Origin: Cristatella mucedo
Taxonomy: Eukaryota > Bryozoa > Phylactolaemata > Cristatellidae
DNA: 64,000 nucleotides
Assembly (NCBI GenBank): GCA_009760855.2
Contig: WPIO01000020.1
Coordinates: 622,001 to 686,000 of the forward strand
Reading direction: 5' to 3'
Below the pieces are notes generated by a model. The model did no database searches and was not told the DNA's origin. It worked only from the letters and a program-made list of their open reading frames with translations. A program made the position numbers and the translations under genes. Shown piece by piece: positions 1 to 64,000 of the stretch. The first letter of the stretch is position 1. Each line of letters opens with the position of its first letter.

Positions 1-587
1 CATGTAAAACGAAGAAAATCACATCATTATGCGTTTAAGTTGATTTCCTGTTTTTCCGTATGCACTGGTTTAAGTCACACAGTACTTACTGCCTATCCAC
101 TTCCAACTTGTTTTGCAGTTTATGATTAATCAACCGAAGCTGAAGACTTCCAACATGTTTTACTATCAGAATAACCTTTACTTAACATCAAACTGATGCT
201 CCGTTATTATTCAGTGAAAGCAGTAACGGTGATTGACGAACCTTATTTCCGAGACACATAGTCCTCGGATGTGTAAATGTCCCTGTTAAAACCTGGCACA
301 ATCGTCATCTCACTCTGGGGTGCATTTCAGACAGAAAATCCAAGTATTACTTAGATCCTGTGTTCATTAGCAAAGTAGTCCCTGGTCAAGAGCTGAACTT
401 GTTTGAGGTTAATCTCATTGAGTGACGAAAGAGTAAAGAAAAGAAATCACGTCACAAGGTTTAGGAGCCACAGGGCTTGGGTTATGTATGATGTCGAAAA
501 CATTTACCTGTTCCACGCTTTGTAGTAAAAAGGTAATACAACACCATCAACAGGTAAATGTTCAGAAAGATAGATTTCTTAGCAATA
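1..587. repeat. P-block right end (partial copy, no gene seen)
   Basis: This stretch aligns by eye with 49.48-50.0 kb, the right part of P copy 3. Landmarks are the 'gcactggtt...aagtc' start, the 'ccgaagctg' segment and the 'agatcctatg/tgt' segment. It stops at about 587, where a LINE-A tail begins. No splice-flanked exon or convincing reading frame is visible. It shows that the block array continues to the left of the window. Confidence 0.75.
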
Positions 588-626
588 TTAATAATAATTC
601 AATTGATAAATCGCCCTCAGAGAACT

Positions 627-674
<48 letters not shown>

Positions 675-2705
675 GCTTTACATTTGCTGCAAAGGGAAAT
701 ATAATTAAATGGTGAGTAATATAATGCTTGATATACAAAAAAATGAATAGCATGGTTAGGGGTGACATGCACAGGGTCAGCGTGCAAATGCTGTTAGTGG
801 CAGCATGCACAGTGTCAGCACACATAAGCACATCAAAGACGAATCACAGGAACCCATTAAATGCTGTCCTAAATAGATGTGTTTTTAAGTTCCTTTTAAA
901 TGCGGTCAGGTCAGGAATGGTTCTGACGCAGGCCGAGAGGCTTTGGGAGCATACGAACTAAATGCATGGTCTCCAAAGGATTTGAGGTTTGTACGAGGTA
1001 TTGGTAGACTGCTGGGTTCCAAAAAGCGGTGATACGATGCTTGGCCTGATGGCGGAGTATATTTGAGAGATAGTCTGGAGCCAAACAATGAAGTGACCTA
1101 CAAGTGAGCGACAAAACCTTGAAGTAATTCCGTTGCTTGACTGGTAGCCAGTGCAGGTCGGCGAGAAGTGGAGTACCGTGGACTCTGTGACGCTCACGAC
1201 AGACAAGCCTAGCTGCCGAGTTTCGCACCAGGTGCAATCGCCTGATCGCACATGCTGGTAGGCCAGTAACAAGTGAGTTGCAGATGTCTAGACGGGAGGT
1301 CACGAATTCATGGTCCTACTAGGACGGGGTATCCTTATCTAAACGAGCCCGAATTTTAGCAATGTCATGAAGCTAAAAATAGGCAGAGTTGACTTTGGAG
1401 CTGATATGGTCGTCTAACGAGAGGTCGCTTTGGAATATGGCACATAGAATTGGAGCTGTATCAACTGGAGATATGCTGGAAGAGCCCATTTTTGAGCGGC
1501 AGTCTTTCCAATTTGTGAATCAGATTAGGTTTGCCCATAAATAGTAAGTTAGTTTTATCATCACTTCGTTTTTGAAAATTTTCTGCCATCCTCGTGCGGA
1601 TGTCATCGACACATGCAGCAAGTGAGTTCAGAGAAATCGAGGTGCTCGAAGGCTGGGAGGGATCAAAGCAACGGTACAATTAGTGTAATCCACATAAAAG
1701 TGAAAGCCTAGATTGTGCTTGACAATTACATCAGCAAGAGTGAGAGTATAAACCGTGAAAGGAGCCGGACTTAGCAAGGAGCCCTGTGGTGCCCCATTAT
1801 TCAGAGGTACCTCAGACGTTCTTTGTCCATTGACGTCAATATTCTGGACTCTCCCACTGAGATAGGACCGGAACTACTGCAGAGCAGCGCCAGTGATGCC
1901 CAGGAGAGACGCTCTAGAAGAACTTTGTGATCGATGGTATCAAAGCTGCCGAAAGATCGAGCAAAAAAAGAAGAGACGCTCTACCCATGTCTGCATTCCT
2001 AAGTAGGTCATGGTATACCCTAAGCAATGCCGAATCTGTGGAGTGATTAGCTCTAAAGCCAGACTGGAACGTACTAGCAAGGTGTGAGGTTTCAATATAT
2101 GAGTTCAGCATGTCCACAACGACCCGTTCCAGCGTCGTTGCTAGGAATGGTAAAAGGGAGACTTGGTGGTAGTCGCTTAAGTTCTCTTAGTCTAGTGTAG
2201 CTTTCTTGACAAGTGGCCTGACTACAGCTTTTTTGAAAGGTGCTGGGACATGACCTGAGGCTAATGGCATAATTATAATGTTATTTATGCATGGCAGCAA
2301 CAGATCAATGTAACGTTGGATCAGGACAGTGGGAATAGGGTCGAGAGGACTTGTTGTCTTCTTTGATTGAGATACGACCTCCAAGACTAGATCACTAGTG
2401 ACCTGCTTAAATGTAGACATTGAGGTGCAGCCAGGTATCGGGTAACAGCATTCTAGTGGGGATGATGTCATCGCAGGGATTGATTCTCTGATTTTGTCTA
2501 TCTTCTGCACAAAGATTCGAGAGAAGCGATCGGCTAGATCATCACAAGGATCACCCGGTAAGGAGCTAATCTGGGAGCGGTTGAGGAGATGGTTGATCGT
2601 CGACATCAGCACTTTTGGATTGTGCATCCGGGATTCCACAATGTTTCTATACAAGCTAGACATGGCCTTTGCTTGGATTGATTAATACGACCTACAGTAG
2701 TAGTA
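588..2705 (-). mobile_element. LINE-A (CR1/L2-like) 5'-truncated copy, recombinant flanks
   Basis: Read on the minus strand, this is a non-LTR retrotransposon. It starts with a pre-RT region (2187-2663, with phrases such as SPLDPIPTVLIQRY and [17 protein letters not shown]). Broken RT pieces follow, with a post-RT C-terminus at 911-1303 (LHWLPVKQR-type motif). The element ends in a hairpin and an ATT-type tail at about 588-610. Family placement rests on the post-RT motif shared by CR1/L2/Rex-like elements. Frames are disrupted throughout, so it is dead. The 5' end matches that of the 54-56 kb copy exactly ('gacctacagtagtag'), so both derive from one insertion. The right flank is P-start but the left flank is P-end, unlike the 54 kb copy, which indicates recombination between LINE copies. 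Confidence 0.85.
631..670. repeat. (CT)20 microsatellite inside the LINE-A 3' hairpin
   Basis: Forty bases of perfect CT repeat sit where other copies have only 'atctctctctagg' in the 3' hairpin of LINE-A. The repeat has grown from a CT-rich seed in the element. Open frames running through it (Ser-Leu or Arg-Glu runs) are artefacts. Confidence 0.95.
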
Positions 2706-2873
2706 TTCCTTGAAAGTTGATAACCTAGGGTGCTGGCTGCTTTGAAGTTTAAGCGAACTTTCCACAGAGTAGATGAGGCCCGAACCTTGTCCGATCACTA
2801 AGACTTTCTTGAACGATTGCCATCAAACAAATAGTTAAACATATCGAACGCCTCAGCTAACCTGTGGCTAGGT

Positions 2874-3026
2874 TAGCCGAGCTGGATTGGTACAGCGGTT
2901 AATGCACTCTCCCCGGCCAAGGTCTGGCTGAGGTCGTGGGCTCGAGCCCCGAGGCATATGTAAAGCGCCTGAATAGAGATTAAGTTCTCTTGGGGCGCTA
3001 TACAATTGAATTATAACAATTATATT
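2874..3026 (+). mobile_element. tRNA-derived SINE with LINE-A type tail
   Basis: The head has a perfect Pol III A box (TAGCCGAGCTG, matching TRGYNNARNNG) and a near-match B box (GGCTCGAGCCC). Its 3' part is the LINE-A style hairpin: 'aaagcgcc', an inner AGAGA/TCTCT stem and 'gggcgct', followed by an A/T-rich end. It is flanked by the 5-bp duplication TAGGT (2869-2873 and 3027-3031). P copies 3 (45.63 kb) and 4 (56.13 kb) have the uninterrupted site, so both borders are exact. The shared tail implies mobilisation by LINE-A machinery, as is known for other SINE/LINE pairs. Confidence 0.88.
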
Positions 3027-4021
3027 TAGGTGGCTTGAACAGCTATCACAGTACGTTAAAACGTGCCATTGTGATGCCCCAATGAACGAGTCGCAACTAT
3101 TAACAGGGCGAATAACCGTTATTATGTTAACAAAGACAAAGTCGATTTAAAAGGATGCTGCTGAAACCTCGATAGTTAAGCGGTTGCTGTATGCAAGGCT
3201 ACTGAAGACGTCTTCTTATTCAAACTACTAGCTAATTCCACTTCTTCATAAAACGCAGATAATGCGGTCTTAAGTTTACCTGAAATCAGATCACTTGTGT
3301 ACCAACGTAGTCGTTTGGTCTGAAAACATCTTAGAAATGATAGAATCTGTCTTTTGGAGGGTATTGGTGAAAGGGTGAGTTTAGCACATACAGATTGCAG
3401 CGACGTGCAAACAAACAACGTAAACGTCTACAAAATTAAAGATCGGCCATCCGAGTGGGTCTATGAATATTGCACTCTAACAGTTCTAGCGTGTTTTTTC
3501 TGCTAAGGCTAGACAGATGAAGCTGTAGCACTACTGATGTGTCATGCCGTCCTCCTGAAAGAATAACTTCTCGTTACGGCATTGAAGAGTAAGCACAGAG
3601 TGAAATAAACAGCTGAATTTTCTTTCACATGCCGTTGAGTGACACGATATCGCTAACTTGACGAGTTCCTTTACTAGTTTCGATACAATAGCATGACAAA
3701 GGCTAATAATGTACTCATTAATAGTACTGGAACGGGTGTGCTAGTCGTGAAATGGGCACTGTAGCATGCCTGCTGGAATGATGGCTTTGGCTCTCTGATA
3801 TGCGTACCAGCTCCGATTATAAATTTCGCATCGTTGAACTAAGCTATTTGTGCTATCTCCATTGAATTGTATTTGCTATCACGCTCGGTCGTGCATGAGG
3901 AATGCATTTTCATCTTAACGGGGCACTACTTATTTGTGCAGGTAGCATCCAGAGAGAGTGCTATGGACCTTTTCTACCAGGTGCAGATTGCTAAGTATCG
4001 TCGTCGGATACCCTAAGTACA

Positions 4022-4461
4022 ATGCCTCCTGGGCGTATTCAACATGCTAATTTTATGCATGGTTGTTACTTATTCTATTGCGGCGTTAATTTCGTCATTT
4101 CTCCAATGATTGACCGCTTTCTTATGAGTACATATGCGACCACTTTCGTCAGGCTAATTGAGAAGTGGCTGAAGCAAAATCCGCAAATTCCACACCCAGC
4201 AATGGCGATATGCACTTACTGTTCCGTCTACGAGGTGTAATTAGTCGCTAGCTTAAAGCAGTATCACAACCAAATATTAATTTAGAGTTGTCACTGTACG
4301 TACACAACCATCAGCAGTGAAAGGCTCTTGTGTCGTCATTTATTTCCTCTTCTTTTTTCTAGATGTCTTTCAGAATGTTTCCATATACTTTTTCTATGCT
4401 TACTATACCAGCAGTCGAGCAAGCCTCACTTCTAAAAGACATAGGCTTAAGTTCTACCTAA
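4022..4461 (+). CDS. Possible two-exon small gene in P1 (weak)
   Basis: A plus-strand frame at 4022-4234 ends at GAG|GTGTAA, a possible donor. After a 128-base candidate intron with a long pyrimidine tract (tcttttttctag), a frame resumes in phase at 4363 and stops at 4461. The stretch MSTYATTFVRLIEKW is kept in P1, P2 and P4 and recognisably in P3. Against it: P3 has lost the donor, P4 has an internal stop before the conserved part, and I see no promoter or signal peptide. I recognise no family. It may be a decayed exon or chance conservation inside the block. Confidence 0.22.
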
Positions 4462-4769
4462 GCGCTCAAAAGGAAGTTTTTATGAAGAGTTTATTATCTG
4501 CAGAGTTGCAATCAGGTTGCTTAATTTGTCATGTACTGGCTCCCTATGCCTGCACACTACATCTAACCGCTCGGTTTCACTGACCAAATAGTTCGGCAGC
4601 GAGAGGACGTCGTAATGTGCTGTGTTGATCCATCTCTGCACAGCAGGTCAAGACCCTAACATGCATTCTTCGTCAGTCGAAAATAAAGGCAGACTGTGGT
4701 TGAACAAGTTATATACACGATACTCAAGAATGAATGCAGCTGAAGCTATTGATCGTTTTTTGTCAGCTA

Positions 4770-4812
4770 TTGATTATTATATTATATTATTATTATATTA
4801 TTATTATATATT
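4770..4812. repeat. ATT/AT microsatellite
   Basis: A run of 'attatattattattatatt' type repeats, present in P1 but not at the matching place in P2 (17.35 kb) or P3. It is a local expansion without coding content. Confidence 0.85.
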
Positions 4813-5170
4813 GACGCCTACGAATAGCCTACTCAAAGCACTGTAGGACAAGCGAAGTTTCAATTGTCTATTGAATAAGTGTGGTCACTGACAACAACCC
4901 CAACGATGAAAATGCGTCCCGGTTATTGCTTTCCATTATTAGCCGGATTCGGTGTACAGTTGAGCTCGAATACGTTTTTATTATCCTTGAGCTGTAAATC
5001 ATAATTAGGCTCTATTTAGGTACTACATGAGGATGCTGTTTGCTCATTATACAGGATATTCGAACCACAGATTGGTGAGCCTCCTTTTTCTTTGAGAGGA
5101 CTATCGCTAGCTTGAGGCAAGTTTTGAATATCAGAAGGAGCGTAAAATAAGTGAGTGTTCTCGAATGCCC

Positions 5171-5176
5171 TTTATT
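5171..5176 (-). terminator. Polyadenylation signal of peptide gene, P1
   Basis: TTTATT on the plus strand reads AATAAA on the minus strand, about 75 bases after the stop codon of the peptide gene. The same hexamer sits at the matching place in all four P blocks (17720, 47740, 58274). Confidence 0.7.
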
Positions 5177-5250
5177 ATTTTGAATTGTTCGCAATAGTCA
5201 AGTCACAAAGTGACTATGATTAACGAGTGGATTAATTTCGTTGCAAAGAC

Positions 5251-5797
5251 CTAACCCAGTGTTTGAGCAATTTTTAAAAAAGCTGGTCCATACTTCTCAA
5301 GTACTTCTTTTTCCAATGACCGCATTTTTTTCAGCACCGTCTTCAGGGTCCTCTTGGCTTCGTCGTATTCTGAAACGAAGCGACGAAGAAGCCGTGATAA
5401 TCGTGCATGTTGTGCTCTTTCCTTCATATAAATCACAGCGACAGCCCAGTCGGCTGACTGAGCTCTCCGTTTATTTACCTCTGAAAGCGCCCTCCAATTC
5501 CGCTACCAGCTCGGGGCTCAAGTCTGAACTTTCCTCCGAACTCTGCAATCAAGGTGCGTACGTATAGTTTGGGACCCGGTAGCATGCAAAAACCGATATT
5601 CTGTACTCAAAAACTAGCGTAGAGTAATGGCTGCGGCAAACTGTATTGTTGGTGTTCCCAATGCGACCTCTTTCAGGGCCACGCATTGAACGCTCATAGG
5701 CTAAATTAATTTTTAGTGGATCACAAAGGAAACTTACCGAGGCCATCGCCAGGTTAAACAGGAGCACAGCGATAACAGCGACAGTAAGAAACTTCAT
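5251..5797 (-). CDS. Secreted cationic peptide precursor, copy A (intact, 3 coding exons)
   Basis: Coding exons on the minus strand are 5797-5738 (60 nt), 5542-5479 (64 nt) and 5369-5251 (119 nt including TAG). Phases join cleanly to an 80-residue product. Exon 1 is preceded by 'tgtttttcag' and followed by GTAAGT. Exon 2 lies between 'ttgattgcag' and GTAAAT. Exon 3 follows 'cgtttcag'. Exon 1 encodes a signal peptide: MKFL, a hydrophobic core, and an Ala-Met-Ala-Ser end. Exon 2 is acidic and serine-rich. Exon 3 opens with EYDEAKR, a dibasic maturation site, then about 32 residues rich in Lys and Leu (net about +4) with KYGP near the C-terminal third and a terminal Gly that could donate an amide. 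This is the layout of antimicrobial or venom-type prepropeptides. I recognise no named family, and the activity is inference. Confidence 0.8.
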
Positions 5798-6593
5798 TTT
5801 ACCTGAAAAACAGAAGAACGCCCGATAAACGTTTGTCTTTTCACTTACTGAAGAACCAAACTAGGGTTAATATTTCTAATTCATTAAGTATAGCACATTC
5901 TGGTTGCGAATTCAATTGTTTTACTATAATAGCAGTTTTACAACCTAAGGTAGCACTCTGAAACACATATCATACGAGAGAGGCCATTGGCGTCGCTTTA
6001 TCGGAATTCTACCATGTAGCCCAACTCGAGTGAACACTATGTAATACCTTGAAATGCCTTTAGATCGCAGGATTTGAAATCGACCGACGGCGTCCATGCA
6101 AGAAACATAAGAATCATATATTCTCTTTTTAAACGTATTTTCAGGGGATGGAATTATCAGTTTTAATAGACTTCATTTTCTGGACCGGGCGTAGTTGGTA
6201 TTATCAAATTACGAAGAATGCAGCAATACATCAACTTTCCAATGAGGTGCACAGAGAGTTTTCACTTGAATTGTAATAGTAACTAACACTCAGCGATCAG
6301 AAGAGGAATCAAACAGCCATCTTACTGTACTAAGACCGTTACAAGTACAAGGCAGTTGCGATTGTCAAGAACGTTTGTCCGTCAAATCATGCAACAGTAG
6401 CGGTTCGTGACGAAACCGCAAGCTAGGTTAGTCAGAGATTTAATAATTTTTTTCGGCTCTTCCACAAGCTCATACCGGCGTTTGAATACTAAGACGACAT
6501 TCTCGCCTCGCGACCAGGTCTCATGCAGTGTCGGCACAGTGGAAACGTAGACTCTTTAAGGCTTGAAAAAAGTTGCCAACTGCTAATGCTTAC

Positions 6594-6622
6594 CGTTCGG
6601 TAGGATAGGCTGCAGGAGCTGG
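6594..6622 (-). other. Predicted 5' untranslated exon of peptide gene, copy A
   Basis: On the minus strand a segment downstream of a TATA box ends with CGAACG|GTAAGC, a good donor at 6594/6593. The next acceptor is the one before the signal-peptide exon (5803), giving a leader intron of about 790 bases. The 5' limit is estimated from the TATA position. The same arrangement is kept in P3 (donor at 49141/49140). Confidence 0.55.
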
Positions 6623-6646
6623 TGAAATACACCTGGTCCGGTCAAG

Positions 6647-6654
6647 TTTATATA
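6647..6654 (-). promoter_or_regulatory. TATA box, peptide gene copy A
   Basis: TATATAAA on the minus strand, about 25-30 bases before the expected start of the leader exon. P3 has TATATAGA at the same place (49194-49201). The broken copies in P2 and P4 lack this whole region because their blocks end about 290 bases short of it. Confidence 0.6.
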
Positions 6655-7479
6655 GCTTGGCAAATGCTGGTTCCCTATGGGAGCTCCCGGTCACAATAGT
6701 CGGGCGATTAGTCAACTTCTAGGAATGTAACTCTTTTCCAAGTATTTAAAGACGTTTGATTGAAAGGTATTTTTAACTCTGAGTATTTGCTTGATTTGGT
6801 CTCATATCCGTTTGCTGTCTATTTAAGCTAAATACCAAAGAATTCATTGCCTTGGCCGAAAGAAATACCTCCAGTCCTCAGAAGTCTAACAGCCCAGGCT
6901 TGGATACAGAAAAGCACATAATAAACATTTTTTCCAGAATGCACTGGTTGAAGTCGCACCTTACTTTGAGCGTATCGACTTTCAACTTGTTTCACAGCAT
7001 ATCATTTATCGGCCGAAGCTGGTGACGACTTCCTGCATATTGCTGCTTTATTTAGTACCAGGAATATCATTAGCTACTGGACTGGCATCCATCTGTAAAA
7101 ACATAAGTACCACTATTACAGTCTTCGTACTTTCTCTTGGCTGGAGACAGCACCTTTTCGTTAGGCGCGTGACACGAAAGGTAAATGCAACTTGCCTGAA
7201 ACTCAGTGTCGCCTTGTCTAACCATGACAGTACATCTATTGCATACCACCAATTCTTTCTTATAGTCGCATGTACTTATTTGTGCTTAGAACCGTAGCCT
7301 AGCCTAAATATAAAAAATTGGCTTTCAAATCCACGTGAGGCCGACAGACCTTTTTAAAAGCTGCTACTAGCCTACCGGTCTGTCAGGCTTGCTAGTACCG
7401 GTAATTTCTAGCACTAGGCTTACACATACCTATTTCTTTGTCCTTACTCCTTCCAAATTGACTCATCACATACATTTTA

Positions 7480-8050
7480 CTTCCCGCCGACCGGCACTGG
7501 CTGCCATTAAAGCAAAAGATAAACCTCAAGCATTTGTCGCTCACTTTTAGGTCACTTCATTCTTCGGCTGCAGCCTTTATGTCAGATCTGCTTCCCGCCG
7601 GGTCAGGCATCGTACCGCCCGCTTTTCGGAATCCAAAAATATGCCGATACCCCATACAAACCTCAAATCTTTTGGACACCGTGCATGTAGTTCGTGTGCT
7701 CCCAAAGCATGGAACTCACTCTCGACTTCAGTCCCAACATCCACTGACTTTACAACATTTATTAGGAACTTAAAAACACACCTATTTACGACAGCGTTTA
7801 GTGAGTCGTTGTGATACGTCCTTCACGTGCTTATGCGTGCTGACACCATGCGTGCAGCCATTAACCACACTTGCTCGCTGACCCTGTTTACGTTTAACCT
7901 AATGTTATTCATTTTGTTTGTCGAGCGTTATATTACTCCCCATTACATCGTGTTTTTCTTAGCTGCCAACGCAGAGAGCCTAGTAAGAGATTAAGCTCTC
8001 AGAGGGCGAATTATCAAGTGCATTATTATTTTCTTTATAATTATGAATTC
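7480..8050 (+). mobile_element. LINE-A 3' fragment in Q1
   Basis: It begins inside the post-RT region (ccgaccggcactggctgcc, the LHWLP segment). It runs through a decayed C-terminus and 3' UTR to the hairpin ('gagattaagctctcagaggg') and an ATT tail. The R blocks at 19.2 and 59.76 kb show the uninterrupted sequence 'catatatttcaagttc', an empty site. The insertion therefore came after Q and R diverged but before Q1, Q2 and Q4 were copied. Confidence 0.82.
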
Positions 8051-9723
8051 AAGTTCCTCGTGTCAAAACACCAAGCCTTGCTAGTTGTGGTGACTGCTTC
8101 AACAGATTTTCATGCGAGAAGAAACCTACTGAGAGCTTTACAGATTAATCTAGTAATTGCTTGACTACAGTCCTCAGGAAATAGCACGCCTACGGACATC
8201 TATGGGCTAAGAGTTTCTGTACATGATTCCCAAGCTTGACACGGAAGTTGCTTTGCCACCCGTAAATAACTTTTTTTTTTGGTATGCTCCTGCATTCCAC
8301 ATTATTATTGCTCGTGCCTACTACAAACGCTTTAAATAATACAGCTGCTATTCATCCCACCTAGTCTTCCTCAAGCTCTGTTGTGAACCACTTAGTTAGT
8401 GCTAATCGCATTATTATTTATTCCACGCCCGTTGCATCCATTCCTTGAGAGAGCTCACTCAGTTTGCAACGAACCCCGTAGAATCCATGAGTGGAAGGGA
8501 CCTGCTAACTTTAACCATGGTGTGTTTCCACTTATTATTGTGCATCGACAATAACGAAAACTCGGCACATAGTCTTCATAGTTTTGAGCCTCACCGTTAT
8601 GTTATCAAGAATTTTCAATGGCCTTGAAACAGTCTTTTAATGATCTCGTCAACATCCAATGAAACCAACTCAATTGTGTATATAATCAGAGGGTCATTAG
8701 CACTAATTCCTTGCGATTCTCCTAAGTCTTTTACCAAGGTCAACTCTTTGTGTGGCAAATGAGAAGTCGAATCATTATAAGTGATCAAACTTAAGTCCGG
8801 ACAAGTTATCTATCATCTTAAGTGTCGAAGAACGAGCAGGTAGTTACTCGGTTGGTTATGTGCCTCATACTATCAACCTTGTTATTACGACGGTCAAGCT
8901 CTCAGTAAATTTTCGTGGCGATTTTAAATGTGGCATTCCCTATTATTATAGAATTCCATTCGGGCACAGGCGTGGCGATTCCAGTTAGCATGCACTGCGA
9001 GCCGTCCTCTATTCCGGTTTTCTTCCATGAACAGGCAGAATGCAAGTCACATTACGGTGATACTGTCCAGTCAAGACTGTCTATGATGACTCGGCTTCTC
9101 AACTCCCCTTGATGCCGATCATCATTATTCAAATAGTACATCACGATACTCGCTGGCAATCTTCGATAGACGAAGTTATCATGAACGATACTTTGAATGC
9201 TGAGAGATACGGCCAATGGTTTACCCGAGATACTCGACCAGCTAGTCCTACTGATAGCAAGCCTGAGAAAGGTCACGATAAATCATGATTCATCGTCCAT
9301 CGTAAGACTTTCAGTGAGAACTGCAGAATAAACCAAACGATCGATGCAAACTGGAGGCCAAACCTGTGCACACCTGTTGTGTCCTTGCCGACCAAAGATC
9401 GGAAAACTTTACTGGCTACAGTCAGCTATCTAGTTGACCGCTCAGATGCTACATCCTCATCACGTGATCCTTGTGGATATCGAGCTTATCGCTGATGTAT
9501 CTTCTTTGCCAGAAAGCCGGACAAAAGTTCAGTGTCGGTCCGAAAAGTAGCATGTCGCACTGGCGACTCTCATCTCTCAAACTCGATCCAGCAGGATGTG
9601 TCTGTGCTCAATTCCGAACAGCACGTCGACACTAAGGTTTCAGGAAGCCGCGAGTGACCACATACTTATTTGTATTTCCCGGTCAGTCGACGAGGAACAC
9701 CAATCTCTTCGAAGAATAAGTCC

Positions 9724-9905
9724 TTATGGAATGCATTCTTGCATAGAGTGGTGGGCCTGTGAGTGGCAGGAAATGTCGAAGCGGCCGCATTCCTAACAAC
9801 CTGAAGCCCGGAGTACTCTATAGTTTGCATCGTTCTTGTAAACCATGTCCACACAAAATCTGTCGGATGACGTTACATCAGGCTCATACATTTTCATAGT
9901 GCTGA
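9724..9905 (-). pseudogene. Q-block minus-strand frame, broken copy in Q1
   Basis: This is the counterpart of the Q4 frame ending at 52995. MKMYEPD and DRFCVDMVYKN are readable, but TAG replaces a Lys codon after ASGC, and a TGA lies upstream where Q4 has Trp. The terminal ECIP-stop is kept. It is either a decayed gene or non-coding; the Q4 entry discusses it. Confidence 0.3.
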
Positions 9906-10683
9906 GGCTAATGCCGTTCCACATAATAACTTTTCTCCTAGACAGTACGCTACGGACTCAGGTATTCTTGGAACTCCTTACAGACCAGAATGCTAAAAAT
10001 TGTTTCGAAGTCTCTAATTTTAAAAATAGCACGACTCTTGACTTAAAGACGGTCGGAGAAAAATGCATGTTCATGCGGGAACTGTTTCCAGGTAGGCCAC
10101 TCTTGGGCGCCTAACAATGCGTGAGCGAAAATGCGAACATGGTTTGATTCGAAAGGTCGAGAATCCTAGATCGGATCGTGAGTGGACCTAACATTCTCCC
10201 CCACGATTATTCAAAGTTTCTTGAAATGAACGTGAGATGATGTTTAAACCTATCACTGTGGAAGAGCAACTCATTATGGAAAGAAAGTAATTACCCTTCA
10301 AAGACGCCTGCTTAATCTCAGAGTTACCTGCGAATTTCACTTGATTAAAGTAAGCAGATATACTGATAATCTTTCACCAAAGCGCACAAGCTGATATACA
10401 ACTATACGGTTGTTGTACAGAAGGATCAGCCAATAGCCACCTAACGACGTTTGAGCGCATGAAATTAGTTTCCTTTAAACTGCTCGTGTCAAAACTAGGC
10501 GACATTCTTATACGTAGAACGTGCTCTTGGGGAATTACTACTACTAGGGTGAAACATTGTCAACCCTTTGTTGTTAATGTAGAGCTTGGTTACATATACT
10601 GCTAGTCAACCTCAGTCGTTTAGCGAGCTGTGCAGTAATGTAGGTGCTGCTGCGGTTGACCATGGAACTCTGTGCAATTCCTT

Positions 10684-12300
10684 AATAATAATAAACTAAT
10701 ATTAATTCACTTGATAAAGCGCCCTCAGAGAACTCAATCTCTCCCTCTAGGTGCTTTACATTTGCTGCAAAGGGAAATACAATTGAATGGTGAGTAATAT
10801 CATGCTTGATAAACAAGAAAAATGAATAACGTGGTTAGGGGTGACATGCACAGGGTCAGCATGCAAATGCTGCTAGTGGCAGCATGCACAGTGTCACCAC
10901 ACATAAGCACATCAAGGACGAATCACAGGAACCCAATAAATGCTGTCCTAAATAGGTGTGTTTTTAAGTTCCTTTTAAATGCGGTCAGGTCAGGGAATGT
11001 TCTAACTCAGGTCGGGAGGGAGTTCCAGGCTTTGGGAGCATACGAACTAAATGCACGGTCTCCAAAGGATTTGAGGTTTGTACGAGCTATTGGCAGACTG
11101 TTGGATTCCGAAAAGCGGGTGGTGCGATGCTTGGCCTGGTGGTGGAGTATATCTGAGAGATAGGCTGGAGCCAAAGCATGAAGTGACCTAGAAGTGAGCG
11201 ACAAAACCTTGAAGTCAATCCGTTGCTTGACTGGTAGCCAGTGCAGGTCGGCAAGAAGTGGAGTAACGTGGCAACTGCTACGCTCACGACAGACAAGCCT
11301 AGCTGCAGAGTTTCGCACCAGCTGCAATCGCCTGATCGCACATGCTGGTAGGCCAGTAAGCAGTGAGTTTCCGAATTCGAGACGGGATGCCACGAATGCA
11401 TGGACCAGCTCAGACGTGGTATCCTTATCTAAACAAGCCCGAATTTTAGCAATGCTATGGAGCGGCAAATAGGCAGATTTGACTGTGGAGCTGATACGGT
11501 CGTCTAACGAGAGGTCGCTTTGGAATATGACACCTAGATTTCGAGCTGATGCAACAGGAGATATGCTGGCAGAGCCAATTTTGAGAGTCAGCCTTTCCAA
11601 TCTCTGGATCACACTGGGTTTGCCCATAACTAGCAAGTTAGTTTTATCATCGTTTAGTTTTAGAAAATTTGCAGCCATCTATGTGCGGATGTAATCAATG
11701 CATGCAGCACGTGAGTAGAGAGAATTTGAGGTGTTCGAAGGCTGGGAGGGATGAAAGCAACGGTACAACTGAGTGTCAACCGCATAGAAGTGAAAGCCTA
11801 GATTGTGCTTGGCAATCACATCATCAAGAGGGAGAGTACAAACCGTGAAAAGAACCGGACCTAGCACGGAGCCCTGAGGTACTACATATTTCAGAGGTAC
11901 TTCCTTTGTCGATTCACGTCAATACTCTGGAGTCTGCCGCTGGGATAGGACCTGAACCACTGCAGAGCAGTGCCAGTGATGTCCAGACGAGATGAGGGGC
12001 GCTCTAGAAGAACTTTGTGATCGATGGTATCAACAGCTGCCGAAAGATCGAGCTAAACAAGCAGAGACACTCTACCCATGTCTGCATTCCTCAGTAGGTC
12101 ATTGTAGACCCAAAGCAATGCTGACTCCGTGGAGTGATTAGCTCTAAAGCCAGACTGGAACTTACTAGCAAGGTGTGAGGTTTTGATATATGAGTTTAGC
12201 TGGTCTGCCACGACCCGTTCCAGTGTCTTTGATAGGAATGGCAGAATGGAGACTGGGCGGTAGTTGCTTAAGTTCTCTTGATCTAGTGTCGCTTTCTTTC
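10684..12300 (-). mobile_element. LINE-A copy between Q1 and a P tail (recombinant)
   Basis: The tail and hairpin lie at about 10684-10750. The C-terminal part is the best preserved in the window: one frame of 223 residues at 11007-11678 covers the end of RT and the post-RT domain (LLVMGKPS, LVCRERSSCH, LHWLPVKQR, FSSYAPKAW). RT pieces continue to 12.3 kb (NYRPVSILPF near 12280), where the copy ends abruptly in the KKATLDQ segment. Its left flank matches the Q-end target also seen at 54.02 kb. Its right flank is P-end sequence, the reciprocal of the 588-2705 copy. It is not intact. Confidence 0.85.
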
Positions 12301-12574
12301 TTGATGTCATTCTCTTATTCCTTACCAGTTTCAAACTTATTTAGACGTAATTATATTTCAGTCTTAGCCTATCATCCATTCGTCTTTGTTTTATTAAGCT
12401 ATTAAGGATCCTAGACTTTAAGACAACGTCAAAGTTACGAGTCAGCTAAGGATGCAATAACCTAATAGCTGTCAATTTCCAAATTTGATATGTACTAATT
12501 TCCGATCCTATAAGTAGACACGTAACGGCTGAAGACGATTAATGAGTGTTTAAGAGCAACTAATTAGCTTTCTC
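12301..12574. repeat. P-block tail fragment preceding Q2
   Basis: It matches 50.0-50.29 kb (shared 'actttaagacaac', 'atttccgatcct' and 'gctgaagac' segments). This keeps the natural P-to-Q junction before Q2, which Q1 has lost by deletion. No gene is seen. Confidence 0.75.
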
Positions 12575-15500
12575 TGCTGCTTTATTTAGTACCAGGAATA
12601 TCATTAGCTACTGGACTGGCATCCATCTGTAAAAACATAAGTACCACTATTACAGTCTTCGTACTTTCTCTTGGCTGGAGACAGCACCTTTTCGTTAGGC
12701 GCGTGACACGAAAGGTAAATGCAACTTGCCTGAAACTCAGTGTCGCCTTGTCTAACCATGACAGTACATCTATTGCATACCACCAATTCTTTCTTATAGT
12801 CGCATGTACTTATTTGTGCTTAGAACCGTAGCCTAGCCTAAATATAAAAAATTGGCTTTCAAATCCACGTGAGGCCGACAGACCTTTTTAAAAGCTGCTA
12901 CTAGCCTACCGGTCTGTCAGGCTTGCTAGTACCGGTAATTTCTAGCACTAGGCTTACACATACCTATTTCTTTGTCCTTACTCCTTCCAAATTGACTCAT
13001 CACATACATTTTACTTCCCGCCGACCGGCACTGGCTGCCATTAATTAAAAAAAAAGAAAAAACCTCAAGCATTTGTCGCTCACTTTTAGGTCACTTCATT
13101 CTTCGGCTGCAGCCTTTATGTCAGATCTGCTTCCCGCCGGGTCAGGCATCGTACCGCCCGCTTTTCGGAATCCAAAAATATGCCGATACCCCATACAAAC
13201 CTCAAATCTTTTGGACACCGTGCATGTAGTTCGTGTGCTCCCAAAGCATGGAACTCACTCTCGACTTCAGTCCCAACATCCACTGACTTTACAACATTTA
13301 TTAGGAACTTAAAAACACACCTATTTACGACAGCGTTTAGTGAGTCGTTGTGATACGTCCTTCACGTGCTTATGCGTGCTGACACCATGCGTGCAGCCAT
13401 TAACCACACTTGCTCGCTGACCCTGTTTACGTTTAACCTAATGTTATTCATTTTGTTTGTCGAGCGTTATATTACTCCCCATTACATCGTGTTTTTCTTA
13501 GCTGCCAACGCAGAGAGCCTAGTAAGAGATTAAGCTCTCAGAGGGCGAATTATCAAGTGCATTATTATTTTCTTTATAATTATGAATTCAAGTTCCTCGT
13601 GTCAAAACACCAAGCCTTGCTAGTTGTGGTGACTGCTTCAACAGATTTTCATGCGAGAAGAAACCTACTGAGAGCTTTACAGATTAATCTAGTAATTGCT
13701 TGACTACAGTCCTCAGGAAATAGCACGCCTACGGACATCTATGGGCTAAGAGTTTCTGTACATGATTCCCAAGCTTGACACGGAAGTTGCTTTGCCACCC
13801 GTAAATACCTTTTTTTTTGGTATGCTCCTGCATTCCACATTATTATTGCTCGTGCCTACTACAAACGCTTTAAATAATACAGCTGCTATTCATCCCACCT
13901 AGTCTTCCTCAAGCTCTGTTGTGAACCACTTAGTTAGTGCTAATCGCATTATTATTTATTCCACGCCCGTTGCATCCATTCCTTGAGAGAGCTCACTCAG
14001 TTTGCAACGAACCCCGTAGAATCCATGAGTGGAAGGGACCTGCTAACTTTAACCATGGTGTGTTTCCACTTATTATTGTGCATCGACAATAACGAAAACT
14101 CGGCACATAGTCTTCATAGTTTTGAGCCTCACCGTTATGTTATCAAGAATTTTCAATGGCCTTGAAACAGTCTTTTAATGATCTCGTCAACATCCAATGA
14201 AACCAACTCAATTGTGTATATAATCAGAGGGTCATTAGCACTAATTCCTTGCGATTCTCCTAAGTCTTTTACCAAGGTCAACTCTTTGTGTGGCAAATGA
14301 GAAGTCGAATCATTATAAGTGATCAAACTTAAGTCCGGACAAGTTATCTATCATCTTAAGTGTCGAAGAACGAGCAGGTAGTTACTCGGTTGGTTATGTG
14401 CCTCATACTATCAACCTTGTTATTACGACGGTCAAGCTCTCAGTAAATTTTCGTGGCGATTTTAAATGTGGCATTCCCTATTATTATAGAATTCCATTCG
14501 GGCACAGGCGTGGCGATTCCAGTTAGCATGCACTGCGAGCCGTCCTCTATTCCGGTTTTCTTCCATGAACAGGCAGAATGCAAGTCACATTACGGTGATA
14601 CTGTCCAGTCAAGACTGTCTATGATGACTCGGCTTCTCAACTCCCCTTGATGCCGATCATCATTATTCAAATAGTACATCACGATACTCGCTGGCAATCT
14701 TCGATAGACGAAGTTATCATGAACGATACTTTGAATGCTGAGAGATACGGCCAATGGTTTACCCGAGATACTCGACCAGCTAGTCCTACTGATAGCAAGC
14801 CTGAGAAAGGTCACGATAAATCATGATTCATCGTCCATCGTAAGACTTTCAGTGAGAACTGCAGAATAAACCAAACGATCGATGCAAACTGGAGGCCAAA
14901 CCTGTGCACACCTGTTGTGTCCTTGCCGACCAAAGATCGGAAAACTTTACTGGCTACAGTCAGCTATCTAGTTGACCGCTCAGATGCTACATCCTCATCA
15001 CGTGATCCTTGTGGATATCGAGCTTATCGCTGATGTATCTTCTTTGCCAGAAAGCCGGACAAAAGTTCAGTGTCGGTCCGAAAAGTAGCATGTCGCACTG
15101 GCGACTCTCATCTCTCAAACTCGATCCAGCAGGATGTGTCTGTGCTCAATTCCGAACAGCACGTCGACACTAAGGTTTCAGGAAGCCGCGAGTGACCACA
15201 TACTTATTTGTATTTCCCGGTCAGTCGACGAGGAACACCAATCTCTTCGAAGAATAAGTCCTTATGGAATGCATTCTTGCATAGAGTGGTGGGCCTGTGA
15301 GTGGCAGGAAATGTCGAAGCGGCCGCATTCCTAACAACCTGAAGCCCGGAGTACTCTATAGTTTGCATCGTTCTTGTAAACCATGTCCACAAAAAAATCT
15401 GTCGGATGACGTTACATCAGGCTCATACATTTTCATAGTGCTGAGGCTAATGCCGTTCCACATAATAACTTTTCTCCTAGACAGTACGCTACGGACTCAG

Positions 15501-16191
15501 GTATTCTTGGAACTCCTTACAGACCAGAATGCTAAAAATTGTTTCGAAGTCTCTAATTTTAAAAATAGCACGACTCTTGACTTAAAGACGGTCGGAGAAA
15601 AATGCATGTTCATGCGGGAACTGTTTCCAGGTAGGCCACTCTTGGGCGCCTAACAATGCGTGAGCGAAAATGCGAACATGGTTTGATTCGAAAGGTCGAG
15701 AATCCTAGATCGGATCGTGAGTGGACCTAACATTCTCCCCCACGATTATTCAAAGTTTCTTGAAATGAACGTGAGATGATGTTTAAACCTATCACTGTGG
15801 AAGAGCAACTCATTATGGAAAGAAAGTAATTACCCTTCAAAGACGCCTGCTTAATCTCAGAGTTACCTGCGAATTTCACTTGATTAAAGTAAGCAGATAT
15901 ACTGATAATCTTTCACCAAAGCGCACAAGCTGATATACAACTATACGGTTGTTGTACAGAAGGATCAGCCAATAGCCACCTAACGACGTTTGAGCGCATG
16001 AAATTAGTTTCCTTTAAACTGCTCGTGTCAAAACTAGGCGACATTCTTATACGTAGAACGTGCTCTTGGGGAATTACTACTACTAGGGTGAAACATTGTC
16101 AACCCTTTGTTGTTAATGTAGAGCTTGGTTACATATACTGCTAGTCAACCTCAGTCGTTTAGCGAGCTGTGCAGTAATGTAGGTGCTGCTG
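12575..16191. repeat. Q block, copy 2 (near-identical to Q copy 1)
   Basis: Same content as 7041-10652, offset by 5534-5539 bases. The offset changes only at short A/T tracts. Identity begins at 'tgctgctttattta' and ends at 'aggtgctgctg', after which Q2 continues directly into the middle of a P block. The right junction shows short 'gctg' homology between the two partners. The broken minus-strand frame seen in Q1 is present here too (about 15262-15440). Confidence 0.9.
13014..13589 (+). mobile_element. LINE-A 3' fragment in Q2
   Basis: The same insertion as at 7480-8050, carried along by the Q duplication. The only notable difference is an A-rich tract of extra bases near 13046. Confidence 0.82.
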
Positions 16192-16642
16192 ATTTTTCTT
16201 TTAATTGCCGTAGAGTTACACGATATCGCTAACTTGACGAGTTCCTTTACTAGTTTCGATATAATGGCATGACAAAGGCTAACAATTTTCTCATTAGTAG
16301 TGCTTGAACGGGGGTGCTAGTCGTGAAATGGACACTGTAGCACGCCTGCTGGAATGATGGCTTTGGCTCTCTGATATGTGTACCAGCTCCAATTATACAT
16401 TTTTTCATTGGTCAACTCAACTATTAGTGCTATCTCAATTGAATTGTATTTGCTATCACGCTCGGTAGTGCATGAGGAATACATTTTCAACTTGCCAAGG
16501 CGCTACTTCTTTGAGCAGGTAGCTTTCAGAGAGAGTGCTAAGGAAATTCTAGGACCTTTTCTACGAGGTGCAGAGTGCTAAGTATCGTCGTCGGATACCC
16601 TGAGCACAATGCGTCCTTGGCGTCCTTTAACATGATAAGTTT

Positions 16643-17049
16643 ATGCGTGGTTGCTACTTACTCTATTGCGGCGTTCATTTCGTCATTTCCCTAGTGATTG
16701 ACCACTTTATTATGAGTACATATGCGACCACTTTCGTCAGATTAATTGAGAAGTGGCTGAAGCAAAATCCGCAAGCCCCACACCCAGCAATGGCGATATG
16801 CACTTACTGTTCCGTCTATGAGGTATAATTAGTCGCTAGCTGGAAGCAGTATCGCAACCAAAGATTAATTTAGAGTTGTCACTGTACGTACACACCCATC
16901 AGCAGTGAAAGGCTCTTGTGTAGCCATTTATTTCCTCTTCTTTTTTCTAGATGTCTGTCGGAATGTTTCCAAATACTTTTTATATGCTTACTATACCAGC
17001 AGTCGAACTTGTCTCATGTCTAGAAGATATAGACTTACGTTTTACCTAA
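16643..17049 (+). CDS. Possible two-exon small gene in P2 (weak)
   Basis: Counterpart of the 4022-4461 candidate: frame 16643-16828 with TATGAG|GTATAA, then 'tttttctag' and an in-phase frame 16951-17049. The segment MSTYATTFVRLIEKWLKQ is identical to P1. It could be a real exon pair or block-wide conservation without function. Confidence 0.22.
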
Positions 17050-17822
17050 GCGCTCAAAAGGACGTTTTTATGAAGGGATTTGTATCTGCAGAGTTGCAAT
17101 CAGTTTGCTTAATTTGTCATGTACTGGCCCCCTATTCCTGCCCGCTACATGTAACCGCTCGGTTTCACTGACCAAATAGTTCGGCAGCGAGAGGATGGCA
17201 TAATGTGCTGTGTTGATCCATTTCTGCACAGCAGGCTAAGACCCTAATATGCATTCTTCATCGGTCGAAGACAAAGGCAGACCGTGGTTGAACAAGTCAG
17301 ATACACAATACTGGAGAATGCAGTTGAAGCTTGTGATCGTTTTTCGTCAAATAAGCTATTGACGCCCAACAATAACACAACAAACCTGCTGCGGGACAAG
17401 CGAAGTTTCAATTGTCTATTGAATAGGTTGGGTCACTGACAACACCCCCAAAGATGAAAATGCGTCCCGGTTACTGCTCTCCATTATTAGCCGGGTTCGG
17501 TGTACAGTCGAGCTCGCATACGTTTTTATCATCCTTGAGTTATAAATCATAATTAGGCTCTATTTAGGTATTTCATGAAGATGCTGTTCGCTCATTATAC
17601 AAAATATTCGAACCACAGATTGGTGAGCCTCCTCTTTCTTTGAGAGGACTATCGGTAGCTTGAGGCAAGTTTTTGAATATCAGAAGGAGCGTAAAATAAG
17701 TGAGTGTTCTTGAATGCCCTTTATTACTTTGAATTGTCCGCAGTAGTCAAGTCACAATGTGACTATGATTAACCAGTGGATTAATTTCACTGCACTGAAC
17801 TAACCTACTATATCAAGAATTT

Positions 17823-18347
17823 TTAAAGCAGTTGGTCCATACTTCTTAAGTAGATTTTTCCCACTGAGAGCACGTTTTCCAGCGCCGTCCTCAGGCCCCT
17901 CTTGGCTTCGTCGTATTCTGAAACGAAGTGACGAAGAAGCCGTGATAATCGTGCATCATGTTGAGCTCATGACTTCATATAAATGACAGCGACAGCACGG
18001 TCAGCTGGCTCTGCTCTCCGTTTAGTCACCTCTGAAAGCGCCCTCCAATTCCACTATCAGCTCAGGACTCAAGTCAGAATTTTCCTCCGAACTCTGGAAT
18101 CAAGGTGCGTTTTATAGTTTGTGACCATGCTGCATGCAAAAACCGAGATTCTGTACTCATAAACTAGCGTAGAGTAATGGCTGCGGCAAACTGTATTGTT
18201 GGTGTTCCCATTACGACCTCTTTCAGGGCCACGCATTGAACGCTCATAGGCTGAATTAAGTTTTAGTGGATCACAAAGGAAACTTACCGAGGCCATCGCC
18301 AGGTTAAACAGGAGCACAGCGATCGCAGCAACAGTAAGAAACTTCAT
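17823..18347 (-). pseudogene. Secreted peptide precursor, copy B (frameshifted)
   Basis: Exon 1 (18347-18288) and exon 2 (18093-18030) are intact with acceptors and donors (GTAAGT; GTGACT, weaker). Exon 3 starts at 17917 after 'tttcag' and keeps the EYDEAKR cleavage segment. A one-base deletion about 60 bases into exon 3 shifts the frame and ends it early at TAA (17825-17823). The family's usual stop would be at 17800-17802. The P block ends at 18907, so the TATA box and leader exon are gone. It is probably a pseudogene, although a shorter product from another promoter cannot be excluded. Confidence 0.75.
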
Positions 18348-18907
18348 TTTACCTGAAAAACAGAAGAACGCCCGATAAACGTTTGTCTTTTCACTTACTG
18401 AAGAACCCAACTAGGTTTAATAATTCTTCTTCATTAAGTATAACACATTCTGGTTGCGAATTCAATTGCTTTACTATAATAGCAGTTTTACAACCTAAGG
18501 TAGCACTCTGAAACACATATCATACGAGAGAGGCCATTGGCGTCGCTTTATCGGAATTCTACCATGTAGCCCACACTCGAGTGAACACCCTTGTAATACC
18601 TTGAAATGCCTTTAGATCGCAGGATTTCAAAACGACCGACGATGTCCACGCAAGAAGCATAAGAATCATATATTTTCTTTTAACGTATTTTTAGAGGATG
18701 GAATTATCAGTTTTAATAGAATTCATTTTCAGGACCGGGCGTAGTTGGTATTATCAAATTACGAAGAATGCAGCAATACATCAACTTTCCAATGAGGTGC
18801 ACAGAGAGTTTTCACTTGAATTGTACTAGTAACTAACACTCAGCGATCAGAAGAGGAAGAAAACAGCCATGCAACTGTTCTATGAACGGCACAAGTACAA
18901 GGCAGTT

Positions 18908-21433
18908 ATGTAACTTGCATGAAATTCAGTGTCGCCTTGTTTACCCCTGATGTTAAATCTATCGTATACCACCTATTATTTCTCGTGGTCGCATGTGCTA
19001 ATTTGTGCGTAGAACCGAGACCTAGCTTAAATACACCTAACTTTGAACTTTGAAATCCATGCTATGCCGATAGACCTTTTCAAAATCTGGTACTAGACGA
19101 CAAGTCTTTCAAGCTTGCTAGTCCCGGTTCTTTCTAGAGTTATACTTACATATACCTATTTATTTGTTCTTACTTCATCTAAATTGACTCGTGTCATATA
19201 TTTCAAGTTCTTTGTGACCTGTCACCAAGCCTTTTTAGCTTAGTTGACTTTGAAACGTAAATGAAGTTGGTGTGAGCCTCACAGTTTCGTCTTGTCTACC
19301 TCTGAGAGTCTATCTATTTAATACCATCAATTTTTTCTCATAATCCCATACGCCTATTTATTCTTAAAGTCGTAGTCTAGCTTATGTGCAATGAATAGGC
19401 TTTTAAATTACTGAGAGGCCGACAGAGCCTTATAGAACTGGTTTACTAGCCTACAGGTATGCCAGGCTTGCTACTAATGTTTATTTCTAGCATTGTGCTT
19501 ACATACACCCATTTATTTATCGCTACCATTTCTAAATTGATTTATCACATCCACTTTGACTTCCTCGGCTCCAGCTACTAAGTCTTGCTAGCTTTTATGA
19601 CCGCTTTAGAAGAATTTCATTGGAAAAGCAATACAACTCAGAGCTTAATAAATGAATCTGTTTGTGGTTCGACTACAGCGATCACGAAACGACATGCTAA
19701 TGAACATATAGAGGCTAACATTTTTCAGACACGATTCTCACGCCTGACATGACATTCGCTTCGCCAATGGTGACTAACTTGCGTATTAGGTGCGTATTAG
19801 GAAGCTATTAGGTATGCTCGTGCCTTCCGTGCTATAATTGTTCGTGCCCACTATAAATGCTTCAATTGATCCTATAGCGGTTCGCCCTGCCCAACTTTTT
19901 CAAGCTCTTATGTGAATCCCTCTTATTCGGTGCTAATAAGTTTTCTGTATGTCTCGGACCCTTAAAAACCTTTTCTTGAGATTGCTCACTCAGTTTCCAA
20001 CCAACCCCTAAGAATGCGTGAAAATTAGTGAGAGAAGAATGGATCTGTTAACTTTGACCTTTGAACTTGTTTCGTTACGATTGATGAACGGAGGAACTAT
20101 AACTGTCACAGACACAACCGGTTTTACCTTATTTTGTACCTCGACGTAGACGAAAACTGGGTGCAGATTCTTCATGGTGCTGAGCTCCACTATTTATTTC
20201 ATTGGTCAGTGGGTGCACAGTATCTCTCATTAAAACCCCTACTCTTGAACCATGCCAGTAAGTGTCGTGTTGTACTATTCGAATAATGATGATAGCCGTA
20301 AAGGGGCATTGAGAAACCGAGTCGTTACAGATAGTTTAGAGTGTACTGTATCGTTGTAAAGTGAATTTCATTGTAGAGATCCCGAGTCAATGTAACGAAC
20401 GAAGGACGGCACGCACTGCCTGTTAGCAAAAATCGCCATGTGTTCACCCGAATGGAATTCGGTAAAAATAGGCAATGCCAGCATTCAAATCGTGACGACA
20501 TTTTACTGAGAGTGTGATCCTTATAGGGACTAGGTCGAGAATATGAGGTACAAAACCAACTGAGTTACTCCCTGCTCGAACTTTGACACTTAAAATAGCA
20601 GATAACTTGCTCCGACTAAATTGTAATCACTTATAATAAGTCAACTTTTCAGTAGTCGCACAAAGAAATGACCTAGGTAAAAGATTTAAGGGAATTGTGA
20701 GGAATTAGTGCCGATGGGCCTTTGATTACATGCACAATTGACTGGATAAGTATCTTAACGACATCTTTAGAAGACTGCTTCAATTCCAGAAAAAATGGTT
20801 AAAAACATCATGGTGGAGTGCAGAACTATGGAGACTATGCACCCAGTTTTCGTTGACGCCGAGGTACAAAAGTATGTGGAACTTGTCGCATCTTTCACAT
20901 GTATGCTTGGACCGTTCATCAATTCTATTCACACCTTGGTTACAGTTAACAGGTTCATTCTGCTCTCTCTGATTGTCAAGCAATGTAATTGGCTCGTTGA
21001 AAGCTGATCAAGCGTTTTAAAAAAAAAGATTGTGACGACCCTGTGACATATAGTAAGCTGATTACTGTCGATTTAGAGTGATTCCAAACAGAGCTTAAGG
21101 AAGATTGGGCACGGTGAACAGCTGCTGCATCAATTGGAGCAATTATATTAGGCAGGAACAGCAGTAATATGAAAGCACGAGAGTTCCCAGTCGGCAAGTT
21201 AGCTACAGTTGGCGAAGCTTAGGTCGTGTCAAGCTTGAGAATCATGTCCAAAAGCTGTTATCCTTTAGATTTCCACTGGTATGCCATTACTCAATTCCTA
21301 TCGCCCAACAATAAACAGATTCACTTATAAAGCTCTTAGTTGTATTGTTTACCCGTGAAATTCTTCTGGAGCAGTCAACAAAATTAGCAAGGCTTGGAGG
21401 CTGGGGACGAGGAACTCGAAATGGGTGTGATGA
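18908..21433. repeat. R block, copy 1
   Basis: R is a rearranged, diverged relative of Q. Its left part matches Q 7.18-7.46 kb twice in tandem (18.91-19.25 and 19.25-19.59 kb). A forward piece like Q 8.05-8.6 kb follows, then an inverted piece matching Q from about 9.15 back to 8.2 kb. The LINE-A fragment found in Q is absent (empty site near 19.2 kb). A second copy lies at 59.46-63.06 kb. Frames here are short and not convincing as genes. Confidence 0.8.
19780..21290. repeat. Foldback (diverged inverted repeat) inside R1
   Basis: The forward arm, about 19.78-20.20 kb, contains 'cgaaaactgggtgcag' (near 20.15 kb). The inverted arm, about 20.78-21.29 kb, contains its reverse counterpart (gcacccagttttcg near 20.84 kb). 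The arms are separated by about 0.6 kb that is itself inverted Q sequence. The same arrangement recurs in R2 (60.39-61.88 kb), so the inversion predates the R duplication. Confidence 0.7.
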
Positions 21434-23620
21434 GTAATAATAATAATAATAATAATAATACACGTGGCCAAGCACCCTCAGAGAACTTAATATATCTCTA
21501 GGCGCTTCAAATTTGCTGCAAAGGCAACTCGATTGAACGGTACGTGGCAATTAGCAAGCTCGATTATCAAGAATAATATCGTTAGAGGTGACATCATACA
21601 CTGGGTTAGTTTGCAAGTGGGGTTAGTGGCAGCAGGCACAGTGTTAGCACTCGTAAGAACATAAATAATAATGCACTTGATAAAGCGCCCTTCGAGAACT
21701 TAATCTCTTTGTAGGCGCTTTACATTTGCTTCAAAATGACAAATTACAGAGACCCACTAAAGGCTTTCATAAACATGTGAGTTTTTAATTTCTTTTTAAA
21801 TATGGCCATGTCAGGGGACGTCGTGATGGAAGTCGGGAGTGAGTTCTAGGCTTTAGGGCCATACGAGCCAAAGGCAAAGTCAACAAATATATTGAGGTTT
21901 GTGAGGTATAGGTAAACTGTTAGATTCTGAAAAGCGGGTGGTACGATGTGTAGCCTTTCGGCTCAGTAGATCTGGTAGGTAGGCTGGAGCCCAATATAAA
22001 GTTACGTAAAATTGAGCTGCTAAACCTAAGTAGGTCGTTGTACACCCGCAGCAATGCTGAATGCGTGGAGTGAGAGCTCTAAAGCCGGACTGGAACTTAC
22101 CAGCAAGATTTCAAGTTTCAATATATGAGTTCAGCTGGTCTGCCATGACTCGTTGCAATGTCTTTAATAGGTATGGTAGAAGGGAGACTGGCGGAAGTTG
22201 ATCAAGTTCTCTTGGTCTAGTGCTGCTTTACTGAGTATTCGCTTGACTACAGTGTTTTTTTGGAAGGTGCTGGGACATGACCTGAGTCTAATGACATATT
22301 AGTGATGTTAGTTAAGCATGGCAGTAGCAGATCAATGCCTTGGAGGAGCAGGAAAGTATGAATAGGGTCCACAGGACTTGCTGTCTTATTTTATTGGGAT
22401 ATAAACTTCAGGACTAGATGACTAGTAACCTACTTTAATGTAGACATTGAGGTGCTGCAAGGAATCGAGGAACAGCATTCTAGGGGGATGCTGTCATCGC
22501 AGGGATGGACTACCTGATCTTGTCTAGCTTCTGAACAAAGAAGATAGCGAAACTATCAGGCAGATCATCACAGGTGATTTTAGAGGAGGAGGAGGGCACA
22601 CATTGTAGATTGAATAAGATCTGCATGTGATCAGCTAAGCAGGATTTTGCAATAATTGGTAATGACAAAGTGCAGTTGTATGAGAAAAGTTAGTCGAGAA
22701 TGTGAGTCTTGTTGTGAGTAGGGCCATGTGCATGAGCAACTAGAGGCAATGAGTCAGTCACGAAATTCAGTGCTGAAGGCATCAGATAAGTTATCAAAGT
22801 GAATATTTAAATCACCCATAACGACGACGGTCGATTTCTTACACGCAAAATCGAAATGAGATCGGAGAAATCTGAGATAAATGAGGACTCGATACCCGGT
22901 GGGCGATAGACTACTGCCACCATCGGTAGCTTGTTGTCAATTGAAATCAAGACAATTAATTCGAAAGACTGCTATGAGGGTACAGCAAATAGCTTAAATT
23001 CGAATTTCGAGCGCATGATAATAGCACCTCAAACTCCAGTTTTGATTGATCTAGGGGTGTGACAAAATGAGAAACTAGTTGGGGTTATGACTTTAATTGT
23101 CGGGCAGTTAATTTAATTGTAGCGTGTTTTATTTAATGCGAGCAGCTCGAGCCCATTTACGAATTACGAATTAACGAAAAATTACGAAATAAGGTTACTT
23201 ATTACAAGAGGCTTATTGCACGATGAGCAAGGATTCCAAAGACAAGCATTTAATTGGGCCGCCTGAGTTAGAAAAAGCCTGATTACCACTAACTTAGAGA
23301 GATTCACAGTGACGCTTGTTGGGAATTGTGCTGAGCGGTTTGAGACAGTTCTAGGAATACCGAACAAGCGGGTACTAAGGACACAGATCCAGCCAAACGC
23401 GCGGCATTTAAGCTGGTGGCTCCGGTTACAGCATCTGCTCCTAGATGCTTTTCTTTTGCTTATGCATAATTCACGAGTCTTAGCAGCAACAGATACATCT
23501 AGGAATGAATTTGAACTGCGATGACAAAGCGATAATATGTGTGCACGATCGTAACTAACCTGCAGGTTACTAGCCACTGGCATACCTAAGTCCGTCACCG
23601 GCACGGGAGACCAAGGAGCC
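21434..23620 (-). mobile_element. LINE-C (LINE-A relative) with endonuclease and RT remnants
   Basis: On the minus strand: a possible ORF start region (23182-23604, ending near a LNACLWN...SCNK stretch like the start of AP-endonuclease domains). Then come endonuclease remnants at about 22.60-23.10 kb (VVYRPPG, VVVMGDLNIHF, HGPTHNKTHILD), pre-RT and RT pieces (22.1-22.57 kb), and a hairpin tail near 21.46 kb. About 0.9 kb is missing between post-RT and RT (junction near 22.03 kb), and a piece is missing between endonuclease and pre-RT. It is the only LINE here that keeps a recognisable endonuclease. Many stops and frameshifts make it dead. Confidence 0.75.
21663..21735 (-). mobile_element. Ultra-short LINE-A/SINE tail insertion
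   Basis: About 73 bases holding only the ATT tail and hairpin ('cacttgataaagcgccc' ... 'taggcgctttacatttgc') interrupt the 3' UTR of LINE-C, whose sequence continues on both sides. R2 has the same insertion near 62.28-62.35 kb. Confidence 0.7.
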
Positions 23621-23849
23621 CGATGCGATAACCGTTTAGATGTCCATAGGCACGTAGTTCTTTTGCGCTGCGGTCAAACAACAATCGAATTAGCTTTAAA
23701 CAGGTCTTAGTTGTGTCGGTTTCCGTTTACGATGTTTGCAAAAACTTCACTTTTCGGAAGAATTCTGCAACAGACAACGACAGCCTATGAGCCCGCTCTG
23801 TGTTGCCAGGCAAGATGCTCTTCTTTAACCTTAGTCAACTCTTCCTGCG

Positions 23850-24020
23850 ACTAATGCAAATTTTACTTATTATAAGTGTTTGAAATTTAATTCGGACATT
23901 TACCTGCCATCTTAAATTTTGAGGTATGAGCGAGGACTTACTCAGTTGGTTTTGTGGCACATGTGCTTGACCTTGTCACGACAAGGGTCATGCACTCAGT
24001 AAAATGTCGCAATGTAAATT
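23850..24020. repeat. Small Q-like fragment
   Basis: A match to Q around 8.77-8.91 kb: 'attataagtg', 'ggacatttacctgccatctt' and 'acttactcagttggtt' echo the Q sequence. The piece is isolated and diverged, with no gene. Confidence 0.6.
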
Positions 24021-24329
24021 TTCCCATTGATGAGTGTTTTTTACCTTTAACGACATACAATCTATCCTCCCCTCGTAAGATCGCTCGGTTTGACAAGTTT
24101 TACATCGCAAAATGCAAAAAACACTCATCAAGATTTATTATATTTATCTGTTTCACTAAAAGGTGAGGAATTTTTATGAATTAATTAAATTGAACAAATT
24201 ATTAATACCTCATCTAGAAAAACGACTTTTCCATATAGAGTGGGGAGTTCCTTTGCAACTGAGACTACAATATTGATGAATATTTATTTCGATAAAGAAA
24301 ATTTGTGGTTCCATTCCTCCGCTTAAAGA

Positions 24330-24665
24330 CCGTTGGTGGATGACGGAAGCTTTAGCTCTGCAGGTCCCAGACTGGAACTCGCTTCCACAATTCTTATGCA
24401 GTGACAACTACTCTCCTGCAGCCGGCTATAGCTCATCCTTTGCAGCGGTCCTGAGCTGCTGCTTCCGTGCTACTCACAGCCGCAACTGCTCTCCTGACTC
24501 TGCTATGCTTCCCACGATCTCTTCGTTGCGTGAGATGAAGTATGTTGACTACTGAATGACTACCGAAAGCCGCTTAGGCTGTGTGTGCGCTATACAAACT
24601 CTCCTGCGTAATACCCACATAGTCTTTATGGCTTTGTGGAGTTAGAGACGGAGATACATAACATA
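24330..24665 (+). mobile_element. LINE-B 3' end fragment
   Basis: It matches the end of the 36.04-37.46 kb LINE-B: 'gacaactactc' then 'cgtcctgagctgct', and the 3' UTR phrase 'ctctcctgcgtaa' followed by 'gttagagacggagat'. It is a C-terminal and 3' UTR remnant of a second CR1/L2-like family without the LINE-A hairpin. The neighbouring 24.02-24.33 kb shows nothing I recognise. Confidence 0.7.
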
Positions 24666-26229
24666 GTATAACATAAGACTTAATATACGTTGGAAAATTG
24701 AGGAGATGGAGAAACGTTGGGTTTATTTGTCCTAGTGTTACTGGTGGAGGAAATACTCTCATTTTTATTATCACACAACCAAAAATTTTCAGACTTTAAA
24801 GTCCATAAAAAACTAAGATATCAGAATAATAATATGTTAAGAAATGTTAAAACAGCTTGTTGTTTTATCTGAGTTCTCTTCAAGATTAACTTTGAGATGA
24901 AATGTTTGATATGATGAATAAGAAATAAGAAGATTTATATCAAAATTAATGTTAACTATGGATAGCGGGTCTGCTAATATAATTTATAATCGAGTTATGT
25001 TGTCATTAGGCAATAATGCTGAATTGTTGATGAACAGCAAATTTTGCATCTGGCGAGATTTTTCTTAGGTGCTTTTCATTTACTGTTGTTATTTCTAAGT
25101 ACACCCCACTAGGTCGCGGTTCTTTAATTGAAACTCCAGAGTACTTTGTAATGAACGAATGAAATGCAAACTTAAGAAATATTGATGATAAATTGTTCGC
25201 TCTTTGGTGTGTTTTAAGATCCTTTAATCCTGTAGCTAGAAGTGAATGGAGAGTTGATGGTCGACGTAAAATATTCAACACTCAATATGTATCATCATTG
25301 AAGAAATGAATAGGTTTGAATGGCTAATTAAAGTAATGGATGTTGACAAAATTGGAAGAAAGTAATGAATGCTAGTATTAAATTGTATTCTTGTGGGTAT
25401 TCAAAACAAGATTTCTTCACCATCCCTAGTAGTTAAAATATCCACGAAAAGCCTAGAAGGCATGTTAATTTATTGCTCGTTACTACATGAAACAAAGAAA
25501 ATTGTCTTCACATTAACAATTTCGATGTATTACGTAGACCTTCTGAAAGTGAAGGGAAGCATTTTAATTGTCATAGATGTTTGAATAGATTTGTTTACAT
25601 GTCATAAATGAATAGCCACTTAGTTTCATGTGAGTTTTATAAAGTCTGGAACAACTATTTAGGCGATGCCAAATTGGTCTAATAAGCCTATATTATTTAA
25701 CTTATTTAAACACTTAAATACTTATCCTTATGTTTGAAATGCTGATTCCGAGTGCATATTTCAGAAAAGTGAAGCTAAAACTTCTCAAGATTCTTTAAAT
25801 ATTCCTTATTCTTCAGCGTATGTTATAGTTGACTGGAAAAATCAACTAAAGAATATGTTGATGAGCTTTGGCAATAATTTTGTTGTTGATTTTCTGAAAA
25901 GGGGTTTGGGGTTTCAAATTTCTTAAAAGCTTATCATTGAAGAAAATTCAAAAAGGGCTATGAAGCTAAAGAGTAAAGAATAAATGGAAAAACTTGATCA
26001 TTCTATATTTTTTGGTGCGTGAAAATCTTTTAATAAATATAAAAAGGACGGCAACAAAATTCTTATCATTCCGACTTACCAAACCAATATAGAGGTGAAG
26101 TGCACCATTCTTCAAATTTTAAAACTAGTATTATTTTTCTCAGTGGAAGCTTCCTGTATTCTTTCACACTTTTAGAGTTAATGACTCACACATTATTGTT
26201 AGAGCACTTGAGAATTTTAGTCTTGTTGC

Positions 26230-27900
26230 ATAACCAATTTCAAATAATTTAGAAAAGTATATGACAATCCGAGTTGGTGATTTTACTCTTTAAGGTTTAA
26301 AGATAGTGTGCAATCCATGCAATCCAATCCATCTTTAGATTCAAATGCATCAACACTTTGAAAGACTATAGATTGTTTTCCAATTTCTAATTTACTTATT
26401 AAGTAGAATGTATCCAAATAAAAATTAGATTTATTAGCGACAGAATGAGAATATGCGCATGAATACACGAATTCTTGGGAAGATTTTCTGAATCTGACTT
26501 ACTTAGCAAAGATGCTTTTAATTCAAGTATTTATATCGCAAAGTTGACAGAAACTGAGTATGTAAAAGCTAAAAGCTGTTTGAAAAGAATTTGATTGTAA
26601 AGCTATGTAAGACTATCATGATATACATCTTCGCACTGGCGTTTGGTTATTAGCTGATTGTTTTTCAATTTTACTAAGGAATTTATTTTGAAGTTAACAT
26701 TAAATCCTGCTAGTTTCAGTACCACACCTAATTTTTTATGGAGTGTATTATTCTGGTTTTCATGAGTGACTCTTCAGTTATTGACAAATCAAAATCACTA
26801 TGACATGTTAAAAAAACTCGTTCGTGGTGGTATTTTTCAAACAAACTTTCGTCATGTTAAAGCAAACAATCCATTGGTTCTAGTTTATGATCCAAATAAA
26901 CCAAAAAATAGCATAGTTTAGTATTTGCCAGCAGGTTGGATCCAACAGCTGTGATAAAAAGATTCCCACAATATGGTTAAGCGTTCAATAGAAGGGTGGG
27001 ACAAAGAGCAAATTCTTTCTCTTCCAGATGAATGAGACATTGGAACTTTCTTTGTTGTTGACATATAATAGGATCCAGAGACTGCAAAGGAATATCCTTA
27101 TCCTTTCGATGCGATCCTTTGTATGCTTCAAGTAGAGTCGTTGATTGTAGTGAAAATCTTCAAAGTTCCAAACAAAATTTAGAACTGATTAAAGTACTGT
27201 TTTACAGTTGGTATATGACTTTAATGAGAAGAATAATTATTTAGTTCATTGGAGATATTTAAAGTCTCATTTAACCCGTGGAATGAAAGCTACTGTAAGA
27301 TGAGTTTTCAAATTTAATTAAAAAACTTGGCTTGGTCATGCAGTGAAATGTGTGCTGATATGAAAGCAAACAGTTCTAACAAAACGTTTTTAAGACATTT
27401 TGGAAGTTATTAATGAATTACTTCTATGGAAAGACTCATGAAGACGTTGAAAAAAGGGTTACAACTTACATAGTCAGTGTGATAGAGAAAAAAAAGTCAG
27501 AAAATGTTCGCTAAACGAATGAGAGATCCAAGGACAGTTTTTAGAGATTACGGAGAAAGATTAACTATATTCAAAATAAATCAACCAAAGACTTAGTTAA
27601 ATAAACCTATCTTCGTTGCTAGTACCCCTTTCTTAATTGGTAGAACAATTCTAGACTTATAAAATTACATGCAAAAATTGCATTATGATGTTTCAAATCC
27701 AAAGTATGGATCATAGGTAAAGTTAATCTACACAGACACTGATTCTTGGATAGTAGATTTTTGAAACACTAAATCTTGATGATGACATGAAGGACATGCC
27801 TGAATAGTTTGATTGATACAGATACTAACGTAAAGTTTGAACATGAAGTTAATGGAAAATTAATCCCAGATGTTTATGCATTAAGACCTAAGCTTGTCTC
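26230..27900 (+). pseudogene. Decayed protein-primed DNA polymerase B (Polinton/Maverick or adintovirus type)
   Basis: The plus strand shows, in order but across several frames with many stops: EKYM near 26250 and a following DS..SM segment (end of the exonuclease domain), DYHDIHLRTG at 26611-26640, YDPNKP at 26886-26903, DIG..FVVDI near 27045, LVHWRYLK near 27245, YGKTHEDV near 27425, and YTDTDS at 27729-27746, the polymerase metal-binding motif C. This order is that of family-B polymerases of Polintons and related viruses. The region is strikingly AT-rich. No integrase, ATPase, protease, capsid gene or terminal inverted repeat is seen nearby, so only a polymerase fragment remains. It is clearly inactive. 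From 24.67-26.23 kb I see similarly AT-rich sequence, possibly upstream parts of the same element, without clear motifs. Confidence 0.8.
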
Positions 27901-28089
27901 TGACAGAGTGAGAAGGAGAAAGAATAAGAGAGAGAACATAGACAGACACAGAGAGAGTTCGGAGTGATATGCTGCAGACCTAGCTAGCCACTACACTTGA
28001 TCCCTCTCTCTCCCTCTCTAGATAATCGATTGACTGCCGCCATGGTGGTTTGCTGAAAATCCAACTAGATCTCTGATTTTTGTCGAGGC

Positions 28090-28400
28090 TGGACTAGGCA
28101 ATTTTCGTAAAATAATCTGTAGAGCTCCACTAAAGTGGCTTCTAGACCATTTTCCTGTGCTCCATTTATAGGTCCTGTTCCAAAATCGATATTTTCCGAT
28201 AATTTCGGCTATCTCTTCTATGCAGACAATACCCAGCAGTCCCTAGGATGTAGTAGTTCGGAGTCAGCTGCAGCGATTCTGATCAACTGAGTTCTTGGCT
28301 GGCATAGATTTGATCCTGGATCTAGACCAACTTCTTTAAGCCAACGGACGATCAAACTAAACTACGACTCATGCCACATCCTAAACGTATTACTTAGTCA
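28090..28400 (+). mobile_element. LINE-B-like RT fragment
   Basis: A short reverse-transcriptase remnant. 'FYADNTQQSL' near 28.22 kb corresponds to the catalytic YADD-type motif with the second Asp replaced by Asn. A piece like the 'LNDDKT' segment follows in another frame. It lies just right of the polymerase remnant. From 28.40-29.54 kb I see nothing that I can assign. Confidence 0.6.
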
Positions 28401-29544
28401 CAGTACTTTATTTTTTTAATTTTGTGTGCCGTTGTGTGACCCTCATTATGTGCTCGTAATGTAGATAACCTTGCTTAAGACATGTTGGCACTTAAAAGTT
28501 TAACTACAGCACGTCCAAAGCTATTTTATATTTGAACCTGTCAAAAAACGAAGGCTTTCTATGGATTTTAGAATGAGCGGCCCTATCCTTTTGGTTTAAG
28601 ACTTAAAAGAAGGGAGGCATTTTTGCTCTCTTAATCTCAGACTTTGACACTCTCTTTCAAACCTAAGACATCAGATTAGGTAAAAGGTTAACAGAACTTC
28701 TGAAAATATCTGCTTCCTAAGCATCGCTTCTGGTTTAGAGGCACCCAGAGATGCAGTATGAATGTGGCTCTGCAAAAAATGAGATTAATACTTAACTTCC
28801 GGACCTTGGCTAAAAATAAAATCGCAGCATCAAACCAGAGACATAAGTAATACTGATAAGACAGGTCCCTTTTACCGATTTGAGATTGATGTACTTCTAG
28901 TGGAAAATTTGAGGAAAGTAGTAGGGAAAACCCGCTGAACTTTGGCTCGAGCTTCAGATGCAACAGCACGCCAAAAACTGGCAGCACTCTTAATAGGCCA
29001 TGCGGTAAAGTAAAGTAAAAGCAGTAGAGCCAAGGACTTCAAATAAAAAATGGCGGAGCAGCGCAGCTTTCAATAAAGTTAGGACCCAAAGGCATTAATG
29101 ATGGATGGGTTAAAATGGTTGCTAAGCGCATTGGCATGCTTCCTTTACAGCATATTCAAAGTGCTAACAAGGGATTTAGTTTTTATCGGCGCTATGAAAA
29201 TTTCCGATGATGATTATTATTGTTATCAATGATGGCTCACGATATCAACATGGTTTACCGCCAGATTTTACTACTCTTTGGAAAATCTAAAAGATTTAAG
29301 AAAAGGCATTCTACTGGCTGTATCATTTCCATCTTATTAAAAATAGAGTTTGCACGAATTATGGCTTTCTAAAAGCGGCACAACAACTTTTGCTGTATAT
29401 TTCATCAGGCGTCCTCAAGAATTATATTGTAAAATCGTAGACATTAACATGCATGTTAAAACTGTTCCACGCGAAATCAGATATGAACGACTAAAATTGT
29501 ATACAAGCCGAGCTGAACTCACATTTAAAATTTCGCATTGATCC

Positions 29545-30092
29545 GTGAAATATTTTCCGAGTTTGTCCGGGTTAGCCTCAGGTCATCTCCCAGCACCTTT
29601 CAAAAAAACTGTAGTCAGGCCACTTCTCAAGAAAGCAAAACTAGACCAACAGGACTTGAGCAACTACCGCCCAGTCTCCGTTCAACCATTCCAATCAAAG
29701 ACACACGAACGGATCGTGGAGGACCAGCTTAACTCGTATATTGAAACTTCAAACCTTGCTAGTAAATTCCAGTCTGGTTTTAGTGCTGATCCCTCCAAAG
29801 AATCAGCATTGGTTAGGGTGTACAACGACCTACTTAGGAATGCAGACATGGCTAGAGTATCTGCTTGTTTTGCTCAATCTTTCGGCAGCTTTTGATAACA
29901 TCGATTACCAAGTTCTTCTTGAGCGCCTCTCATTTCGCGTGGGCATCACTGGTACTGCTCTGCATTGGGTCAGTTCCTATCTCAGTGGGAGACTCCAAAG
30001 TATTGACTTAAATGGACAAAGATCATCCAAGTTACCTCTGAAATATGCGGTACCTCAGGACTCCGTGCTAGGTCCAGTTCTTATAACGGCTT

Positions 30093-30155
<63 letters not shown>

Positions 30156-30355
30156 CTGATGCGATTGCCAAGCACAATCAAGGCTTTCCCTTCTATGTGA
30201 ATAACACTCAGTTTTATCTTTGCTTTAATCCCTCCCAGCCTTCAAGCACCTCAAATTCTCAACTCCCTCGCTACATGTATTGATGACAGCCACACATGGA
30301 TGGCAGCAAATTTTCTAAAACTAAGCAACGTGAAACTAACTTATTATAATGATAA
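29545..30355 (+). mobile_element. LINE-A RT fragment
   Basis: The plus strand shows the RT N-terminal half ([33 protein letters not shown]), then after a frameshift LSAAFDNIDYQVLLERL, GRLQSIDLNGQRSSKLPL and a QDSVLGPVL segment. An FYVNNTQ segment in place of the FADD-type motif follows. A CT microsatellite has expanded inside the coding region. It ends where an oppositely oriented LINE-A tail begins. Confidence 0.82.
30096..30153. repeat. (CT)n microsatellite within LINE-A RT
   Basis: About 58 bases of CT repeat lie between the 'GPVL..AYTL' and 'ADAIAKHN' codons of the RT fragment, where other copies have only 'tatactctccctctt'-like sequence. It adds a Ser-Leu run in one frame. Confidence 0.95.
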
Positions 30356-31859
30356 TAATAATAATGCACTTGATAAAGCGCCCCAGACAACTTAATTTCT
30401 TTCTAGGCACTTTACGTTTGCTGCAAAGGGAAATGCAATTGAATGGTAAGTATGTAACCGAGTTGCAGGGGTCAGAGGCTAATTCCCGCTAAACCCGCCA
30501 TACTCCAGTCAGGCTGTCGCTCGCCATGCCGCCGAGCTAGGGTAAGACGCACGGCCGTCAGGTTAAACCTCTTTGTAATAACGCATGCGCCAACAACAAG
30601 GGAACTAAGCAAGTCTACAGGGAGGGTCCTATACACAGTACACTACGGGGGCGCAAGACGACGCAGCAAGAGCGAACGAACGTGTTAGTTGGGGTCAGTC
30701 GGCTTCTGCAGTCCGGTCGTTGAACCGACTCCGAATCCAACAATACAAGCGTACGCCGTCCGAAACCTGGCTGGCTGAGTAACTGCTGGCTAGTCCGAGT
30801 CGACAACTACCACAGTCGCAAGCTTCCACCGTAAGACGCCTACACACGGGGGGGGGGTCACGGACACGCTACACGGGGAACGCGGAATATACAAGTCACT
30901 ATAACGAGCGAGCTATCCAGCTCCGCTCGCGCCTTGGGTACTCATTCCCTTGCGTGCGTGGCAGCATCGCCGGAGCACGCCTGCACGAATCCAGATGCAT
31001 AACTCGGAGAGACCGGGAGCCTCCAACACCACGACTTACTTGGCCAACTTCCCGTACCCAAGAGTCCCGGTGACCTCTCGTCACCACACATCCGGCAATG
31101 CATAGGTCCGACCCCAACCTAGCCGGTGAGCTTGATTACAGCCACCTGGTCCAAGCCAACCAAACCCAGCCTGGGTACAAGTAAAATCATGCTTGTAAAA
31201 CAAACAAAATTAATAAAATGGATAGGGATGACATGCACAGGGTCAGCAAGCAAATGTGGTTAGTGGCAGCATGCACAGTGTCAGCACGCATGAGCACATC
31301 AAGGACGAATCACAGGGACCCACTAAATGCTCTCCTAAATAGGTGTGTTTTTAAGTTCCTTTTCAGTTTGGTCAGGTCAGGGAATGTTCTGACACAAGTT
31401 GGGAGGGAGTTCCAGGCTTTGGGAGCATTCGAACTAAATGCAGGGTCTCCAAAGGATTTAAGGTTTGTACAAGGTATTTTTAGACTGTTGGATTCGGAAA
31501 AGCGGGTGGTACGATGCTTGGCTTGACGGGGTAGTATATCTGAGAGATAGGCTGAAGCCATAGAATGAAGGGACCTAAAAGTGAGCGACAAAACCTTGAA
31601 GTCAATCAGTTGCTTGACTGGTAGCCAGTGCAGGTCGGCGAGAAGTGGAGTAATGTGGCAACTGCGACGCTCACGACAGACAAGCCTAGCTGCAAAGTTT
31701 TGCACCAGCTGCAATCGCCTGATCGCACATGCTGGTAGGCCAGTAAGCAGTGAGTTGCAGAAGTCGAGACGGGATGTCACGAATGCATGGACCAACTTAA
31801 ATGTGATATCTTCATCTAAGCAAGCCCGAATTTTAGCATTGTCATGAAGCTGAAACTTA
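30356..31859 (-). mobile_element. LINE-A copy interrupted by a solo LTR
   Basis: The ATT tail and hairpin lie at 30.36-30.44 kb. The 3' UTR is then split by an LTR at 30453-31179 and resumes at 31180. The post-RT coding part at 31310-31859 is open for 187 residues (KIRACLDEDITFKLVHAF, LHWLPVKQL, FSSNAPKAW). At 31859 it meets an oppositely oriented LINE-A copy head to head. Confidence 0.85.
30453..31179. mobile_element. Solo LTR, copy 1 (TG...CA, 4-bp TSD)
   Basis: A GC-richer 727-bp segment starts TGTAACCGAG and ends CTGGGTACA. It is flanked by AGTA on both sides (30449-30452, 31180-31183). Removing it restores the LINE-A 3' UTR ('ggtaagta' then 'aaatcatgcttg'), matching the uninterrupted copies at 10.79 and 54.13 kb. 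An inverted homologue lies at 40050-40793. No gag or pol is seen next to either, so both are solo LTRs. The family is unknown. Confidence 0.8.
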
Positions 31860-32815
31860 TTAGTTATGGGCAAACCCAGTGTGATTCAGAAATTGGGGAG
31901 GCGAACGCTGAAAATTGGGTCTGTCTGCAAATTCCCTGTTAAATCAACTCAAAATCCAGGTGTGATGTTCCAAAGTGATCTCTCGTGAGACTAGCACATC
32001 AGCTCCACAATCAAGTCCGCCTACTTTCACATTCAAAACATTGCTAAATTTTGGGCTTGTTTAGATAAGGATACCACGTCTAAGTTGGTCCATGCATTTG
32101 CGACAAATCGTCTTGACTTCTGTTACTCACTCCTTGCTGGCCTAGCGGCATGTGCAATCAGGCACTTACAGCTGGTGCAAAATCTCTAGCTATGCTTATC
32201 TGTCGTTAGCGTCGAAGTTGCCACATCACACCCCTTCTCGCCGACCTGCACTGGCTACCAGTCAAGCAATGAATCGACTTCAAGGTTTTGTCGCTCACAT
32301 TTAGGTCACTTTGTTCTTTGGATCCAGCCTATCTCTCAGATCTACTCCACCACCAGGCCAAACATCGTATCACCCACTTTTTGGAATTCAACAGTTTACC
32401 AATACCTCGTACAAAACTCAAATCCTTTAGAGACCGTGCATTTAGCTCGTATGCTCCCAAAGCCTGGAACTCACTCCCGACTTGCGTCACAACATTCCCT
32501 GACTTAACCATATTTAAAAAGAACTTAAAATCACACCTATTTAGGAGAGCATTTAGTGGGTCCCTGTGATTCGTGCTTCATGTGCTTATGTGTGCTAACA
32601 CTGTGCATGCTGCCACTAACCACATTTGCATGCTGACCCTGTGCATTTCATCCCTGACCATGTTATTCATGTTGTCTGTCAAGCATGATGTTACTTACCA
32701 TTCAACCGTGTTTCCCTTTGCAGCAAATGTAAAGCGCCTAGAAAAAGGTAGAGTTCTCTCAGGGCGCTTGTTTGAGGGAGCTATAAAAAATACATAAATA
32801 TTATTATTAGCTGAA
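31860..32815 (+). mobile_element. LINE-A copy, plus strand, head-to-head with previous
   Basis: It starts at 'tagttatgggcaaacc' (the VMGKPS codons). It runs through a decayed post-RT region, which is open at 32288-32569 (FSSYAPKAWNSLPTC), the 3' UTR, the hairpin (about 32731-32775) and an ATT tail. With the minus copy it forms a near-palindrome centred at 31859. From 32.82-33.30 kb I see no feature I can support. Confidence 0.85.
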
Positions 32816-33317
32816 TTATAGCTGATTATAGAGCTGAAACGTAGGGTGCTCGTCTGTCTCCAGCCAAGTGATGTGCTGACATGAACGTCTAACCACGCCA
32901 AGGATTTCTTGAGTCGCATTTCTCGCCCCGTCCCCAGCTCGCATTGTGGAAACGGCTGACTGCGATGGGGATCAAGAGACAAGACAGCGTCGAAGAAGTT
33001 TTCTGATAATCCTCGGTAATAATTCGTGTTAGAGCCTGACGAGGTGGTTCGCGAAACCTTTGCGTTACTTTTTATTATATCGGCCAATGACGGCCTTCAC
33101 TTAGAGAGGCATTGAGAGGCGGCGGCACTCTAGACCAGCCAGATTGTGACTGACAAAACGATATTATTATTGCCGGTTCCTTATTCGAATGGATTTATTA
33201 TTGAATAACTGGATTATATTGGCTAGGAAATCGTTTCGTGATAATCTATGGCACGGTGGTGTATTGGCCTGAAGCCATTTAATATTCATTTAGTTGCACT
33301 TTACGATAGCACAGAAG

Positions 33318-33445
33318 GTAATAATAATAATAAAGCATTTCATATAGCACCCTCGGAGAACTCAATCTCTTTCTAAGCACTTTAGATGTACTGCAAAGGA
33401 AAGATGGACACCATTCAGGACCGAGGTCGTGGGTCCGAATCCTGC
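33318..33445 (-). mobile_element. LINE-A/SINE tail remnant with possible B box
   Basis: 'aataataataataaagc' followed by 'caccctcggagaactcaat' and 'tttctaagcacttt' is a decayed minus-oriented hairpin tail. Just beyond it, 'gggtccgaatcc' on the plus strand resembles a Pol III B box but is in the opposite orientation to the tail. It may be two overlapping SINE remnants. From 33.45-33.69 kb nothing else is clear. Confidence 0.45.
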
Positions 33446-33689
33446 AGTGGATGATTCTGTATTTCCAACTGCCATCGGTGATAACACCGTTACGTCTCTT
33501 CTGTCGCTGTACAAATGAGGCAGCTGAATCAGCTAATAGTTCTTTATTGTTTCTATTCAAGCCGCTGTGAGACGTTTTGGGTGCCGTGCGAGAGTTTGTG
33601 TTGGCTATGGCTGATAGTTTGACGCCTATAGCCGTCCGGCGCAGGTCGATTTGACTTTCTACAGGCAATTAATTGATTAGGTTCGACGC

Positions 33690-34640
33690 TGCATATATTG
33701 TAATCAGTGCTTACTGTTTCGAGCTAAGGGTGCTCAAAAAGTCTTAAGGTGAATTGCTTGGCGTTTAACATCCTTAGCCAGCTTGAATGTGGGGCTGTTG
33801 CGGGCTGCCGTGCAGTAGGCCTCATAATACCTCCCTATCATTGAAAGTGCTAGGAAAAAACAGCCAACCATAACGCTTGGTGTATTTCTTTAGAGAAAAA
33901 TCAGCTGTGCTACCAAGAACATCTTTAGGTACTGGATAAGATTTTCAGACTAATATCAGCACACACAGATTTCCTTGCTATAAACAGGCATTGAATCAGC
34001 AAAAGGAGGAGCTAAATATGAGACGCCGCAAGTTGTTCCTGACTGGAAGACAACTGAGAATAGGATTAATAAAAAGCGGTAGACGTCGAAACCAATCAGC
34101 TCAGTCGAGGGGCGGGGCGAGCTGGGTGATCTTTAGAGATTGAGCGTCTGAGAGTGACAACGATCAGTCACGTGACCTCCAGAGCGGGGCTTCATTCCTG
34201 GTTATATCAGAAATTAATCATATTACGAAGGAAAACAACGTCCGGTACTAAATTACTAAAGTACAAACTAAATTGGTCGACCATTGGAGTAATTAGTGCA
34301 GATTAACATTGCATTCGTGTACCACGGTTTGCTTCGTAACCAACGAAAAATATTAAATCATGTGATTAATTGGCTCGAAAAAATTATATGCAAGTGCGTA
34401 AAAAGAGATTATGCATTAAATCAGGCAAAAATGCAGCCACGTACGTAGAACCACACACGCTTTCATACTTGCCTGTTAATGGATCAATACATGAACGCAC
34501 GTACGAACGCTCGCAAATACAAGCTGTACTAAACATAACTATCATTATTGAATCCAGTGAAAATAATTAATTTAACATCCCATAATGTTTATTGAATGAC
34601 ACGACGGCTGGCTGATCTCAACCCAGCCATTCCCGGAAGG
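33690..34640. repeat. S block, copy 1
   Basis: About 950 bases repeated at 63061-64000, where it runs off the window. They include 'gtttcgagctaagggtgctc' and a short plus-strand frame (34370-34570, QVRKKRLCIKSGKNAATYVE) kept in both copies with few changes. The frame has no signal peptide, splice context or recognised domain. The most notable content is a promoter-like cluster at 34.09-34.18 kb. Confidence 0.8.
34090..34176. promoter_or_regulatory. CCAAT / GC box / CACGTG cluster in S1
   Basis: Within 87 bases lie CCAATC (34092), GGGGCGGGGC (34109-34118) and the palindrome GTCACGTGAC (34167-34176). All three are kept in S2 (63465, 63482 and 63542) although other bases differ. This resembles a Pol II proximal promoter, but no first exon can be assigned with confidence. 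Confidence 0.45.
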
Positions 34641-36039
34641 TCACGGTGGTTACCATTCAGCTAAGACAAGCAGCATTATTTTGGTGCCGCTTTACGGGGA
34701 AAATCTTATATTTGTCTTCTCCTTCCTTCTGGGGGCGCTCAAGATGCTTATCAGTAAACGACATTTTCCTCCCTTATCAAAATAGTCGACATCTCATAAA
34801 TTACAAGGACACCATGCTTATAACCGCCGCCTTGGCCACCATCGCCACGACTGCGATCGCAATTGTCAACGTCGTTGTTAAATTCATCACCGTAAGTCGA
34901 TTTCATCACCAGTAAAAAAGCTATCGCAAGCGTCATCAAAGCTTTCAGGGCTACAGCCATTGTAGTAACCATCACCATAGTCGCCATAGTAGCAGGCATA
35001 ATTGATAGTTTTCTTGCTGCCTTTAGGACTACACGTGTCAATACAGCTACTCGGGACATCTCTGACATTGTGGCTGTCACTAAGGCTGTCTTCTATTCCC
35101 CCACCACCCCACCCCACCCGCGCCATGCTGCCCTAATCAGATTCTTAGCGTTTCTTTGCGACGGCTAGCTGACTGCTTCGAACGTGCAGTGCCAGCATTA
35201 ATGGTTCGGCGGTATGTATAGAAACTGCGACAGCGAGCGGATCTGTGGCAAAGCTCATTGCAAATTCCGGTGCAACTTTAACCAGCGAGTCGGCCATCGT
35301 CTTGCGATAGCAGGCACCGAGCAACTGACTCGGAGCTAGAACGCAGCTGCAGCGACTCTCGTTTCTGCCGCGTCACTACTTGAGTTCGTGCGGCATTGAC
35401 GCAGAATAATCCTCGGTACGTCGTCATCAGGATTCCACGTTCGGCGATGGTCGTTTGCAGCTGGAAAAGGCTGGCATTCGATCTAGATGTGTACGATTCG
35501 AAAATATTGTTGTTTCAGCACTAATTTTAATTCAACCCTGAATTATTAAAAAATATGTGGAATCCTTACCAGGGGACATGGCGTCGAATATTTAAGTAAA
35601 TTGCGACAGTTACGGTCACCCGCTCGTTTTAGCGACCTTTTTCGCCACTAGATATCCTTCAAGCAGGCAAGATGTCGTCTCTAAAATCAATATATAAGTG
35701 AAGATTTAATTGTCAAGATCTCGTTTAAGTTATTGAATCGGTTAAAATAAGTCTTTTCCTTAAGTCGTCACCGGATGTATTAGCAGTTTCGGAGTAGTCA
35801 ATGTACGTAATTGCTTTGCGGATTTTTTTAAATATCCACATTGTCTTTACCTTTCTCTTGCTTCCTCTTTGGTGTAAGCGTTTTCAATAAAAATAATCTA
35901 CCGGCATAGATTTAAGTTTGGTTTTACCCTTAAAATACATCGTACATTTATCCAGCCAAGCGACAAGAGAAACTATAGCGACAAGAGTAATAAGACAGAC
36001 CAGAAAATTGCCTTTTAAGGTCATGTTTGTGGGCTGTAA
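34641..36039. other. No gene called; Asp/Gly/Cys-rich frames of uncertain meaning
   Basis: A degenerate GAT/GGC-type trinucleotide composition at 34.75-35.10 kb gives overlapping frames on both strands. One is a minus frame with a GDYGDGYYNGC phrase; another is a plus frame of Ala/Ile/Thr ending at ATCACC|GTAAGT. I cannot tell coding from low-complexity sequence. From 35.13-36.04 kb nothing is recognised. Confidence 0.3.
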
Positions 36040-37460
36040 AACTGCAGCGGCCCACGGGCTCCGGCCGTTGCCTGGCCCTCCTAGAAGCCCACTTTCGGCA
36101 GCTACTCTCCTCCGTGTTACCAGTGACATCCTATGCAGCAACTACGACGGGAACATCACTGCCCTAGCACTGCTTGATTCATCAGCTGCCTTCGACACCA
36201 ATGACCGCAATGTCCTACTTGAACGATTGAGGACAACAATTGGTCTGGCAGACGAGGCACCGGCGTGGTTTAAATCGTACTAGTTCGATCGTGTTCGATC
36301 CGTGTCGTGTAGGGTTAGGTTTCATCCAACAGACCAGTCACGTATATGTAGAGTCCCTCAAGGGTCCGTCCTCAGTTACTTGCTGCTATCCATTTATGCT
36401 CAAGCTCAAGGGAAAGTTATTAAGGCTCGTGGAATAGGATATCACGTTTATGCTAACGATACGCAGCTGTATCTGTTGCAACAGCTGATAAACTGAATGC
36501 TTGCCTTGCCGACATTTGATACTGGATGTCGAAAATTTTTGTGGAACTAAACGACGATAAAACTGAACTGCTGCTCATAAGACACCCTAAGCGTGTTTCT
36601 GGACTATAAGTCCTTGCTCTTCTAATAGGTGATGTTGTGTGACTTCCACCTTGTCCTCAGAATTTAGGTGCCATCTTCAACAGCTGCTTAAATTTTGGAA
36701 GCTTTTTTAAGAAGACTGCTTCCACGGCTAGCCATCACGTCCGCTCCCTATCTAAGATTAGGAACTGTCTTCCACAGTGGTTTTCAAAAAACTTAACTAG
36801 CCTCTTAGTTCTTTTACGGATTGATTATTGCAATTCTCTTTTTGTCTGGTCTACCAAAAAAGCCACTCGGCCACTGCAGCTGGCTAGGAATATAGCTGCA
36901 AGGCTAGTCTTAAAATCCCAGAGGTTTACAATGTGTCTCCTTTTCCTAAAAAAGCTAGGAACGGCTGCCAGTTGGTAAATAGATACAGAGCAAAGTTCTT
37001 ACGCTGACCCACAAGGCCCGCCATGGCAAGCATCCTCCACACCTATCTGAACTGGTGCACCAGTTTCAGCCTCCTAGTGCCCTCAGGTCCTTTGTGGGCA
37101 ATAAATTAGCTGTTCCATGCCTTTACTTAAAGGTCCTCGGCGAACAAACCTTTGCTTTGCTGGTCCTAGACTGCGGAAATCACTTCTACGATTCTTACGC
37201 AACGACAACTACTCAGCTGCTGCTGATTATAGCATATTTTTTCCAGCCGTCCTGAGCTGCTAATTCCGTGTTATTTTCTACCTGAACTGCTCTCCTGACT
37301 CCGCTATGGATCCCACTTTCTCTTTGCTGTTTGAGATTAAGTCTATTGGCTAAAGAATGCGTGACGAAAGCCGCTGAGGCTGTGAGCGGGCTATACAAAA
37401 CTCTCCTGCGTAACACCCACGTAGTCTTTGTGGCTTTGCAGAGTTAGAGACGGAGATGCA
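36040..37460 (+). mobile_element. LINE-B (CR1/L2-like), RT to 3' end, decayed
   Basis: The plus strand, in shifting frames, shows an RT segment ALLDSSAAFDTNDRNVLLER (36170-36230), [14 protein letters not shown] (about 36350), [12 protein letters not shown] (36440-36475, catalytic motif with Asn for Asp), LNDDKTELLL (36550) and post-RT 'QLARNIAARLVL' (36880). The 3' UTR is shared with 24.33-24.67 kb. Stops and frameshifts are numerous. It lacks the LINE-A hairpin tail, so it is a separate family. From 37.46-38.20 kb I see only a short match to 41.43-41.49 kb ('ctgcgggac...ggcga') and no gene. Confidence 0.8.
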
Positions 37461-38202
37461 CTACACGCGGCATCTACTGACCTCGACCTTGGACCGTTGC
37501 TGCGGGACTGGCGACGAGCGATTACTTATTTACATTCGCCACAGCCCGCTCATTTAATGAGCCCACTCTTGCAACAGGTTTCCAGGCGCTAACTAGGCTA
37601 TAAACTAGGTTCATTATTGCCATTTTGCAGACCACTACTGCACAGCACCAAAGGGCCATAATACCTTTTCCCGTGTGCAGTTTGATTGACATTTACAACA
37701 AAGAAACAAACGCAACGCGTCACCATTTATAAATTAGCTCTACTGGCTCTCGGTAAGCTTATATATGCAGCTCTAAGTTCTCGCCCAGACTTTCAAGACC
37801 GGCCGTCTCTTTTACTTGGATTGTTCGTTCTTAGATAAGCGCCAACGAAGAGAGCGTCTGCGTCCTTAGGCCTTCGGGTTGTCTCATCCAAAAATGAGTT
37901 CGTCTTTTTCATTTGCTAAGAAATCTTTCAACTATTGCTACTTTTTACATAGATCTCTGACCATTAAAATGTACTGCGAAGTTGATTGCAAGAAGTCCAC
38001 TTGATTGTGCGGCCATGTTAAGCTGCTATTTTCGCCGCCGCCGTTGCCATCAGCGGTCACTCATCCTCTGCTCCTCCCTCTAGGTAGTTTCGTTGTTAAT
38101 GGTGCGGATTCTCGGCCCTGGAGTCCAGTGCTCGAATATATCTCGCTATAGCATTTGCCACCGACAAAGTTCACGCTAAAATTAACCAAGATCTCTGCCG
38201 GA

Positions 38203-38206
<4 letters not shown>

Positions 38207-38269
<63 letters not shown>

Positions 38270-38279
38270 GAGAGAGAGA
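38207..38279. repeat. (GA)n microsatellite
   Basis: About 72 bases of GA with a single GGG interruption near 38258. The Arg-Glu or Ser-Leu frames across it are artefacts. A poly-G run lies nearby at about 38372-38383. Confidence 0.95.
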
Positions 38280-38469
38280 TCTGCAGATTGCTTTAGGACA
38301 ATTGTCACATGATAGTTCCAACCGATACTCGACGCGGCTTGAGGCTACGGGCAGTGGTGGAGCCAGGGAGCGGGGGGGGGGGGCATTTGCCCTTCTAAGG
38401 AGGAGCACTGACCTGGAATGCCGCCTATTCCCTACTCAACCACCCCTAGCGTTAACGTCACCGACGAAA

Positions 38470-38612
38470 CAATTGTGTATATATATAGTTCGTTTGCATA
38501 GCGCCAAGCGAGCTTCATCTCTATTCATGCACTATACATATGCCATGGGGCACGACCCCACGACCTCAGCCAGACCTCGGTCCAGGCGATGACCTTAACC
38601 ACTGGGTCAATA
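38470..38612 (-). mobile_element. tRNA-derived SINE, decayed
   Basis: On the minus strand a head with 'gacccagtggttaaggt' and 'gaggtctggctgaggtcgtg' matches the heads of the SINEs at 2.87 and 43.3 kb. A decayed tail ('aatagagat', 'ggcgctatgcaaac') follows. The A box is close to consensus (TTGACCCAGTGG) and the B box is degraded. Confidence 0.65.
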
Positions 38613-38929
38613 TGTATGCCCTGCTTCCCATCGATGAGCAACTACTGACTTCGTGTCGAACGAACGCTACGATTGTGTGCTTTAATTTGTCGGTACATGC
38701 ATAATTTGCACCTATTTCTCGGGCTTTGCCCCTGTGAGAAAATATTTGGTTCACCTCTGGCCATAAGAGCTACTACCATTTGCCGTTATCGAGGACTTAT
38801 AGTGTACTGCTGAGTACCTGAAAACTGCAAGTCGTCAGCTGAAATGCAAGAATACCCCACCGTTGTAAGTTGGCAGAATCATCATTTTCATCTAGGCGGC
38901 AAGACCGCAAGAGTTTTTATTTAGGAGGC

Positions 38930-39594
38930 ATGCTCGTTGGTCTACCAGCAGATGCGATCAGGTGATTGCAGCTGGTGCAAAGCTCCACAGCTAGGCTAGT
39001 CTGTCGCGAGCGTTGCAGTTGCCACATCACTCATCTTCTCGCCGACCTGCACTGGCTGCCATTCAAGCAACGGATTGACTTCAAGGTTTTGTCGCTCACT
39101 TTTAAGTCACTTCATTCTTTGGCTCCAGCCTATCTCTCAGATATACTCCGCCATCAGGCCAAGCATCGTACCACCTGCTTTTCGGAATCCAACAGTCTGC
39201 AAATACCCCATCCACACGTCAAATCCTTTGGAGACCGTTCATTTAGTTCGTAAGTTCCCAAAGTCTGGAACTCCCTTCCGACCTGCATCAGAACATCCCC
39301 TGACATGACCACATTTAAAAAGAATTAAAAAACATTTAGGACAGCATTTAGTGGGTCCCTGTGATTCGTCCTTGATGTGCTTATGCTTGCTGACACTGTG
39401 CATGCTGCCACTAACCACATTTGCATGCTGACCCTGTGCATGTCACCTCTAACCATGTTATTCATTTGTTCGTTTATCAAGCATGATTTTACTCATCATT
39501 CAATTGCATTTCACTTTGCAGCAAATGTAAAGCGCCTAGAGAGAGATTAAGTTCTCTGAGGGCGCTTTATCAAGTGAATTCTTATTATTATTAT
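38930..39594 (+). mobile_element. LINE-A 3' copy
   Basis: Post-RT coding remnant, with an open frame at 38966-39253: LVCRERCSCHITHLLADLHW, then LAPAYLSDILRHQAKHRTTC. Then the 3' UTR and a well-preserved hairpin: 'aaagcgcctagagagagatt', 'agttctctgagggcgcttt', and an ATT tail ending about 39594. 5'-truncated. Confidence 0.85.
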
Positions 39595-40049
39595 GACCGG
39601 CAAGATTTTTGAGTCGGCTAGGCTAGATCCGCAATAAATGAAAAATCGTAGCGTAAAATCGTAGTGTTTATTCTACTCGAACTCGGCGATTGCTCATTGA
39701 ATGGCATTAAAGCTTCATTTCTTCGTTGTTGGCGGTCGCGTCGTGTAGGAATTGGAAGTGCCTCAGCTCGCTGCCCCCCCCCCTTTTGGGGAGGGCGCAA
39801 ATGCTGCCTCCTAGCCGCCTCAGGCTCCGCCTCTGTGTGCTACAGTACAGAGCAGCTACCCGTAGACGGACCCGTCTAATTATGCTCCTCGGCTGGGTGC
39901 GTTCGGCGCCACGCTTCAGGCTCGCCCGGGCCGCGGCGCGGCACGGCTTCAGGCTCTACGCGCGCTTGCGAACACACGTCCTCGATCCCATTTCAGAACC
40001 CGTCTGGAGAGGCACAGCTGCGGCGCGCGCGGCTCCTTCCCTGCAGAGA
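39595..40049. other. GC-rich stretch left of the LTR, no gene called
   Basis: GC and CpG content rise from about 39.7 kb (for example 'cgcccgggccgcggcgcgg'), with a C-run at about 39774-39783. Long open frames here are expected from GC-rich, stop-poor sequence and show no recognisable domain. Confidence 0.4.
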
Positions 40050-40793
40050 TGTACCCAGGCTGGGTTCAGTTGGCTGGGACCGGACGGCTATAGTGAGGGT
40101 TAGGGTCACCGGCTAGGCCGGGGTCGGACCCTACGACACGGCCGGATGTATGCGGTGACGTTAAGTCACCGGTGCTCTTGGGTACGGGAAGTTGGCCAAG
40201 TAAGTCGTGGTGTTGGAGGCTCCCGGTCTCGCCGAGTTATGCACCTGGATTCGTGCAGGCGTGCTCCGTCGATGCTGCCACGCACGCAAGGGAACTAGTA
40301 CCCAAGGCCCGAGCGGAGCTGGATAGCTCGCTCGTTGTTGACTTGTTTATACCGCGTTCCCCCCGTGTAGTGTGATCGTGACCCCCCCCCCTGTGTTTTG
40401 GCGTCTTTCGGTGGAAGCTTACGACTGTGGTAGTTGTCGACTCGGACTAGCCAAGCAGTTACTCAGCCAGCCGGGTTTTGGACGGCGTACGCTCTTACTG
40501 TTGGATTCGGAGTCGGTACAACGACAGGACTGCAGAAGCCGACTGACCCCAACTAACACGTTTCGTTCGCGCTTGCTGCGTCGTCTTGCGCCCCCGTAGT
40601 GTACTGTGTATAGGACCCTCCCTGTAGACTTGTTTAGTTCCCCTGTTGTTGTTGGCGCATGCGTTAATATAAAGAGGTTTAACCGGACGGCCGCTCGTCT
40701 TACCCTAGCTCGGCGGCATGGAGAGCGGCAGCGTGGCCGGAGGATGGCTGGGTTTGGCGGGAAATAGCCTTTGACCCCAGGAACTCGGTTACA
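40050..40793. mobile_element. Solo LTR, copy 2 (inverted relative to copy 1)
   Basis: It begins TGTACCCAGG and ends CGGTTACA, the reverse complement of LTR copy 1 with small differences (744 versus 727 bp). It is flanked by GAGA at 40046-40049 and 40794-40797. Matching landmarks include 'gcgcatgcgtta' and 'taccctagctcggcggcatg'. No internal retrovirus-like genes adjoin it. Confidence 0.78.
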
Positions 40794-40826
40794 GAGATAC
40801 ACACACCCTTAGGACACGGGTAAATG

Positions 40827-40995
40827 TTAATAATGATAATAATAATAATAATGCATCGACGGATTGCTTCGGCTGACTGAATCTTTTTCTAGGCACTCGA
40901 TGGCACAGATGCTGTATATTAAGCATTACCGAACGACTGGCGGTAACATCCAGAAGCAGCAGGCACAGTGTAAGCAGGTACAGCGACTTCCTAGT
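40827..40995 (-). mobile_element. Decayed LINE-A 3' end
   Basis: A 'taataatgataataataataa' type tail (quoted in part) is followed by a degraded hairpin ('tttttctaggcact') and 'agcaggcacagtgtaagcag', which matches the LINE-A 3' UTR phrase near 10.88 kb. Confidence 0.6.
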
Positions 40996-40999
40996 TGAC

Positions 41000-41660
41000 T
41001 GAAGGGCCGCTCCGGGCGACGCTCCTTCGGCGGTGCACGCAATCGCGATCCAACGATAGAAAAGGTCATCTTTTTTTTTTAAATAAGCCGGCGTAGCTTT
41101 TTCCGGCGGCGGGGCAGAGGGCTTGAGTGTCCCTGCCGGGCTGCACGCGCACGCCGACGCGCCGCCTCGCCCTCTGCCGGCACGCTCGGGCCAAGCGAGT
41201 TACCGAGAGAGGGTGACAACAAAACAGATCTGCGCGGCGCCCCGTGGTGCATCGACTCAGGTCTTGGTCTCTTGTGGCCGGCGGCTTTTGCAGTGCTCCA
41301 CATCAGTAGCGAGCGACCAGCACGATTGCCTTGTCAAGTCAGCTTTGCTGGCTGCTTGCTGCACTGCAACTGCCAGCGGTCACCGACCCGAGCGCGTCGT
41401 CGCCGATTGGAGGACGCGATTGCTGCCGGCCGCTCGGCGTCCGCCGACCTCGACGTTGGACTGCGGCTGCGGGACAGGCGAGCAATGGCGACCCATTCGG
41501 TCGTCGGCGCTCCTACCCTCGTACTCGCAGAAGCCGCCGCACAGTGGTGGTCTCACGGGCGGCGGCTTCCGGGCACCCTGGGCGGGGGCGGTGGGGCTTT
41601 AAGCAGGAGCCATGCGGCATGGAGCCGCGGCGGTGGCGCGGCACACTAGGTAAGCCAGTT
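41000..41660 (+). promoter_or_regulatory. CpG-island-like GC-rich segment, candidate promoter
   Basis: About 660 bases of markedly GC-rich, CpG-dense DNA inside an otherwise AT-rich window. It contains 'gattgg' (inverted CCAAT, 41404) and ends with a possible first exon and GTAAGC donor. Three long overlapping plus-strand frames and minus frames are all open because the sequence has few stops; none shows a known domain. It could also be part of an unknown GC-rich transposable element. Confidence 0.4.
41619..41649 (+). CDS. Possible first coding exon (10 codons plus one base)
   Basis: An ATG in good context (gcggcATGG) opens MEPRRWRGTL and meets CTAG|GTAAGC at 41649/41650, a good donor. It lies at the 3' edge of the CpG-rich segment, where first exons often sit. 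No second exon could be identified, so this may be chance. Confidence 0.25.
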
Positions 41661-41967
41661 TCCTTTCACGACCTTGGTCCTGATATAACGTTTTCGAATG
41701 TTGCGGTAGGTGATCATTTAATGCGCTGCAAGCAGTGATGGGAGCCGTAAAGGCTCTTCTGTCGCTGTACAAAAGAGGTTTTTGAGTCAGTATTTGCTAT
41801 TTTATTTATTGAGCTAGTATTTGCATATTTATTAATTTATCGAACTAGATCTCCCGGTGAAACGTTGGGAAAATGTGTCGGCAAGGTAATGGCAGCCCTA
41901 GAGATTACTTGTGAATTCTAGATTACAACCAAAAGTAACGGAATATGTCCCTCCCCCCAGTCATTTG

Positions 41968-42060
41968 GTAATGCTTTCTATGCAGCATCCGTAACGTGCC
42001 AAGAAAGAGATTCAGTTCTCTGAGAGTGCTATACAAATGCGCTATTTTTATTATCATCAT
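41968..42060 (+). mobile_element. LINE-A/SINE tail remnant
   Basis: 'agaaagagattcagttctct' then 'gagagtgctatacaaatgcg' is a decayed plus-oriented hairpin tail, ending in a T/A-rich stretch with ATT units. Confidence 0.5.
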
Positions 42061-42216
42061 GTGATATGCAGTAGTCAGCCGGCGGTGCTGCTGGATTGGA
42101 ACGAGTTCTCGCTGCGAGCCACCGTCGCTGCTCTACACACATAGCCCTCTGCTGCTGCAGAACAGCAAGCTTCACGCTAAGGACGATGCAGACTCAGCGT
42201 AAAACACTGTCACCAT

Positions 42217-42241
42217 AATCATCATCATCATCATCATCATC
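42217..42241. repeat. (ATC)8 microsatellite
   Basis: Eight perfect ATC units. From 42.24-43.25 kb I see no recognisable gene; frames near 42.26-42.88 kb overlap on both strands without a domain. A degraded tail ('gtatagcgtcctaagacgc') lies near 42.88 kb and a G-run at about 43.09 kb. Confidence 0.9.
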
Positions 42242-43261
42242 TATACTGCGGATATCACTGTCATTGAATACTACTCAAGGAGCGGATGATGTTTTTGTTG
42301 CGGCCGCTCTACTCTGCCACCGTAAAAACTACTCGGGTTTACCGAGGCAGCGACTCGATGCCACAGCTAAGCCTGGCATCGACGAGCCAGACCCACCGAA
42401 ACATGCCGTGCGTCGGGCAAGAACTGGCGGTAACGTTACCGCGACCTGTGTTCGTGGTCCGAGCGCTCGACTTCAGACGTTGCTACAGCGAAGCGTTTGC
42501 AAAAAAGAAATAGTGCGATGCCAGCGACGAACGCAGTCGATGCGGTCGTTGCCTGGGTGGTTGCAGTAGCAAAGACCATCAGGACAAAGGAGCAACTGTG
42601 CGGAAAAGTTCACATTAAAGCTCCTGCTCGCCTTATTACGATAAATTCCAAGAAATATCATGCCAGCGAACCGTTGTCGCACCGTTGGTAATGGTGTTTG
42701 ACTGTGCAAACACGTTCTGGCCGACTGTTGTTTCCGGCAACTGTTCTGAGCTGATTTCTTCGTTAGTCTGGCAGCGATCGTTATGCCTTTTGATAATACT
42801 TCTGATGGAAATCTCCAAATTTTGAGCAGCATGGTCATTAGTTGTGCTATTTCTTAAACATAAATAATAATTCATTTGTATAGCGTCCTAAGACGCAAGT
42901 CGGAAAACTCGGGCCTTTAGGCCAGATCCGGCCTAGCTCGTGCTCCACTCGGACCTAGCGGCTCTCTAGCTATTTATTGATGGATTCGCTGCCTCGTTGA
43001 GTTGTCTTTGTTCCCCTTCAGTCCCGACGGTTGTAGCTTAAGCTTGAACTGCTCTCGGGCACTTGTATAAAACAGACGAGCCTTGCGGGCGGGGGGGGGG
43101 AGGAATGATAAATGTCTACCCCTAGAATTTCCGTGAGCGTCCGTTACAACGGTTCATTCGTTCGTCTGACCACGCCCACACCATAGGTCAGGTGCAGTGG
43201 GCGTGCTTTCTTCTTGCCTAATATTCCTTCTTGACCTTCCGAAATGGCCGAGTAGTCCAAA

Positions 43262-43405
43262 AAGTTGGCCTACCCCTGCCCTAAGAGAACTTAATCTATA
43301 TTCAGGCGCTTCACATGTGCGACGGTGCACGAGCCGACGACCTCGGTCGGACCTCGGTCGGGGCGAGCACCCTAACCACTGGGCCACACCAGCACGGCGA
43401 GAAAA
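43262..43405 (-). mobile_element. tRNA-derived SINE
   Basis: On the minus strand the A box is TGGCCCAGTGG (perfect match to TRGYNNARNNG). It is followed by 'ttagggtgctcgccccgacc', a duplicated 'gaccgaggtc' motif, a weak B box, and the LINE-A style tail ('gaagcgcctgaatatagatt', then 'agttctcttaggg'). This is the second well-preserved member of the SINE family at 2.87 kb. Confidence 0.72.
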
Positions 43406-43779
43406 CTAATTGTTTTTGGAATTACACTCACTGAGTTTGTATGTCGACTAAAGTCGTCGTATGCAATGGCTATTACTATTACATAAGAAGGATGTCGGCT
43501 GGAAAGCAGTCAAGTAAAGGCATGCAAGCAAATCGGCAAGTGGCAAGTACTCAATCAAAGACCGAAAAGAAATGTCTCGGCATGGGAGCACTTTTGCAGT
43601 CACTCACCAAAAGGCGCTATAAGCTAGCAATCAAAATTTTAGTGAGTAATAGAGCGCTTTGAGAAGACCGTAACCAGTACGAGCATTAGTGAAACGATTG
43701 ACAATGGCATACGCGCTTTTGCTCATCGCTCTAGCAATACAAGGGAGAAAGTCAAGCGCACGTGGTTTGTGAGACATGT

Positions 43780-44246
43780 TTTTAGCATTGTGCTTACATA
43801 CACCCATTTATTTATCGCTACCATTTCTAAATTGATTTATCACATCCACTTTGAGTTCCTCGGCTCCAGTTACTAAGTCTTGCTAGCTTTTATGACCGCT
43901 CCAGAAGAATTTCATTGGAAAAGCAATACAACTCAGAGCTTAATAAACGAATCCGTTTGTGATACGACTACAGCGATCAAGAAACGACATGCTAATGAAC
44001 ATGTAGAGGCTAACATTTTCCAGACACGATTCTCACGCCTGACATGACATTCGCTTCGCCAACGGTGACTAACTTGCGTATTAGGTGCGTATTAGGTATG
44101 TATTAGGTAGCTATTAGGTATGCTCGTGCCTTGCGTGCTATAATCGTTCGTACCTACTATGAATGCTTTAATTGATCCTGTAGCGGTTCACCCAGCCCAA
44201 TCTTTGTCAAGCTCTGCTGTGAATCCCTCTTATTCAGTGCTAATCA
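43780..44246. repeat. R-block fragment
   Basis: It matches R1 19.49-19.94 kb ('attgtgcttacatacaccca', 'ggtatgctcgtgcctt'). It ends abruptly at 'gtgctaatcaa', where Q sequence starts. It has the empty version of the 60.23 kb tail insertion ('cgactacagcgatcaag'). From 43.41-43.78 kb, one short frame (43441-43662) has no recognisable domain. Confidence 0.75.
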
Positions 44247-45474
44247 ATGCGATGCTAAATCCTCATCACGTGATACTTTTGGATATCTAGGTTATCGCTG
44301 ATGTAGCTTCTTTGCCAGAAAGCCAGGACAAAATTCAGTTACTCTCCGAAAAGTAGCACGTCGCACTGTGGACACATTTCTCTCAACATCAATCCAGAAG
44401 GATTTTTTTGCTCAATTCCAAACAGCATGTCAACACAAGGTTTCAGGAAGCCACGAGTGACCCCATCCTTATTTGTATTCCCAGTCAGTTGACGAGGAAT
44501 ACCAATCTCTTCGAAGAATAAGTCCTTATTGAATGCATACTTGCATATGTTGGTGGGCCTGTGAGTGATAGGAAATTTCCAACGATTCCTTACATCCTAA
44601 AGCCTTAAATACTCTATAGTTTGCATCGTTCTTGTACACCATGTCCACATCAAATCTGTCAGATGAAGATTCATCGGGCGAATACATTTCTATAGTTCTA
44701 AGGCTTGTCCCGTTCCACGTAATAATTAGTCTCCTAGATGGTACGCTATGGAACCAGGTATTCTTTGAACTCCTTTCTGGCCAGAATGCTGAAAAAATTT
44801 TTGAAGTCTAATTTTAAGAATATCATTACTCTTTATTTAAAGATGGTAGAAAAAGTATGCATGTTTCTGCAGGAACTGTTTCCAGGTATGCCACTATAAA
44901 ACGCCTAACATGGTGTGCACGAAAATTCGAACACGGTTTTGTTCGAAAGGTTGTGAATTCTAGATCAGATCATGGCTGGACCTAACATTCTCCCCCCACA
45001 ATTCTTCAAAGTTTCTTGAAATGAACTTGGTACAACCTTTAAACCTATCACTGCGAAAGAACAACTCAGTATGAAAAGAAATTAATTACCCTTCCAGGAC
45101 GACTGCTTACTCTCAGAGTTACCACGGGATTTTACTCGAGTAAAGCATGCAGATATACTGATAATCTTCAATCAAAGCGCCCAAGCTGATATGAAACCAC
45201 AGGTGTTGTACAAAAGGATCAGCTTAAGGCCACATAACGACATTTAAGCATGGAATGAGTTTCCTTTAAATTGCTAGTGGAAAAACTTGGCGACAGTCCT
45301 ATATGTAGAACGTGCTCTTTGGACATTACCACTACAAGGGTGCAATCATGTCAATACTTTATTGTTGATGTAGAGCTTGGTTACATATGCTGCTAGTCAA
45401 CGTCAGTTGTTTACCGAGCTGTGCAGTAATATAGGTGAAGCTGCGGTTCACCATGGAACCATGCGAGATTCCTT
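44247..45474. repeat. Q block, copy 3 (right third only)
   Basis: It corresponds to Q1 9.44-10.68 kb, more diverged than Q1 from Q2. It runs directly into P3 through the uninterrupted site 'gagattccttgaaaag', the empty form of the LINE-A insertion at 10.68 and 54.02 kb. It carries a partial copy of the minus-strand Q frame (stop 44526-44528) in which MYSPDESSSDRFDVDMVYKN reads through and a 6-base in-frame deletion is present. Confidence 0.78.
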
Positions 45475-47739
45475 GAAAAGTGATAACCTACGGAGCTGGC
45501 TGCTTAAAAACTTTCAACGAATTTTCCGCAGGGCGGAGGACGCTCAAATCTTTTAAGATCACTAAGACTTTCTAGAAAAACTCCAATCACACAAATAGTT
45601 AAGCATGTCAAACGTCTCAGCTAACCTGTGGCTAGGTGGCTTGGACAGCTATCACCGTACGTTAAAACGTGCTATTGTGATGCTCTAGTGCATGAGTCAA
45701 AACTATTACAAGGGCTAATAACAGTTTTTACTTACACAAATACAAAGTCAATTTAAAAGGCTGCTGCTGAAACCTCGATGGTTCAGCAGGTGTTGTATGC
45801 ACGGCTACAGAAGACGTCTTCCTATACAAAGTACTAGCTTAGTCCACTTCTTTATAAAACTCATATTAGGCTCTCTTAACTTTCCATGAAACCAGATCAA
45901 TGGTGTAAAAAAGTAGTCGTTTGGTCTGTAAACATCTTACAAATGATAGAATCTTTTTTCCGGAGGGTCTCAGTGAAACGTTGAGTTTAGCACGTACAGA
46001 TCGCAGCGACGTGCAAGCAAACAACTTAAACGTCTAAAACAATAAAGATCAGCCATCCGAGTAGGTCTATGTATACCGCACTCCAACAGTTCTAACGTGT
46101 TGACGTTCTTTTAGCTAAGATTAGACGTATGTAGCTGTAGCATTACTGATAGGACATGCCGTCGTCCTTAAAGAATAACTTCTTGTTACGGCATTGAGGA
46201 GTAAGAACAGAGAAAAAGAAACGGCCGATGTTTCTTTTAAACGCCGTCGAGTGACACGATATCGTTAACCAGACGAGTTCATTTACTAGTTTCGATACAA
46301 TAGCATGACAAAGGCTAAATATTTACTTATTATTAGTGCTTTAAACGGTGTGCTTGTCGTAAAATGTGCACTGTAGCATGCCTGCTGGAATGATTGCTTT
46401 GGCTCTCTGATATGCGTGCCAGCTGATAATAAATCTTTCATGGGTAGACTGAGCTATTAGTGCTATCTCAATTGAATTGTATTGGCTATCACACCTGGTC
46501 GTGCATGAGGAAAAAATTTCCAACTTATCGAGGCACTACTTCCTTGTGACGGAACCTTCCAGAGTGCAGAGTGCTAAGTATCGTCGTCGGATACCCTGAG
46601 TACATTGCCTCTTGGTCGCATTAAACATGATGAATTTAATGCCTGGTTGTTTCTTATTCTATTGCACGTTCATTTCGTCATTTCCCTAATGATTGCACAC
46701 TATCTTATCAGTTCGTATGCGACCACTTTCGTCAAGCTAATTGAGAAGTGGCTGAAGAAAAATCCGCAAACCCCACAGCCAGAAATGGCGATATACACTT
46801 ACTGTACCGTCTACGATGCGTAATTAGTCAATATCTGGAAGCAATATCGCAACCAAAGAATTATTTAGAAATGTCACTGTTCGTGCGCATCCATCTGTAG
46901 TGAAAGGCTTTTGTGTCTCAATTCTTACCTTATTTTTCCAGATGTCTTTTGGAATGTTACTAAATTCCTGTTCTATGTTTACTATACAAGCAGTCGAACA
47001 CGTCTCACTTCTAGAAAATATACACTTACGTTGTACCTAAGCTGTATAAAGGAAATTTTTCTGAATGTATTTGTATCTGCACAGTCGCAATCAGTTTGCC
47101 TAATTTGTCGTGTTCTGGCCCCCTATGCCTTTACACTACAACTAACCGCTTGCTTTCACACACCAAATAGTTTGGCAGCGAGATGACATTGTAATGTGCT
47201 GTCTTGACCCATTTCTGCACAGCAGGCTAAGAACCTAATATGCATTCTTCATCGGTCGAACCGTAAGCCAGACTGTGGTGTAGCAAGTCAGATAAACAAT
47301 ACTCGAGTATGCAGTAGAAGCTAGTGATCTTTTTTCATCAGCTAAGCTATTTACGCCCAACAATAAGACAACAAGCTACTTACTCACAACAATAACAAAA
47401 CAAACGAGGTGCGCGATACGCCAAGTCTCAAATGTATACTGAATAGGTTGCTTTACGGACAACAACCCCAAAGTTGAGAGTGTGTCCTGGTTTCATCTCT
47501 CCATTATTAGCCGGTTTCGGTGTACAGTCGAGCTCGTATACGTTTTCATTATCCTTGAGTTATAAATCATAATTAGGCTCTATTTAGGTATTTCATGGGG
47601 ATGCTGTTTGCTCATTATACAGGATATTTGAACCACAGATTGGTGAGCCTCCTCTTTCTTTGTGATGACTATCTGTAGATTGAGGCAAGTTTCTGAATAT
47701 CAGATGGAGCTTAAAATAAGTGAGTGTTCTCAAATGCCC

Positions 47740-47745
47740 TTTATT
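47740..47745 (-). terminator. Polyadenylation signal of peptide gene, P3
   Basis: AATAAA on the minus strand, about 75 bases past the stop codon of copy C, at the position conserved in all P blocks. Confidence 0.7.
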
Positions 47746-47819
47746 ACTTTGAATTGTTCGTAATAGTCAAGTCACAAAGTGGCTATAATTAACGAGTGGA
47801 CTAAATTCGTTGCACAGAA

Positions 47820-48345
47820 CTAACCTAGTACTTTTGCAATTTTGAGAGCAGTTGGTCCATACTTGATAGCTAGCTGTTTCACCTTCGACCACAGGCCCCT
47901 CTTGGCTTCGTCGTATTCTGAAACGAAGCGACGAAGAAGCCGTGATAATCGTGCATGTTGTGCTCTTTACTTCATATAAATCACAGCGACAGCCCAGTCG
48001 GCTGACTGAGCTCTCCGTTTATTTACCTCTGAAAGCGCCCTCCAATTCCGCTACCAGCTCGGGGCTCAAGTCTGAACTTTCCTCCGAACTCTGCAATCAA
48101 GGTGCGTACGTATAGTTTGGGACCCGGTAGCATGCAAAAACCGAGATTCTGTACTCAAAAACTAGCGTAGAGTAATGGCTGCGGCAAACTGTATTGTTGG
48201 TGTTCCCAATGCGACCTCTTTCAGGGCCACGCATTGAACGCTCATAGGCTGAATTAAGTTTTAGTGGATCACAAAGGAAACTTACCGAGGCCATCGCCAG
48301 GTTAAACAGGAGCACAGCGATAACAGCGACAGTAAGAAACTTCAT
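47820..48345 (-). CDS. Secreted cationic peptide precursor, copy C (intact, divergent mature peptide)
   Basis: Coding exons on the minus strand are 48345-48286, 48090-48027 and 47917-47820, giving 73 residues. Splice signals match copy A (ag before exon 1, GTAAGT, 'gattgcag', GTAAAT, 'tttcag'). The signal peptide and acidic propiece are essentially unchanged from copy A. After the EAKR cleavage segment the mature part is very different. It is about 25 residues instead of 32, starts Gly-Leu-Trp, has five Lys and no acidic residue, and keeps KYGP and the final Gly before TAG. The length change is exactly seven codons, so the frame is maintained. A conserved precursor with a changing mature peptide is typical of host-defence and venom peptides. 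The Gly-Leu-Trp-Ser start recalls some frog dermaseptins, which I read as convergence, not homology. Confidence 0.82.
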
Positions 48346-49140
48346 TTTACCTGAAATACAGAAGAACGCCCGATAAACGTTTGTCTTTTCACTTACTGAA
48401 GAACCCAACTAGGGTTAATATTTCTTATTCGTTAAGTATAACACATTCTGGTTGCGAATTCAATTTTTTTACTATAATAGCAGTTTTACAACCTAAGGTA
48501 GCACTCTGAAACACATATCATACGAGAGAGGCCATTGGCGTCGCTTTATCGGAATTCTACCATGTAGCCCACACTCGAGTGAACACTCTGTAATACCTTG
48601 AAATGCCTTTAATTCGCAGGATTTAAAAAAGACCGATGGTGTCCATGCAAGAAGCATAAGAATCATATATTTTCTTTTTAAACGTATTTTCAGGGGATGG
48701 AATTATCAGTTTTAACGGACTTCATTTACAGGACCGGGCGTAGTTGGTATTATCAAATTACGAAGAATGCAGCAATACATCAACTTTCCAATGAGGTGCA
48801 CAGAGAGTTTTCACTTGAATTGTACTAGTAACTAACACTCAGCGATCAGAAGAGGAAGCCATCAGCCATCCAACTGTACTATGACCCTTACAAGTACAAG
48901 GCAGTTGCGATTGTCAAGAACGTTTGTCCGTCAAATCATGCAACAGTAGCGGTTCGTGACGAGACAGCAAGCTAGGTTAGTCGGAGCTTTACTAATTTTT
49001 CGGCTCTTCCACCTGCTCACAGCGGCGTTTGAATACTAAGACGACATTCTCGCCTCGCGACCAGGTCTCATGCAGTGTCGGCGCACTGGAAACGTAGACT
49101 CTTTAAGGCTTGAAAAAAGTTGCCAACTGCTAATGCTTAC

Positions 49141-49169
49141 CGTTCGGTAGGATAGGCTGCAGGAGCTGG
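49141..49169 (-). other. Predicted 5' untranslated exon of peptide gene, copy C
   Basis: The donor CGAACG|GTAAGC is at 49141/49140 on the minus strand. The 5' edge is estimated from the TATA-like box at 49194-49201. The sequence is nearly identical to the copy A leader exon. Confidence 0.52.
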
Positions 49170-49193
49170 TGAAATACACCTGGTCCGGTCAAG

Positions 49194-49201
49194 TCTATAT
49201 A
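49194..49201 (-). promoter_or_regulatory. TATA-like box, peptide gene copy C
   Basis: TATATAGA on the minus strand, one base different from the TATATAAA of copy A, with the same spacing to the leader donor. Confidence 0.5.
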
Positions 49202-50734
49202 GCTTGGCAAATGCTGGTTCTCTGTGAAGGCTCCCGGTACCTATAGTCGGGTGATTAGTCAACTTCTGGGAATGTAACTCTTTTCCAAGTAATTAAAGAC
49301 GTTTGATTGAAAGGTATTTTTAACTCTAAGTATTTGCTTGATTTGGTCTCATATCCGTTTGCTGTCTATTTAGGCTAAATACCAAAGTATTTATTGTCTT
49401 GGCCAAAAGAAATACCCCCAGTCCTCAGAAGTCTAACAGCCCAGGCTTGGATACAGAAAAGCACATAATAAACATTTTTTCCAGAATGCACTGGTTGAAG
49501 TCGCACCTTACTTTGAGCGTATCGACTTTCAACTTGTTTCACAGCATATCATTTATCGGCCGAAGCTGGTGACGACTTCCTGCATATTTTACTATTGGGA
49601 TAACCTGTTCCTAGCATCAAACGAATGCTATTTTGGATTTCAGGGACAGCAGTAAACGTAATCGACAAACTGAAATTCCGAGGCACATTGTCCACGGAAA
49701 CGTGTGAATATACTCGTCTAATCCCCATGAGGTACGGTTACGTAAAGATATATCCAAATATTCTTTAGATCCTATGCTCCTTGGCTTATTCATCGCTGGT
49801 CAACAGCTGAACCTGCTTGAGGTCAATGTCATTCAGCGAGACTGATTGAAGACAAGAATTTCTGTCATTTTCTTTAGGTACCATTTAAGCTCGAGAAACG
49901 GCTGACGTTCAGCACTTTGCATGTGTTTAACTTTTTTTTAGTTAAAAACGACTACAAACGCCATCAACACGTAAATATTCACGAAGATACCTTTCATCCT
50001 GCTATTTTCTCATTGCTAACCCATTTCAAAATTATTTCGACAAAATTCTCTTTCCGTCCCAGCCTAAGATCCGTGGGTTTTAGTTATACAAACTAACAAG
50101 GATCGTATACTTTAAGACAACTTCATAGTTCTTATGAGCCAGCAACGTTTGCAATGCACTTTCTAGGTGTCAGTTTCCACATTCGATCCCATCTGTGCTG
50201 TAATTTCCGATCCTAAGATTACATGTATTACATATTTGCTGAGGCTGAAGACCATAAATGAGTGTCTGTGCTCAGTCATTATGGTCTCTTAGCTGTTTTA
50301 TTTAGTACAAGGAATATCATTAGCTACTGGACTGGCATCCATCTGTGAAGACAAAAGTACCACCTTTACAGTCATCGTACTTCCCCTTGGCTGGAGAAAG
50401 CACCTTTTCGTTAGGCGCTTGACACGAAGCGCAAATGCAACTTGCCTGAAACTCAGTGTCGCCTTGTCTGCCCTTTACAGTAAAACTATGGAATGCCACG
50501 AACTATTTTCTATAGTCGCATGCACTTATTTGTGCTTAGAACCGTAGCCTAGCCTAAATACAACGTATAGGCTCTGAAATCCACGTGAGGCCAAACGACC
50601 TTTTTAACAGCTGCTACTAGCCTACAGATCTGTCATGCTAGCTAGTGGCGGTTCTTTCGAGCACTATGCTTACATATACCTATTCACTTGTCCATACACC
50701 TTGTAAATTGACTCATCACATACATTTTACCTCT

Positions 50735-51300
50735 CGCCGACCTGCACTGGCAGCAAGTCAAGCAACAGATTGACTTCAAGGTTTTATCGCTCACTTTTAC
50801 GTCACTTCGTTCTTTGGTTCTAGCTTTTCCGTCAGATCTACTTCCCTGCTAGGTCGGGCATCGTGCTGCCCACTTTTCGGAGTCCAAAAGTATGCCGATA
50901 CCCCGTACAAACCACAAGTCATCTGGAGACCGTGCATGTAGTCGGCATGTTCCTAAAGCCTGGAACTCACTACCGACTTGAGTCACAATATTCCCTGACT
51001 TGACCTCATGCACTAAGAACTTTATAACATTCCTATTTCGGACAGCATTTAGTGAGTTCCGGTGATTCGTCCTTTATGTGCTTATGTGTACTGACACTGT
51101 GCATGCTGCCACTAACAACGCTTGCACACTGACCCTATGAATGTCATCCCTAACAGTGTTATTCATGTTGTTTGTCGAGCTTTGCATTACTCATCAATAA
51201 ATTGCGTTTTTCTTTGCTGCAAACGTAGAGAGATTAGCAAGAGATTAAGCTCTAACAGGGCGATTAATCAAGTGCATCATTATTACTTTTATTAATATTA
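50735..51300 (+). mobile_element. LINE-A 3' fragment in Q4
   Basis: Same insertion as in Q1 and Q2, at the same site ('cacatacattttac' left, 'aagttcctcg' right), here less decayed ('ctcgccgacctgcactggca', 'gattgacttcaaggtttt'). It ends with a degraded hairpin and a tail of ATT-like units. Confidence 0.82.
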
Positions 51301-52994
51301 TTGTTATTTCAAGTTCCTCGTGTGAAAACTCCAAGCCTTGCTAGTTGTGTTGACTACTTCATCAGGTTTTCATGCGAAAACAATTCTACTGAGAGCTTTA
51401 CAAAAATTATCTAATTATTGCTTGACTATAGTAGCCAGAAAATAGCATGTTTGGTGACATTTATGAGCTCACAGTTTCTGGGCATGATTCCCATGCTTGA
51501 CACGAAATTTGCTTTGCCAACTGTAACTAACTTGCCAGTGGGTATGCTCGTGCATTCCATAATAATATTGCTCGTGCCTAATATAAACGCTTCGATTAAT
51601 CCAGCCTCTATCCATCCCGCCCGACCTTCCTCAAGCTCGGTTGTGAAGCAGTTAGTTAGTGCTAATCCCTTTATTATTTGTCCCACGCCCGTTGCATCAA
51701 TTCCTTGAGAGAGCTCAATCAGTTCGCAACGAACCCGAAGAATGAATGAAAGGTATGGAGAATGGAAAGGACCTGCTAACTTTAACCAAGGTGTGTTTGC
51801 ACTTATTATTGTGCCTCGACAATAACGAAAACTGGGCACCTAATCTCCAAACTAGTTTGAGCTCCACCATTATGTTATCAACCATTTTCGTTGGCTTTGA
51901 AGCAGTCTTTTAATGATATCGTTAAAATGCTTATGAAACCAACTCAATTGTGTACATAATAAAAGGCCCTTCGACACTAGTTACTCACGACTCTCTTAAA
52001 TCTTATACTGAGGTACACTCTTTGTGCGGCTACTGAAAAGTTGACTCATTATAAGTGATGAAAAATTAGTCCGGACAAGTTATTTGCCATCTTAAGTGTC
52101 GAAGAACGAGCGGGTAGTTACTCGGTTGGTTTTGTGCCTCATGCTATCAGCCTTTACACCACGACGGTCAAGCGGTCAGTCAGATGCCGTGGCGATTTTA
52201 ATGTTGGCGTTCCCTATGATTACGGAATTATATTCGTTCGTATGCGTTGCGATTTCAGTTATCAAGCAGTGCCAGCCGTCCTCCATTCTATAAATCTTCC
52301 GGGGATAGCCCCAATGCAAGTCACTTTACAATGATACTGTCCATTCAAAGCTGTCTGCAATAACTCGGCTTCTCAATCCCCCTTCAAACCGATCGTCATC
52401 GTTCACATAGTACAACACGACACTTGTTTGCATGGTTCGAGAATGGAAGTTTTAATGACCGATACTTTGAACCCTGAGACAGACGGCCAACGGTTTACCA
52501 GAGATACTCGAACAGCTCGTTCTACTGATAGCAAGCGTGAGAAAGTGAACGAGAAATCACGATTCACCGTCCGACGTAAGGCTTTCAATGAGGACTGCAG
52601 AATAAACAAAACGATCCATGCAAACAGAATGTCGAACCTGTGTACACCTGTTGTGTTCTTGCCGACCAAAGATCAGAAAACTGTACTTGCTACAGGCAGC
52701 TATCTAGTGACCCCTCAGATGTTACATCCTCGTCACGTGATCCTTGTGGATATCCAGCTTATAGCTGATGTATCTTCTTTGCAAGAAAGCCGGACAAAAA
52801 TTCAGTGTCGGTCCGAAAAGTAGCATGTCGCACTGGCTACTCTCATCTCTCAAACTAGATCCAGCAGGATTTGTCTGCTCAATTCTGAACAGCACTTCGA
52901 CACTAAGGTTTCAGGAAGCCACGAGTGACCCCATACTTATTTGTATTCCCCAGTCAGTCGACGAGGAACACAAATCTCTTCGAAGAATAAGTCC

Positions 52995-53345
52995 TTAGGG
53001 AATGCATTCTTGCATAGGGTGGTGGGCCTGTGAGTGGCAGGAAATTTCGAACGGGCCGGATTCCTTACAACCTGAAGCCCCGAATACTCTATAGTTTGCA
53101 ACTTTCTTGTAAACCATATCCACACAAAATCTGTCGGATGACGATTCATCAGGCTCATACATTTTCATAATGCTGTGGCTAATGCCGTTCCACAAAAGAA
53201 TTTTTCTCCTAGACAGTACACAATGGAACCAGGTATTCTTGGAACTTCTTTCAGGCCAGAATGCTAAAAATTGTTTTGAAGTCTCTAATTTTAAAAATAG
53301 CACGACTCTTGACTTAAGGGCGGTCGGAAAAGTATGCACGTTCAT
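52995..53345 (-). CDS. Q-block minus-strand frame, open in Q4 (uncertain)
   Basis: An open frame of up to 116 residues on the minus strand ends ...QECIP-stop. The last 60 residues (from MYEPDE through DRFCVDMVYKK, ANYRVF and SGCKES) are kept in Q3 despite clear nucleotide divergence. About eight codons differ only at a silent third position, and one 6-base deletion keeps the frame. Q1 and Q2 have a stop. I see no signal peptide, known domain or firm splice sites. It could be the last exon of a small gene in Q, or a decayed one; the N-terminal half may not be coding. Confidence 0.35.
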   Translation of the reverse strand: MNVHTFPTALKSRVVLFLKLETSKQFLAFWPERSSKNTWFHCVLSRRKILLWNGISHSIMKMYEPDESSSDRFCVDMVYKKVANYRVFGASGCKESGPFEISCHSQAHHPMQECIP

Positions 53346-53769
53346 GCGGGAACGGTTTCCAGGTATGCCACTCTTGGGCGCCTAACATGGCGTGCACGAA
53401 AATGCGAACACGGTTTTGTTCGAAAGGTCAAAAATCCTGGATCGGATCGTGAGTGGACCTAACTTTCTCCCCCACGATTATTCAAAGTTTCTTGAAATGA
53501 ACGTGAGATGACCTTAAAACCTATCACTGTGGAAGGGCAACTCATTATGGAAAGAAAGTAATTACCCTTAAATGACCCCTGCTTTATCTCAAAGTTACCT
53601 GCAAATTTCACTTGATTAAAGTAAGCAGATATACTGATGATCTTTTACCAAAGCCCACAAGCTGATATACAACTATACAGTTGTTGTACAGGAGGATCAG
53701 CTTATACCCACCTAACGACGTTTAGGCGCATGGAATGAGTTTTCTTTTAACTGCTCGTGTCAAAACTAG

Positions 53770-53862
53770 GCGATATTCTTATATATCTTATATATTATAT
53801 ATTTATATATATTTGTTTATATTCTTATATTCTTATATTATCTTATATTCTTATATACGTGC
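53770..53862. repeat. Imperfect TATAT/TTCTTATA microsatellite
   Basis: About 90 bases of 'ttatattcttata' type repeats inserted where Q1 reads 'cattcttatacgtag'. It is present only in Q4. Confidence 0.85.
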
Positions 53863-54020
53863 TCTTGGGGAATTACTACTACTAGGGTGAAATATTAGCA
53901 ACCCTTTTTTGTTGATGTAGAGCTAGGTTACATATACTGCTACTCAACCTCAGTCGTTTAGCGAGCTGTGCAGTAATATAGGTGCAGCTGTGGTTGACCA
54001 TGGAACTTTGCACAATTCCT

Positions 54021-55981
54021 TAATAATAATGTACTAATAATAATTCACATGATAAAGCGCCCTCAGAGAACTCAATCTCTCTCTAGGTGCTTTACATTTG
54101 CTGCAAAGGGAAATGCAATTGAATGGTGAGTAATATTATGCTTGATAAACAAGAAAAATCACTAACATGGTTAGGGGTGACATGCACGGGGTCTCGTGCA
54201 AATGCGGTTAGTGGCAGCATGCACAGTGTCAGCACGCATAAGCAGATCAAGGACGAATCACAGGAACCCATTAAATGCTGTCCTAAATACGTGTGTTTTT
54301 AAGTTCTTTTTAAATGCGGTCAGGTCAGGGATGGTTCTGACGCAGGTCGGGAGGGATTTCCAGGCTTTGGGAGCGTACGAACTAAATGCACGGTCTCCAA
54401 AGGATTTGAGGTTTCTAGGAGGTATTGGTAGACTGTTGGATTCCGAAAAGCGGGTGGTCGATGCTTGGCCTGATGGCGGAGTATATCTGAGAGATAGGCT
54501 GGAGCCAAAGAAGGAAGTGACCTAAAAGTGAGCGACGAAACCTTGAAATCAATCAGCTGCTTGACTGGTAGCCAGTGCAGGTCGGCGAGAAGTGGAGTAA
54601 CGTGGCAACTGCGACGCTCACGACAGACAAGTCTAGCTGCAGAGTTTTACACCAGCTGCAATCGTCTGATCGCACATACTGGTAAGCCAGTGAGCAGTGA
54701 GTTGCAGAAGTCGAGACGGATGTCACGAATGCATTTGCAAATTTGGACGTGGTATCCTCATCTAAACGAGCCCGAATTTGAGCAATGTTATGAAGCTGAA
54801 AATAGACAGAGTTGACTTTGGAGCTGATATGGTCGTCTAAGTAGAGGTCGCTTTGGAATATGACACCTAGATTTCGAGCCGATTCAACTGGAAATATGGT
54901 GGAAGGGCCCATTTTGAGCGTCAGTCTTTCCAATTTGTGAATCACATTAGGTTGTCCCATAACTAGTAAGTGAGTTTTATCATCGTTTAGTTTTAGAAAA
55001 TTTGCTGCCATCCATGTGCGGATGTCATTGATACATGCAGCAAGTGAGTTGAGAGAAATTGAGGTGCTCGAAGGCAAAGAGGGATAAAAGCGACGGTACG
55101 ACTGAGTGTCATCCCCATAGAAATGAGAGCCTTGATTGTGCTTGGCAATCACATCAGCAAAAGGGAGAGTATAAACCGTGAAAGGAGCCGGACCTAGCAA
55201 GGAGCCCTGTGGTGCCCCATTATTCAGAGGTACCTCAGACGATCTTTGTCCGTTGACGTCAATGCTCTGGACTCTCTTACTGAGATAAGACCGGAACCAC
55301 TGCAGAGCAGTGCCAGTGATGCCCGGGAGAGGCGCTCTAGAAGAACTTTGTGATCGATGGTATCAAAGCTGCCGAAAGATCGAGCGAAACAAGCAGAGAC
55401 GCTCTACCCATGACTGCATTCAGGGTAAAAGGGAAACTGGGCGGTAGCTGCTTAAGTTCTCTCGGTCTAGTGTCGCTTTCTTGAGAAGCGGCCTGACTAC
55501 AGCTTTTTTGAAAGGTGCTGGGACATGATCCGAGGCTAATGACATACTAATAATGTTAGTTATGCATGGCAGCAGCAGATCAATGTAACGTTGGATCAGG
55601 ACAGTGTTAACAGGGTCGATAGGACTTGTATTCTTCTTTTATTGAGATACGACCTTCAGGACTAGATCATTAGTGACCTGCTTAAATGTAGACATTGAGG
55701 TGTAGCCAGGAATCGGGTAACAGCATTCTAGTGGAGAGGTTGTTATCGCAGGGATAGATTCCCTGATCTTGCCTATACTCTGCACAAAGAATCGAGAGAA
55801 GTGATCGGCTAGATCATCACATGGATCACCAGGTAAGGCACCAATCTGGGAGCAGTTGAGGAGATGGTTGATCGTCGACATCAGCATTTATGGATCGTGC
55901 ATCCGTGACTTAACAATGTTTCTATACAAGCTAGACTTGGCCTTTGCTAGGATCGATTAATACGACCTACAGTAGTAATAA
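54021..55981 (-). mobile_element. LINE-A 5'-truncated copy with clean flanks
   Basis: The ATT tail and hairpin lie at 54021-54090. Post-RT and RT remnants run minus-strand (55200-54553: DVIAKHNQGSHFYGDDTQSY, NDDKTHLLVMGQP; pre-RT 55887-55639: GDPCDDLADHFSRFFVQ). It is truncated at 'gacctacagtagtaata'. TCCTT flanks it (left in 'aattcctt', right 'tccttgaaag'), and the uninterrupted site is at 45.47 kb. 'FYGDDTQ' keeps the two catalytic Asp, but the frames are broken elsewhere. Confidence 0.87.
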
Positions 55982-57071
55982 TCCTTGAAAGTTGATAACC
56001 TAGGGTGCTAGCTGCTTAGAATTTTAAAAAAACTTCCCCCAGAGTGGATGACGCATGAATCTTGTCCGATCACTAAGACTTTCTTGAAAGACTGCAATCA
56101 AACAAATAGTTAAGCATATTAAACGTCTCAGCTAACCTATGGCTATGTTGCTTGAACAGCCATTACCATACGTTAAAACGTGCTATTGTGATGCTCCACA
56201 GCACGAGGCAAAACTATTGCACGCGCGAATAATGGTTTTTACTTAAACAATCACAAAGTCGATTTAAAAGGATGCTGCTGAAACCTCGATGGTTGAGCAG
56301 GTGCTGTATGCAAGGCTACTGAAGACGTCTTCTTATTCAAACTACTAGCTAATTCGTCTTCTTTCTTAAAAGTAGATTATGCGGTCTTAACTTTACCTGA
56401 AACCAGATCACTTGTGTACCAACGTAGTCGTTTGGTCTAAAAACATCTAAGAAATGATAGAATCTGTCTTGAGCGGGTATCGGTGAAAGGGTGAGTTTAG
56501 CACGTACAGATTGCAGCTACGTGCAAACAAACAGCACAAACGTCTACAACATTAACGATCAGCCATCCGAGTAGGTCTATGTATATTGCACTCTAACAGT
56601 TGAAACTTGTTAACGTTTTTTCAGCTAAGGTTAGACAGATGAAGCTGTAGCATTACTGGTGTGACATGCCGTCTTCCTGAAAGAATAACTTCTCGTTACG
56701 GCATTGAGGAGTAAGAAAAGAGTAAAATAAACAGCTAATTTTTCTTTCAAACGCCGTTGAGCGACACGATATTGCTAACTTGACGAGTTCCTTTACTATT
56801 TTCGATACCATAGCATGACAAAGGCTAATAATTTACTCGTTAGTAGTTCTTGAATGGGGTGCTAGTCGTGAAATGGGCACAGTAGCACACCTGCTGGAAT
56901 GATGGCTTTGGCTCTCTGATATGCGTACCAGCTCCGATTATAAAGTTTCCATCGGTAAACTAAGCTATTAGTGCTATCTCAATTGAATTGTATTTACTAC
57001 CACGCTCGGTCGTGCATGAGGAATACATTTTCATCTTAACGGGGCACTACTTATTTGTGCAGGTAGCTTCC

Positions 57072-57095
57072 AGAGAGAGAGAGAGAGAGAGAGAG
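57072..57095. repeat. (AG)12 microsatellite
   Basis: Expansion of 'ccagagagagtgct', which is short in P1, P2 and P3. Confidence 0.9.
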
Positions 57096-58349
57096 TGCTA
57101 AGGACCTTTTCTACCTGGTGCAGATTGCTAAGTATTGTCGTCGGATACCCTAAGTACAATGCCTCCTGGGCGTATTCAACACGATAATTGTATGCACGCT
57201 TGTTATTCATTCTATTGAGGCGTTCATTTCGTCATTTCTTCAATGATTGACCGCTTTCTTATGAGTACATATGCGACCACTTTCGTCAGGCTAATTGAGA
57301 AGTGGCTGAAGCAAAATCCGCAAGCCCCACACCCAGCAATGGCGATATGCACTTACTGTTCCGTCTATGAGGTATAATTAGTCGCTAGCTGGAAGCAGTA
57401 TCGCAACCAAAGATTAATTTAGAGTTGTCACTGTACGTACACACCCATCAGCAGTGAAAGGCTCATGTGTCGCTATTTATTTCCTCTTCTCTTTCCTAGA
57501 TGTCTGTCGGAATGTTTCCAAATACTTTTTCTATGCTTACTATACCAGCAGTCAAACTTGTCTCACTTCTAGAAGATATAGACTTACGTTTATCTAAGCG
57601 CTCAAAAGGACGTTTTTATGAAGGGATTTTTATCTGCAGAGTTGCAATCAGTTTGTTCAATTTGTCATGTACTGGCCCCCTATGCCTACCCGCTACATCT
57701 AACCGCTTGGTTTCACTGACCAAATAGTTCGGCAGCGAGAGAACGTCGTAATGTGCTGTGTTGATCCATTTCTGCACAGCAGGCTAAGACCTTAATATGC
57801 ATTCTTCATTGGTTGACGACAAAGGCAGACTGTGGTCACACAAATGAGCTAAAGAATAATCGAGAATGCAGTTTAAGCTTGTGGTCGTTCTTCGTCAGCT
57901 AAGCTATTTAAGCTTAATAATAACGTATCCAGCGTACTGCAAGAAAAGCGAAGTCTTAATTGTATACTGAATAAGTTAGGTCACTGATAACTATCCCAAA
58001 GTTGAAAATTAATCCTTTTTACTCATCTCCATCATTAGTCTGGTTCAGTGCATAGTCGAGCTTGCATACGTTTTTATCAACTTATATCCTTGATTGCTAA
58101 ATCGTAGTTTGGCTCTATTCACGTATCCCGTGAGGGTACTGTTCGTGCAACATACAGGATATTTGAACCATAGATTTATGAGTCTCTCCTTTCTTTGTGA
58201 CGTCTATCGCCAGATTGAGCCAGCTTTCCAATGTTAGAAGCAACCTACGATATTTTAGTGCTAGCGAATGCCCTTTATTACTTGAAATGTTTGCAAATGT
58301 CAAGTGTCAAAGTTGCTATAATTACCAAGTGGATTAATGTAAATGCATC

Positions 58350-58909
58350 GGACAAAAGAAGTCCTTCAATAACTTTTAAAAGTGTTGGTCCATACTTGAA
58401 AGCTCGATCAGCTCCCGTTGAGTCCACCTTTGCAACGTCGAAATCAGGCCTCTCTTGGCTTCGTCGTATTCTGAAACGAAGTGAGTAAGCAGCCGTGATA
58501 ATCATGCATGTTGTGCTCAAGACTCACTATAAATCACAGCTACAGCCTGGTCAGCTGGCACTGCTCTCCGGTTAGGTACCTCTGAAAGCGTCCTCCACTT
58601 CAGCTATCAGCGTGGCTCGTGGCTCAAGTCAGAATTTTCCGCCAAATTCTGCAATAAAGCTGCATTGGTATTGTCTTTGACCATGTTGCATACAGAAACC
58701 CAGATTCTTCGCGGAAAATCTAGCATGGAAGAATTGCTAATGCAATCTGTATTGTTGTTGCTTACAATATGAACTCTTTCAGGGCCACGCATTGAAAGTT
58801 CGTAGGCCTAATTCATTTCTAGTGGATGATAAATAAAACTTGCCGATGACGTCACTAGGTCAAACAGGAGCACACCGAAAACAACGATAGTAAGAAACTT
58901 AATTTGTAC
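58350..58909 (-). pseudogene. Secreted peptide precursor, copy D (decayed)
   Basis: The recognisable exon positions are 58909-58844, 58648-58580 and from 58470 downward. The start ATG is changed to ATT (58903-58901), and the exon 1 donor is GCAAGT instead of GTAAGT. Exon 2 is 69 instead of 64 nt and runs into a TGA. Exon 3 keeps the EYDEAKR segment but is frameshifted afterwards; the KYGP segment is readable only in another frame. An AATAAA signal survives at 58274-58279 (minus). Promoter and leader exon are missing beyond 59463. It is a pseudogene and the most diverged copy. Confidence 0.8.
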
Positions 58910-60233
58910 CTGAAAAATAGAAGAACACCTAATACACGTTCATTTTTCCCATACTGAAAACCTTAACTAGGCTTCATATTTCTTATTCATTATTTGTAAC
59001 ACTTTGTGATTCCGAATTCAATTACTTCACTTTAATAGCACTTTTATAATCTCAGGTAGCACACTAAAGCACATATTATGGAAGAGATGCCACACACGTC
59101 GCTTTATCAGGATCATACTATGTAGCACACACTTTAGTGAACACTCTGTTATATTTTGCCATGCGTTTAGAACGCTAGACTTGAAAGCGTCCCAATGGTG
59201 TCCATGCAAGAAACATAGGAATCTTATATTTTCTTTAAACGTATTTTCAGAGCATGGAAATTTCAGTCTTAATAGACTTCATTTTCAGGCCCGGGCGTAG
59301 TGGGTATAATTAAATTATGAAGAATGCAGCAATACATCAACTTTTCAATGAGGTGCACAAAGATTTTTTACTTGAGTTGTAATAGTAACTAACACTTAGC
59401 GATCAGAAGAGGAAGCAAACAGCCATCCAACTATACTATGACCGTTACAAGTACATGGCAGTTTTGTGACTTGCATGAAACTCAGTGTCGCCTTGTCTAC
59501 CCCTGATGTTAAATCTATCGTAAACCACCAATTCTTTCTCGTGGTTGCATGCGCCTATTTGTGCTTAGAACCGTTGCCTAGCTTAAATACACCGAACTTT
59601 GAACTTTGAAATCCACGCTATACCGACAGACTTCTTTAAAAGCTGGTACTAGACAACAAGCCGTTCATGCTTGCTAGTCCTGGTTCTTTCTAGAGTTGTG
59701 CTTACATATACCTATTTCTTGGTTCTTGCTGCTTCTAAATTGACTCATCACATATATTTCAAGTTCTTTGTGACCAGCCACCAAGCCTATTTAGCTTAGT
59801 CGACTTTGAAACGTAAATTGGGTTGGTGTGAGCCTCACAGTTTCGTCTTGTCTACCTCTGAGAGTCTATCTATTTAATACCACCATTTTTTTCTTATAAT
59901 CCCACACGCCTATTTATTCTTAAAGTCGTTGTCTAGCTTATGTGCAATCACTAGGCTTTTAAATTAGTGAAAAACCGACAGAGCCTTTTAGAAGCGGTTT
60001 ACTAGCCTACAGGTCTGTCAGGCTTGCTACTAATGATTATTTCTAGCGTTGTGCTTGCATACACCCATTTATGTATCGCTACCATTTCTAAATTGATTTA
60101 TCACATCCACTTTTTGAGTTCCTCGGCTCCAGCTACTGAGTGTTGCTAGCTTGTATGACCGCTCCAGAAGAATTTCATTGGAAAAGCAATACAACTCAGA
60201 GCTTAACAAATGAATCCGTTTGTGATTCGACTA

Positions 60234-60293
60234 GAGATTAAGTTCTCTGAGGGCGCTTTATCAAGTGAATTATTATTATTATTATTATTATTA
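60234..60293 (+). mobile_element. 60-bp LINE-A/SINE tail-only insertion
   Basis: 'agagattaagttctctgagg', then 'gcgctttatcaagtgaa' and an ATT run are inserted in 'cgactacagtgatc'. R1 (19.67 kb) and the R fragment (43.97 kb) are uninterrupted, so both borders are exact. The piece contains only part of the hairpin and the tail. Confidence 0.85.
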
Positions 60294-62049
60294 CAGTGAT
60301 CAAGAGACGACATGCTAATGAACATGTAGAGGCTAACATTTTCAAGACACGGTTCTCACGCCTGACATGACATTCACTTCGCCAATGGTGACTAACTTGC
60401 GTATTAGGTATGTATTAGGTAGCTAGTAGGTATGCTCGCGCCTTGCGTGCTATAATTGTTCGTGCATACTATAAATGCTTCAATTGATCCTATAGCGGTT
60501 CGCCCTGCCCAATCTTTTTCAAGCTCTGTTGTGAATCCCTCTTATTTGGTGCTAATCAGTTTTCTGTATGTCTCGGGCCCTTACCAACTTTTTCTTAAGA
60601 TCGCTCACTTAGTTTGCAACCAACCCCTAAGAATGTATGAAAATTAGTGAGAGGAGAATGGACCCGTTAACTTTGACCTTTGAACTGGTGCCGTTGCGAT
60701 CGATGAACAGGGGAACTATAGCTGTCACAGACGCGACGGTTTTACCTTATTTTGTACCTCGATGCAGACGAAAACAGGGTGCAGATTCTTCATGGTGCTG
60801 AGCTCCACTATTTATTTCGTCGGTCAGTGGGTGCACGGTGTTTCTCATTAAAACCCCTACTCTTGAACCACGCCAGCAAGTGTCGTGTTGTACTATTCGA
60901 ACAATGACGATAGCCGTAAAGGGGCATTGAGAAGCAAAGTCGTTACAGATAGTTTAGACTGTACTTCATCGTTGTAAAGTGACTTGCATTGTAGAGATCC
61001 CCAGAAGATGTAACGAATAAAGGACGGCACACACTGCCTGTTAACAGAAATCGTCAGGTGTTCACCCGAATGGAATTCGGTAATAATAGGCTATGCCAGC
61101 ACTCAAATCGCGACGATATTTTATTGACAGCGTGATCCTTATAGGGACAATGTCGAGAACATAAGGCACAAAACCAACTGGGATACTCCCTGCTCGAACT
61201 TCGACACTTAAAATAGCAGATAACTTGCTCCGACTAAATTGTACACTTATAATAAGTCAACTTTTCAGCTGTCGCACAGAGAAATGACCTAGGTAAAAGA
61301 TTTAAGGGAATTGTGAGGAATTAGTGCCGATGGGCGTTTGATTACATGCACAATTGACTGGATACGGATCTTAACGACATCTTTAGAAGACTGCTTCAAT
61401 GCCAGGAAAAATTGTTGAAAACATAATGGTGGAGTGCAGAACTATGGAGACTGTGCACCCAGTTTTCGTTGACGCCGAGCTACAAAAGAATGTGGAACTT
61501 GTCGCATCTTTCACAGGTATGCTTGGACCGTTCATCAATTCTATTCACACCTTGGTTAAAGTTAACAGGTTCATTCTGCTCTCTCTGATTGTCAAGCAGT
61601 GTAATTGGCTTGTTGAAAGCTGATCAAGCGTTTTAAAAAAAGATTGTGACGACCCTGTGACATATAGTAAGCTGATTACTGTCGATTTAGAGTGATTCCA
61701 AACAGAGCTTAAGGAAGATTGGGCACGGTGAACAGCTGCTGCATCAATTGGAGCAATTATATTAGGCAGGAACAGCAGTAATATGAAAGCACGAGAGTTC
61801 CCAGTCGGCAAGTTAGCTACAGTTGGCGAAGCTTAGGTCGTGTCAAGCTTGAGAATCATGTCCAAAAGCTGTTATCCTTTAGATTTCCACTGGTATGCCA
61901 TTACTCAATTCCTATCGCCCAACAATAAACAGATTCACTTATAAAGCTCTTAGTTGTATTGTTTACCCGTGAATTTCTTCTGGAGCAGTCAACAAAATTA
62001 GCAAGGCTTGGCGGCTGGAGACGAGGAACTCGAAATGGATGTGATGAGT

Positions 62050-63060
62050 AATAATAATGATAATAATAATACACGTGGCCAAGCACCCTCAGAGAACTTA
62101 ATATATCTCTAGGCGCTTCAAATTTGCTGCAAAGGCAACTCGATTGAACGGTACGTGGCAATTAGCAAGCTCGATTATCAAGAGTAGTATCGTTAGTGGT
62201 GACGTCATACACTGGGTTAGTTTGCAAGTGAGGTTAGTGGCAGCAGGCACAGTGTCAGCACTCGTAAGAACATAAATAATAATGCACTTGATAAAGCGCC
62301 CTTCGAGAACTTAATCTCTTTGTAGGCGCTTTACATTTGCTTCAAAATGACAAATTACAGAGACCCACTAAAGGCTTTCATAAACATGTGAGTTTTTAAT
62401 TTCTTTTTAAATATGGCCATGTCAGGGGACGTCGTGATGGAAGTCGGGAGTGAGTTCTAGGCTTTAGGGCCATACGAGCCAAAGGCAAAGTCAACAAATA
62501 TATTGAGGTTTGTGAGGCATAGGTAAACAGTTAGATTCTGAAAAGCGGGTGGTACGATGAGTAGCCTTTCGGCTCAGTAGATCTGGTAGGTAGGCTGGAG
62601 CCCAATATGAAGCTACGTAAAATTGAGCTGCAAAACCTAATTAGGTAGTTGTACACCCGAAGCAATGCTGACTGGGTGGAGTGATAGCTCTAAAGCCGGA
62701 CTGGAACTTACCAGCAAGATTTCAAGTTTCAATATATAAGTTGAGCTGGTCTGCCATGACTCGTTGCAATGTCTTTAATAGGTATGGTAGAAGGGAGACT
62801 GGGCGGAAGTTGCTCAAGTTCTCTTGGTCTAGTGCTGCTTTACTGAGTAGTAGCCTAACTACAGTCTTTTTTGGAAGGTGCTGGGACATGACCTAAGGCT
62901 AATGACATATTAGTGATGTTAGTTAAGCATGGCAGTAGCAGATTAATGCCACGTATGAGCAGGACAGTAAGAATACTGTCCACAGGACTTGCTGTCTTAT
63001 TTGATTGGGATATAAACTTCACGACTAGATGACTAGTGACCTACTTTAATGCAGAAATTG
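62050..63060 (-). mobile_element. LINE-C copy in R2, truncated
   Basis: Homologous to 21434-22440 with the same internal deletion and the same nested tail fragment (about 62.28-62.35 kb). It is cut at 'gcagaaattg' (63060), where S2 begins, so the endonuclease part of R1 is absent here. Confidence 0.78.
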
Positions 63061-64000
63061 TAGGCATGTATTGTAACCAGTGCTTACTGTTTCGAGCTAA
63101 GGGTGCTCAAGAAGTCTTAAGGTGAATTGATTGGCGTTTAACATCCTTAGCCAGCTTGAATGTGGGACAGTTGCGGGCTGCCGTGCAGCAGGCCTCATAA
63201 TACCTCCCTATCATTGAAAGTGCTAGGAAAAAACAGCCAACCATAACGCTCGGTGTATTTCTTAAGAGAAAAATCAGCCGTGTTAGCGAGAACATCTTGA
63301 GGTACTGGATACAATTTTCAGGCTTATATCAGCACACACAGATTTCCTTGCTATAAACAGGCATTGAATCAGCAAAAGGAGGAGCTAAATATGCGACGCC
63401 GCAAGTTGTTCCTGACTAGAAGACAACTGAGAGTAGTATTAACAAGAAGCAGTAGACGTCGAAACCAATCAGCTCAGTCGAGGGGCGGGGCGAGCTGGGT
63501 GATCTTTAGAGAATAACCTACTGAGAGCGACAACGACCAGTCACGTGACCTCCAGAGCGGGCTTCATTCCTGGTTATATCGGAAATTAATCAATTTATGA
63601 AGGAAACAACATCCGGTACAAACTAAATTGGTCAACCATTGGATTAATTAGTGCAGATTAACATTGCATTCGTGTACCACGGTTTGCTTCATAACCAACG
63701 AAAAATATTAAATCCTGTGATTAATTCGCTCGAAAAAATTATATGCAAGTGCGTAAGAAGAGATTATGCATTAAATCAGGCAAAAATGCAGCCACGTACG
63801 TAGAACCGCCCACGCTCTCATACTTGCCTGTTAATGGATCAGTACATGAACGCACGTACGAGCGCTCGCAAATACAAGCTGTACTAAACATAACTATCAT
63901 TATTGAATCCAGTGAAAATAATTAATTTAATATCCCATAATGTTTATTGAATGACACGGCGGCTGGCTGATATCAACCCAGCCATTCCCAGAAGGTCACG
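63061..64000. repeat. S block, copy 2 (runs off the window)
   Basis: It matches 33.69-34.64 kb closely with scattered substitutions and small indels. The CCAAT (63465), GC box (63482-63491) and CACGTG (63542-63547) are preserved, as is the short frame at 63743-63925. Confidence 0.8.

Follow-up and report, generated by a model that had tools for sequence, protein, structure and literature searches.

A small duplicated gene family of Cristatella mucedo that may encode secreted antimicrobial-type peptides with a conserved leader and a divergent tail

The stretch of Cristatella mucedo DNA analysed here (the window, 64,000 nucleotides, C122:622001-686000) contains four copies of a repeat unit, each with the same minus-strand gene, and the question that this locus raises is whether these genes specify secreted peptides, and of which kind, or are relics carried along by a repeat. 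Based on the gene structures, the predicted products and searches of the genome (572 Mb, 688 contigs), we propose, with a probability of about 0.6, that they constitute a small, duplicated and apparently lineage-restricted family for secreted linear antimicrobial-type (host-defence) peptides.

In copy A, the three splice-flanked coding exons that a preliminary description had placed there were confirmed at the same positions: they measure 60, 64 and 119 nt, join in phase to 80 codons followed by TAG, and are bounded by TCG/GTAAGT, TTGCAG/AGT, GAG/GTAAAT and TTTCAG/AAT. The TATA box and the AATAAA of the same description were likewise borne out by direct reading, which also gave the leader donor, and copy A comprises the following features.

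6654-6647, minus strand: TATA box TATATAAA, by direct reading, in a block common to copies C, F568 and E559
6594..6625, minus strand: predicted non-coding leader exon, its 3′ end given by the donor GTAAGC and its 5′ end inferred from the TATA spacing
5738..5802, minus strand: exon 1, with 5 nt of 5′UTR and then the CDS (5797-5738) for the leader MKFLTVAVIAVLLFNLAMAS
5479..5542, minus strand: exon 2, acidic propiece SSEESSDLSPELVAELEGAFR
5251..5369, minus strand: exon 3, with EYDEAKR (to 5350), the mature peptide TLKTVLKKMRSLEKEVLEKYGPAFLKIAQTLG (5349-5254) and the stop
5171..5176, minus strand: AATAAA, by direct reading

The leader donor reads ACG/GTAAGC at 6594/6593, by hand count on the sequence, and the coding span (window 5797-5251, minus strand) gives an intact spliced precursor of 80 aa.

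The preliminary description had also spoken of a multi-copy family, and this holds for the four copies in the window (near 5.5, 18, 48 and 58.6 kb), but only A and C are intact there. Copy C has its coding span at 48345-47820 on the minus strand and gives an intact spliced precursor of 73 aa; its features and those of copies B and D are as follows.

49194..49201, minus strand: TATA-like TATATAGA of copy C at the position that corresponds to the TATA box of A, with the same leader and donor after it, by direct reading
48286..48345, minus strand: exon 1 of copy C, identical to A
48027..48090, minus strand: exon 2 of copy C, identical to A
47820..47917, minus strand: exon 3 of copy C, with EYDEAKR, the mature peptide GLWSKVKQLAIKYGPTALKIAKVLG and the stop
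47740..47745, minus strand: AATAAA of copy C, by direct reading
17823..18347, minus strand: copy B, which retains leader and propiece, has a shifted frame in exon 3 when compared with A, and lacks the promoter block
58359..58903, minus strand: copy D, broken in start, donor 1, exon 2 frame and stop, and without the promoter block

Genome-wide, 11 matches were found, seven of them clustered within C122:559-681 kb (E559, F568, G574, A627, B640, C670 and D680), while the weaker ones, at C122:1457 kb and at three places on C42, are relic-like in the stretches read. A genome search with the product of C returned three matches, all within A and C, a search in which the shortness of the exons means that relatives may be missed. 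F568 (copy F), which lies to the left of the window at a distance of about 54 kb, is a third intact gene in start, splice sites and frame, also with TATA box and AATAAA, and its 80-aa precursor consists of MKSATIAVFAVLLFNMVMSS, SLEETFDLSPELIAEVESAFR, EYNEAKK and AVALKPIKMIVPGVGPGLSLGSGMFKPIGRLV in that order, with KK in place of KR and without a terminal Gly. In copy B, exon 3 is shifted by one base against the frame of A and, taken as read, encodes a different tail of 24 residues before it ends; copy D has an ATT start, a GC donor 1 and five additional bases in exon 2, and lacks a stop where the family has one; E559 and G574 are broken as well. The block of promoter and leader exists in A, C, F and E559, four of the seven copies in the cluster, and in E559 both the TATA box and the leader donor are altered, so that three of the seven (A, C and F) combine TATA box, leader donor, splice sites and frame, and the other four do not.

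At the site of the promoter block, copies B (18.93-19.4 kb) and D (59.49-60.0 kb) have the same foreign sequence, unlike A, with 58 of 533 sites differing between them, and because they share it the block was probably lost once, before B and D separated. Within intron 0, however, copy B is nearer to A (33 of 549 sites differ) than to D (101 of 549). Since it is D-like upstream but A-like within intron 0, copy B is, judged by these distances, a mosaic of a D-like upstream region and an A/C-like gene body.

In A and C, the precursor runs in the order hydrophobic leader, acidic propiece, EAKR, cationic amphipathic peptide and terminal Gly. This is the product that had been described beforehand, and it stands for these two copies, but not in full for the intact copy F with its EAKK and its different C-terminus. 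The leader, with 20 residues, a mean Kyte-Doolittle value of 2.0 and a charge of +1, has the composition of a hydrophobic N-terminal signal. The propiece is charged -6 in A and -5 in F, and the mature part +4 in A, +5 in C and +4 in F. The hydrophobic moment of the mature part is 0.39 in A (shuffle p 0.012), 0.38 in C (p 0.025) and 0.43 in F (reached in 0 of 5,000 shuffles), and that of the propiece is similar (0.34, p 0.03), so that the measure is not specific; the amphipathicity of the mature A and C peptides is modest. Single-sequence AlphaFold2 models of the exon 3 products show one continuous helix (pLDDT 86.8 for C and 96.6 for A), with no kink at Gly-Pro. The mature parts are therefore cationic (+4 to +5) and amphipathic (moment 0.38-0.43), with a predicted helix in A and C.

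The copies do not diverge evenly along the gene. Between A and C, exons 1 and 2 are identical (0 of 60 and 0 of 64 sites, together 0 of 124), and introns 1 and 2 differ at 3 of 195 and 1 of 109 sites (together 4 of 304). The part for EYDEAKR differs at 1 of 21 sites, the single difference being the first mature base, as the cut was set one base inside the mature part. The mature part, counted with the stop, differs at 25 of 77 sites plus a 21-nt gap (26 of 77 in a second alignment). Beyond it, 9 of 91 sites differ in the 3′UTR and 54 of 330 downstream, and upstream 27 of 551 in the part of intron 0 compared. The same peak appears between A and B (mature part 32 of 97 versus 3′UTR 11 of 91) and between B and C (26 of 77 versus 14 of 91). 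The excess of the mature part over the introns has Fisher values of 1.6e-15 (A-C), 1.1e-7 (A-B) and 5.7e-8 (B-C), and over the 3′UTR of 4e-4, 8e-4 and 6e-3, respectively. Between A and F, 22 of 124 sites differ in exons 1-2, 81 of 304 in introns 1-2, and 13 of 63 plus a 28-nt gap in the 3′UTR; the mature part differs at 57 of 98, yet in both copies it has 32 residues and a charge of +4. The introns provide a yardstick of neutral change, which studies of frog or mussel peptides based on cDNA do not have.

For the leader and propiece of A and F, dN is 0.17 and dS 0.24. For the mature part of A and C, dN is 0.48 and dS 0.42 over 25 codons (dN/dS about 1.2), and with dS raised alongside dN the pattern is, on these values, no demonstration of selection for amino-acid change; such selection as the whole cause of the tail divergence was rejected on the same ground. 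A single conversion boundary was also rejected, as identity recovers past the stop and A-B and B-C have the same peak. Between A and C, exons 1-2 and introns 1-2 are closer than the regions around them. As the dS of the tail is raised too, gene conversion of the leader half, together with exchange or local hypermutation of the tail, likely contributes.

These properties outline how such a peptide could work. The leader would send the precursor to the secretory path, where the acidic propiece could mask the cationic tail by charge. A furin- or convertase-type enzyme may cut after EAKR, or after EAKK in F, the terminal Gly of A and C would become an amide, and the released helix, with 24 residues in C, 31 in A and 32 in F, could insert into the membranes of microbes. 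Each gene would then come to have a different peptide, through duplication, recombination between the copies and rapid change of the tail. A kept leader with a fast tail is the pattern seen in defence or weapon peptides and the opposite of that seen in hormones.

The preliminary description had suggested a defence or venom family. The third intact copy, the promoter and splice sites kept together in the intact copies only, and the divergence concentrated in the mature part agree with it, but the two uses are inseparable here. Venom peptide families too combine a conserved leader with a fast-changing mature part, and the charge and helix features would be the same if this type of molecule served as venom or as an offensive cytolytic secretion instead of host defence. 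That use is, in our estimate, distinctly the less probable one: nothing in the sequence data points to a venom gland, and we favour defence, although sequence cannot tell the uses apart.

Rather improbable is that the family is one of repeat-borne pseudogenes, decaying or never expressed, whose open frames in A, C and F are due to chance. Four of the seven clustered copies are indeed broken, shifted or promoterless, and the four further matches look like relics, but A, C and F jointly retain TATA box, leader donor, splice sites and frame. When copies were simulated under neutrality at the intron distance of A and F, 1.6% of 20,000 kept the ATG and a frame that ran to the same stop, and 0.06% of 20,000 did so when eight kept splice bases and the absence of an indel were added as conditions. 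As the simulation is crude (Jukes-Cantor, one lineage, indel rate set by eye), these values hold as an order of magnitude only, and to that order the intact gene structure would exceed chance expectation. A precursor of a neuropeptide or peptide hormone, yielding a single amidated peptide behind a dibasic site, would suit the KR site and terminal Gly of A and C, but it is very unlikely, since the released part is the most variable and the spacer conserved, where a hormone should show the opposite, and F has no terminal Gly.

As to known relatives of the proposed defence peptides, the preliminary description had assigned the product to no named family, and the searches agree: no match rose above cut-off in Pfam (A, C and F) or NCBIfam (A and C), those of A all lying below the cut-offs and C and F (F in Pfam only) having none. 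A PDB search with precursor A found no homologue, the best match being a calcium-binding protein (E 0.27), and the longer peptide strings of the family were not found in the open-licence literature. The KYGPT string was found there, with SMAP-29 among its sources. A PDB search with mature C returned two sequences, the designed repeat 8vd6 (total E 0.0004, from weak repeated stretches) and SMAP-29 (E 0.4), a sheep cathelicidin peptide (PDB 1FRY), to which mature C is identical at 10 of 24 positions, with KYGPT equally far from the terminal Gly. In a comparison made after the fact, the score against SMAP-29 was reached by 0 of 20,000 shuffles for C, 3 of 20,000 for A and 19,009 of 20,000 for F, and copy F has no likeness to it.

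The cathelin domain of cathelicidins has four Cys in about 100 residues, whereas the precursors of A, C and F have 80, 73 and 80 aa, no Cys and no Pfam match above cut-off. Because mature C is SMAP-29-like but its precursor is not that of a cathelicidin, the likeness probably reflects convergence. A tail that had arrived at a SMAP-29-like form independently would help to identify the features that recur in the evolution of membrane-active peptides. Between A and C, change climbs just past the EAKR codons, at synonymous sites as well, and drops after the stop, with leader and introns near-identical. A speculative reading, which we consider doubtful, is that the mature segment acts as a cassette, the copies trading or remaking tails behind a fixed leader, and that one tail came by convergence to the KYGPT hinge and Gly end of a mammalian cathelicidin peptide.

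Other families resemble this one in layout. The arminins of Hydra, a taxon-restricted family, have acidic N-terminal and cationic C-terminal parts, and the acidic-then-cationic layout found here is like theirs by description. The precursors of frog-skin antimicrobial peptides are cut at KR, and their products are frequently amidated. In the excerpted account of these precursors (dermaseptin, brevinin, temporin and others), they consist of signal, acidic propiece and cationic mature part, have grown by duplication, and show positive selection in only a few families (PMC7073735). The genes described here share this order of parts, a likeness by description with no Pfam match above cut-off. Myticalins, linear antimicrobial peptides of mussels, have, in the excerpt of their description, conserved precursor ends around a hypervariable cationic mature part, a 5′UTR intron just before the ATG and pseudogenes beside working genes, with a single exon for signal and mature peptide and an anionic propiece at the C-terminus (PMC5577615). 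As far as that excerpt goes, the present family is alike in the logic of conserved ends, the predicted 5′UTR intron before the ATG and the pseudogenes beside intact genes, but it differs in having the propiece first and leader, propiece and mature part on separate exons, and so does not have the arrangement of a myticalin. A working mode like that of frog-skin peptides or mussel myticalins is the likeliest. If expressed, the genes would form a family of animal peptides that is apparently undescribed, and genomic DNA shows in it where the fixed leader gives way to the changing tail.

Around the genes, Rfam and tRNA scans of the window and a search of a phage collection gave nothing. A recent direct duplication of about 3.6 kb lies at window 7041-10652 and 12575-16191 (99.7% identical, spaced 5.5 kb), with diverged copies near 50-53.8 kb. 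A reverse-transcriptase fragment (Pfam RVT_1, E 6e-9) lies at 54556-55362 on the minus strand, and LINE-like fragments similar to it were seen elsewhere in the window from repeat matches and by eye. Outside the window, C122:749118-749777 holds an open frame with an alanine-aminotransferase-like stretch, by eye.

The contig C688 (21,008 bp) is mitochondrial, with cytochrome b found by search and 12S, 16S, ND5, ATP6 and COX3 by eye. Codons read by eye have AGA and AGG at expected serine sites and TGA as Trp; AAA was not seen in the coding codons read, and the one AAA lies past a stop. ND5, cytochrome b, ATP6 and COX3 lie on one strand and the rRNAs on the other, and opposite the rRNAs run cox3-trnK(UUU)-trnA-trnN and then ATP6. 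An acorn-worm affinity, considered for the missing AAA (PMC3121625), was rejected, since trnK is UUU and cox3-K-A-N is similar to a molluscan block; taken by itself, the contig would tentatively suggest a mollusc or a different lophotrochozoan. The order cox3-K-A-R-N-I is given as an ancestral molluscan block in the excerpt of PMC11488289, and the cox3-K-A-N of C688 resembles it, whereas the monoplacophoran mitochondrial order, in the excerpt of PMC5162086, differs from that of C688.
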